A DNA stretch of 37,862 nt from a virus. The notes below the pieces were generated by a model. It ran no database searches and was not told the DNA's origin. It saw only the letters and a list, made by a program, of their open reading frames with translations. Positions 1-37,862 of the stretch are shown in pieces (the first letter of the stretch is position 1; every line of letters begins with the position of its first letter). The stretch covers positions 1-37,862 of IMG/VR virus record IMGVR_UViG_3300048835_000110. One strand, 5' to 3'. The position numbers were made by a program, and so were the translations under genes.

Positions 1-8
1 GTTCTTGA

Positions 9-176
9 GCAGCGCGCGCACCCGAGGACCGGTTTCGGACTCGATTCCCCCGGGGAGGATCGTTCGGTGGGTAGGAGGAACCGGCCTCGGCACTCCCGGC
101 CCGGCCGGAACCGGAGCCGGCGAGCGACGGCCGAGCAGCGCGCCCGGGCCGAGCTCGACCGGGACGATCCGCCGGC
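9..176. repeat. left copy of terminal repeat
   Basis: These 168 bases recur at 37692-37862. The copies are identical except for three extra bases (GAC) at 37734-37736, which fall between 50 and 51 here. The repeat covers the end of the HNH gene and the start of the zinc-ribbon gene. Bases 1-8 do not match the other copy. The simplest explanation is assembly overlap of a circular or permuted phage genome; a true short terminal redundancy is the alternative. Confidence 0.9.
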
Positions 177-384
177 GCTCCCTCCTCGAGGTCGTCGCCG
201 GGAGCCTCCGCCGCCCGGTGGTCCGGTGGTCCGGTGCCCGAGCGGGAAGAGCGGGTTCGCCGAGGCCGAGGCGCGTCGCCGGCTCGAGCAGTACGCCGCG
301 GAGCACGGGAACCGACGAGCTCGGCCGGTGCGCGTCTACCCTTGCCCGAAGTGCGGAGCGTGGCACCTCACGAGTAGGGAGTAG
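67..384 (+). CDS. small zinc-ribbon protein upstream of terminase
   Basis: This 105-residue protein has a very basic, Arg/Pro-rich N-terminal half. Its C-terminal half carries CPSGK at about residues 57-61 and CPKCGAWHLT at about 93-102. This resembles small phage proteins with a two-part Cys cluster and a WHLT ending that lie between HNH and terminase genes. The start is GTG, 9 bases after GGAGG; in the right-hand copy it overlaps the end of the HNH gene by 8 bases (37753-37760). A role in DNA binding or packaging is inferred from position and charge only. The N-terminal disordered part is less certain than the C-terminal part. Confidence 0.7.
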   Translation: MGRRNRPRHSRPGRNRSRRATAEQRARAELDRDDPPALPPRGRRREPPPPGGPVVRCPSGKSGFAEAEARRRLEQYAAEHGNRRARPVRVYPCPKCGAWHLTSRE

Positions 385-389
385 AGACG

Positions 390-863
390 ATGGGCCGACG
401 TGGACCGGTGCCGATGCCGGACAACGTCCGGAGGATCCGAGGGACGAAGCCCCTCCGCGACGTCGAGACCGGCGAGAAGGTGAAGCGGCTCGTCCTTCCG
501 CCCGTCGCGCCGAAGCCTCCGGAGGGACTGTCGCGGAAGGCCTCGGCCGAGTGGCGACGGATCGTCCCCGAGCTCGAGCGCGCCGGAGTCCTCGCCGAGA
601 TCGACCGGGGAGCTCTGACCGCGTACGTCACGTCGTGGGCGCACATGCAGGAGGCCGAGGAGATCCTGAAGCGGGAGGGACTGATCCGGGAGACGAAGGA
701 CGGCGCGTCGCGTCACCCCGCGTGGATCGTCTACCGGGAGGCGAACCGGACGATGCTCGCAGCGGCCCGGGAGCTCTACCTCACGCCGACGAGCCGGCTC
801 CGGATCCCCGTCCCCCGAGGAGCAGCGGCCGACGATGGCAGCGGCGACGATCTGTTCGACTGA
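390..863 (+). CDS. terS: terminase small subunit, P27-like
   Basis: At 157 residues this is the usual size for P27-type small terminase subunits. It opens with GRRGPVPMPDNVRRIRG, typical of that family, followed by helical segments (SAEWRRIVPELERAGVL; RGALTAYVTSWA) and an R-Y-N-like C-terminal helix before an acidic tail (GSGDDLFD). The small subunit recognises the packaging site on phage DNA and controls the large-subunit motor. ATG at 390 follows the zinc-ribbon stop by 5 bases with a GGGAG-like ribosome site. Its last 29 bases overlap the start of the large subunit, indicating translational coupling. Confidence 0.9.
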   Translation: MGRRGPVPMPDNVRRIRGTKPLRDVETGEKVKRLVLPPVAPKPPEGLSRKASAEWRRIVPELERAGVLAEIDRGALTAYVTSWAHMQEAEEILKREGLIRETKDGASRHPAWIVYREANRTMLAAARELYLTPTSRLRIPVPRGAAADDGSGDDLFD

Positions 864-2637
864 GCGCGAGGTCTGGCAGGCGATCGGCGACCACCTCGTC
901 GAGCTCGTCGAGGCCGGCGACGTCCTCGCGTCGGGATGGCTCGAGGAGAACGAGCCGGCGATCGTGACTCCGGTCCCGCACGGTCGGGACGTGATCTACG
1001 ACCCGGCGCGAGTCGAGAAGGTCGTCCGGACCCTCGCGCAGTTCGAGCAGATCAAAGGCCGGTGGGCGGGACGTCCGCTCCGGCTCCTCGACTGGCAGTT
1101 CCTCTACGAGATCGCTCCCGTGTTCGGTCTCGTCCGGTGGCACGAGCTCCCGCCGGCCGAGAGGCGCGGCGACGAGCTCGGCGAGCACCGCCGGATCATC
1201 AGGACCGCGTGGTTCGAGAAGCCCCGGAAGAACGGGAAGAGCACCGAGTGTTCCGGTCTCGGCCTCGTCCTCGCGTTCGCCGACGACGAGCCGGGAGCGG
1301 AGGTCTACGCCGCGGCGCGGAACAAGGACCAAGCCCGGATCGTGTTCACGCCGGCTAAGACGATGGCGGAGCGATGCGGCCCGCTCCGCCGCAAGCTCGG
1401 CCCGCGGGGGATCCAGCGGAACCTCCTCGAGAACCCGTCGACCTCCTCGATCTTCCGGCCTCTCGCGTCGGACCTCGGAGGGAGCCTCCACGGTCTGAAC
1501 GTCCACGGAGGGATCGTCGACGAGGTCCACGTCCACAAGTCGCCCGACACGATCGACGCGATCGAGACCGGAACGGGGTCCCGGACCCAGCCCCTCGTCG
1601 TGTTCATCACGACGGCCGACGAGGGACTCACCGGCTCGATCTACGACACGAAGAGGAGCTACGTCGAGGCGCTCGCCGAAGGTCACGCCGAGGACGAGAC
1701 GTTCTACGGGGTCGTGTTCGCCGCGTCGGCCGAGGCGATCGAGCTCCGCCCGTTCGAGGACTCGACCCTCATCGCCGCGAACCCCGGGGTCGGCTGGACC
1801 GTCGAGCTCGACTACCTCCGCTCGAAGGCCCGGGAGGCGAAGAGCTCGCCGGCGCAGTTGAACCGGTACCTCCGGCTCCACCTCGGCAAGAGGACGAAGC
1901 AGTCGGTCGCGTGGTTCACGATGGCGCAGTGGGACACCTCGATGGGTCTCGCTCCGACGGCCGACGAGTGGCGGAAGGCCGTCGCCTACGCCGGTATCGA
2001 CCTCTCGGCGACGACCGACTTCACCGCCGCCGCGATCATCGCTCCGGATCCGCAGACCGACGGAGCCGGCTACATCGGCCGCGCGATGTTCTGGCTCCCC
2101 GAGCAGCGGGTCGACACCCTCGAGAAGCTGACCGGGGTCCCGCTCCGCCGGTGGGCCGACGAGGGATGGATCCACCTCACCGAGGGGAACGTGGTCGACT
2201 ACTCCCGGTTCCGCGAGGACCTATCCGCCGAGATCTCCCGGCTCGGTTGTACCGTCGCGGAGGTCGGCTACGACCCGTGGAACGCCGCGGAGACGGTTCA
2301 AGAGATGCAGACACAGCGACGCAACCCGTACACGATGGTCCCGATCCGGCAGGGGTACGCGTCCCTGTCCGGGCCCTCGAAGGAGCTCGAGCGGCTCGTC
2401 ATGGGATCGACGCCGGAGCTCCCGCTCCTCCGGTTCGGCTGGAACCCGGTCCTCCGATGGATGGCCGACTGTGTCGAGGTGATGCAGGACCCGAGCGGGA
2501 ACATCAAGCCGACGAAGCCCGACCGCCGGAAGAGCTCGAAGAGGATCGACGGGATCGCCGCCCTCGTGAACGCGATCGCTCGAGCGATGCTCCGAGCTCC
2601 GGCCAAGAAGCGACGCCGCGCCGGCGGGGTCGCATGA
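835..2637 (+). CDS. terL: terminase large subunit
   Basis: This 600-residue DNA-packaging motor has both expected domains. ATPase: Walker A-like PRKNGKS (130-136), Walker B GGIVDE (225-230) and a coupling motif TQPLVVFITTAD (251-262). RNase H-like nuclease: acidic residues at D389 (AGIDLSATTD), D480 (VGYDPWN) and D572 (RIDGIAALVNA). It hydrolyses ATP to drive DNA into the prohead and cuts the concatemer. The ATG at 835 lies within the end of terS; later starts are possible, but the N-terminal region from residue 10 reads as coding. It belongs to the Terminase_1 type common with P27-type small subunits and HK97-fold capsids. Confidence 0.95.
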   Translation: MAAATICSTEREVWQAIGDHLVELVEAGDVLASGWLEENEPAIVTPVPHGRDVIYDPARVEKVVRTLAQFEQIKGRWAGRPLRLLDWQFLYEIAPVFGLVRWHELPPAERRGDELGEHRRIIRTAWFEKPRKNGKSTECSGLGLVLAFADDEPGAEVYAAARNKDQARIVFTPAKTMAERCGPLRRKLGPRGIQRNLLENPSTSSIFRPLASDLGGSLHGLNVHGGIVDEVHVHKSPDTIDAIETGTGSRTQPLVVFITTADEGLTGSIYDTKRSYVEALAEGHAEDETFYGVVFAASAEAIELRPFEDSTLIAANPGVGWTVELDYLRSKAREAKSSPAQLNRYLRLHLGKRTKQSVAWFTMAQWDTSMGLAPTADEWRKAVAYAGIDLSATTDFTAAAIIAPDPQTDGAGYIGRAMFWLPEQRVDTLEKLTGVPLRRWADEGWIHLTEGNVVDYSRFREDLSAEISRLGCTVAEVGYDPWNAAETVQEMQTQRRNPYTMVPIRQGYASLSGPSKELERLVMGSTPELPLLRFGWNPVLRWMADCVEVMQDPSGNIKPTKPDRRKSSKRIDGIAALVNAIARAMLRAPAKKRRRAGGVA

Positions 2638-2647
2638 GGAGGACCCC

Positions 2648-4141
2648 GTGAACCTCGACGACCCGACCGACGTCCTCCGGACCATGTACGCCGAGATGGT
2701 TCGCCGCCGGCGAGTGATCGAGACCGCGACCGCGTACTACGACGGAGACCACCGTCTCGCGTTCGCGTCGGAGAAGTTCCTCGAAGCGTTCGGAGGTCTG
2801 TTCGGAGCGTTCGCCGACAACTGGTGCGCGCTCGTCGTCGACGCCGTCGAGGAGCGGCTGCAGGTGCAAGGGTTCCGCGTCGGGGAGGAGACCGAGGCCG
2901 ACGGCGCAGCGAAGAGGATCTGGGAGGAGAACGAGCTCGACCTCCAATCGGCGATGGGTCACACCGACGGCCTCATCCAGGGAGCGTTCTACGTCACGAC
3001 GTGGCAGCGCGGCGACGCCGGCTCCGACGACGAGACGACGCCGGAGATCACGGTCGAGAGCGCGACGAGCGCGATCGTCCTCGCACACCCGAAGATCCGC
3101 CGCCGGCGGCTCGCCGGCCTCCGAGTGTGGACCGACGAGGAGGGGTACGAGCACGCCGAGCTCTTCCGGCCGGACCGTGTGTACCTCTTCCGGAGTCGAG
3201 CGAAGAGGACCGGCGCGATCGTCGACCCGTTCCGCGTGCAGTGGATCGCCGAGACCCACGCCGACCTCGCCGCGAAGCTCGACGAGTCCTCGTCGATGCC
3301 GAACCCGCTCGGAGTGGTGCCGATGGTCGAGTTCCTCAACCGGCCCCGGCTCTCCCTCTCGAGGCGCGTCGGATGGGCCGCGCACTCCGAGCTCGGCGCA
3401 GTAATCCCGATCCAGGACGCAGCGAACAAGCTCCTCGCCGACATGCTCGTGGCCTCGGAGTTCGCCGCGTTCCCGCAGCGATGGGTCACCGGATGGGAGC
3501 CCGACACCGACGAGGAGACGGACGAGGTGATCGCTCCCGCGTTCCGGAGCGGAGCCGGCAAGACGTGGTGGACCGAGAACGCCGAAGCCAAGTTCGGAGC
3601 GTTTCCCGCCGTCACGATCGACCAGTACGTGAGCGCGATCGAGCTCCTCGTGCAGCACATCGCGAGCGTGTCGAGCACCCCGCCGCACTACCTCCGAGCC
3701 TCCGCCGACCGGCTCTCCGGCGAGTCCCTCAAGAGCGCGGAGACCGGTCTCGTCGCGAAGGTCCGGCGCAAGCAGCGACACTTCGGCGCAGGCTGGGAAG
3801 AGGTGATGCGGCTCGCCGGCAAGGTCGCCGAGATCCAGGAGCTCGCCGGCGCGCAGCAGATGGAGACGATCTGGAGAGACCCCGAGACCCGCACGGAGTC
3901 CGAGCACGTCGACGCCGTCTCGAAGAAGAAGGACCTCGACGTCCCGGCCGAGCAGCTATGGGAGGAGCTCGGCTACAGCCCCGAGCAGATCGCCCGGTTC
4001 CCCGCGATGCGCGCCCGGAGCTCGATCACCGGCGCGGCGGCTCTCGCCGAGCTCCGCAACCCGCAGACCCCGCGCCCGCCGGCCGTCCTCCCGCCGACTC
4101 CGCCGACGCCGGCTCCGGCCCCGAACCCGGCCGAGGTGTAG
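2648..4141 (+). CDS. portal protein, SPP1 gp6-like
   Basis: This 497-residue protein has the size and organisation of Gp6-type portals: an N-terminal YYDGDHRLAFAS segment, then ADNWCALVVDAVEERL, an aspartate/glutamate-rich wing region and long C-terminal helices (SLKSAETGLVAKVRRKQRH). The portal forms the dodecameric ring at one capsid vertex through which DNA enters and to which the tail attaches. The GTG start at 2648 follows AGGAGGA by 5-6 bases. The C-terminus ends in a Pro/Ala-rich tail. The MuF-like gene follows after 3 bases, the standard order. Confidence 0.92.
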   Translation: MNLDDPTDVLRTMYAEMVRRRRVIETATAYYDGDHRLAFASEKFLEAFGGLFGAFADNWCALVVDAVEERLQVQGFRVGEETEADGAAKRIWEENELDLQSAMGHTDGLIQGAFYVTTWQRGDAGSDDETTPEITVESATSAIVLAHPKIRRRRLAGLRVWTDEEGYEHAELFRPDRVYLFRSRAKRTGAIVDPFRVQWIAETHADLAAKLDESSSMPNPLGVVPMVEFLNRPRLSLSRRVGWAAHSELGAVIPIQDAANKLLADMLVASEFAAFPQRWVTGWEPDTDEETDEVIAPAFRSGAGKTWWTENAEAKFGAFPAVTIDQYVSAIELLVQHIASVSSTPPHYLRASADRLSGESLKSAETGLVAKVRRKQRHFGAGWEEVMRLAGKVAEIQELAGAQQMETIWRDPETRTESEHVDAVSKKKDLDVPAEQLWEELGYSPEQIARFPAMRARSSITGAAALAELRNPQTPRPPAVLPPTPPTPAPAPNPAEV

Positions 4142-4144
4142 GCC

Positions 4145-6238
4145 GTGGCGGAGGTCGACGACCTCGCCCGGATCCAGCAGGCCCACCACGCGAGCCTCCT
4201 CGCGATCCGAGAGACCTCCGCCGGCCTCGTCGAGGACGCGTGGGACGCGTACGCCGGCCTCGACGACGTCTCGGCGCGCCGCTTCACCGATGCCGCGGCG
4301 AGAATCTCGACCGCGGCGCAGCAGCAGACCGCCGCCCTCGCCGCCGGCTACCTCGAGGCGAACGACGCCGTCCTCGGCCGAGCCTCCTCGATCGTCCCGA
4401 CCCTCCCGCCGATCCGGAACGGGGCCCCGACCGAGGCCGTCTACAACCGCTCGATCGTCGAGGCGCGCCGGATCGTCGGGAACGGAGGGAACGTCGACCA
4501 GGCCCTCGCCGCCGGCCGAGCTCGTGCCACCTCGACCGCCCGGACCGACGTCATCCTCGCGAACCGAGGCGCGGTCTCCGCCGCGAAGGCCGGCCGGCCG
4601 TGGGTCGTCGGCTACCGGCGCGTCCTCACCGGGAAGAGTTGCGCGCTCTGCGCGACGGCCTCGACGCAGCGGTACAACATCGCGGACCTACAGCCGATCC
4701 ACGCGTCGTGTGACTGTGACGTCGCCGAGATCTACGGGAACGCCGACCCCGGCCAAGTCATCAACCGGGAGCTCCTCGAGGACCTCAAGGCGACCGCCGC
4801 CGACGGAGGCCGGCCCGACTACTGGCGCGGCCCCTACCTCGTCGACGAGCGCGGCCGGATCACCGTCGCCCGAACCGACTACCTCCGCGGCCCCGACGGG
4901 AAGAGGCTCCTGACCGAGGCCGGGAACCCCGTCCGCGTGAAGGTCCCGGGGGATCCGGTGCGCGCCACCGTTCGCCGGCACGGGGAGCTCGGCGAGGTCC
5001 TCACCGACTCCCGGCACGCGTTCACCGCAGCCGACGAGATCGCCGACCTCGAGCTCCCCTCGATCACCGGCCGGCCGACGGCCGTCGCCGACGAGCTCGA
5101 CGACGTCGCCGAGGCCGTGGCGCGCACGAGCTCGACCGTCGACGACCTCGCCCGCACGCCGGCCAACATCGCCGAGGAGGCCCTCGACGAGGCCCCGAAG
5201 CACCGGCTCAAGCCGACCGACCCCCGCTCGAATAGCGTCCAGCGCGAGGCGCTCCGCCGGAACGTCTCCCCCGAGCGCGTCGCCGCCGAACGCGACGCCG
5301 CGAAGCTCGCCCGAGCTCAGGAGCAGCGCGCCCTCCGACAGGAGCGGAAGGCGTGGACCCGGGACTCTCCGGAGGTGATCGAGGTCGCCGCCCGGAACGG
5401 AGTCGACCCCGACGACGTGATCGCCGCGCTCGAGCGGATCCCCGCCGTCCGGAAAGAGATCGCCGAGGCCGCGGCGAGAACGCAGGCCGAAGCGTTCGAC
5501 ACCCTCTACAGCTACAACGACGCGTGGAAGATCCAGCGACCCCCACCGCGAGGTGCCACCTACGCCGACGGGAACCCGATCCCTCGCGCCGGCTGGGACT
5601 TCCTCGAGCAGTTGGACGCGAGGGAACGCGCCCGGCTCTCGCGACAGTGGTACGACGACTCCCCGACCTACGCTCCCGACCTCCTCCAGCAGACCATCGC
5701 GAGCGCGAACCCCGGGGTCGCCGGCTCCGTCGACGAGGCCGTCGCACACTGGCTCGAGATCACCCGCAGGTACGAAGCGGCCGGCGCGCTCCGTCGAGGA
5801 AAGCTCCCGAGCGAACGCGCCTACTCCGGAGCGATCGACCCCGACAACCTCGTCGCCGACGTCCGGTACTCCGTCCGCGCCGTCCTCGGCTCCGACGACC
5901 TCAACGCGGCCGGCCACATCGCCGGCCGTGACGCCGAGGACCTCGCGCAGGACGCCTACCAGTACCTCGGCCGAGCCTCGACGAACCCGCAGCACGGCCC
6001 GAGCCCGTACCGCATGAGCTACCAGTCGTGGGAGGAGGAGGTCCGGACCCTCGAGTACGGACTCCGGGAGTACCCCTCCGAGATGCCCGCGAACGCGTGG
6101 GCCCGGTACCGGGAGCTCGTCCCCGAGTTCATCGACGAGCCCGGCCTCGAGTTCGAGGACCTCTACACTCGAATCGTGACGACCGCACGACAGGCCGGCG
6201 AGGAGGTCCCGGACTATGCCCGGATCCCGTGGCAGTAA
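4145..6238 (+). CDS. MuF-like minor capsid protein with long C-terminal extension
   Basis: Residues 1-200 match the MuF/SPP1 gp7 type of minor head protein: helical N-terminus, a TARTDVILANRGA segment, then a Cys/His cluster C166-x2-C169, H186, C189 and C191 (HASCDCD). These proteins bind the portal and are carried into the prohead. The total length of 697 residues is roughly twice a plain MuF protein. Residues from about 350 to 697 contain a charged helical stretch and a compact region (LYSYNDAWKIQRPPPRG; GWDFLEQLDARERARLSRQ; LAQDAYQYLGRAS) that I do not recognise. MuF extensions in other phages can carry effector or enzyme domains, so this part may be a cargo domain. GTG start; no clear ribosome site, so coupling to the portal gene is likely. 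Confidence 0.8.
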   Translation: MAEVDDLARIQQAHHASLLAIRETSAGLVEDAWDAYAGLDDVSARRFTDAAARISTAAQQQTAALAAGYLEANDAVLGRASSIVPTLPPIRNGAPTEAVYNRSIVEARRIVGNGGNVDQALAAGRARATSTARTDVILANRGAVSAAKAGRPWVVGYRRVLTGKSCALCATASTQRYNIADLQPIHASCDCDVAEIYGNADPGQVINRELLEDLKATAADGGRPDYWRGPYLVDERGRITVARTDYLRGPDGKRLLTEAGNPVRVKVPGDPVRATVRRHGELGEVLTDSRHAFTAADEIADLELPSITGRPTAVADELDDVAEAVARTSSTVDDLARTPANIAEEALDEAPKHRLKPTDPRSNSVQREALRRNVSPERVAAERDAAKLARAQEQRALRQERKAWTRDSPEVIEVAARNGVDPDDVIAALERIPAVRKEIAEAAARTQAEAFDTLYSYNDAWKIQRPPPRGATYADGNPIPRAGWDFLEQLDARERARLSRQWYDDSPTYAPDLLQQTIASANPGVAGSVDEAVAHWLEITRRYEAAGALRRGKLPSERAYSGAIDPDNLVADVRYSVRAVLGSDDLNAAGHIAGRDAEDLAQDAYQYLGRASTNPQHGPSPYRMSYQSWEEEVRTLEYGLREYPSEMPANAWARYRELVPEFIDEPGLEFEDLYTRIVTTARQAGEEVPDYARIPWQ

Positions 6239-6410
6239 CCCGAACGGAGCGCAACCGGCGAACCTCGCCGACTGGCAGGCCCGCCGGCTCGAGGCCGTCC
6301 GAGGTCGGCCGGCGCGCGCCGTGAGCTACGACGACGAGCTCCCGATCGACCTCCTCGCCGATCCCGAGGAGACCCGCCGGATCCTCGACCGGCTCCGCTC
6401 CTCCGAGTAG
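6216..6410 (+). CDS. small protein of unknown function between MuF and scaffold
   Basis: The predicted product is 64 residues (MPGSRGSNPNGAQ start, DLLADPEETRRILDRL helix near the end). It overlaps the end of the MuF gene by 23 bases in another frame. Third positions are strongly G/C after the overlap, consistent with coding. The C-terminal half looks helical and acidic. I do not recognise a family. Its place in the head gene order suggests a virion or assembly role, but that is position only. Confidence 0.55.
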   Translation: MPGSRGSNPNGAQPANLADWQARRLEAVRGRPARAVSYDDELPIDLLADPEETRRILDRLRSSE

Positions 6411-6438
6411 ATACCCGCGCACGAGCTCGGCCCGCGCG

Positions 6439-6444
6439 TATCCT
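6439..6444 (+). promoter_or_regulatory. possible -10 element upstream of scaffold/capsid
   Basis: TATCCT lies in an 87-base gap before the scaffold gene and fits the TANNNT -10 pattern. The region 17 bases upstream (CGCGCA) is a poor -35. It would let scaffold and capsid genes be made at high level independently of the terminase transcript. Weak, single-element evidence. Confidence 0.25.
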
Positions 6445-6497
6445 CTGCCACGAGGGAGCCGACAGGGAGCCCACGAGAAGCGGAGGACGAAGCCGAC

Positions 6498-7058
6498 ATG
6501 GCGACGGACACCACGACCAGCGAAGAGACCGAGACCGAAGAGACCGAGACCGGCGGAACCGACAAGGGATCCGGCGGATCGAGCTCGAAGGAAACCACCT
6601 CCGGCGACGACGACCTCGACGCCGAGAAGTGGAAGGCCCTCGCCCGGAAGCACGAGAAGCAGTCAGGGAAGCTCCAGGCCGAGCTCGACAGGATCAAGGC
6701 CGAGAGCATGACCGAGACGGAGAAGGCGATCGAGAAGGCGAAGGCCGAAGGCCGCGAGGAAGCTCGCGCCGAGGCGCTCGCCGAGATGATCGGCCTCGCC
6801 GTCGAGACCGCCGCCGGCGAGAAGCTCGCCGACCCGTCGTTCGCTCGACTCCTCACCGAGGAGGACCGCGAAGGGTTCGTGACGAAGGACGGGAAGGTCG
6901 ACCGGAAGGCGATCGCCGCGGCTCTCGACGATCTGGTCAAGCGACACCCGAACCTCGCGAAGAGCGGGAAGGCGGGATCGCTCCCCGGTGGCGGCAAGAA
7001 GCCCGCGACCGGGTTCAGCATGAACGACGAGATCCGTCGGCTCGCCGGCCGTCGGTAG
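6498..7058 (+). CDS. capsid scaffolding protein
   Basis: This 186-residue protein lies directly before the capsid gene and has scaffold features. It has an acidic, Thr/Glu/Gly-rich disordered N-terminus (ETETEETETGGTDKG), a long charged coiled coil from about residue 40 to 100 (KWKALARKHEKQSGKLQAEL; EKAIEKAKAEGREEARAEAL), and a basic C-terminal end (MNDEIRRLAGRR) of the kind that contacts the capsid inner face. It should guide assembly of capsid subunits into a prohead and leave before DNA entry. There is no separate maturation protease gene nearby. The ATG follows GGAGGA by about 9 bases. Confidence 0.82.
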   Translation: MATDTTTSEETETEETETGGTDKGSGGSSSKETTSGDDDLDAEKWKALARKHEKQSGKLQAELDRIKAESMTETEKAIEKAKAEGREEARAEALAEMIGLAVETAAGEKLADPSFARLLTEEDREGFVTKDGKVDRKAIAAALDDLVKRHPNLAKSGKAGSLPGGGKKPATGFSMNDEIRRLAGRR

Positions 7059-7085
7059 TCCCAACCCTCCGAGGAGGCCCCCGAA

Positions 7086-8054
7086 ATGCCCACCTACTCC
7101 GACATCGTGGACCGCGGCGACGCGACTCCCCTCATCCCCGAGGACGCAGCCCGAGAGATCCTCGGCTCGGCCTCCGAGCAGAGCTCGGTCCTCCAGTTGG
7201 CCCGCCGGCTCCCGGACATGGCCCGCAACCAGCGCCGGCTCCCCGTGTGGAGCTCGCTCCCGCACGCCTACTTCGTCGACGGGGATACCGGGCTGAAGCA
7301 GACGACCGACGCCCGGTGGAAGAACGTCTACGTCAACGCCGAGGAGCTCGCGGTGATCGTCGTCATCCCGGACAACGTCCTGGACGACGCCGACTACGAC
7401 CTGTGGGCCGAGATGCGGCCCGGGATCGTCGAGGCGTTCGGCCTCGCCGTCGACCAGGCGATCCTCTACGGGATCAACGCGCCGGCCCTCTGGCCCGAAG
7501 GCGTGGTCGAGGTCGCCGAGCAGGCCGGCCACGTCCTCGAGCTCGGCACGAACGGAGACCTCTACGACGACATCCTCGGCGAGGGAGGGACCCTCTCGTT
7601 CGTCGAGGAGGACGGCTACATGGTCTCCGGCCACATTGCGTCGCTCACGATGCGCGCCAAGATGCGCGGCCTCCGGGACCAGGACGGCCAGCCCGTGTTC
7701 CGCGCCGGCAAGCAGGCGACGGAGGGAGGTCGCTCGACCTACGAGCTCGACGGGGAGCCGGTGCAGTTCCCGAAGAACGGCGCGATCGACCCCGCTCGCT
7801 CGCTCCTGATCTCCGGCGACTGGTCGCAGTTGGTCTACGCGATCCGGAAGGACATCACGTACAGCGTTCACACCGACGGAGTCCTCACCGACTCCGAGGG
7901 GAACGTCCTGCTCAACCTCATGCAGCAGGACGCGACGGCGCTCCGGTGCGTGTTCCGGCTCGGCTGGGCCCTGCCGAACCCCGTCAACCGCGTGAACGAG
8001 GACGAGGACACGCGCTACCCGTTCGCCGTCCTCGAGCCGGCCAACGCGTCCTGA
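7086..8054 (+). CDS. major capsid protein, HK97 fold
   Basis: This 322-residue product has the layout of HK97-fold capsid proteins without a long delta domain. A short N-arm is followed by LARRLPDMARNQRRLPVWSS, an E-loop-like region with KQTTDARWKNVYVNAEELAV, a spine helix (RPGIVEAFGLAVDQAILYG), and an A-domain ending in LRCVFRLGWALPNPVNRV. It forms the icosahedral shell. The start ATG is preceded by GGAGG about 9 bases upstream. It follows the scaffold gene and is followed, after only 3 bases, by the first of five glycosyltransferases, which makes this protein a candidate acceptor for sugar. Confidence 0.92.
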   Translation: MPTYSDIVDRGDATPLIPEDAAREILGSASEQSSVLQLARRLPDMARNQRRLPVWSSLPHAYFVDGDTGLKQTTDARWKNVYVNAEELAVIVVIPDNVLDDADYDLWAEMRPGIVEAFGLAVDQAILYGINAPALWPEGVVEVAEQAGHVLELGTNGDLYDDILGEGGTLSFVEEDGYMVSGHIASLTMRAKMRGLRDQDGQPVFRAGKQATEGGRSTYELDGEPVQFPKNGAIDPARSLLISGDWSQLVYAIRKDITYSVHTDGVLTDSEGNVLLNLMQQDATALRCVFRLGWALPNPVNRVNEDEDTRYPFAVLEPANAS

Positions 8055-8057
8055 GCG

Positions 8058-8735
8058 ATGACGAGCGGGTCGACCGTTCTCCTCGTCCCGGTTCTCCGCC
8101 GGCCGAGGAACGTCGACCCGCTCGTTCGCTCCGTCAGAGAGAACACCCCGGAGCCCCACCGGCTCCTCTTCCTCGTCACCGCCGGCGACTCCGAGGAGAT
8201 CGCCGCGATCGAGGAGGCCGGCGCGGAGTACCTCGAGACCCCGCCGGCCCCTCGAGGTGACTACGCCCGCAAGATCAACGCCGGGTACCGCGCCACCTCG
8301 GAGCCCTTCCTCTTCCTCGGAGCCGACGACCTCCGGTTCCATCCCGGATGGCTCTCCGCCGCCCTCGCCCTCTTCGAGGATCCGGCGATCGGAGTCGTCG
8401 GAACGCAGGACCTCGCGCCGACCGAGCGCGCCCGGACCGGCCAGCACGCGACGCACTCCGTCGTCCGGCGGAGCTACGTCGACGAGCTCGGCACGATCGA
8501 CCGCCGCGGCGAGGTCCTCCACCCCGGCTACTGGCACGAGTACGTCGACGACGAGCTCGTCGCCACGGCCCGAGCTCGTGGAGCGTTCGCGTTCGCGTTC
8601 GACTCCGTCGTCGAGCACCTTCACCCCTCGTGGGGGAAGGCCCCGACCGACGAGCTCTACGCGCAGCAGCGCCGGCGCATGAGTCACGGCCGCGCCCTCT
8701 TCGCTCGCCGGCGGAGGCTATGGACGTCGCGGTGA
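8058..8735 (+). CDS. glycosyltransferase 1 of head cassette, GT-A type
   Basis: The predicted protein has 225 residues with a GT-A/GT2-like core. VLLVPVLRRPRNVDPLVRSV forms the first beta-alpha unit that binds the nucleotide. RGDYARKINAGYRATSEPF is followed by FLGADDLRF with the metal-binding acidic triplet at 89-91. VVRRSYVDELG and a late HPGYWHEYVDDEL complete the acceptor side. It would transfer a sugar from a nucleotide-sugar donor; donor and acceptor cannot be read from sequence. It begins 3 bases after the capsid stop codon, with no obvious ribosome site of its own, and its end overlaps the next gene by 16 bases. Confidence 0.85.
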   Translation: MTSGSTVLLVPVLRRPRNVDPLVRSVRENTPEPHRLLFLVTAGDSEEIAAIEEAGAEYLETPPAPRGDYARKINAGYRATSEPFLFLGADDLRFHPGWLSAALALFEDPAIGVVGTQDLAPTERARTGQHATHSVVRRSYVDELGTIDRRGEVLHPGYWHEYVDDELVATARARGAFAFAFDSVVEHLHPSWGKAPTDELYAQQRRRMSHGRALFARRRRLWTSR

Positions 8736-9328
8736 TCGTCGCGACGTTCGGCGAGCTCCGGTGGGCCGAGCTCGCGCAACGTCGAGCGAAGGTCTCCGCC
8801 GAGCTCGAGGAGCCGGCCGACCTCGTCGTGTTCCACGGAGGGAGCTCGATCGCCGAGGCCCGGAACACCGCAGCCGCGATGACCTCGACGGAGTGGCTCT
8901 GTTTCCTCGACGCCGACGACGAGCTCGAGCCCGGCTACCTCCGAGCGATGGCCGCGCGCCAGCTGGACCGAGGTCTCCTCGCGCCGGCGATCCGGGAGGT
9001 CGTCGAGGGGATCCCGGGCCCGGCCCGCGTCCTCGACGATCGGAACATGGCGACCCTGAACCCGTGTGTCGTCGGGACTCTGATCCGGCGGGAGATCTTC
9101 GACCTCGCCGGCGGATTCTGGACCGAGCGCGCGTGGGAGGACTGGTCCCTCTTCCGGCGAGCCTGGCTCCTCGGCGAGGAGGTCCACCACGTCGCCGACG
9201 CGGTCTACCGTGTTCACGTCAACCCGTCCGGCCGGAACGGGACCGTCCTCCGGCCCCGACAGCTACACCGGGACATCGTCCGGAGTCACGCCCTCTGGAA
9301 GAGAGACCGGCAGAGGAGACCCCGATGA
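8720..9328 (+). CDS. glycosyltransferase 2 of head cassette, GT2-like
   Basis: The 202-residue product starts at ATG 8720 behind GCGGAGG (short spacing) and overlaps gene 1 by 16 bases. MDVAVIVATFGELRW is a nucleotide-binding first strand and AEARNTAAAMTSTEWLCFLD leads into the metal-binding DADDEL (DADD 64-67). FDLAGGFWTERAWEDWSLFR is the typical GT2 region holding the catalytic base, here in the E-D-W-S-L form. Cytoplasmic; no membrane segment. The acceptor is unknown. It ends in a 4-base ATGA overlap with the third transferase. Confidence 0.88.
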   Translation: MDVAVIVATFGELRWAELAQRRAKVSAELEEPADLVVFHGGSSIAEARNTAAAMTSTEWLCFLDADDELEPGYLRAMAARQLDRGLLAPAIREVVEGIPGPARVLDDRNMATLNPCVVGTLIRREIFDLAGGFWTERAWEDWSLFRRAWLLGEEVHHVADAVYRVHVNPSGRNGTVLRPRQLHRDIVRSHALWKRDRQRRPR

Positions 9329-9996
9329 CGATCGCCCTACTCGTGATGACCGACGGCCGGCGGGAATGTATCGAGAGGACCGTCCCCTCGGCCCTCTCCG
9401 AGCTCGTCGGCCCGATCTCGGAGATCTGGATCCACGACGACTCCGGCGACCCCGACTACCGACAGTGGCTCCGCCGGTTCGGAGGGACCGTGATCGGACC
9501 GCCAGCCGGCCGGAGTGGGTTCGGAGGAGCGATCCGGTCCGCGTGGGCCCACCTCCGGGAGCACTCCTCCGCCCGGTTCGTGTTCCACCTCGAGGACGAC
9601 TTCGTGTTCCGCCGTCGCGTCGACCTCGTCGACATGATGGCCGTCCTCCTCGCCCACCCCGAGCTCGTCCAGCTTGCCCTCCGCCGGCAACCGTGGAACG
9701 ACGCCGAGCGCGCCGCCGGCGGGATCGTCGAGCAGCACCCCGACGCCTACGCCGACCGGATCGACGAGCACGGCCGAGCATGGCTCGAGCACCGGCAGTT
9801 CTTCACCACGAACCCGAGCCTCTACCGGATGGCGCTCGTCCTCGATCACGAGTGGCCCGACGGAGCTCAGTCCGAGGGACGGTTCTCCCACGAGCTCCTC
9901 GCCGACGACCGGATCCGGTTCGGGTTCTACGGAGCCCGGGACTCCGGAGAGTGGGTCGAGCACATCGGCCACCAGCGCGCCGGGACCGGCTACTGA
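9325..9996 (+). CDS. glycosyltransferase 3 of head cassette
   Basis: This 223-residue protein starts with MTIALLVMTDGRRECIERTV and has WIHDDSGDPDYRQWL, a small-residue turn (PAGRSGFGGAIRSAW) and the acidic motif LEDDFVF (EDDF, 90-93) in place of DxD. These are features of a small phage GT-A glycosyltransferase type. The late NPSLYRMALVLDHEWPDG and HIGHQRAGTGY are compatible with acceptor and metal-binding elements. ATG start with GAGGAG about 6 bases upstream. A 1-base overlap (TGATG) joins it to the next gene. Confidence 0.82.
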   Translation: MTIALLVMTDGRRECIERTVPSALSELVGPISEIWIHDDSGDPDYRQWLRRFGGTVIGPPAGRSGFGGAIRSAWAHLREHSSARFVFHLEDDFVFRRRVDLVDMMAVLLAHPELVQLALRRQPWNDAERAAGGIVEQHPDAYADRIDEHGRAWLEHRQFFTTNPSLYRMALVLDHEWPDGAQSEGRFSHELLADDRIRFGFYGARDSGEWVEHIGHQRAGTGY

Positions 9997-10826
9997 TGAC
10001 CGTCGTCGCCGTGACGATGGTCCGAGACGAGGAGGACGTGATCGGCTCGACCGTCCGGCACATGCTCGGCGAGGTCGACGCCGTGATCGTCGCCGACAAC
10101 CTCTCGACCGACCGGACCCGCGAGATCCTCGACGACCTCGCCCTCGACGACGACCGGCTCGAGATCGTCGCCGACCTCGACCCCGCGTACGAGCAGTCCC
10201 GGAAGATGACCGCGCTCGCCCACCTCGCCGCCGAGGAGTTCGGCGCGACGTGGATCGTCCCGTTCGACGCCGACGAGTGGTGGTACACCCCGCACGCCGA
10301 CCGGATCGCCGACGTCCTCGCCGCAGTCCCCGCCCGGTGGCACGTCACGCCGGCCGAGCTCTTCGATCACGTCGCGACCGGCCTCGACCCCGACGAGCCG
10401 GATCCCGTCCGGCGGATCGGATGGCGGAGGCGCACGCCGGCCCCGCTCCCGAAGGTCGCCGCCCGCTACCGACCCGACCTCGTGATCGAGCAGGGGAACC
10501 ACGGAGCGCACTACGAGGAGTTCACGCCGGCCCCGTTCGACCCCGTCCTCGTCGTCCGGCACTACCCCTACCGCTCCCTCGAGCAGTTCGTCCGGAAGGT
10601 CCGGAACGGCTCCGCCGCGTACCGCGCCGCCGGCGACCGGCAGGCCCCGGCGCACGGCGCACACTGGCGACAGTGGGGAGAGCTCCTCGACCAGCACGGC
10701 CCCGAGGCCCTCGAGGAGATCTTCCGCCGGTGGTACTGGCGCGCCGACCCTCGCGAGCCCGTGAAGATCGAGGGAGAGCGACAGCCCGCCCTCCTCTTCG
10801 ATCCTCCTCCCGGGGTCCTCGGATGA
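9996..10826 (+). CDS. glycosyltransferase 4 of head cassette, GT2 (Glyco_tranf_2_4-like)
   Basis: The 276-residue product shows a full GT2-type signature. TMVRDEEDVIGSTVRHML is followed by DAVIVADNLSTDRTREIL (the D-N-x-S-x-D-x-T motif) and WIVPFDADEWWYT with DADE at 91-94. The second half (IEQGNHGAHYEEF; VVRHYPYRSLEQFVRKVRNG) is that of the Glyco_tranf_2_4 type. It probably acts in the cytoplasm on a protein or carrier acceptor. ATG overlaps the preceding stop by 1 base and the gene ends in an ATGA overlap. It is the longest transferase core of the cassette and the most confidently assigned. Confidence 0.9.
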   Translation: MTVVAVTMVRDEEDVIGSTVRHMLGEVDAVIVADNLSTDRTREILDDLALDDDRLEIVADLDPAYEQSRKMTALAHLAAEEFGATWIVPFDADEWWYTPHADRIADVLAAVPARWHVTPAELFDHVATGLDPDEPDPVRRIGWRRRTPAPLPKVAARYRPDLVIEQGNHGAHYEEFTPAPFDPVLVVRHYPYRSLEQFVRKVRNGSAAYRAAGDRQAPAHGAHWRQWGELLDQHGPEALEEIFRRWYWRADPREPVKIEGERQPALLFDPPPGVLG

Positions 10827-11719
10827 CGTCGAAAAACCGGAAGCGCGTCCCCTCCGCCGGAGTGGTGATCCCGACGAGAGCCGGCGACGAGTGGCGCGCC
10901 CGGGCCATCGCGTTCGTCCTCGAGTGGTACGCCGACAAGCACCCCGAGCTCCCCGTGGTCCTCGGCGAGCTCGACGAGGCCGAGGAGTGGTCGAAGGGAG
11001 CGGCCGTCGCCGCCGGGATCGAGGAGCTCGGCCCCGTCGACGTCCTGGTGCTCGCCGACGCCGACTCGTTCGTCACCGACCCCCGAGTCCTCGTCGAGGC
11101 CGTCGAGCTCGTGCGCGCCGGCCGGCGCTCGTGGGTCGTCCCCCACCGCACCGTCTACCGGCTCCGAGACCGCGAGACCGAGCGGCTCTACGCCGACCCG
11201 ACCCGCCGGCCCCGGATGAACGTCGTCGCCCGGACCCCGTACATCGGCCCCGCCGGCGGAGGGATCACCGTCGTCTCCCGTGAAGCGTTCGAGCTCGTCG
11301 GAGGGATCGACCGCCGGTTCCTCGGATGGGGAGGCGAGGACGTCGCGTTCGGCTGGGCCCTCGAGACCCTCTCCGGCCCCGCGCACCGTCTCGCCGGCCG
11401 GCTCTGCCACCTCTGGCACCCGCACCCCGCGCCGAACCTCCGCGGGTCCCCGGCCTCCGAGGAGCTCGTCGCCCGCTACCGGGAGGCCCGCGGCTACCCC
11501 CGCCGGATGGCCGCGATCACCGCCGGCGAGGAGTGGGAACCTCTGCCCGAGCTCCCGGAGCCGGTACGGTTCCGGATGACAGCGAACCGACGGACGCTCC
11601 GGCTCTTCGGCTCCGACCTCGTGATCCGGTTCCGAGACGGGATCTACGAGACCTCGGACCCCGACGAGGTCGAGGCGCTCCGACGGCACACGATCGTTCG
11701 AGAGGAGCGCAGACGATGA
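10823..11719 (+). CDS. glycosyltransferase 5 fused to a short head-protein-like tail
   Basis: This protein has 298 residues. Residues 10-205 are a GT-A domain with ADAD at 78-81 and the galactosyltransferase C-terminal signature GIDRRFLGWGGED (161-173), followed by CHLWHPHP with metal-binding-type histidines 196 and 199. Residues 246-298 (RTLRLFGSDLVIRFRDGIY, then ETSDPDEVEALRRH) do not belong to the transferase fold. They resemble the short phage proteins often found just after the capsid gene. The fusion is seen directly; that the tail attaches the enzyme to a virion protein is inference. ATGA overlaps at both ends join it to gene 4 and to the connector gene. Confidence 0.82.
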   Translation: MTSKNRKRVPSAGVVIPTRAGDEWRARAIAFVLEWYADKHPELPVVLGELDEAEEWSKGAAVAAGIEELGPVDVLVLADADSFVTDPRVLVEAVELVRAGRRSWVVPHRTVYRLRDRETERLYADPTRRPRMNVVARTPYIGPAGGGITVVSREAFELVGGIDRRFLGWGGEDVAFGWALETLSGPAHRLAGRLCHLWHPHPAPNLRGSPASEELVARYREARGYPRRMAAITAGEEWEPLPELPEPVRFRMTANRRTLRLFGSDLVIRFRDGIYETSDPDEVEALRRHTIVREERRR

Positions 11720-12351
11720 CCTTCGCGACACCGCAGGACCTCCGGACCTTCCTCACCGGCCAGACCCTCGACGAGGACACCGACGCCGAGTGGATCGCCC
11801 AGGCCGAGCTCCTCCTCGAGCTCGTCTCCGCCGACATTCAGGCCGCGGCCCGGAACCGGATCGTCGCCGGCTCCGAGACCGCGAAGCTCGCCGGCACATG
11901 GTCCCGAGATCTCCTCCTCCCGCGCCGGCCCGTCGTCGCCGTGACCTCCGTCGAGCTCAACGGCTACGCGATCGCCGACGGCCTCTACGAGTGGAACGAG
12001 AGGAGCCTGATCCGCTCCGGCCGGTTCGGAGTGGTGAACGCCGTCGAGCACCTCACGGTCGGGGACGGAGCACATTGGGGAGGCCCGAGCTCGACCGTCA
12101 CCGTCGCCTACAGCTACGGATACTCCGCCGAGACCGTGCCCCTCATCGTGAAGAGCCTCGCCCTCCGGATCGCCGCCCGCACGATCGACAATCCCGGCAG
12201 CGGGATCTCCCAGGAGTCCCTCGGCCCGTACTCCGTCAGCTACCGGAACACCCTCGACGCCGGCGGCTCGCACGTCTCCGAGTCCGAGGCGCGCATGCTC
12301 CGCCGCCGGTTCTCGACGACCGCCGGAACGATCACCGCCGGGAGCCTCTGA
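11716..12351 (+). CDS. head-tail connector (adaptor) protein
   Basis: The 211-residue product has the layout of HK97 gp6/SPP1 gp15-like adaptors. An N-terminal acidic helical part (MTFATPQDLRTFLTG; AEWIAQAELLLELVSADIQ) is followed by a beta region with a proline/aromatic-rich segment (LLLPRRPVVAVTSVELNG), a glycine-rich VAYSYGYS strand, and helices before a flexible C-terminus. It should form the ring under the portal. Its ATG overlaps the stop of glycosyltransferase 5 (ATGA), so the transferase cassette and the connector genes are cotranslated. Confidence 0.82.
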   Translation: MTFATPQDLRTFLTGQTLDEDTDAEWIAQAELLLELVSADIQAAARNRIVAGSETAKLAGTWSRDLLLPRRPVVAVTSVELNGYAIADGLYEWNERSLIRSGRFGVVNAVEHLTVGDGAHWGGPSSTVTVAYSYGYSAETVPLIVKSLALRIAARTIDNPGSGISQESLGPYSVSYRNTLDAGGSHVSESEARMLRRRFSTTAGTITAGSL

Positions 12352-12352
12352 C

Positions 12353-12700
12353 ATGCGGCCCGACCGGCTCTTCCCCTCGACCGTCACCGTCCACCGCGTC
12401 ACGCAGGACGGCCCGCCCGACGAGATGGGAGACCCGACCGAGGAGGTCGTCTCGACCACCTACGCCCGCGCCGGCTCCGTGTGGCAGGTCCAGCGCAGCG
12501 ACGACACCGGGAACACCGACGTCCAGTACGAGGAATGGAAAGGCGCGCTCCGCCGAGATCTCGCCGGCCTCGTCGACGGGACCGACCGGATCGAAGTCGA
12601 GGGGATCACGTTCGAGCTCGAGGGGCCCCCGTGGCCGGCGCGCAACCCGCGGACCGGCCGGATCGAGCTCGTCGAGGTGACGCTGCGGAGGACGCGGTGA
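12353..12700 (+). CDS. head closure (stopper) protein
   Basis: This is a 115-residue, mostly beta protein: TVTVHRVTQDGPPDEMGDPT, SVWQVQRSDD, EVEGITFELEGPPWP and RIELVEVTLRRTR. Size and position fit SPP1 gp16/HK97 gp7-type stoppers that close the channel after packaging. ATG starts 1 base after the connector stop. A GTGA overlap links it to the next gene. The family is assigned from size, secondary structure and order, not from a conserved active site. Confidence 0.72.
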   Translation: MRPDRLFPSTVTVHRVTQDGPPDEMGDPTEEVVSTTYARAGSVWQVQRSDDTGNTDVQYEEWKGALRRDLAGLVDGTDRIEVEGITFELEGPPWPARNPRTGRIELVEVTLRRTR

Positions 12701-13029
12701 GCGCGCCGAGCTCGTTCAAGTTCGAGCCCGATCGGAAGGGGATCGAGAAGGTCCTCGAGGGGCCCGGGGTCGCGAAGGCGCTCACCGACGCCGCCGTCCA
12801 GGTGCGCGAACGGATCCAGCGGTACGCGCCGCGCGGGTTCATGGGGTACTGGCGCTCCGTCCGGTACGTTCCGGCAAAGCCCGGACCCGACGGCCTCGAG
12901 GCCGCGGCCGGAGTCGACTCCCCGGTCTGGCACCTCCCCGAGTACGGAACCGCGAGCTACCCCGCCCGCTCCCCGATCCGCAAGGGAGCCCGCGACGTCC
13001 TCGCCGACTTCAAGGAGGGGAGCTCGTGA
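12697..13029 (+). CDS. neck/head-tail joining protein, HK97 gp10-like
   Basis: The 110-residue protein starts with GTG in a GTGA overlap. It shows a helix (VAKALTDAAVQVRERIQRYAP), a beta-rich middle (YWRSVRYVPAKPG; EAAAGVDSPVWHLPEYGT) and a C-terminal RSPIRKGARDVLADF. The W-H-x-x-E-Y-G-T followed by a basic helix is the pattern of HK97-gp10-like neck proteins. It acts at the head-tail interface during assembly. Overlaps the tail terminator by 4 bases. Confidence 0.78.
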   Translation: MSAPSSFKFEPDRKGIEKVLEGPGVAKALTDAAVQVRERIQRYAPRGFMGYWRSVRYVPAKPGPDGLEAAAGVDSPVWHLPEYGTASYPARSPIRKGARDVLADFKEGSS

Positions 13030-13460
13030 CCGACCCGCTCGTGATCCTGCCGAACATGGAGGCCGTTCTCTCGCAGTTCTACCGCGACCAGCCCGAGATC
13101 CAGGACCTCATCGGCGACCGTGTGTGGACCTCGATCCCGAAGGGAGCCGGCGGAGACCCGATGATCCGCGTAACCCTCCTCGGCGACGAGAAGGTCACGA
13201 GCCGGCCCCTCTGGATCGCCCGGTTCCAGATCCAGACCGACGCGTGGGGAGGATCGAAGGCGCAGGCGCACGAGCTCGCCCGGCTCGCCGAAGGACTCCT
13301 CCACGCCCGGGCCCTCGGCATCCAGGACACGGCCGTGATCGTCGGAGTCGACGGAGGCCCGATGATCGACCTCCCGGACGAGAGCTACGAACCGGCCCGG
13401 CCCCGGTTCCTCTTCACCTCCACCATTACCGCGCACCCGCTCGATACAGTCGCGAGCTAG
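13026..13460 (+). CDS. tail terminator protein
   Basis: This 144-residue product shows the alternating pattern of tail terminator/tail completion proteins. Helix one is MEAVLSQFYRDQPEIQDLIG, followed by RVWTSIPKGAG, a strand RPLWIARFQIQTDAWG, a helix KAQAHELARLAEGLLHAR, and a final strand FLFTSTITAHPL. It caps the tail tube once the tape measure length is reached and joins the neck. The GTG start overlaps the previous stop. A 48-base gap with a hairpin follows before the major tail gene. Confidence 0.78.
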   Translation: MTDPLVILPNMEAVLSQFYRDQPEIQDLIGDRVWTSIPKGAGGDPMIRVTLLGDEKVTSRPLWIARFQIQTDAWGGSKAQAHELARLAEGLLHARALGIQDTAVIVGVDGGPMIDLPDESYEPARPRFLFTSTITAHPLDTVAS

Positions 13461-13463
13461 CGG

Positions 13464-13480
13464 CCGGAGACGCCCTCCGG
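13464..13480 (+). other. short hairpin before major tail protein gene
   Basis: CCGGAG and CTCCGG form a perfect 6-bp stem with a 5-base loop (ACGCC) in the 48-base gap before the major tail gene. No T-run follows, so it is not a standard intrinsic terminator. It could protect the mRNA 5' end of the highly expressed tail gene or mark processing. Confidence 0.4.
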
Positions 13481-13508
13481 TCCGACAAGCGAACGGAGGC
13501 TGCCCCTC

Positions 13509-14078
13509 ATGTCCAACACCCCCGCCGAGATCCTGATCGCCGGTACCGGCACGATCTACACCGCGCCCGAGGGGACCGAGCTCCCTCAGTTCCTCTCCGA
13601 GGCGCTCGACCCCGCGTTCGTCCCGACCGGGTACATCACCGAGGACGGCGCGAAGTTCACCGACGCGAAGTCCGTCGACGAGGTCCGAGCCTGGCAGGCG
13701 TTCTACCCCGTCCGGAAGTTCGTCACCGGCCGGACCGGCTCCCTCGAGTTCACCCTCATGCAGTGGAACGAGGAGAACCTGGTCCTCGCCTACGGAGGCG
13801 GAGGGATCATCGAACCGCAGCCCGGCGAGTACCGGTACGAGCCCCCGGAGCCCGACGAGGTGAACGTCCGCGCCGTCGTCCTCGACATGAGCGACGGAGT
13901 CCGGAACTTCCGGTTCTGTGCAGGCCGGACCTACGTCACGAACGACGTCGAGAGCACGTTCGCGAAGAGCGGCCCCGGCCTCCTCCCGATCACGCTCGAG
14001 ATCCTCGACGACGCCGCGAACGTCAAGCCCTGGCGCTACGACAGCGACGACGCCGCGTTCGCCCCGGCCGCGTCGTGA
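13509..14078 (+). CDS. major tail (tube) protein
   Basis: The 189-residue, mainly beta protein begins MSNTPAEILIAGTGTIYTAP and contains PTGYITEDGAKFTDAK, TGRTGSLEFTLMQWNEENLV and a late FRFCAGRTYVTNDVEST, in line with the single-domain tail tube fold. ATG lies about 9 bases after CGGAGG. It is followed immediately by the tail assembly chaperones, as in most siphoviruses. As one of the most abundant virion proteins it is a second possible acceptor for the phage's glycosyltransferases. Confidence 0.87.
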   Translation: MSNTPAEILIAGTGTIYTAPEGTELPQFLSEALDPAFVPTGYITEDGAKFTDAKSVDEVRAWQAFYPVRKFVTGRTGSLEFTLMQWNEENLVLAYGGGGIIEPQPGEYRYEPPEPDEVNVRAVVLDMSDGVRNFRFCAGRTYVTNDVESTFAKSGPGLLPITLEILDDAANVKPWRYDSDDAAFAPAAS

Positions 14079-14419
14079 GCAACGTCACGAGGATTCGAGT
14101 CGACATCGCCGGCCAGTCCCGCGAGGTCGTCGTCGGAGCGTTCGCGCAGATCGCCGCGAAGAGGCGCTACGGGATGGACGCGCTCCGGGACGGAGATCCC
14201 GAGCCCGTCCTCTACGGAGTGTGGATCGAGCTCGACGGCCCTCGCCCGCCGGCGGAGCGATCGATCGACATCGAGGACCCGAAGCACCCGTTCAACGCGT
14301 GGCTGGCCTCCGTCGAGGGATTCGAGCTCGTCCAGACCGAGGGAGACCCCGATGACGAGGACCCTACGCCGGCGGAGTCGAGCGGCTCGTCGCTCGTCTC
14401 TCCGCCGACCTCGGAGTAG
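14075..14419 (+). CDS. tail assembly chaperone, short (gpG-like) form
   Basis: This 114-residue protein has a core (IRVDIAGQSREVVVGAFAQI; PKHPFNAWLASVEGFELVQ) and an acidic, Ser/Pro-rich tail. It sits between major tail and tape measure genes, where gpG-like chaperones that coat the tape measure are found. GTG starts in a GTGA overlap with the tail tube gene. The -1 frame opens just before its end and continues as the gpT-like part (see next entry). The acidic tail after residue about 95 therefore belongs only to the unshifted product. Confidence 0.82.
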   Translation: MSNVTRIRVDIAGQSREVVVGAFAQIAAKRRYGMDALRDGDPEPVLYGVWIELDGPRPPAERSIDIEDPKHPFNAWLASVEGFELVQTEGDPDDEDPTPAESSGSSLVSPPTSE

Positions 14420-14685
14420 ATCCGGCCGGCCTCCTCAGTGTCCCCGGCGAGGTGCTCGCCGAGATGCAGCGCGCGCACTCTCGCCGGTGGACACACTCCG
14501 AGGAGCTCCTCGCCCTGATCCTCGAGCGGCTCGACGCGCTCTACAACCTGACCGAGTACGTCAACACGAAGCCCGACCGGCGGAGCTCGAAGCTACCGAA
14601 GCCCCTCCGGTACCCGCGCCCGGGCCCGAAGCCGAAGCCGAGGTACTCGACGCCCGACGAGGTGCGCGCGTTCTTCGCCCGATGA
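14075..14685 (+). CDS. tail assembly chaperone, long (gpGT-like) form by -1 frameshift
   Basis: The -1 frame is open from 14356 to the stop ending at 14685. It encodes a coding-looking stretch (YAGGVERLVARLSADLG; SVPGEVLAEMQRAHSRRW; LALILERLDALYNLTEY; basic Lys/Pro-rich end) with no good independent start. A TGA at 14353-14355 closes this frame upstream, so the shift must lie between about 14356 and 14419. The best candidate is G-GAC-CCT at 14359-14365, where CCT can re-pair as CCC. That heptamer is not a canonical slippery site, so the exact point is uncertain. Programmed frameshifting in this gene pair is widespread in siphoviruses. Confidence 0.72.
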
Positions 14686-14701
14686 TCGAGGAGGTCCCCG
14701 A

Positions 14702-17014
14702 GTGGCACTAGGACTAGGAGGCGGAGGCGGGACCGTCGGGACCGGCTACGTCAAGATCAAGCCCGACGCGGCCGGGTTCGGCGAGGACCTCGAGCGCGAG
14801 GTCGGCGCGGAGGCGAACAGCCGCGCCGGCGGGATGGGCGCGAAGGCCTCGATGGCGTTCCGGGGAGCGTTCCTCGCCGGCGCGGCCACGATCGGGAAGA
14901 GCCTCTTCGACTTCGCCGGGTTCGACGCAGGCATGCGGGAAGTGTTCACCCTCATGCCGGACATCACCGCGCCGGCAATGGACGAGATGACCGCGCAGGT
15001 CAAGGCGTTCGCCGGCGAGTTCGGGGTCCTCCCCGACGAGGTGATCCCCTCGCTCTACAACAGCATCAGCGCAGGCGTTCCGCCCGACAACGTGTTCGAG
15101 TTCCTCGAGACGGCGCAGATGCTCGCGAAGGGAGGCGCGACCGACCTCGCGACCGCCGTCGACGGCCTCTCCTCCGTCGTGAACGCCTACGGCGCGGACA
15201 CGATCACCGCGACGCAGGCGAGCGACGCCCTCTTCACCGCGGTGAAGCTCGGCAAGACCACGGTCGACGAGATGTCCGCGAGTCTCTTCCAGGTCGCCCC
15301 GATCGCGAGCTCGTTCGGAGTCTCGTTCGAGGAGGTCTCGGCGACGATCGCCACCCTCACCGCGCAAGGCACCCCGACGGCCGTCGCGGCGACGCAGATC
15401 AAGGGAGCGATCTCCGAGCTCGGCAAGGAAGGAACGAAGGCCTCGCAGACCTTCGCCGAGCTCTCCGGCCAGACCTTCGCGCAGTTCACCGCGTCCGGCG
15501 GGACGATGACCGAGGCGCTCACGATGATGCAGCTAGCCGCGGAGGAGAACGGGACGAGCATCGTCGATATGTTCGGCTCGATCGAGGCCGGCCAGGCCGC
15601 GCTCGGCATCGTGAAGGACCTCGACAAGACCAACGCGAACCTGACCGCGCTCGGCGAGTCGGCCGGCGCGACCGAGGTCGCGTTCGAGACGATGAACGAA
15701 GGCCTCGCCGCGACGATGGCCCGGCTCAAGGCCCGGTTCTCCGTCCTCCTGATCGACCTCGGCGAGAGCCTCGCCCCGACGTTCGAGACGATCGGCGAGG
15801 CCGTCGCCGGCCTCCTCGAAGTGTTCATGGCGATGCCCGCGCCCCTCCGGACGATGATCGTCGTCGGAGGGACCCTCCTCGCCGGCCTCGCCGCGTTCGC
15901 CGGCCCCATCCTGAAGGCGATCCAGCTATTCAAGATGTTGGGGTCGACGATGACCCTCCTCGCCGCGAACCCGTGGGTCCTCGCCGCCCTGGCGCTCGTC
16001 GCCGTCACCGTCCTGATCATCAAGAACTGGGACAAGGTCAAAGCAGCGCTCGAGGCCGTGTGGGGATGGATCCAGGACGCCGCCGGCGCTCTCGCCGATT
16101 GGTTCGTCGGACTGTGGGAGGACGTCACGGGAGCAGTCACCGCCGCGTGGAACGGGATCACCGGAGCGATCTCGTCGGCCGTCTCTGCCATCGGAGACGT
16201 GATCTCCGCCGGGTTCGAGCTCGTGCGCGGAGCGTTCGAGCTCTACCTGGGGATCTACCGGACCCTCTTCGAGACCGCGTGGAACGTCCTCCGGACGATC
16301 GTCGAGACCGCGTGGAACGTGATCCGGACCGTCGTCGAGACCGCGATGACCGCGGTCCGAACCGCGATCGAGGTCGGATGGGCCGCGATCTCGACCGTCG
16401 TCACAACGGCCGTCGGCACCGTCCGGACCATCGTCGAGGGAGCATGGAACGCGCTCGTCTCCGTCACCTCGACCGCGTGGAACGGGATCAAGAGCACGAT
16501 CGAGACGATCGGCGGAGGAGTGGTCTCGTTCGTGACCGGGATCCCGAACGCGATCACCTCCGCGTTCTCCGGTCTCGCGTCTCTGATCTCGACCCCGTTC
16601 ACCGTCGCGTTCGGCGCTATCAAGACCGCGTGGAACAGCACCGTCGGAGGGTTCGGATTCACCGCCCCGTCGTGGATCCCCGGCCTCGGAGGAAAGGGAT
16701 TCACTATCCCGAGCATGGCAACCGGCGGAGTCGCGTCGGACCCCATGCTCGCGATGATCGGCGACGCCGGCCCCCGAGACCCCGAGGTCGTCTCCCCGGT
16801 CTCGCTCCTCCGGGAGACGATCGCCGACGCCCTCGCCGACGCCGGCGGGAGCTCGGCCGGCGGAGGTCTCGTGATCCAGGGACCCCTGATCGGCCACGCC
16901 GAGCTCCGGGACCAGCGCGACGCCGTCGAGCTCTCCCGCGAGCTCTACCGGGAGATCGAACGCCGGCAGAGAGCGGCCGGCACCCGCACGTCGACAGTAG
17001 GGGCCCTCGCATGA
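14702..17014 (+). CDS. tape measure protein
   Basis: The 770-residue protein begins with glycine-rich GTVGTGYVKIKPDAAGF. Residues about 60-330 form a TP901-type minor tail core (FDAGMREVFTLMPDI; ATDLATAVDGLSSVVNAYG; ASLFQVAPIASSFGVSFEEV). Hydrophobic segments lie at about 380-440 (TMIVVGGTLLAGLAAFAG; AALALVAVTVLIIKNW). Repeated AWN-x-x-RT-x-VETAW units lie at about 518-600. It sets tail length; at roughly 0.15 nm per residue the tail should be near 115 nm. GTG start with GAGGAGG upstream. No peptidase or lysozyme motif was seen. It is followed by an ATGA overlap to the distal tail gene. Confidence 0.93.
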   Translation: MALGLGGGGGTVGTGYVKIKPDAAGFGEDLEREVGAEANSRAGGMGAKASMAFRGAFLAGAATIGKSLFDFAGFDAGMREVFTLMPDITAPAMDEMTAQVKAFAGEFGVLPDEVIPSLYNSISAGVPPDNVFEFLETAQMLAKGGATDLATAVDGLSSVVNAYGADTITATQASDALFTAVKLGKTTVDEMSASLFQVAPIASSFGVSFEEVSATIATLTAQGTPTAVAATQIKGAISELGKEGTKASQTFAELSGQTFAQFTASGGTMTEALTMMQLAAEENGTSIVDMFGSIEAGQAALGIVKDLDKTNANLTALGESAGATEVAFETMNEGLAATMARLKARFSVLLIDLGESLAPTFETIGEAVAGLLEVFMAMPAPLRTMIVVGGTLLAGLAAFAGPILKAIQLFKMLGSTMTLLAANPWVLAALALVAVTVLIIKNWDKVKAALEAVWGWIQDAAGALADWFVGLWEDVTGAVTAAWNGITGAISSAVSAIGDVISAGFELVRGAFELYLGIYRTLFETAWNVLRTIVETAWNVIRTVVETAMTAVRTAIEVGWAAISTVVTTAVGTVRTIVEGAWNALVSVTSTAWNGIKSTIETIGGGVVSFVTGIPNAITSAFSGLASLISTPFTVAFGAIKTAWNSTVGGFGFTAPSWIPGLGGKGFTIPSMATGGVASDPMLAMIGDAGPRDPEVVSPVSLLRETIADALADAGGSSAGGGLVIQGPLIGHAELRDQRDAVELSRELYREIERRQRAAGTRTSTVGALA

Positions 17015-17808
17015 CCACGTTCACGTTCGCCGGCACGAGCTCGACCACGATCCCCGAGATCGAGGTCCTCCGAGTCCGACGCCCGCTCGTCGCCCGCCGG
17101 CGAGACGACTACGTCGAGGTCTCCGGGAGGCCCGGGTTCTGGCTCTTCGAGGAGGAGCCCGGAGCCCGCCGGATCACCCTCGAGCTACAGATCCTCGGCG
17201 ACTCGTTCGAGGCGCGCCGCGCCGCAGTGATCGCCCTCGCCGACCTCCTCGACCAGCCCGGGATCTCGAAGCTCGTCGTCGACGACGAGCCGGACCGGTT
17301 CCACCGATGCCGACTCGCGTCAGATCCCGACCCCGAGGAGTGGCTCTCCCACACCGGAGCGTTCTCCGTCGACCTCGTCGCGCAGCCCTACAGCGAAGCC
17401 GAGACGATCTCCGACGAGACGTTCACGATCACGAGCTCGACGCCGGCCACGTTCGAGGCCCCCGACAAGGTTGAGGGACTCCCGATCGTCACCGTCCGCG
17501 CCAACGGAGGAACGATCACCGGGTTCTCCCTCACCGTGAACGGAGAGACCCTCACCTACGGGGACACCCTCTCCGCCGGCCAGACCGTCACGATCTCGAC
17601 CCTCGCCTACGTCGTCACCGACGGAGCTCCGTCGAGCATCGCCGACGCCCTCGAGGGGATCTTCAACCCCGCCGCGCTCGACATGGCCTCAGTCTCCGGC
17701 GACTTCCCCTACGTCGTCCCCGGGACGAATAGCGTCGCCCTCGTGCGCGCCGGCGGCTCGTCGACCTCGGCGACCGTCGAGATCTCGTGGCGACGGAGGA
17801 GCCGGTAG
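17011..17808 (+). CDS. distal tail protein (Dit-like)
   Basis: The 265-residue product opens with TFTFAGTSSTTIPEIEVLRV and then RDDYVEVSGRPGFWLFEEE, typical of the N-terminal belt domain of Dit proteins. RRAAVIALADLLDQPGIS and RFHRCRLASDPDPEEW follow. The C-terminal half is a beta-sandwich-like module (TITGFSLTVNGETLTYGD). Dit forms the ring between tail tube and tip. ATGA overlap with the tape measure gene. Confidence 0.83.
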   Translation: MTTFTFAGTSSTTIPEIEVLRVRRPLVARRRDDYVEVSGRPGFWLFEEEPGARRITLELQILGDSFEARRAAVIALADLLDQPGISKLVVDDEPDRFHRCRLASDPDPEEWLSHTGAFSVDLVAQPYSEAETISDETFTITSSTPATFEAPDKVEGLPIVTVRANGGTITGFSLTVNGETLTYGDTLSAGQTVTISTLAYVVTDGAPSSIADALEGIFNPAALDMASVSGDFPYVVPGTNSVALVRAGGSSTSATVEISWRRRSR

Positions 17809-17811
17809 CCG

Positions 17812-20124
17812 ATGCCGCGCCGCCCCGAGCTCGTGTGGCTCTACTCCCTCGCCGGCGCGAAGGTCGTCCCGCTCCACGACCTCGCCGACCTCACGGTCGA
17901 GGACCGGCTCGGCGACCTCGAGTACCTCGCGTTCGAGATCCGAGCTCAGGACCCGAAGGCCGGCTACCTGATCGCCGACCAGCTATGCACCTACGCCGGC
18001 CGCGTGTACCGCGTCGCCGAGATCGTCCAGCAGCGCCGCGGCCCCCGGACCATGATCGAGGTCTACGCCGAGGCCCGGTGGATGGACCTCGGCAAGCGCA
18101 AGCGCGCCGGAGTGTTCTCCGTCCTCGCCCGGACCCCCACCCAGGGATTGACGCAGATCCTCACCGGCACCGGATGGACCGTCGGAGACGTTCCGGCGAA
18201 CCCCGAGCTCTACTCGATCGAGGACATCGACCCGACGGCGCTCTCCCTCATCCGCCGGTGGGCCGCGGTCACCGGCTACGAGGTCGAGTTCGACACCGTC
18301 GCCCGGACCGTCTCCCTCGTGACGCAGATCGGCGAGGACCGCGGGATCGGGTTCCGGTGGGGACAGAACCTCCTCACCGTCGAGCGACGCTACGAACCGC
18401 CGAAGGCGACCCGGCTGTACGCCTACGGAGCGAACAACCTCACGATCGAGGCCAACAACCCGAGCGGCCTCCAATACATCGAAGATTTCTCGTGGTACAC
18501 CTCGCAGGGACTCACGATCGAGCAGGCCCGCGAGCTCTTCCGGAAAGATGAGACGTGGGTCGACGAGCGGTACCTCCTCGGCCTCAACCTCTACGACGCC
18601 GCCGTTCGCCGGCTCGCCGCCCTCGCGATCCCGACCGTCTCCTACGAGGTCTCGGTCGCCGACCTCGCCGAGCTCACGAGCTCGCCGGCCGACGACGTCG
18701 AGATCGGCGACCTCGTCCGAGTCCGAGACCAGGGATTCAACCTCGACCTATCGACCCGCGTCGTCCGGCTCGTCCGGAAGCCCCTCGACCCGCAGCGGAA
18801 CCGCGTCGAGCTCGACTTCCTCCAGCCCGGCCTCCTCGACGGAGACCGCTCCGACTCGACCCGCTCGATCGACTACGGAGCCCTGACCGTCCTCGTCGAC
18901 CAGAACGTCGAGGAGCTCACCGTCACGAGCTCCGTCACGACGTGGGGATCGATCGCCGTCACCGTCGCCGGCCAGTCGACGTTCATCGCCGGCGGAACCT
19001 TCCGAGGGACCTCCGACGGGACCGGGACCGTCCGGTTCGGTCTGTACCTCGACGGAGCTCCCGTCGGAGCCGAGTACGACTTCGCGTTCACCTCGGCGCA
19101 GCAGGTCGAGTTCTCGTGGCCCACGATGGAGACCGGCCTCGTCGAGGGGAGCTACGTCGTCGAGTGGCGCGCCCGAGTGACCTCCGGAAGCGGGACGATC
19201 GTCGTCGCCGCCGAGGAGGCCCGAGCCTGGCTCCTCGCTCGAGGCGCGGTCGGAGTCGGAGTGAACCTCTCGCCGAACACTCTCGTCGCCGAGGTCGTCG
19301 ACCTCATCGAGGACGCCGCCTACTCCGTCCCCACCGAGACCTACACCGTCGCCGTTACCGACATCGGCCCGCCGCCGGGCGGAGACCCCGACCTCGAGCT
19401 CACGTTCTCCGACACCGTCGCCGACGTCGCCGAGCTCGACTACGAGACCCCGACCGAGGTCTACTCGATCGACAGCCCGACCCCGCCCGGGGTCTCCGTC
19501 CTCGCGGTCTCTCCGGAGAACTACGGAGCCGGCGACTCGATCACGACGATCTCCGTCGACGTCCCCCTCGAGTCCGCTCTCGACGACGGGATCTTCGTCG
19601 GCCTCATGCAGCAGGCCGGAGACTCCGCCGTCACCGCGCCGGCCGGGATGACCCGCGTCGCTCAGGTCAAGAGCCCCGGGGTCGACCACTGGACCGAGAT
19701 CTGGCAGATCGACGACGACGGCACCTACGCCGGGACCACCCTCACGTTCACGACCTCCGCCGCCGGCCGGCTCGGCATCGTGTGCGCGGTCCTCCGCTCC
19801 GACACTGGCGCGATGGCGATCGAGGACACCGACACGACGTCCGGGAGCACGTCGACCGAGGCGATCCCGACCTCGACGACGACCGACGACGACCGGCTCC
19901 TCCTCGTGTTCGTCTCGTGTTTCTACGCGAACACCTCCCCGACCATCACGAGCTACAACGCTCCGACCGGATGGACCCGCTACACCGAGCAGAACGTCGC
20001 CGACAACCGGCTGATCCTCTCCGCCGTCAAGATCGACGCCGCGACCGTCTCCGGCCAATCCTGCACCCACGGAGGAAGCACCCACGCCTACGGCTCGATC
20101 GCCCTCGCGGTCGGCCCCGTCTGA
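17812..20124 (+). CDS. tail-tip (Tal-like) protein with C-terminal beta domains
   Basis: This protein has 770 residues. Residues 1-350 are the conserved tail-tip hub: LTVEDRLGDLEYLAFEIRAQ, a YRVAEIVQQR segment, GLTQILTGTGWTVGDVP, and LRDL-like region DDVEIGDLVRVRDQGFNL. Residues about 355-770 are Ser/Thr/Gly-rich beta modules, including a last domain with APAGMTRVAQVKSPGVDHW and PTGWTRYTEQNVADNR. The hub sits under Dit and the later part probably faces the cell surface. No clear peptidase motif was found. ATG starts 3 bases after the Dit stop. Confidence 0.8.
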   Translation: MPRRPELVWLYSLAGAKVVPLHDLADLTVEDRLGDLEYLAFEIRAQDPKAGYLIADQLCTYAGRVYRVAEIVQQRRGPRTMIEVYAEARWMDLGKRKRAGVFSVLARTPTQGLTQILTGTGWTVGDVPANPELYSIEDIDPTALSLIRRWAAVTGYEVEFDTVARTVSLVTQIGEDRGIGFRWGQNLLTVERRYEPPKATRLYAYGANNLTIEANNPSGLQYIEDFSWYTSQGLTIEQARELFRKDETWVDERYLLGLNLYDAAVRRLAALAIPTVSYEVSVADLAELTSSPADDVEIGDLVRVRDQGFNLDLSTRVVRLVRKPLDPQRNRVELDFLQPGLLDGDRSDSTRSIDYGALTVLVDQNVEELTVTSSVTTWGSIAVTVAGQSTFIAGGTFRGTSDGTGTVRFGLYLDGAPVGAEYDFAFTSAQQVEFSWPTMETGLVEGSYVVEWRARVTSGSGTIVVAAEEARAWLLARGAVGVGVNLSPNTLVAEVVDLIEDAAYSVPTETYTVAVTDIGPPPGGDPDLELTFSDTVADVAELDYETPTEVYSIDSPTPPGVSVLAVSPENYGAGDSITTISVDVPLESALDDGIFVGLMQQAGDSAVTAPAGMTRVAQVKSPGVDHWTEIWQIDDDGTYAGTTLTFTTSAAGRLGIVCAVLRSDTGAMAIEDTDTTSGSTSTEAIPTSTTTDDDRLLLVFVSCFYANTSPTITSYNAPTGWTRYTEQNVADNRLILSAVKIDAATVSGQSCTHGGSTHAYGSIALAVGPV

Positions 20125-20136
20125 TAGGAGAACCGC

Positions 20137-21972
20137 ATGCCCGCCGACACCGTCGACACGATCCCCGCCCCACCGAAGCCGACCGGCCGGTACGTCGTCG
20201 AGCTCTTCGACGCCGACTCCGGCGAGCTCGTCGACCGCGTCGAGTCGGAGAACTACATCACCCCTCTCTGGCAGAAGTACCTCGCCGGTCTCCAATACTC
20301 GAACCCGTGGTGGGCCCCGTGGCTCGCGGACACCTCGATCCTGTACCGGACCGACGTCAGCCTCGGCAGCGCGGCGAACCCTCTCAGCGCAGCCGGTGGC
20401 CCGTGGTACGGGCGGCTCTGGAACCCGCAGAGTGTGAGCCCGCTCCCGCAGGACTCGCTGATCATCACCGACGACGACACCGCCGAGGACCCGACGGACC
20501 ACTGGATCCGAGGCCGTGTGATCGCGTGGGCGACCCGCTGGAAGTCGACGGTCTCCGCCGCCGGCAAGCGCGGCCAGATCAACGAGGCCGAGTCCGCGTT
20601 CTCGAACAACGGCCGAACCCACAAGACCGTGTGGGACTTCACGACGCAGCAGGGAAACGGCACGTTCCAGACCCTCGGAATCGGCGCGGTCAACGCGTAC
20701 GGGAACCCCGCGAACCCGACGACGTGGCTCGCCCACGGCCCCCACTCGATCATCCTCGACGACTCCACTCCCGCGGTCTACGCCGCCGTCGCGTCGCCGA
20801 TGATGTCGACCCCGTGCATCGCGAACGGCCGGATGTATTGGGTCACGCATAACACCAACTCGCAGACGGCCGACGCGTTCGTCTACTCCCTCGACCCCGA
20901 CGACGTGTTCGGCGCGACCGCTCTCACGAACGACCCGACAACCCTCGACGCCCGAGGCCTCCCCCCCGCGTCCGAGTGTGACACCGGTCTGAACTTTACG
21001 GGCTTTCCGAGCTCGAACAACTCCACGGCCTCGCCGGTCGCCGCGTCGAGGATGGCGCTCTGCAAGCTCGGCGACGCCGGCGACTTCGTCGTCGCCTACA
21101 CCGGATGGAACAGCGGCTCGAGCACCGCGACGAGCGGCCGAACCGTCCGGATCCGCCGGTTCACCACGGCCGGTTCGCTCGTCTACGAAAACACGACGCT
21201 CCTCGCCGCCGACTCCGAGAACATCAACGCAGGCCAGTTCGGTCTCTCGTTCGACGGAACCCACCTCTACCTCACGGTCGGAGGCGGCTCCGCCGGGATG
21301 CGCGGCAACGTGTACCGGCTCAACCCCGCCGACGGGACCGTCTCGGCGACGATCCCCATTCCCGGCGGCTCCCTCGTCGACTCCAAGACCGGCTCGTTCC
21401 TGTACGACGGGAGCCTCTTCGTCGGCACCGAAGCCGGGATCCTCCGCATGTCGACCGCCGGCGCTCTCGTCTCCCCGTATTGCTACGGCTACCCCGACGT
21501 CAACCTTCCGAGCGAAACCGGTCTCTCCCCGTGGGCAACGTCGCCGACGCTCTACTACGGCGCATGGGTCGGCCGCGGCCCGTGGGGACTGACCCCGGCA
21601 CGAGTCGGAGTCGACTCGTCGAGTACCGCGGTCTCGAACGTCACGACCGGCCAGACCGGCGGATCCGGTCCCGTCGTCAACCTGCAGAGCTACACGACGA
21701 CGGAGTCGACCCTGGGTCTCCGAGGAGTGTTCGAGTACGCCGGCAAGCTCTGGCGCGTCGCTAACCAGTTCGCCGGAGCTCCGTTCAACGCGAGCTCCGG
21801 AGCGTGTCTCGTCGGGATCACCGGAGCGAACGCGCTCAGCCGGACAGTTCTCGAGTCCGCGGTCACCAAGACGAGCTCGCAGAACATGAAGATCACGTAC
21901 GAGATCACGTTCCCGCAGCCCTCCGACCTCGTCCGGTGGCACGATCACCGCTCGCTCGACGTCACACCCTGA
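20137..21972 (+). CDS. tail-tip or receptor-binding protein, propeller-like
   Basis: The 611-residue protein has an N-terminal segment RYVVELFDADSGELVDRVES with ENYITPLWQKYLAG, seen in minor tail proteins of actinophages. From about residue 220 it shows recurring four-strand-like units of the type GRMYWVTHN...VYSLDPDD, HLYLTVGGG...VYRLNPADG, SLFVGTEAGILRMSTAG and GKLWRVANQF. I read these as blades of a beta-propeller. Location after the tail hub and before the lysin suggests it contacts the host receptor. Start ATG is preceded by AGGAG. Propeller and receptor function are inference. Confidence 0.68.
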   Translation: MPADTVDTIPAPPKPTGRYVVELFDADSGELVDRVESENYITPLWQKYLAGLQYSNPWWAPWLADTSILYRTDVSLGSAANPLSAAGGPWYGRLWNPQSVSPLPQDSLIITDDDTAEDPTDHWIRGRVIAWATRWKSTVSAAGKRGQINEAESAFSNNGRTHKTVWDFTTQQGNGTFQTLGIGAVNAYGNPANPTTWLAHGPHSIILDDSTPAVYAAVASPMMSTPCIANGRMYWVTHNTNSQTADAFVYSLDPDDVFGATALTNDPTTLDARGLPPASECDTGLNFTGFPSSNNSTASPVAASRMALCKLGDAGDFVVAYTGWNSGSSTATSGRTVRIRRFTTAGSLVYENTTLLAADSENINAGQFGLSFDGTHLYLTVGGGSAGMRGNVYRLNPADGTVSATIPIPGGSLVDSKTGSFLYDGSLFVGTEAGILRMSTAGALVSPYCYGYPDVNLPSETGLSPWATSPTLYYGAWVGRGPWGLTPARVGVDSSSTAVSNVTTGQTGGSGPVVNLQSYTTTESTLGLRGVFEYAGKLWRVANQFAGAPFNASSGACLVGITGANALSRTVLESAVTKTSSQNMKITYEITFPQPSDLVRWHDHRSLDVTP

Positions 21973-22004
21973 CCGAGGTCCCGGCCTCTCCGCCGAGCTC
22001 CGGG

Positions 22005-22010
22005 TACCCT
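22005..22010 (+). promoter_or_regulatory. -10 element for leaderless endolysin transcript
   Basis: TACCCT (TANNNT) ends 7 bases before the ATG of the endolysin gene. No Shine-Dalgarno sequence is present. The spacing puts the transcription start at the A of ATG, as in leaderless actinobacterial mRNAs. The -35 region (CGGCCT) is poor, so this may need an activator or act weakly. Confidence 0.45.
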
Positions 22011-22017
22011 GGCCCGC

Positions 22018-23115
22018 ATGGCGACACCGTTCGAGATCCCCGAGTGGGCGCGCCGGGCCCGACCGGCGAACGTCCGAGCGACCTCCTCCGACGCCCCCGA
22101 GGAGTACTCGCCGCTCCCCGGGATCCCGGCCGGCTCTCGCTACACCCACCGCGGGCACGCCGCGCAGTACCGGCGAGGCCGACGCAACGGGAGAACCGTC
22201 CGAGCGATCATCCTCCACACCACCGAGTCGGACTCGTGGTCCGGCGGGATGACCTACGACGCGTGGCGACCGGAGACCGTCTCCGCCCACTGCCACCTCG
22301 GCCCGCTCGGCGAGCTCGGCTACGGGGTCCCGGAGGCCGACACCGCGTGGACGACCGGCCGGTGGAACGACGAGGCCCTGAACGTCGAGATCACCGGCCG
22401 CGCAGCGTGGACCGTCGAGCAATGGCGCGCACGAGCTCCGCAGATCGCCGGCCTCGCCGACCTCCTCGAGGACTGGTGTCGCCGGCACTCGATCCCCGCG
22501 ACGTGGCTCACCGCCGCGCAGTTCGCCGAAGGCGCGAGCCGGCAGGGACAGACCCCGCGGCAGGGGACCCGCCGAGGGATCGTCGACCACCTCGAGGCGA
22601 ACCGCGCCGCGATCCTCCTCGGAGGATCTCCGGCCACCTACAGCCACCACGACATCGGGCCCGGCCTCCGGTGGATCGTCCTCGGCGAGGTGATCCCCGA
22701 GGTCGCCCGCCGGCTCGGAGCTCCGCCGCCCGTCGACCCTCTCCCCCCGTACACACCGAACCCCGGAGGAACCATGTCCGACCGATTCACGTTCGAGCAG
22801 CCCCCGCGCCGGCTCGTCGACACCCGCTCCGGTCTCGGAGTCCGACCCGTCGGCTCGAGCCTCTCCGTCGACACGGGAGCTCCGGGAGCGATCGGCGCAC
22901 TCGTGACCGTCACCGCGACGCAGCCCGACGCGCCCGGGTTCCTCACCGCATGGGCAGGAGGTCCGAGGCCGAACGTCTCGTGCCTCAACTTCGCCGCCGG
23001 CCAGACCGTCGCGAACACGACCGCGGTAGCCCTCGACGCCGCCGGCCGGTTCGTCGTCGCGAACCTCGGAGCCTCGACCCACCTCGTCGTCGACCTCGTC
23101 GGCCTCTACCGGTAG
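22018..23115 (+). CDS. endolysin: N-acetylmuramoyl-L-alanine amidase with wall-binding domain
   Basis: The 365-residue protein cuts the bond between muramic acid and L-alanine in peptidoglycan. Residues about 60-235 are an Amidase_2/PGRP fold: IILHTTESDSW with zinc-type H67, SAHCHLG (91-94), GYGVPEADTAW, ALNVEITG and YSHHDIGPG with H210/H211-D212. A Pro-rich linker (236-250) leads to residues 253-365, which carry RLVDTRSGLG, LTAWAGGPRPNVSCLNF and HLVVDLVGLYR. That pattern occurs in many secreted actinobacterial proteins. No signal peptide is present, so release needs the holin. ATG 22018 fits the leaderless -10 at 22005. Confidence 0.9.
   Translation: MATPFEIPEWARRARPANVRATSSDAPEEYSPLPGIPAGSRYTHRGHAAQYRRGRRNGRTVRAIILHTTESDSWSGGMTYDAWRPETVSAHCHLGPLGELGYGVPEADTAWTTGRWNDEALNVEITGRAAWTVEQWRARAPQIAGLADLLEDWCRRHSIPATWLTAAQFAEGASRQGQTPRQGTRRGIVDHLEANRAAILLGGSPATYSHHDIGPGLRWIVLGEVIPEVARRLGAPPPVDPLPPYTPNPGGTMSDRFTFEQPPRRLVDTRSGLGVRPVGSSLSVDTGAPGAIGALVTVTATQPDAPGFLTAWAGGPRPNVSCLNFAAGQTVANTTAVALDAAGRFVVANLGASTHLVVDLVGLYR
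22774..23115 (+). CDS. endolysin wall-binding domain from an internal start
   Basis: An in-frame ATG at 22774 is preceded by GGAGGA (22765-22770) at ideal spacing. It lies exactly at the start of the C-terminal domain (MSDRFTFEQPPRRLVDTRSG), just after the Pro-rich linker. Translation from it would give a free 113-residue wall-binding subunit. Several endolysins are known to use such second starts to form multimers with the full-length enzyme. The main start has no Shine-Dalgarno sequence, which makes the contrast notable. Confidence 0.6.
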   Translation: MSDRFTFEQPPRRLVDTRSGLGVRPVGSSLSVDTGAPGAIGALVTVTATQPDAPGFLTAWAGGPRPNVSCLNFAAGQTVANTTAVALDAAGRFVVANLGASTHLVVDLVGLYR

Positions 23116-23135
23116 TCCTCGGAGGCGTGGACACG

Positions 23136-23558
23136 ATGCAGTTCCTCGAGATCCTCGCGGTCACGGTCGGGATCGTCGTCGGCGCGGGCGGGATCATCGC
23201 GACGATATGGGCAGTCGGGAAGGTGAAGGGAGTCGAGACCTCGATCGACCTCCTCTCCTCGGCGAACGAGGCGCTCCGCTCGGCGAACGAGGACCTGCGG
23301 GTCGAGCTCGCACACTCCGAGCGAACGTGCGCGGAGAGGCTCGCCCGGCTCGAAGGCCAGAACGCCGCGCTCCTCGACGGCCTCGGCGACAAGCTCGCCC
23401 ACGCGATAGCGGCGCGGCTCGAGCCCGTCCTCGCCGAGCTCGCCCGGAACGTCGTCGAGGGGATCTCGCAGCGGCCGGAGGGAGCCCGGACGCGGTCGAC
23501 CGACTACGCCGAAGAAATCACCCGCCGGCGCAGCGACGCGCGAGACTCGCGGGCATGA
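23136..23558 (+). CDS. membrane-anchored coiled-coil protein of the lysis module
   Basis: The 140-residue product has one N-terminal hydrophobic segment (LEILAVTVGIVVGAGGIIA, residues 4-22, to about 27) and then a charged coiled coil (about 32-100: SSANEALRSANEDLRVELA; RLEGQNAALLDGLGDK). An Arg-rich C-terminus follows. The layout resembles the single-pass lysis proteins next to endolysins in actinophages (DUF2746 type), a holin partner or second holin. The ATG at 23136 is chosen because GGAGG is 10 bases upstream; a GTG at 23127 is too close. ATGA overlap with the next gene. Confidence 0.72.
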   Translation: MQFLEILAVTVGIVVGAGGIIATIWAVGKVKGVETSIDLLSSANEALRSANEDLRVELAHSERTCAERLARLEGQNAALLDGLGDKLAHAIAARLEPVLAELARNVVEGISQRPEGARTRSTDYAEEITRRRSDARDSRA

Positions 23559-23842
23559 AGCTACGCGACGCCCTCGAGCGACTCCTCTGGACCTTCGTCG
23601 CCGCGTTCCTCGGCGCTCTCCTCGGCTCGCCGATCCTCCTCGCGGTGATCGAGGAAGCGGCCGACGTCTCCGTCGACCTCTCCCTCGTCGCGACCGCCCT
23701 CGTCTCGGCCGTTCTCGCCGGACTGATCGCCGTCGCGAACGCCGTCCTGATCATCGCCCGGTACCGGCTCTCCGTCCTGCCGAACCCCGGCGAGGGAGCC
23801 CCCGGTCTCCCGGTGCTCCCTCCGCCGGCTCCGCTCGACTAG
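23555..23842 (+). CDS. holin-like two-helix membrane protein
   Basis: This 95-residue protein has two predicted membrane helices (TFVAAFLGALLGSPILLAVI at 13-32 and ALVSAVLAGLIAVANAVLII at about 47-66), a short connecting loop with acidic residues, and a Pro-rich C-terminal tail (NPGEGAPGLPVLPPPAPLD). Size and topology are those of class II holins, which open the membrane for the endolysin. ATGA overlap with the coiled-coil gene. Its stop codon overlaps the stop of a convergent minus-strand gene. Confidence 0.75.
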   Translation: MKLRDALERLLWTFVAAFLGALLGSPILLAVIEEAADVSVDLSLVATALVSAVLAGLIAVANAVLIIARYRLSVLPNPGEGAPGLPVLPPPAPLD

Positions 23843-24033
23843 CCGAGGCGCGAGAGCAGCACGCCGGCAGGGATCCCCGAGAGGATCTCGCCGGCCTCCG
23901 CAAGGCCCCGAGCTCGTTCGCAGTCTCCCGCGACGAGCGCGCCGCGCGCCGCGGACATGACCTCGCCGAAGAGGATCGCCGAGACCTCGCCGCGCGGCTC
24001 TCGTGTGGTGGTGGTGGTCCGTGTGTCAAGCAT
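23839..24033 (-). CDS. small minus-strand protein of unknown function
   Basis: A 64-residue product reads from ATG at 24033 on the minus strand: MLDTRTTTTTREPRGEVSA then hydrophobic/amphipathic helices (ILFGEVMSAARGALVAGD; ARGLAEAGEILSGIPAGVL). GATGAGGA lies about 5 bases before the start. The plus strand has no competing gene here, and the stop codon overlaps the holin-like gene's stop tail to tail. It is divergent from the early promoter at 24090. No family recognised; a regulatory role is possible from position only. Confidence 0.5.
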   Translation of the reverse strand: MLDTRTTTTTREPRGEVSAILFGEVMSAARGALVAGDCERARGLAEAGEILSGIPAGVLLSRLG

Positions 24034-24089
24034 GCCGTCCTCATCGGCACGACCTCCGCCGACCTTGAGCGGAAATCTCACCGGATCTA

Positions 24090-24119
24090 TTGAAAGACGC
24101 GCCCGAGCTCGGCTACGGT
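24090..24119 (+). promoter_or_regulatory. early-module promoter
   Basis: TTGAAA (24090-24095) and TACGGT (24114-24119) are separated by 18 bases and match sigma-70-type -35 and TANNNT -10 elements. The expected start near 24126 gives a leader of about 30 bases containing GGAG (24146-24149) before ATG 24158. It precedes the entire DNA-metabolism operon. Confidence 0.65.
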
Positions 24120-24157
24120 CCCGGTTCCTCCCCGACGACCCCGACGGAGCGCACAAC

Positions 24158-24427
24158 ATGACGGACCCACCTACCGACCTCTTCGACGACCTCGCGCGGA
24201 TCGACGACCCGCTCGAGCGGCTCGCCCACCTCGCGCGAGCTCGTGAGGACGTCGACGCGATCGAGGCCCGCTACGTCGCCGCGCGCCGCCGAGCGATCCT
24301 CGAAGCCCGGGAGCTCGACTCCCGGCCGACGTGGCGCGAGATCGGCGAGATCTTCGGAGTCTCAGCGCAGCGCGCCGAGATGATGTCGAAACAGGAACCA
24401 ACCAACACCGAAAGGACACAGCCATGA
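24158..24427 (+). CDS. small helix-turn-helix protein, first gene of the early operon
   Basis: The 89-residue protein has an acidic N-terminus and a helical centre (RLAHLARAREDVDAIEARYV). It ends with RPTWREIGEIFGVSAQRAEM, a helix-turn-helix-like pattern (W-x-x-I-x-x-x-F-G-V-S). Small proteins of this form are common in actinobacteria and their phages and may regulate transcription. ATG 24158 is preceded by GGAG at 8 bases and sits behind the promoter at 24090. ATGA overlap with the next gene, which is itself preceded by GAAAGGACA. Confidence 0.65.
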   Translation: MTDPPTDLFDDLARIDDPLERLAHLARAREDVDAIEARYVAARRRAILEARELDSRPTWREIGEIFGVSAQRAEMMSKQEPTNTERTQP

Positions 24428-25491
24428 CCGAAGAGCAGCAGACCCCCGAGGTCTCCCACCAGCCCGCGCTCCCCGACCTCGAGCTCCCCGACTACCACGG
24501 TCGGAGCCCCGTCGGAATGCGGACCGCCCTCGCCGGCGCAGGGAACCGGATCGCTCGAGCGCACGGGATCGGCGACCGCGTCGTCCTCGTGATCGAGGCG
24601 AAGGTGAAGAAGGCCGGCCACGAGGACACCGACGACGGCCTCGTCTACGTCGAGACGCACAAGGTCGTCGACCTCTTCGAGCTCGACCGGGATCCCGGAG
24701 CTCGTCTCCTCTCCCACCTCCGCTCGCAGTACCGGCAGGCGAAGGACGCCGCGGAAGGCCGCGTGCCGATCCCCGAGCTCGGCGACGAGGGATGGACCGA
24801 CGCGAACGGGGTCGTCTTGACCGCTCAGGAGCTCGCAGAGCGACGAGGGGACCCCGTGGCGCTCCTCGGCGCGCAGGAGGCGACGCCGGCCGTCGTGGTC
24901 TACGACAACGGGGACCGGTTCCTCTGGCCCGACGAGTACGCCCGCGACTTCCCCCGCCCGCACGCCGGCGACCAGCACGAGGCCGGCACCGTCGCCGAGC
25001 TCCTCCACCACGAGACCGGCGAGACCCTCGAGGACCTCCGGCGGATCTCCGCCGAGATCCGGGACCTCGAGGCCGAGGTCGCCGAGCTCACCGCCGAGGC
25101 CGAGCAGGACGCCGCCGGCCCGTTCGCCGACGACGAGCCGGAGGCCGAGCCCTACGAGCTCGACGACGACCCCGAGCCGGCCTACGTCGAGGACGAGGAC
25201 GGCTACGCCGACGTCGTCCCGTTCGAGAGGCCCGAGCGCGCTCCGGAACCGCCGGCGCTCCCCGGCGAGGAGGAGCTCGCGAAGAGGCTCCCGACCTCCG
25301 CCGACTTCGCGTTCGTCGACACGACGGTCCCGCTCCTCGTCGGGAAGCTCTCCGAGATCGTCGACGTCGCCCACCTCCGCCGGCTCGTCGAGGCGGAGCG
25401 GCAGGGACGCGGCCGAGGTCTCGTCGCCCGGAAGGGAGCCCTGGACGCCCTCTACGGCCGGCTCGCCGAGCTCGGAGCCGAGACGCCGTGA
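24424..25491 (+). CDS. early protein of unknown function with acidic middle
   Basis: This 355-residue product has three parts. An N-terminal region (MRTALAGAGNRIARAHGIGD; VVLVIEAKVKKAGHEDTDDG; VDLFELDRDPGARLL) reads like a beta-barrel/phage nucleoid-type domain seen in actinophage early proteins. A middle coiled and strongly Asp/Glu-rich stretch lies at about 190-275. A C-terminal helical domain (FVDTTVPLLVGKLSEIVD; HLRRLVEAERQGRGRGLV) resembles short DNA-binding helices. I cannot name the function. Start ATG lies in the repeated GAAAGGAC initiation context. GTGA overlap to the next gene. Confidence 0.72.
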   Translation: MTEEQQTPEVSHQPALPDLELPDYHGRSPVGMRTALAGAGNRIARAHGIGDRVVLVIEAKVKKAGHEDTDDGLVYVETHKVVDLFELDRDPGARLLSHLRSQYRQAKDAAEGRVPIPELGDEGWTDANGVVLTAQELAERRGDPVALLGAQEATPAVVVYDNGDRFLWPDEYARDFPRPHAGDQHEAGTVAELLHHETGETLEDLRRISAEIRDLEAEVAELTAEAEQDAAGPFADDEPEAEPYELDDDPEPAYVEDEDGYADVVPFERPERAPEPPALPGEEELAKRLPTSADFAFVDTTVPLLVGKLSEIVDVAHLRRLVEAERQGRGRGLVARKGALDALYGRLAELGAETP

Positions 25492-25778
25492 GGAGCACCG
25501 ACCCGAAGGCGAAGCACGTCCCGGAGAACTTCCGGCGCGTCCTCACGATCCACGACGGAGGCCGGCTAACCCCGGCCCTCGTCGACGTCCTCCGCACGAT
25601 CTCCGAGCACGCCGAGGACCTGTCGATCGAGCTCCGGACCGAGGAGCTCGACGCGATCACCAACCCGACCAGCTACCAACGCCGCAACGCCGCGTCAAAC
25701 GCCCGACAGAGGACCCGCCCGGTCCTCGTCTCCCGCGCCGACGGCCTCGCGGTCTACGCCGCGAGGAGGCTCCTCTGA
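25488..25778 (+). CDS. small early protein of unknown function
   Basis: The predicted 96-residue basic protein starts at GTG in a GTGA overlap (MRSTDPKAKHVPENFRRVLT) and contains VLRTISEHAEDLSIELRTEE and a polar Asn/Arg stretch (NPTSYQRRNAASNARQR). No recognised domain. Its fixed position before the RecB-like exonuclease, with a 1-base overlap, suggests a part in DNA recombination or replication, but only from context. Confidence 0.62.
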   Translation: MRSTDPKAKHVPENFRRVLTIHDGGRLTPALVDVLRTISEHAEDLSIELRTEELDAITNPTSYQRRNAASNARQRTRPVLVSRADGLAVYAARRLL

Positions 25779-26713
25779 TGGCCCGCAAGCCCGCACCGCC
25801 GACACGGATCCAGAAGTCCGGGAACGGCCATACCTACTACCTCGACGGGGAGTGGTGCCCGGGAGTGACCACGGTCCTCTCCGACGGGATCCCGAAGCCC
25901 GGCCTCATCGGATGGGCCTCGAAGGTCCCGGCCGAGTTCGTCGCCGACCGTCTCACCGTCGCAAAGACCGCCGACGGCCGGACGAGGATCGTCGCCGACG
26001 AGCTCGTCGAGGACCTCCGGAAGTGGCAGGAGAGCCGGACCGGCGGGAAGGTCGTCAAGTGGTCCGACTCGACCCCGCTCCCTCGAGCAGCCCTCGCCGA
26101 CGCCCTGGCGAACGTCCGGTACCTCGACCTCGGCGAGGCCGCGGCGAAGGGGACCGACGTCCACAACATCGCCGAGCGGCTCGCCCGCGGCGAGGAGGTC
26201 GAGGTCTCCGAGGCGCTCCGCGGTCACGTCGACGCCTACCTCCGGTTCCTCGACGAGTGGGGTCCGGCGAACGCCCGGCTCGAGCTCGTCGGGATCAACC
26301 GCCGGTGGCGCTACATGGGGAAGATGGACCTGCTCGCCGACTTCCCCGGGAAGGTGTGGAGCTCCGGCCCGTGGGCAGGCCGGCCCGTCGGCCGAGGCCT
26401 CCTCGATATCAAGACGGCCCGCTCCGGGATCTTCGCCGAGGTCGCCCTGCAGCTACAGGCCTACCGGTTCTCGGAGACGATCCTGGGCCCGGACGGAGAG
26501 GAGCCGATGCCCGAGGTCGACTTCGTCGCAGCGATCCACGTCCGCGCCGACGGCTACGACGTGATCCCGTTCGACGTCACCGGCGACCCCCGGACCGACG
26601 CCGCGTACCGGACCTTCCTCTACGCGAAGCAGGTCGGGGAGTGGCTCGACTGGAAGAGCGGAGCAGCCGCGACCGTGAAGCTCGACGCGGCCGAACCGCC
26701 GGCGGAGGGATGA
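25778..26713 (+). CDS. RecB/Cas4-like PD-(D/E)XK exonuclease
   Basis: This 311-residue nuclease shows the RecB-family set: GTDVH (125-129), GKMD (181-184), LLDIKT (208-213) with D210 and K212, and QLQAY (225-229). These residues coordinate metal and the scissile phosphate in the family. It probably resects double-strand ends to give single strands for the RecT-like protein encoded two genes downstream, the usual phage exonuclease-annealase pair. The N-terminus (GHTYYLDGEWCPGVTTVLSD) is the familiar start of this phage group. ATG overlaps the preceding stop by one base. Confidence 0.88.
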   Translation: MARKPAPPTRIQKSGNGHTYYLDGEWCPGVTTVLSDGIPKPGLIGWASKVPAEFVADRLTVAKTADGRTRIVADELVEDLRKWQESRTGGKVVKWSDSTPLPRAALADALANVRYLDLGEAAAKGTDVHNIAERLARGEEVEVSEALRGHVDAYLRFLDEWGPANARLELVGINRRWRYMGKMDLLADFPGKVWSSGPWAGRPVGRGLLDIKTARSGIFAEVALQLQAYRFSETILGPDGEEPMPEVDFVAAIHVRADGYDVIPFDVTGDPRTDAAYRTFLYAKQVGEWLDWKSGAAATVKLDAAEPPAEG

Positions 26714-27054
26714 TGGAGCACAAGCCGATCACCCGTCAGCGTTCCGAGTGGATCGAGGTCCCCGCGCCGCCGATCCCCGGGGTCGTCTCCGCCCACTACC
26801 GGCGCGTCGGGGATGGGGTCCTCCGGGCCCTGGTCGCCGACGAGCCGAGGGGATGGCACCTCTCGATCTCGTTCGTCGACCACCGGGACCGAGCCTCCCG
26901 GTACCCGCGGTGGGACGAGATCTTCCACGCACGCCGGCACCTCCTCCCGCAGGACCTCGCCTACGTGATGCACCTCCCGACCGACGACGAGTACCTCGCC
27001 GTCCACGACTCGACGTTCCACCTCCACCAGCACCCCGAAAGGTCCCGACCATGA
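26713..27054 (+). CDS. conserved small phage protein (DUF7694-like)
   Basis: The 113-residue protein has a compact pattern: GWHLSISFVDHRDRASRYP, RWDEIFHARRHLLPQDLAY, MHLPTDDEYLAVHDSTFHLH. These features (W-D-E-I, R-x-L-x-P-x-D, L-P near the end, F-H-L-H/Q) are seen in short proteins near RecT genes in actinophages. Function unknown. Two ATGs (26710, 26713) are possible; the second has better spacing to GGAGG. It overlaps the exonuclease stop and the RecT gene start. Confidence 0.68.
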   Translation: MEHKPITRQRSEWIEVPAPPIPGVVSAHYRRVGDGVLRALVADEPRGWHLSISFVDHRDRASRYPRWDEIFHARRHLLPQDLAYVMHLPTDDEYLAVHDSTFHLHQHPERSRP

Positions 27055-28364
27055 GTACCGAGATCGTCCCGTTCCAACCTCCCCGGAGCTCGTCGAGCTC
27101 CCTCGAGCTCGCGCCCGAGGCGTGGAAGCTCGCGAGCCGGGTAGCCGATACCGACTTCGTCCCGAAGGCGCTCCGAGGGAAGCCCGAGGCCGTCCTCGCG
27201 TGCATCCTCGCCGGCCACGAGGCCGGAATCTCCCCGATGCAGGCCCTCGCGAAGATCCACGTCGTCGAGGGACGCCCGGCGATGGCCGCGGAGCTCATGC
27301 GCGCGCTCGTCCTCCGAGCAGGTCACGAGCTCTGGATCGAGGAGAGCACCTCGACCCGCGTCATCGTCGCCGGCCAGCGCGCCGGATCCGAGCGCGTCTC
27401 CCGCGTCGCGTGGACGATGGACGACGCGAAGCGCGCCAACCTCGCCGGCAAGAACAACTGGCGCAGCTACCCGCGAGCGATGCTCCTCGCACGAGCGACG
27501 GCCGAGCTCTGCCGCGCCCTCTTCCCCGACGTCCTCGCCGGGATCTCGCACACGATCGAGGAGCTCGCCGACGGAGACGACGTCGACCGCCCGCTCGAGC
27601 CCGAGGACGCCGGCGAGGCGACGACCGCTCCGCCGACCACGAAGGCCCGGGCCCGGCGCGCGGCGACCGCTCCCGGCGCAGCCCCGGCGATGGAGCCCGA
27701 GGTCGTCGACCGGCCACGAGGTGACGTCCCCGGTCTCCCGGGAGAGGACGACATCATCGAGGCCGAGGTCGTCGAGCCCGACGAGGTCGAGCCCGCGCAC
27801 GAGCTCGCCGAGCCGGAGGCCGAGGAGCCGGCCGAGGTCGTCGAGGAGGAGTGGCCCGTCGAGGAGTGGGACGGAGATCCCGACCCGCCGAACGAGGTCG
27901 ACCCCGGCCCCCGGTACTCCGGCCCGCAGCTAATCGCGATCAAGCTCGCGGCGCACGGAGTCCACGAGCGGCCGGACCGGCTCCGAGCGATCTCGGCGCT
28001 CCTCGAGCGCGAGGTGACGTCCTCGAAGGACCTCTCCGCCGACGAGCTCGCCGCGGTGATCCGCGCCCTCGACGAGCTCCCGGAGGGGATGATGCTCCTC
28101 GCCGGCCAGGCCGAGCCCGAACCCGAGCCGGCCCCCGCTCCGCCGAGACGGACGACCGCGGTCACGCCGCCGGAGGAGTGGACCGGCGACCGGTGGCGCG
28201 AGTTCCTCCGTCAGCGGAAGGCGAAGGTGGCGCAGGTCCTCAAGGAGGCGCAGCGGATCGGAGCGGAGCAGACTCCCCCCGTGACCGTGGCAACCCTCGA
28301 CGACCTCGCCGGCTCCGGGATCTGTTCGGAGCTCGTCGGATGGATCGAGGAGCTCGGCTCGTGA
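27051..28364 (+). CDS. RecT-like single-strand annealing protein with acidic linker
   Basis: The 437-residue protein has a RecT-like core in residues about 15-180: FVPKALRGKPEAVLACILAG, GISPMQALAKIHVVEGRPAM, SRVAWTMDDAKRANLAGKNN and RSYPRAMLLARATAELCR. These proteins anneal complementary single strands and drive phage recombination. A long acidic/Pro-rich low-complexity linker (about 190-300) leads to a C-terminal domain with WTGDRWREFLRQRKAKVAQV and a helical end. The C-terminal part is longer than a plain RecT and may bind partners. It starts in the GAAAGG-type initiation context and overlaps the next gene by 4 bases. Confidence 0.8.
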   Translation: MSTEIVPFQPPRSSSSSLELAPEAWKLASRVADTDFVPKALRGKPEAVLACILAGHEAGISPMQALAKIHVVEGRPAMAAELMRALVLRAGHELWIEESTSTRVIVAGQRAGSERVSRVAWTMDDAKRANLAGKNNWRSYPRAMLLARATAELCRALFPDVLAGISHTIEELADGDDVDRPLEPEDAGEATTAPPTTKARARRAATAPGAAPAMEPEVVDRPRGDVPGLPGEDDIIEAEVVEPDEVEPAHELAEPEAEEPAEVVEEEWPVEEWDGDPDPPNEVDPGPRYSGPQLIAIKLAAHGVHERPDRLRAISALLEREVTSSKDLSADELAAVIRALDELPEGMMLLAGQAEPEPEPAPAPPRRTTAVTPPEEWTGDRWREFLRQRKAKVAQVLKEAQRIGAEQTPPVTVATLDDLAGSGICSELVGWIEELGS

Positions 28365-28585
28365 TGATCCTCCGACCCGACGCCCACCAGTCGAGCGGAG
28401 GCCGACCGGAGATCTCCGTCGACCTCGACGACGACCACGGGACGACCGTCGTCCTCACGATCGAGGCCGAGCCCGGCGAGACGTTCGACGACCGGGACCT
28501 CTGGCGCTCCCTCACGCCGGCGGAGGCCCGCGCCCTCGCCGCGATGCTCTGGCACCAGGCCGACGCAGCGGAGCGGTACAGGTGA
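28361..28585 (+). CDS. small early protein of unknown function
   Basis: This 74-residue protein (GTG 28361, or ATG 28364) contains GRPEISVDLDDDHGTTVVLT and DLWRSLTPAEARALAAMLWH. A beta hairpin followed by a helix is predicted. It lies between the RecT-like and RuvC-like genes with 4-base overlaps on both sides. No family recognised. Confidence 0.6.
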   Translation: MMILRPDAHQSSGGRPEISVDLDDDHGTTVVLTIEAEPGETFDDRDLWRSLTPAEARALAAMLWHQADAAERYR

Positions 28586-29088
28586 GGATCGCCGGCCTCG
28601 ACCTCTCGACGTCCCGTATCGGCTACGCCGCCCCGGAGGGAGGCCTCCACAGTGTCACCGCACGAGCGAAGGCCGACGACGTCCCTCGCCGGCTCTACGA
28701 GCTCCTGACCGCCCTCGAGCGGCTCCTCCGGCTCTACCCGCCCCTCCCGGACCTCGTGGCGATCGAGGGGTACTCTCTCGCGTCGCCCGGGAGGATCTCC
28801 CTCGTCCGGCTCGGCGAGCTCGGAGGCGCGGTCCGGCTCCGGCTCTTCGAGCTCGACGTCCCCTACGTCGAGATCCCGCCGAGCTCCGTCAAGCGACACG
28901 CGACCGGAGCAGGGAACGCCGACAAGTACCGGATGACGGCCCGAGCGATCGAGCTCGGCGCGCGGGGATCCGTGAACGACGACGAGGCCGACGCGTTCCA
29001 CCTCCGCCGGATGGCGCGGCAGGCGCACGGCCTCGAGACCGCCGAGCTCGACCACGAGCGCGACGCGATCGCGAGCCTCTCGTGGTGA
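28582..29088 (+). CDS. RuvC-like Holliday junction resolvase
   Basis: The 168-residue product has the RNase H-like fold signature of RuvC-type resolvases. D7 lies in MRIAGLDLSTSRIG, E62 in LVAIEGYS, and an acidic pair near D134/D137 in NDDEADAFHL. It should cut four-way junctions in replicating or recombining phage DNA, also helping to clear concatemers before packaging. GTG start in a GTGA overlap. The middle (PPSSVKRHATGAGNADKYRM) fits the basic DNA-binding stretch of phage members of the family. Confidence 0.85.
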   Translation: MRIAGLDLSTSRIGYAAPEGGLHSVTARAKADDVPRRLYELLTALERLLRLYPPLPDLVAIEGYSLASPGRISLVRLGELGGAVRLRLFELDVPYVEIPPSSVKRHATGAGNADKYRMTARAIELGARGSVNDDEADAFHLRRMARQAHGLETAELDHERDAIASLSW

Positions 29089-29801
29089 TCCTCTACCGCT
29101 CCGAGCTCGCCGAGGTCCACCACGGGGACGCCCTCGACGTCCTCCCCGAGCTCCCGACGGAATCCGTCGACCTCGTGATCGCCGACCCGCCCTACGGGGT
29201 CGAGTGGCAGAGCAACCGGCGCGCCGAGACGTTCGACGAGCTCCTCGGCGACGCGCCGACCGACCGGGACGGGATCCGCTCTGTCCTCGTCGAGGCCGTC
29301 CGGCTCGTCGGCCAGCACCGGCACCTCTACGTGTTCGGCCCCGACGACGTCCTCGCCGGCCTCCTCGTGAGCGAACGAGCCGAGCTCGTGTGGGACAAGG
29401 CCCGGCCCGGTATGGGGGACCTCTCCGCCCCGTGGGGACCCCAGCACGAGCGGATCTCGTTCGCGGTCTCGAAGCACCGGCACGCCGGCAAGCGCGACGC
29501 GCCGGCGCTCCCCGTCCGGATGCGGAAGGGATCGGTCCTCCGGTTCGCTCCGCCGACCGGCCGGAACGTCCGGCACCCCTCCGAGAAGCCGACGACCCTC
29601 CTCCGGGAGCTCGTCGAGTCGAGCTCGCGCGCCGGCGATCTCGTCCTCGACCCGTTCGCCGGAGTCGGCTCGACCGGGGTCGCCGCGATCCTCGCCGGCC
29701 GGAGGACGATCCTCGTCGAGCTCGACGACCGCTACGCCCGGATCGCCGCCCAGCGCGTCCAGGACGCCGAGCAGATCTACCGAGCCTCGCTCGACGCATG
29801 A
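29085..29801 (+). CDS. DNA methyltransferase 1 (DPPY type)
   Basis: The 238-residue enzyme carries catalytic motif IV DPPYG at 34-38 and, later, the AdoMet-binding motif DPFAGVGSTG, so it has the beta-class order (IV before I). HPSEKPTTLLRELV is the motif X region. It methylates N6 of adenine or N4 of cytosine; the target sequence is unknown. GTG 29085 is chosen over GTG 29082 because it gives the usual 4-base GTGA overlap with the resolvase stop. No restriction partner is adjacent, so it is probably a protective modification enzyme. Confidence 0.88.
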   Translation: MILYRSELAEVHHGDALDVLPELPTESVDLVIADPPYGVEWQSNRRAETFDELLGDAPTDRDGIRSVLVEAVRLVGQHRHLYVFGPDDVLAGLLVSERAELVWDKARPGMGDLSAPWGPQHERISFAVSKHRHAGKRDAPALPVRMRKGSVLRFAPPTGRNVRHPSEKPTTLLRELVESSSRAGDLVLDPFAGVGSTGVAAILAGRRTILVELDDRYARIAAQRVQDAEQIYRASLDA

Positions 29802-29992
29802 CCGCCGCGCTCCACCCTCTCCTCGCCGTCGGCGCGCTCGTGTGGCTCGCCGCGATCGCGTTCACCGTCGGACTATGCCGCGCCGCGGCGAGCCGGCCGT
29901 GGTGGGAGAGGACAGCGGAGGAGATCTCCGAGCTCCCGGAGGCCGACCCCGAGGATCCCCGGGGTCGGCCGTCACAGGACGGTCGGACATGA
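29798..29992 (+). CDS. small single-pass membrane protein
   Basis: The 64-residue protein has one N-terminal hydrophobic helix (LLAVGALVWLAAIAFTVGLC, about 8-27) and a polar, acidic C-terminus (EEISELPEADPEDPRGR). It overlaps both the methyltransferase and the helicase by 4 bases. Function unknown; a membrane tether for replication proteins or a superinfection protein are possibilities without direct evidence. Confidence 0.6.
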   Translation: MTAALHPLLAVGALVWLAAIAFTVGLCRAAASRPWWERTAEEISELPEADPEDPRGRPSQDGRT

Positions 29993-31635
29993 CGGACCAC
30001 GACAGGAACCGACCGAGCGGGAATCGTAGCAACCGAGGCGACTCCGGACGAGTCCCCCCGCACAACCTCGCCGCCGAGGAGAGCTCGATCGGCGCGGCGC
30101 TCCTGTCGATGAAAGCAGCGACGACGATCGTCGAGCGGCTCGAGGCCGGCGACTACTACAAGCCCGCCCACCAGCACATCTTCCACGCCGTCCGCTCGAT
30201 CGTCTCGGCCGGCGCGCACGTCGACATCGTCACCGTGTGCGACGAGCTCCGGCGCGCCGGCCTCCTCGACGAGGTCGGAGGCGCTCAGTACCTCGCCGAG
30301 CTACAGAACGCGACGCCGGCGATCTCGAACGCGCACGGCTACGCGAAGATCGTCCGGGACTGCGCGGTGCTCCGCCGAATGCTCTACGCCGCCGCGGACA
30401 TCGCCGAGGCCGCGTACAACCACAACGACCCCGCCGAGGCCGTGGCGAAGGCCCAGGACGCCCTCGTCGCCCTGGCAGCCGACGGAGACCCGTCGGCCGG
30501 CTCGACGCTCGACGTCGCCGACCTCGCCGCCCTCCTCGATACCGACCTCGAGCCGGAGTCCGGGACCTTCCTCACCCGCACCGACGGGACCTCCCTCCTC
30601 TACGCCGGCAAGATGCACGTCTTCCAAGCCGAGCCGAGCTCCGGGAAGTCGTGGATCTCCCTCCACGCCGTCCGCGAGGTCCTCGACATCGGAGGCGCAG
30701 CGATCTACCTCGACTTCGAGGACACCCCGGCCGGGATCCTCCGCCGGCTCCGGAACCTCGGCTGCTCCGTCGACGCGATGCGCGAGCGACTCGTCTACGC
30801 CCGACCCGTCGGCCGGTACGGACCCGCCGAACGGCTACAGGTCGACCGGCTCCTCGACCGACTGAACCCCGACCTCGTCGTGATCGACGGAGTCGGGGAG
30901 TCCCTCTCCCGGAACGGCCTCTCGGAGGACAAGGCCGACGACGTCCTCCGATGGTTCGACCTCTTCCCCCGCCCGATCGCCGAGACCGGCGCGGCCGTCC
31001 TGATGATCGACCACGTCGCGAAGGACCCCGAGCAGCGCGGCCGATGGGCGCGAGGCTCCGGAGCGAAGCTCGGCGCGGTCGACGGCGCGTCCTACCAGGT
31101 GAAGGTGATCACCCCGTTCTCCCGTCACCGGTCCGGCGCGGTGAAGCTCGTCGTGGCGAAGGACCGGCCCGGCCAGTTCTCGATCGGCGAGGTCGCCGCG
31201 ATCGTCAAGATCGAACCGCACGCCGCCGGCGAACGCGTGGTCCTCACCGTCGAGCCCGACGGAGCCGACCTCGCGATGACCGACCCGCACAAGCCGACAC
31301 AGGTCATGGCGATGATCTCCGCCGAGATCGACGGAGCGAAGGTCCCGCTCACCCCGAAGGCCCTCGAGGCCATCGTTCACGCCCGGCCGAGGACGTTCCA
31401 CGAGGCCCTCCAACGTCTGATCGCCGAGGGGTACGTCACCCAGGCCTCCGGCCGCGTGAAGAGCCTCCGCAACGTCCGCAGGTACTACGGCCCCTCGACC
31501 CGCGACGAGCCTCCGCCCGACCTCGTCGACGACGAGCCTCCGCCCTCGTTCGACTTCGACTACCAGGAACCCCCCGAGCTCGCCGAGGCGCAGCGCGCCT
31601 ACCTCGACTCGATCATCCACGACCCCGACCTCTAG
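29989..31635 (+). CDS. replicative helicase with DnaB N-domain and RepA-like ATPase
   Basis: This 548-residue protein joins a DnaB N-terminal-type helical domain (residues 24-125: VPPHNLAAEESSIGAALLS; DIVTVCDELRRAGLLDEVG) to a RecA-like ATPase. The ATPase has Walker A EPSSGKS (215-221), DFED (242-245), Walker B VVIDG (D300) and a DHVAKD motif (341-346). A winged-helix-like region lies at about 470-510 (PRTFHEALQRLIAEGYVT). The ATPase is of the RepA/AAA_25 type rather than a normal DnaB C-domain. It should unwind phage DNA. No phage polymerase or primase gene was found, so it likely loads the host replisome. Confidence 0.85.
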   Translation: MTDHDRNRPSGNRSNRGDSGRVPPHNLAAEESSIGAALLSMKAATTIVERLEAGDYYKPAHQHIFHAVRSIVSAGAHVDIVTVCDELRRAGLLDEVGGAQYLAELQNATPAISNAHGYAKIVRDCAVLRRMLYAAADIAEAAYNHNDPAEAVAKAQDALVALAADGDPSAGSTLDVADLAALLDTDLEPESGTFLTRTDGTSLLYAGKMHVFQAEPSSGKSWISLHAVREVLDIGGAAIYLDFEDTPAGILRRLRNLGCSVDAMRERLVYARPVGRYGPAERLQVDRLLDRLNPDLVVIDGVGESLSRNGLSEDKADDVLRWFDLFPRPIAETGAAVLMIDHVAKDPEQRGRWARGSGAKLGAVDGASYQVKVITPFSRHRSGAVKLVVAKDRPGQFSIGEVAAIVKIEPHAAGERVVLTVEPDGADLAMTDPHKPTQVMAMISAEIDGAKVPLTPKALEAIVHARPRTFHEALQRLIAEGYVTQASGRVKSLRNVRRYYGPSTRDEPPPDLVDDEPPPSFDFDYQEPPELAEAQRAYLDSIIHDPDL

Positions 31636-31644
31636 GAGACCCCG

Positions 31645-32823
31645 ATGCCGATCCACCCCGACAACGTCCACCGGTACCCGCCGGAGTGGCCCGAGATCTC
31701 GAAGCGGATCCGAGCCGAGCGCGCCGGCGACCGGTGCGAGTGTTCCGGCCAGTGTGGACACGACCACCGGCTCGAGCCCGGCTCCGCCGGCGAGCGATGC
31801 GCGGCCCGGAACCGGGAACCTCACCCCGTCACGACCTCGATCGTCGTCCTCACCGTCGCCCACCTCGACCACACCCCGGAGAACGTCGACGACGGGAACC
31901 TCCTCGCCCTCTGCCAGCGATGCCACCTCGCGTACGACCGAGACCACCACGCCGAGAGCCGAGCTCGTCGACGAGCCCGAGAGCTCCCGACCGAGTTCCC
32001 CGCGATCCTCCCCGGCGACTGCCGCGAGATCCTCCCGACGCTCCCGACCGGCTCCGTCGACGCCGTCGTCACCTCGCCGCCCTACCTGAAACAGCGCGCC
32101 TACGGCCAGGACACCGCGCACGAGCTCGGCCTCGAGGAGACCGTCGCCGACTACGTCCGGAACCTCGCCGACGTGTTCGACGAGCTCCGCCGGATCCTCC
32201 GCCCGACCGGGTTCGCGTGGCTCAACATCGGCGACAAGGCCAACAACAGCGGAGGAGCCGGAGGGGACTGGACCTCGACCGCCGCGCTCACCAAGCTCTC
32301 CGGAGGCCCCGGCCGGTTCCGCGACCCCGCCTACCCCGAGGGATCGTTCGTCGACGTCCCCGGCCAGGTGATCGCCGAGCTCCTCCGGCGAGGATGGCGG
32401 CTCCGGCTCCCGATCGTATGGGACAAGGGGAGGGAGAGCCCGGAGAGCCTCCGGCACATCGGCCGGCCGCGATGGTCCCACGAGATGATCTACCTCCTCT
32501 CCCCGATGCCTCGACCCCGCTCGGCCGGCGCGCGCCGCCCCCGGTTCTTCCCCTCGGCCCTCGCCGAGACCGGCTCGGTCTGGCACTTCCCACCGGGAGG
32601 GAACGGAGACGCCCACCTCGCCCCGTTCCCCGACGAGCTCGCCCGCCGGTGCATCCTCCCGACGACCCTCCCCGGAGACGTTGTCCTCGACCCGTTCTCC
32701 GGCTCCGGTACCGTCCCTCGAGTGGCGCACGAGCTCGGCCGTCGAGGAGTCGGAGTCGAGCTCTACGCCGACCGGCCCGAGCTCCTCCACCAGGCCTCGA
32801 CCCGAAAGGACGCCGACTCGTGA
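31645..32823 (+). CDS. HNH nuclease domain fused to DNA methyltransferase
   Basis: The protein has 392 residues. Residues 1-110 are an HNH-type zinc domain: RCECSGQCGHDHRL (30-43), RCAARNREPHP (51-61), LTVAHLDHTPENVDDGNLL (69-87) and LCQRCHLAYDRDHH (89-102). Such domains occur alone in many actinophages. Residues 115-392 are a methyltransferase with TSPPY (143-147) as motif IV and DPFSGSGT (349-356) as motif I, the order of beta-class N4-cytosine/N6-adenine enzymes. GDKANN and GRPRWSHEMIYLL are further conserved parts. The single reading frame joining both is continuous. It could cut and methylate, or use HNH only for DNA recognition. Third position composition is like its neighbours. Confidence 0.85.
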   Translation: MPIHPDNVHRYPPEWPEISKRIRAERAGDRCECSGQCGHDHRLEPGSAGERCAARNREPHPVTTSIVVLTVAHLDHTPENVDDGNLLALCQRCHLAYDRDHHAESRARRRARELPTEFPAILPGDCREILPTLPTGSVDAVVTSPPYLKQRAYGQDTAHELGLEETVADYVRNLADVFDELRRILRPTGFAWLNIGDKANNSGGAGGDWTSTAALTKLSGGPGRFRDPAYPEGSFVDVPGQVIAELLRRGWRLRLPIVWDKGRESPESLRHIGRPRWSHEMIYLLSPMPRPRSAGARRPRFFPSALAETGSVWHFPPGGNGDAHLAPFPDELARRCILPTTLPGDVVLDPFSGSGTVPRVAHELGRRGVGVELYADRPELLHQASTRKDADS

Positions 32824-32966
32824 AGATCTACGGCTGGCCCCTCTTCCTCCTCGCCCTCTCCGCGCTCGTCGCGATGTTCGGCGAGCCGAAGCCCGTCGCC
32901 CTCGTCGTCGCCGGCCTCGGAACCCTCACCGCCGCGTACGACTGGCTGAAAGAGCTCGACCGATGA
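32820..32966 (+). CDS. very small membrane protein
   Basis: A 48-residue product reads from GTG in a GTGA overlap with the fused methyltransferase. WPLFLLALSALVAMFG and PVALVVAGLGTLTAAYDWL are two hydrophobic segments joined by a short polar turn. It is followed by an ATGA overlap to methyltransferase 3. The tight coupling on both sides supports a real gene. Function unknown; a holin-like hairpin is possible but it is far from the lysis genes. Confidence 0.6.
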   Translation: MKIYGWPLFLLALSALVAMFGEPKPVALVVAGLGTLTAAYDWLKELDR

Positions 32967-33892
32967 TCTCCACCGACCCCGCAGACCCGCACCCGCAGTT
33001 CGGCCCGCCCGAGTGGATCGAGCTCCACGACGGAGCCCGGCTCGACCTCGCCGCCCCGTGGAACCTCGCGCTCGGCGACGCCCTCCGCGTCCTGATGGCC
33101 CTCCCGACCGGATGCGCGGACGCGGTGGTCACCGACCCGCCCTACTCCTCCGGCGGATTCACCCGCGGCGACCGGATGGGGTCGACAACGAACAAGTACG
33201 TCCAGACCGCGACGCAGATCGAGCGGCCCGACTTCGCCGGCGACAACCGCGACCAGCGCGGCTACCTCGTGTGGTGCTCCGTGTGGATGGAGGAGGCCCT
33301 CCGCGTCGTGAAGCCCGGCGGCTCGATCCTCACGTTCACCGACTGGCGACAGCTACCCGTCACGACCGACGCCGTCCAGAGCGGCGGCTGGGTCTGGCGC
33401 GGCATCGTCCCGTGGGACAAGGGAGAGGGGACGCGCCCGAGGCGCGGAGGGTTCCGAGCTCAGGCCGAGTACGTCGTGTGGGGAACCGCCGGCCACCTCC
33501 GAGAGGACCACGAGGAGTACCTCCCCGGGTTCCTCCACGTCGCCGACGGCCAGTACGCGACCGGCTCGCTCGTCGTCCCGATCCGGCAGGCCGACAAGCA
33601 CCACATCACCGGCAAGCCGACCGACCTCATGCGGGAGCTCGTGAGGATCGCCCCGCGCGGAGGACTGATCGTCGACCCGTTCGCCGGCTCCGGGACGACC
33701 GGGGTCGCCGCCGTCGAGCAGGGGAGGAGGTTCCTCGGAGTCGAGAAGACCGCCGAGTACGCCGAGATCTCCCGGGCCCGGCTCGCCGAGGCCGAGGCCG
33801 TCCCGACGCTCTTCGAGCTCCCGACGATCACCGAGGCGGCTCGACCGCCGGCGCTCTTCGAGCTCGACGAAGAGGACCCCGTGACGCCGTAG
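32963..33892 (+). CDS. DNA methyltransferase 3 (DPPY type)
   Basis: The 309-residue enzyme has DPPYSSGGF (DPPY at 58-61) as catalytic motif and DPFAGSGTTG near residues 236-247 as the AdoMet loop. KPTDLMRELVRIAPRGG is the motif X-like part. The pattern VVTDPPYSSGG-x-x-R is that of a common phage N6-adenine or N4-cytosine methyltransferase. The target site cannot be read from sequence. C-terminal residues after about 280 are a variable acidic tail. The gene ends just before a strong promoter and is the last of three modification enzymes. Confidence 0.88.
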   Translation: MISTDPADPHPQFGPPEWIELHDGARLDLAAPWNLALGDALRVLMALPTGCADAVVTDPPYSSGGFTRGDRMGSTTNKYVQTATQIERPDFAGDNRDQRGYLVWCSVWMEEALRVVKPGGSILTFTDWRQLPVTTDAVQSGGWVWRGIVPWDKGEGTRPRRGGFRAQAEYVVWGTAGHLREDHEEYLPGFLHVADGQYATGSLVVPIRQADKHHITGKPTDLMRELVRIAPRGGLIVDPFAGSGTTGVAAVEQGRRFLGVEKTAEYAEISRARLAEAEAVPTLFELPTITEAARPPALFELDEEDPVTP

Positions 33893-33893
33893 G

Positions 33894-33922
33894 TTGACGC
33901 CGTGACGTGATGGGTATACGCT
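33894..33922 (+). promoter_or_regulatory. near-consensus leaderless promoter
   Basis: TTGACG (33894-33899) and TACGCT (33917-33922) have a 17-base spacer. The GTG start of the next gene is exactly 7 bases after the -10, so transcription should begin at the first base of the start codon. This is the best-matching promoter in the window and overlaps the region just after the methyltransferase stop. No Shine-Dalgarno sequence is present. Confidence 0.8.
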
Positions 33923-33929
33923 CGACCTC

Positions 33930-34232
33930 GTGACCACGACACCATCACCCAGCACCCCCGACTACGCCCGGCTGATCGACGAGCTCGCCGCGGCCGGCTA
34001 CAGCCCCACCGACACCTTCGAGGAGCTCTCCTCGACCGTCGACTACTTCGCCCGCCGCGGATGGGACGCCGTCCGGCACAACGGAGACTCCCTCTCGTTC
34101 GCCCGGTTCTCCGACGAGGGAGCTCGTCTGATGACGACGACCCTCTCCGGTTGCATCATCGACGAGGCCTCGTTCTCGACGAGCCGGCACGCCCTCCGCA
34201 TGTTCACGACGGCCGCGGAGCTCCGGCCGTGA
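33930..34232 (+). CDS. small protein from a leaderless transcript, unknown function
   Basis: The 100-residue protein starts with GTG at the predicted transcription start. It contains YARLIDELAAAGYSPTDTFE and a beta-rich RHNGDSLSFARFSDEGARLM, followed by SFSTSRHALRMFTTAAEL. No family recognised. It is the first gene of the downstream accessory operon. Because its promoter is strong it is probably made early. GTGA overlap with the next gene. Confidence 0.72.
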   Translation: MTTTPSPSTPDYARLIDELAAAGYSPTDTFEELSSTVDYFARRGWDAVRHNGDSLSFARFSDEGARLMTTTLSGCIIDEASFSTSRHALRMFTTAAELRP

Positions 34233-34762
34233 CCCCGCACGCCGTCCTCATCGGATGCACCAAGACGAAGCGCGCCGAGCGTTCCGCCGGCCGTGACCTC
34301 TACGACCCGTCCGACCTCTTCCGACGCCGGCGCGCGTACGCCGAGTCGACCGGCCTCCCGTGGGGAATCGTCTCCGCCCTCTACGGCCTCGTCCTCCCCG
34401 ACCAGCAGGTCGACCCCTACGAGATGACGATCGCCCAGCGACGCACCGCCGAGCACGGAGGGACGAAGCATTGGGCCCGCTCCGTGATCCGCGGAGCATT
34501 CCTCTACCTCGCCGACATGCACGCGACGGCCCGGGACGGCCGAGGGTTCGCCTACTTCCCCGAGCACCTCGTCCTCGAGGTCCACGCCGGGATCGACTAC
34601 GTCCGGGCCCTCGAAGAGGTCGCCGGCGACTACCGCTCCGGAGTGACGATCCTCCACCCCGTCGCCGGACTGATGATCGGCCAGCAGAAACAGCACTACG
34701 CCGGCCTCCTCGCCGAGCCGGCCCCCGAGCCCACCTACGGCCAGCTTGCCCTGGCACTCTGA
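34229..34762 (+). CDS. DUF6884-like protein
   Basis: The 177-residue product begins HAVLIGCTKTKRAERSAGRD and then LYDPSDLFRRRRAYAEST, WGIVSALYGLVLPDQQVD and PYEMTIAQRR. The set G-C-T-K-x-K, L-Y-x-x-S-x-L-F and S-A-x-Y-G-L-V-x-P fits the DUF6884 family found in phages and bacteria. The biochemical role is unsettled to my knowledge; a distant likeness to deazaguanine-handling enzymes is only a suggestion, and no queuosine-type genes are present here. GTG start in a GTGA overlap. Confidence 0.72.
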   Translation: MTPHAVLIGCTKTKRAERSAGRDLYDPSDLFRRRRAYAESTGLPWGIVSALYGLVLPDQQVDPYEMTIAQRRTAEHGGTKHWARSVIRGAFLYLADMHATARDGRGFAYFPEHLVLEVHAGIDYVRALEEVAGDYRSGVTILHPVAGLMIGQQKQHYAGLLAEPAPEPTYGQLALAL

Positions 34763-34774
34763 AAGGACCACGAC

Positions 34775-35011
34775 ATGACCGACCACCTCGACCCCGAGCT
34801 CCTCGCCCGGGCCCTCGCCTACACCGACGCCGTAGGCCTCTCCGACGGCACCGACCGGCCGGCCTCGACCGTCGCCGAGCTCGACCTCGACTCCGAGCCA
34901 TGCCAGGACTGCCACGCCCCGATCGAGTGGGACGAGCCCGCGCAGACCTACCGGCACCACGGCCCCGCGTGCTACCTCGCGACGAGCTCCGGCTGGATCC
35001 TCGTCCCGTGA
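34775..35011 (+). CDS. small zinc-binding-like protein
   Basis: This 78-residue protein has a C-terminal knuckle PCQDCHAPIEWDE plus HHGPACYLA, that is C-x2-C and H-x-x-x-C, suggesting a zinc ribbon. The N-terminus is acidic. ATG lies in the repeated GAAAGGACCACGACATG initiation context (34761-34777). Function unknown; possibly a DNA- or protein-binding adaptor. Confidence 0.65.
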   Translation: MTDHLDPELLARALAYTDAVGLSDGTDRPASTVAELDLDSEPCQDCHAPIEWDEPAQTYRHHGPACYLATSSGWILVP

Positions 35012-35502
35012 ACACCTCCCGATGGGACCTCGTCCCGCTCCCCGGCCTCGAAGGCCCCGCCGGCTACCAGCCCCCTCTCCCGTTCACCTACACCCAGGAA
35101 GGCCCACGACATGACCCGAACACCGATCGACGAGATCGCCCTGCAGCACCTCGGAATCGAGACGCTCGAGGAGCAGCGATCCGACTCCCTCGACTTCCAC
35201 GAGGTCCCCGTGTGGGATCTCCGAGCAGCCCTCGCCGCCGCGTTCGACGCCGGCCGAGCCTCCGTGACCTCCGGGAGCTCGTCATGAGTTGGGCCGAACG
35301 CCGAGCACGCCGAGCACGAGCGAACGCCGTCCGCGAGGCCGTCGAGGAGGCCAGGACCGCCGGCCTCGAGGAGATCACCGCCGGAGACCTCCGAGTGATC
35401 TCACTCGCCCTCGAGGACCGCGAGGCCAAGTACGCCGCGCAGCCCGCCGGCGAGGCCGCGGCCCGTGTCCGCGCCAAGATCGCCCGGAACATGATCCGAT
35501 GA
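35008..35502 (+). CDS. doubtful reading frame overlapping the next two genes
   Basis: A GTG at 35008 overlaps the previous stop (GTGA) and opens a frame with strong coding-type third positions up to 35110 (MNTSRWDLVPLPGLEGPAGY and QPPLPFTYTQEG). It has no stop before entering the DUF6900-like gene out of frame, and it finally joins the frame of the gene at 35284-35502. Either a short gene lost its stop codon, or a 164-residue fused product exists. Only the first 34 codons look genuine. Confidence 0.25.
   Translation: MNTSRWDLVPLPGLEGPAGYQPPLPFTYTQEGPRHDPNTDRRDRPAAPRNRDARGAAIRLPRLPRGPRVGSPSSPRRRVRRRPSLRDLRELVMSWAERRARRARANAVREAVEEARTAGLEEITAGDLRVISLALEDREAKYAAQPAGEAAARVRAKIARNMIR
35111..35287 (+). 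CDS. DUF6900-like small protein
   Basis: This 58-residue protein reads MTRTPIDEIALQHLGIETLE, then EQRSDSLDFHEVPVWDLRAA and LAAAFDAGRASVTSGSSS. The pattern I-A-x-x-H-L-G-I-x-T-L-E-x-x-x-S-D-S-L-D-F-H is that of DUF6900 proteins of plasmids and phages. AGGAAGG is about 8 bases before ATG, in the repeated initiation context. It ends in an ATGA overlap with the next gene. Function unknown. Confidence 0.72.
   Translation: MTRTPIDEIALQHLGIETLEEQRSDSLDFHEVPVWDLRAALAAAFDAGRASVTSGSSS
35284..35502 (+). CDS. small basic helical protein
   Basis: The 72-residue, highly charged protein is all helical (MSWAERRARRARANAVREAV; RVISLALEDREAKYAAQPAG; RVRAKIARNMIR). ATG overlaps the preceding stop and the gene ends in an ATGA overlap. 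Its high positive charge suggests DNA or RNA contact. No family recognised. Confidence 0.6.
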   Translation: MSWAERRARRARANAVREAVEEARTAGLEEITAGDLRVISLALEDREAKYAAQPAGEAAARVRAKIARNMIR

Positions 35503-35708
35503 GCTCCGCACTCACCCCGGCCGAGCGCGCCCGGCTCTACCGAGAGCGGAAGCGCGGAGGACCCGCCCGCACCCTCTCCGACGACCCGCTCGCCCGAGCG
35601 AAGAGGCGCATGCGGAAGGGAGCGAAGGTCGCCGACCTCGACCCCGCCGAACGAGAGGCCGTCCGCGCCTACCAGCGCGAGCAGGCCCGGAAGCGGAGGA
35701 CGTCGTGA
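35499..35708 (+). CDS. small basic protein
   Basis: A 69-residue product with LTPAERARLYRERKRGGPAR and RAKRRMRKGAKVADLDPAER is very rich in Arg/Lys and probably helical. The R-L-Y-R-E-R-K-R motif resembles short DNA-binding stretches in actinophage accessory proteins. ATGA overlap with the previous gene and GTGA overlap with the next. Confidence 0.58.
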   Translation: MSSALTPAERARLYRERKRGGPARTLSDDPLARAKRRMRKGAKVADLDPAEREAVRAYQREQARKRRTS

Positions 35709-36097
35709 CGCCGGCGCTCGTCGCCCGACTGATCGAGGGAGCTCGAGCCGGCTCTCTCGCCCTCACCAGGACCGAGGCGATCGCGCTCGTCCGAGAGATC
35801 ACCCCCGGCGCGTCCGTGATCGTCGACGGCCGGCCCGTCGACCTCCGCTCGATCCCCTGGCACGTATTCCCCGACCACGTCGCCGAGCTCCCCGAGCTCG
35901 ACCCGTGGCGCAGACAGGCCCACGAGAGCATGGTCGAAGGCCTCATCGACGGAGACGACCAGGCCCGACTCTTCGAGGTCGCCGACCGCCGCGAGGCCGA
36001 GCACCGCCGGCAGGCCGAGGAGCTCGCCGGCCGGTTCGAGATCTCCCCCGAGGCCCTCGCCGAGCTCCGGCAGATCTTCGGAGACCCGCATGCGTGA
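35705..36097 (+). CDS. accessory protein of unknown function
   Basis: This 130-residue protein has an N-terminal helix pair (ALVARLIEGARAGSLALTRT), a central WHVFPDHVAELPELDPWRRQ, and a C-terminal helical region (AEHRRQAEELAGRFEISPEA). GTG start in a GTGA overlap. Its end overlaps the next gene by 8 bases. No recognisable domain. Confidence 0.6.
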   Translation: MTPALVARLIEGARAGSLALTRTEAIALVREITPGASVIVDGRPVDLRSIPWHVFPDHVAELPELDPWRRQAHESMVEGLIDGDDQARLFEVADRREAEHRRQAEELAGRFEISPEALAELRQIFGDPHA

Positions 36098-36404
36098 CCC
36101 GCTCCGCCGCAGAGACCCCGAGCTCGTGCGCGCCCTCCTCGACGTCGTCTACGAGGACGCCGACCAGGACAAGCCCGACCCGATCCCGTGGGGAGAGCTC
36201 GTCGACGCGTTCACGTCCGACGCCCACCAGTGGCGCACCGTCGAGAACGTCCTGTACGAGCTCGTCGCCGCCGGCGCACTCCACCGCGTCGGGAAGCCCG
36301 GCGCACGGGGTAAGCCCGACACGAGAGCACTCCTCCCGACCCTCCTCGGCCGAGCATGGCTCGCCGGCGAGCTCCACCCCGTACCCGAAAGGACCCCGAC
36401 ATGA
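36090..36404 (+). CDS. small winged-helix-like protein
   Basis: The 104-residue product contains PIPWGELVDAFTSDAHQWRT and VENVLYELVAAGALHRVGKP, a helix-turn-helix followed by a basic turn (GARGKPDTRALLP) that looks like a winged helix. That would suit a DNA-binding regulator of the accessory operon. ATG 36090 overlaps the previous gene by 8 bases. Assignment rests on pattern only. Confidence 0.58.
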   Translation: MRDPLRRRDPELVRALLDVVYEDADQDKPDPIPWGELVDAFTSDAHQWRTVENVLYELVAAGALHRVGKPGARGKPDTRALLPTLLGRAWLAGELHPVPERTPT

Positions 36405-36793
36405 CCAGGACCAGCAGACCCGACCCCGAGCTCCGAGCGTTCCTCGGATCGTTCCACGGGAAACGCGCCCGGATCTTCCTCACCTCCGGCCAGGACACGA
36501 CCGGGATCGTCAACACGACCACCTGGACCGACGACGGCCGGCCCTCCTCGATCTACCTCGTCGCAACCGAGGACCCCGAGCTCGCCGCCGTCCTCATCCC
36601 CTGGCACGCCGTCGCCGCCGTCGGAAAGCTCCTCGAGCCGACACGACCCCGCGCCCGAGGCGACGAACCCACCAGCACACCCACGCACGAGATCCCCGCC
36701 CTCGACCCCGACCACGACCTCACCGACGCCGAGGCCGACCGGCTCCTCGAAGCCCTCCGAGCAGAGAACCCCGACCCCGCCCACGTCGAGTAA
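36401..36793 (+). CDS. last accessory gene, possible beta-barrel protein
   Basis: The 130-residue protein has a beta-rich first half (KRARIFLTSGQDTTGIVNTT, SSIYLVATEDPELAAVLIPW) of the kind seen in Sm-like or small ligand-binding barrels. It has a disordered acidic/Pro-rich end (HDLTDAEADRLLEALRAENP). ATG lies in the GAAAGGACCCCGACATG context. It is the last plus-strand gene before two hairpins. Confidence 0.62.
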   Translation: MTRTSRPDPELRAFLGSFHGKRARIFLTSGQDTTGIVNTTTWTDDGRPSSIYLVATEDPELAAVLIPWHAVAAVGKLLEPTRPRARGDEPTSTPTHEIPALDPDHDLTDAEADRLLEALRAENPDPAHVE

Positions 36794-36811
36794 CCTCACC
36801 CCGTCGACCGT

Positions 36812-36830
36812 CCTCCCCGGGCCCGGGAGG
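36812..36830. terminator. GC-rich hairpin after accessory operon
   Basis: CCTCCC and GGGAGG form a 6-bp stem with a 7-base loop (CGGGCCC), 19 bases after the last stop codon. No T-run follows. With the next hairpin it lies between convergent genes and probably slows transcription from both sides. Confidence 0.5.
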
Positions 36831-36862
36831 CGCACGAGACCGCACGGCCGACACCCCCGCAC

Positions 36863-36908
36863 GAGACCCCGGACACCGACCACCGCCCGTCGGACCGTCC
36901 GGGGTCTC
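36863..36908. terminator. long perfect hairpin between convergent genes
   Basis: GAGACCCCGGAC (36863-36874) and GTCCGGGGTCTC (36897-36908) are perfect 12-bp inverted repeats. A second 5-bp stem (CCGAC/GTCGG) sits inside the 22-base loop. On the minus strand it begins 7 bases after the stop codon of the 36915-37091 gene. It is the strongest hairpin seen and likely acts as a bidirectional terminator. Confidence 0.65.
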
Positions 36909-36914
36909 AGCGCG

Positions 36915-37091
36915 TCAGGCCACGGCCGGCTCGAGCTCAGGCAACCCGAGCACCACCACCACGTCGAGGAGCTCCACCGGCAGACCCGACGCCCGCTCCA
37001 CCAGCACACCGTCGACGCGCTCGACCACCGGGACCAGCACAGCCCCGCCGTCAACCGTGACCACAGCCACCGGGAGCTCGACCTCGAACAT
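36915..37091 (-). CDS. small minus-strand protein from a leaderless transcript
   Basis: The 58-residue product is MFEVELPVAVVTVDGGAVLV, then PVVERVDGVLVERASG and LPVELLDVVVVLGLPELEPA. It is Val/Leu-rich and probably beta-stranded; a membrane-associated peptide is also possible. ATG at 37091 lies 6 bases after a TANNNT -10 element, with no ribosome site, and a strong hairpin follows the stop. This full gene-like arrangement on the opposite strand to its neighbours supports it. No family recognised; a regulatory or immunity role is conceivable. Confidence 0.58.
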   Translation of the reverse strand: MFEVELPVAVVTVDGGAVLVPVVERVDGVLVERASGLPVELLDVVVVLGLPELEPAVA

Positions 37092-37097
37092 ACCCAC

Positions 37098-37126
37098 AGC
37101 GTAACGAAACCCTGTGGACAAGTCGA
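37098..37126 (-). promoter_or_regulatory. leaderless promoter of the minus-strand gene
   Basis: Read on the minus strand, TCGACT (37126-37121) and TACGCT (37103-37098) have a 17-base spacer. Six bases separate the -10 from ATG. The -10 is identical to that of the promoter at 33917. The spacer contains a DnaA box (37113-37121), so DnaA binding could shut this promoter. Confidence 0.6.
37113..37121 (-). promoter_or_regulatory. DnaA box 1 (TTGTCCACA)
   Basis: On the minus strand the sequence is TTGTCCACA, a perfect match to the Streptomyces-type DnaA box. It lies in the spacer of the minus-strand promoter. Confidence 0.6.
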
Positions 37127-37176
37127 GAGAACTACCGACTCGAGGGGACCGAGTGGGCGGCTCTCCCGGCCCCGGT

Positions 37177-37199
37177 GCTCCCCTCCACGGACGGGGAGC
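37177..37199. repeat. inverted repeat in candidate origin
   Basis: GCTCCCC (37177-37183) and GGGGAGC (37193-37199) form a perfect 7-bp stem around a 9-base loop. It lies between the two DnaA boxes. It may be an operator, an origin structure, or a weak terminator. Confidence 0.5.
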
Positions 37200-37253
37200 A
37201 TACCGAGGACGTCAAGGACTCCGCAAGACCCACCCCCTCGTCCCCTCGCACAC

Positions 37254-37262
37254 TGTGGACAA
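37254..37262 (-). promoter_or_regulatory. DnaA box 2 (TTGTCCACA)
   Basis: Second perfect TTGTCCACA on the minus strand, 141 bases from the first and in the same orientation, just upstream of the HNH gene's -10 element. Confidence 0.6.
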
Positions 37263-37272
37263 CCACACGACC

Positions 37273-37278
37273 TACCAT
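37273..37278 (+). promoter_or_regulatory. possible -10 element of the HNH gene
   Basis: TACCAT (TANNNT) lies 8 bases before ATG 37287 and there is no ribosome site, compatible with a leaderless or nearly leaderless transcript. The -35 is not recognisable and overlaps the DnaA box. Confidence 0.4.
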
Positions 37279-37286
37279 CGGCCACG

Positions 37287-37760
37287 ATGCCCACCGTCCC
37301 CCCGTCACCGTGCCCCACCCCGCTATGCCCACACCTCCGACCCTGCCCGCTCCACACCTCGACCCCGTGGTCCGGCGCACGAGACCGACGACGACAGAGG
37401 ACAGGCCTCAGCGGCTCAGCCGAGCAGAAGAGGAACCGGCGCATCATGCGACGACACCGCGGGATCTGCCACGTCTGCCACATGCCAGGAGCCGACGAGA
37501 TCGACCACGTCGTCCCCCTCGCCGAGGGAGGAACCGACGACGACGACAACCTCGCACCGATCCACGCTCGACCATGCCACGAGCGCAAGACAGCAGCCGA
37601 GCGCGCACGAGGCCGCGCACGAGCTCGACGAGGGACCGGACCGGGGGGTGGGGTACCACCGCGGCCGAGGCCGGCCCCGGGGTCAAAGGGGGCAGCGCGC
37701 GCACCCGAGGACCGGTTTCGGACTCGATTCCCCGACCGGGGAGGATCGTTCGGTGGGTAG
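37287..37760 (+). CDS. HNH endonuclease upstream of terminase
   Basis: This 157-residue protein starts with a Cys-rich segment (CPTPLCPHLRPCPLH, C9, C14, C20, H23). It continues RTGLSGSAEQKRNRRIMRRH and the HNH core CHVCHMPGADEIDHVVPLAE (C61, C64, D73-H74), GGTDDDDNLAPIHARPCHER with N88, H93, H98 and KTAAERARGR. HNH enzymes next to terminases assist cos cutting and packaging in related phages. Residues after about 115 are a disordered Arg/Pro/Gly tail. In the left-end copy this tail lacks one codon (GAC, Asp). The 3' end overlaps the zinc-ribbon gene start by 8 bases. Confidence 0.87.
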   Translation: MPTVPPSPCPTPLCPHLRPCPLHTSTPWSGARDRRRQRTGLSGSAEQKRNRRIMRRHRGICHVCHMPGADEIDHVVPLAEGGTDDDDNLAPIHARPCHERKTAAERARGRARARRGTGPGGGVPPRPRPAPGSKGAARAPEDRFRTRFPDRGGSFGG

Positions 37761-37862
37761 GAGGAACCGGCCTCGGCACTCCCGGCCCGGCCGGAACCGG
37801 AGCCGGCGAGCGACGGCCGAGCAGCGCGCCCGGGCCGAGCTCGACCGGGACGATCCGCCGGC
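37692..37862. repeat. right copy of terminal repeat
   Basis: These 171 bases repeat bases 9-176 of the window with three extra bases, GAC at 37734-37736, in the HNH reading frame. The extra bases keep that frame intact. The repeat runs to the last base of the window. Confidence 0.9.
37753..37862 (+). CDS. second, cut-off copy of the zinc-ribbon gene start
   Basis: This is the same GTG start and first 36 codons as the gene at 67-384, interrupted by the end of the window. It shows that the zinc-ribbon gene directly follows HNH and overlaps its stop by 8 bases in the circular map. Confidence 0.8.
   Translation, partial: MGRRNRPRHSRPGRNRSRRATAEQRARAELDRDDPP

Follow-up and report, generated by a model that had tools for sequence, protein, structure and literature searches.

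A mobile block of five glycosyltransferase genes in phage head modules, and the C-terminal serine of capsid and tail proteins as its probable target

Why would a phage carry five different glycosyltransferase (GT) genes between the gene for its major capsid protein (MCP) and that for its head-tail adaptor? The question is raised by an IMG/VR virus record of 37,862 bases (~70% GC), analysed here over its whole length and called the window. Its ends (positions 1-176 and 37690-37862) form an imperfect repeat of ~170 bases with small differences, and because they repeat each other the genome is probably nearly complete, being either almost closed or terminally redundant. By gene content (Pfam and PHROG scans) it is a siphovirus, in which terminase, portal, MuF/protease-like protein, scaffold, MCP, the five GTs, adaptor, stopper and neck are followed by tail terminator, major tail protein and tape measure. 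Further downstream it encodes three N6/N4 DNA methyltransferases (29085-29801, 31645-32823 and 32963-33892), one of them fused to an HNH domain, as well as a DUF6884 protein (34229-34762; PF21818, 5e-25). The answer that we favour, with a probability of about 0.74, is that the five genes are a mobile cassette for virion O-glycosylation, acting on the C-terminal serine of the MCP and the major tail protein, and perhaps of the tail terminator.

Layout of the block and properties of the five enzymes

The original prediction, made from the DNA alone, was that five different GT-A genes fill the space between MCP and adaptor and take up nearly a tenth of the genome, which is borne out by the open reading frames and the Pfam/PHROG matches: GT1-GT5 span 8058-11719 (3662 nt, i.e. 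9.7% of the window). Only 3 nt separate the MCP stop from the start of GT1, the successive GT genes overlap by 16, 4, 1 and 4 nt, and GT5 in turn overlaps the adaptor gene by 4 nt. Since the genes overlap and are co-directional, expression of the cassette in step with capsid production would follow. The relevant features of the window are:

7086-8054, + strand: MCP, HK97-type (PF05065, 92 bits; phrog_10, 2e-41), C-terminus ...LEPANAS-COOH
8049-8051, + strand: predicted acceptor serine codon of the MCP, TCC (C-terminal reading)
8058-8735, + strand: GT1, 225 aa, GT-A, GT2-type (PF00535, 25.0 bits, above cut-off; 14 aligned sequences)
8720-9328, + strand: GT2, 202 aa, GT-A, GT2-type (PF00535, 33 bits; 15 aligned sequences)
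9325-9996, + strand: GT3, 223 aa, GT-A, phrog_3047 type (1.6e-20; AlphaFold model)
9996-10826, + strand: GT4, 276 aa, GT-A (PF13704, 47 bits; PDB profile search; alignment)
10823-11719, + strand: GT5, 298 aa, GT-A, GT7/GT27 type (PF02709, 31 bits; phrog_1721, 1e-16; AF2 model)
11561-11716, + strand: extra C-terminal domain of GT5, ~52 residues (comparison among cassette phages)
11716-12351, + strand: head-tail adaptor, 3' of the cassette (phrog_442, 3e-20)
13026-13460, + strand: tail terminator (phrog_123), C-terminus ...LDTVAS-COOH
13455-13457, + strand: possible third acceptor, serine codon AGC of the tail terminator (C-terminal reading)
13509-14078, + strand: major tail (tube) protein (phrog_117, 3e-31), C-terminus ...FAPAAS-COOH
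14073-14075, + strand: predicted acceptor serine codon of the major tail protein, TCG (C-terminal reading)

Pfam gathering cut-offs are passed by GT1, GT2 and GT4 (PF00535 or PF13704, GT2-type) and by GT5 (PF02709, galactosyltransferase/GT7C); GT3 has no Pfam glycosyltransferase match and is recognised through its PHROG match (phrog_3047, 'galactosyl transferase'). It had further been claimed that each enzyme has its own acidic metal motif. This holds for GT2 (DADD), GT3 (EDD), GT4 (DADE) and GT5 (DAD), where the motifs are invariant across 13-18 relatives, but not for GT1, whose ADD is degenerate: among 14 relatives A89 and D91 alone do not vary, position 90 being D, S, I or C. The other active-site residues, likewise invariant among the 13-18 aligned sequences, are D164/E166 and H187 in GT1, EDW in GT2, H213 in GT3, H189 in GT4, and GWGGED and HLWHP in GT5. 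Pairwise similarity within the set is weak, and the five are therefore not recent duplicates, in line with the earlier reading. With dN/dS values of 0.16-0.34 against the nearest diverged relative (L007), the cassette genes are under purifying selection, and from their sequences GT1-GT5 look like working enzymes. None has a membrane segment (no hydrophobic stretch of 19 residues above a mean of 1.54).

Structure prediction, which had been proposed as a check, gave models of GT3 and GT5 that both match GT-A enzymes in the PDB. The AlphaFold model of GT3 (pLDDT 94) resembles SpsA, TarP and GnT-I (TM ~0.6), and relatives of this protein occur in 205 phage records with nearly exclusively actinobacterial hosts. 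For GT5, the AF2 model (pLDDT 92) was matched by Foldseek to beta-1,4-GalT1 and polypeptide GalNAc-T, the GT7/GT27 type being one that includes polypeptide GalNAc-transferases. The nearest solved relatives of GT4 in a PDB profile search are GmaR (3e-8) and SunS (7e-3), distant matches that modify proteins directly (flagellin and the peptide sublancin, respectively). GT4 or GT5 may be the enzyme that starts the sugar chain. The extra C-terminal domain of GT5 (phrog_34377-like) is restricted to cassette phages with the capsid type of the window (family A) and could, as a guess, tether the enzyme to its capsid substrate. A free small capsid protein corresponding to this domain was also sought in GT-free relatives, and no convincing separate copy was found among the fetched loci and phage records.

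Spread and mobility of the block

Relatives of GT3 were collected from IMG/VR and bacterial genomes, the GC-rich loci L019 and L164 being judged by six-frame profile matches. The carriers of the cassette are soil bacteriophages, with the block lying among head genes. The five-gene order is kept in close phages (L005-L008), in more remote ones that share the capsid type (L012, L013, L015, L017 and L018/L019), as well as in a second group (L009, L010, L014, L016, L020-L022, L024 and L067), to which a locus in Parafrankia soli NRRL B-16219 that resembles a prophage (L067) also belongs. In a few members the block is interrupted by small ORFs or by one additional GT (L014, L016/L067). In this second group the similarity of MCP, TerL and adaptor to those of the window does not rise, or hardly rises, above chance. 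Identity to the window is 22-31% for portal and major tail protein (L010, L016, L021 and L024 compared), 51-65% for GT1, GT3 and GT4, and 38-44% for GT2 and GT5.

The block is found at three gene borders, i.e. directly after the MCP (as in the window), after the adaptor (L024, L070, L175 and L182) or after the stopper (L010, L016 and L021). All three are within the head module, between MCP and neck genes, and the block therefore travels as a unit. An empty site is seen in Eileen and Fontainebleau, which have a related MCP and no GTs and run from MCP through small head genes to the adaptor. In three further loci (L158, L175 and L182) GT1 comes first and GT5 last, with different enzymes in between. 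Judged from these comparisons, the five genes are a mobile cassette that has moved between otherwise unrelated phages. A multi-sugar chain with one enzyme per linkage, as originally proposed, is plausible, because the five enzymes are distinct and conserved and the interior ones are swapped between relatives.

In a collection of 50,697 phage records GT1 has zero matches, GT2 matches only GX15bay (Caudovirales, MK557849), and GT4 matches only GX15bay and two weak records, while GT3 and GT5 have distant relatives among actinophages. GX15bay shares homologues of GT2, GT3 and GT4 (41-45% identity), arranged as in the window and near its terminase, but they belong to a larger array that also contains a methyltransferase and further GTs, there is no match to GT1 or GT5, and no candidate structural protein that was read ends in Ala/Gly-Ser. 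The cassette is a distinct mobile enzyme set of environmental phages and a Frankia-type prophage that is nearly absent from isolated phages.

Terminal serines of capsid and tail proteins

Glycosylated phage particles have been reported only recently, mainly for mycobacteriophages, and the linkage of their virion glycans is reportedly of the O-type. Published studies describe glycosylation of virion proteins in Che8, Corndog and Myrna (PMC12363180, PMC12619734, PMC11600133), a subject also covered in PMC11256854, and locate the glycans on the C-terminal ends of the subunits that form capsid and tail tube (PMC12619734, citing Freeman 2023). Because published glycans sit at these termini, the C-termini were examined here as well. 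In the window the MCP, the major tail protein and the tail terminator all end in serine, encoded by three different serine codons. The same residue ends every MCP read from phages with cassette GTs, in capsid families A and B. Counting distinct MCP C-termini, with the Che8-type family included, a terminal serine is present in 23/23 of the GT-bearing phages versus 6/39 of the GT-free ones, where the GT-bearing class contains two loci that were assigned to it after their C-termini had been seen, though by separate searches (L159, with a Che8 gp110-like GT, and L172, with a Pfam GT2 match). A naive Fisher test that ignores kinship gives 8e-12 (8e-5 for family A alone and 6e-4 for family B alone). 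For the major tail protein the numbers are 13/13 versus 3/10, and the two proteins, MCP and major tail protein, agree with each other in every tabulated phage, three with no recognised GT among them. The tail terminator ends in serine in many cassette phages, not in all.

Complete genomes of the Che8-type family follow the same pattern. Che8 and phiGD23-1, which have GTs, end in ..KTGS and ..RAGS (MCP) and in ..SDGS and ..IAGS (tail protein), whereas AGM4, SASD1 and Jace, in which no GT was found, end in V/V, A/A and G/P, respectively. The GT-bearing Marvin and Idergollasper (a cluster O sister that stood in for Corndog) match it too. When kinship is corrected for with MCP trees, one well-supported pair in family A and four in family B differ in GT content, and within these pairs the serine differences are always in the expected direction and never against it; the independent pairs are too few, so that kin-corrected significance is out of reach. 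The exceptions run both ways. The MCPs of L079, L184 and L185 end in serine and no GT is recognised beside them, where absence on fragments is weak evidence; these may be fragments or carriers of GTs of another kind. Myrna and Nappy carry GTs, yet their MCPs end in alanine, as does that of Syleon, and the tail protein of Eileen ends in serine with no GT found.

It could be argued that the enzymes modify internal sites or minor virion proteins (tail fibres), the terminal serine being incidental to certain capsid lineages. Within each capsid family the serine is indeed inherited by descent, the three Ser-ended phages without a recognised GT fit such a view, and serine also ends roughly a tenth of the remaining proteins encoded at these loci. 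However, MCP and tail protein, which are not related to each other, both show the pattern, and do so in families that are themselves unrelated; it recurs in phages whose C-termini are experimentally glycosylated, and GT-free relatives from the same MCP families usually have no terminal serine. This reading is the strongest of the alternatives and nevertheless unlikely.

Relation to known systems and proposed function

The cassette shares several features with the Che8-type systems, namely a phage-encoded GT set, an MCP and tail protein that end in serine (in Che8, cluster O and Marvin) and a GT5 homologous to Che8 gp109, cluster O gp35 and Marvin gp81 (profile matches Che8_109 1e-22, Ider_35 1e-24 and Marvin_81 4e-22). 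The target in those systems, namely the C-terminal ends of capsid and tail-tube proteins, would also be shared, on the side of the window as a sequence signature. What differs is that the window has five GTs, placed between MCP and adaptor. According to PMC12363180 the gp110 enzyme of Che8 is essential for capsid glycosylation. With a profile built from six gp110 relatives, neither the window nor any full-cassette locus yielded a homologue (one was found in L159), and because this enzyme is absent here, the starter enzyme of the window must differ from that of Che8. Likewise, a profile for the O-methyltransferase of Che8/Corndog-type systems matches no cassette locus. In cluster O, whose GTs reportedly modify capsid and tail tube (PMC11600133), the GT genes of Idergollasper also lie inside the head module, but between portal and protease and as another gene set (with O-methyltransferase and gp110-type GT). 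The window cassette would work like the Che8/Corndog systems without being a member of that exact type. The earlier proposal that virion proteins are the target is now well supported, by indirect evidence: the head-module location in unrelated phages, the empty sites, the kinship of GT5 with gp109 of Che8, and the terminal serine that MCP and major tail protein have in common in cassette phages and in glycosylated mycobacteriophages.

Following this reading, GT1-GT5 would be expressed together with the late head genes and would act in the cytoplasm to assemble a short O-linked glycan, with the C-terminal serine of MCP and major tail protein (perhaps also of the tail terminator) exposed and serving as acceptor. 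One of GT4 and GT5 would start the chain and the other enzymes would extend or cap it, resulting in hundreds of glycan copies on head and tail that may shield or re-tune the particle surface. A broader version, which we hold tentatively and rate slightly below even odds, is that of a portable system for protein O-glycosylation whose acceptor tag is no more than a C-terminal serine preceded by a small residue (in most cases Ala/Gly-Ser-COOH). Where the cassette is present, this tag would be carried by the capsid and tail-tube proteins, and in some cases by the tail terminator, of phages that are not related to each other, and GT1 and GT5 would be kept as bookends around interior enzymes whose exchange alters the outer sugars.

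A target outside the particle is harder to reconcile with these observations. Phage GTs are known from published work on other systems to alter the host serotype, and the fold of GT3 resembles (among many others) the wall teichoic acid enzymes TarP/TarS, so that modification of a host surface polymer, i.e. receptor or serotype conversion that blocks superinfection or aids release, deserves consideration. Against it, the five enzymes are soluble by the criterion given above, the family scans show no GtrA/GtrB-like or flippase partner, the genes are inside the head operon, and the link to the terminal serines of capsid and tail is left unexplained, which makes this reading very improbable. Least probable of all is glycosylation of phage DNA bases: hypermodification of DNA by phage GTs is on record (Pyle 2024, as cited in PMC12619734) and the window encodes three DNA methyltransferases, but these are of the N6/N4 type (PF01555), no TET/JBP, hydroxymethylase or C5-methyltransferase was detected in the scanned proteins (the TET search having no positive control), the cassette sits with head genes and away from DNA genes, and the serine pattern would again go unexplained.

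A terminal serine on shell and tail-tube proteins is a simple sequence sign that might allow glycosylated phages to be recognised from their genomes. Should the C-terminal tail be what accepts the glycan, then appending a short C-terminal tag to other proteins would allow a small set of soluble enzymes to glycosylate them, which would be useful both for probing the natural role of virion sugars and for glycoprotein work.

A number of related loci show other arrangements. In the cluster C phages with an Ala-ended MCP, the protein directly before the MCP (Myrna gp98, L077:5376-5921; Nappy gp101, L197:140-682) ends in ..LAGGS and is a possible glycan acceptor. On the L079 and L185 fragments both MCP and major tail protein end in serine and no glycosyltransferase was found. 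The gp110-like transferase of L159 (13240-13944) lies shortly downstream of a Ser-ended MCP, apparently as a different glycosylation set at the same position. Two loci (L028:7161-9797 and L041:5948-8566) have GT3, a PglD-like protein, GT4 and another GT-like gene in the head module, with probable MCPs that have no terminal serine. On contigs of 163 and 81 kb (L026:4240-10038 and L029:7375-13461) GT2-GT3 stand beside methyltransferase-like or radical-SAM-like genes and GT4. Finally, GT3 homologues are present in candidate-phylum bacteria (Parcubacteria and Zambryskibacteria; L071:5686-12145 and L072:1867-13035), in arrays with further GT- and methyltransferase-like genes and beside very large proteins.
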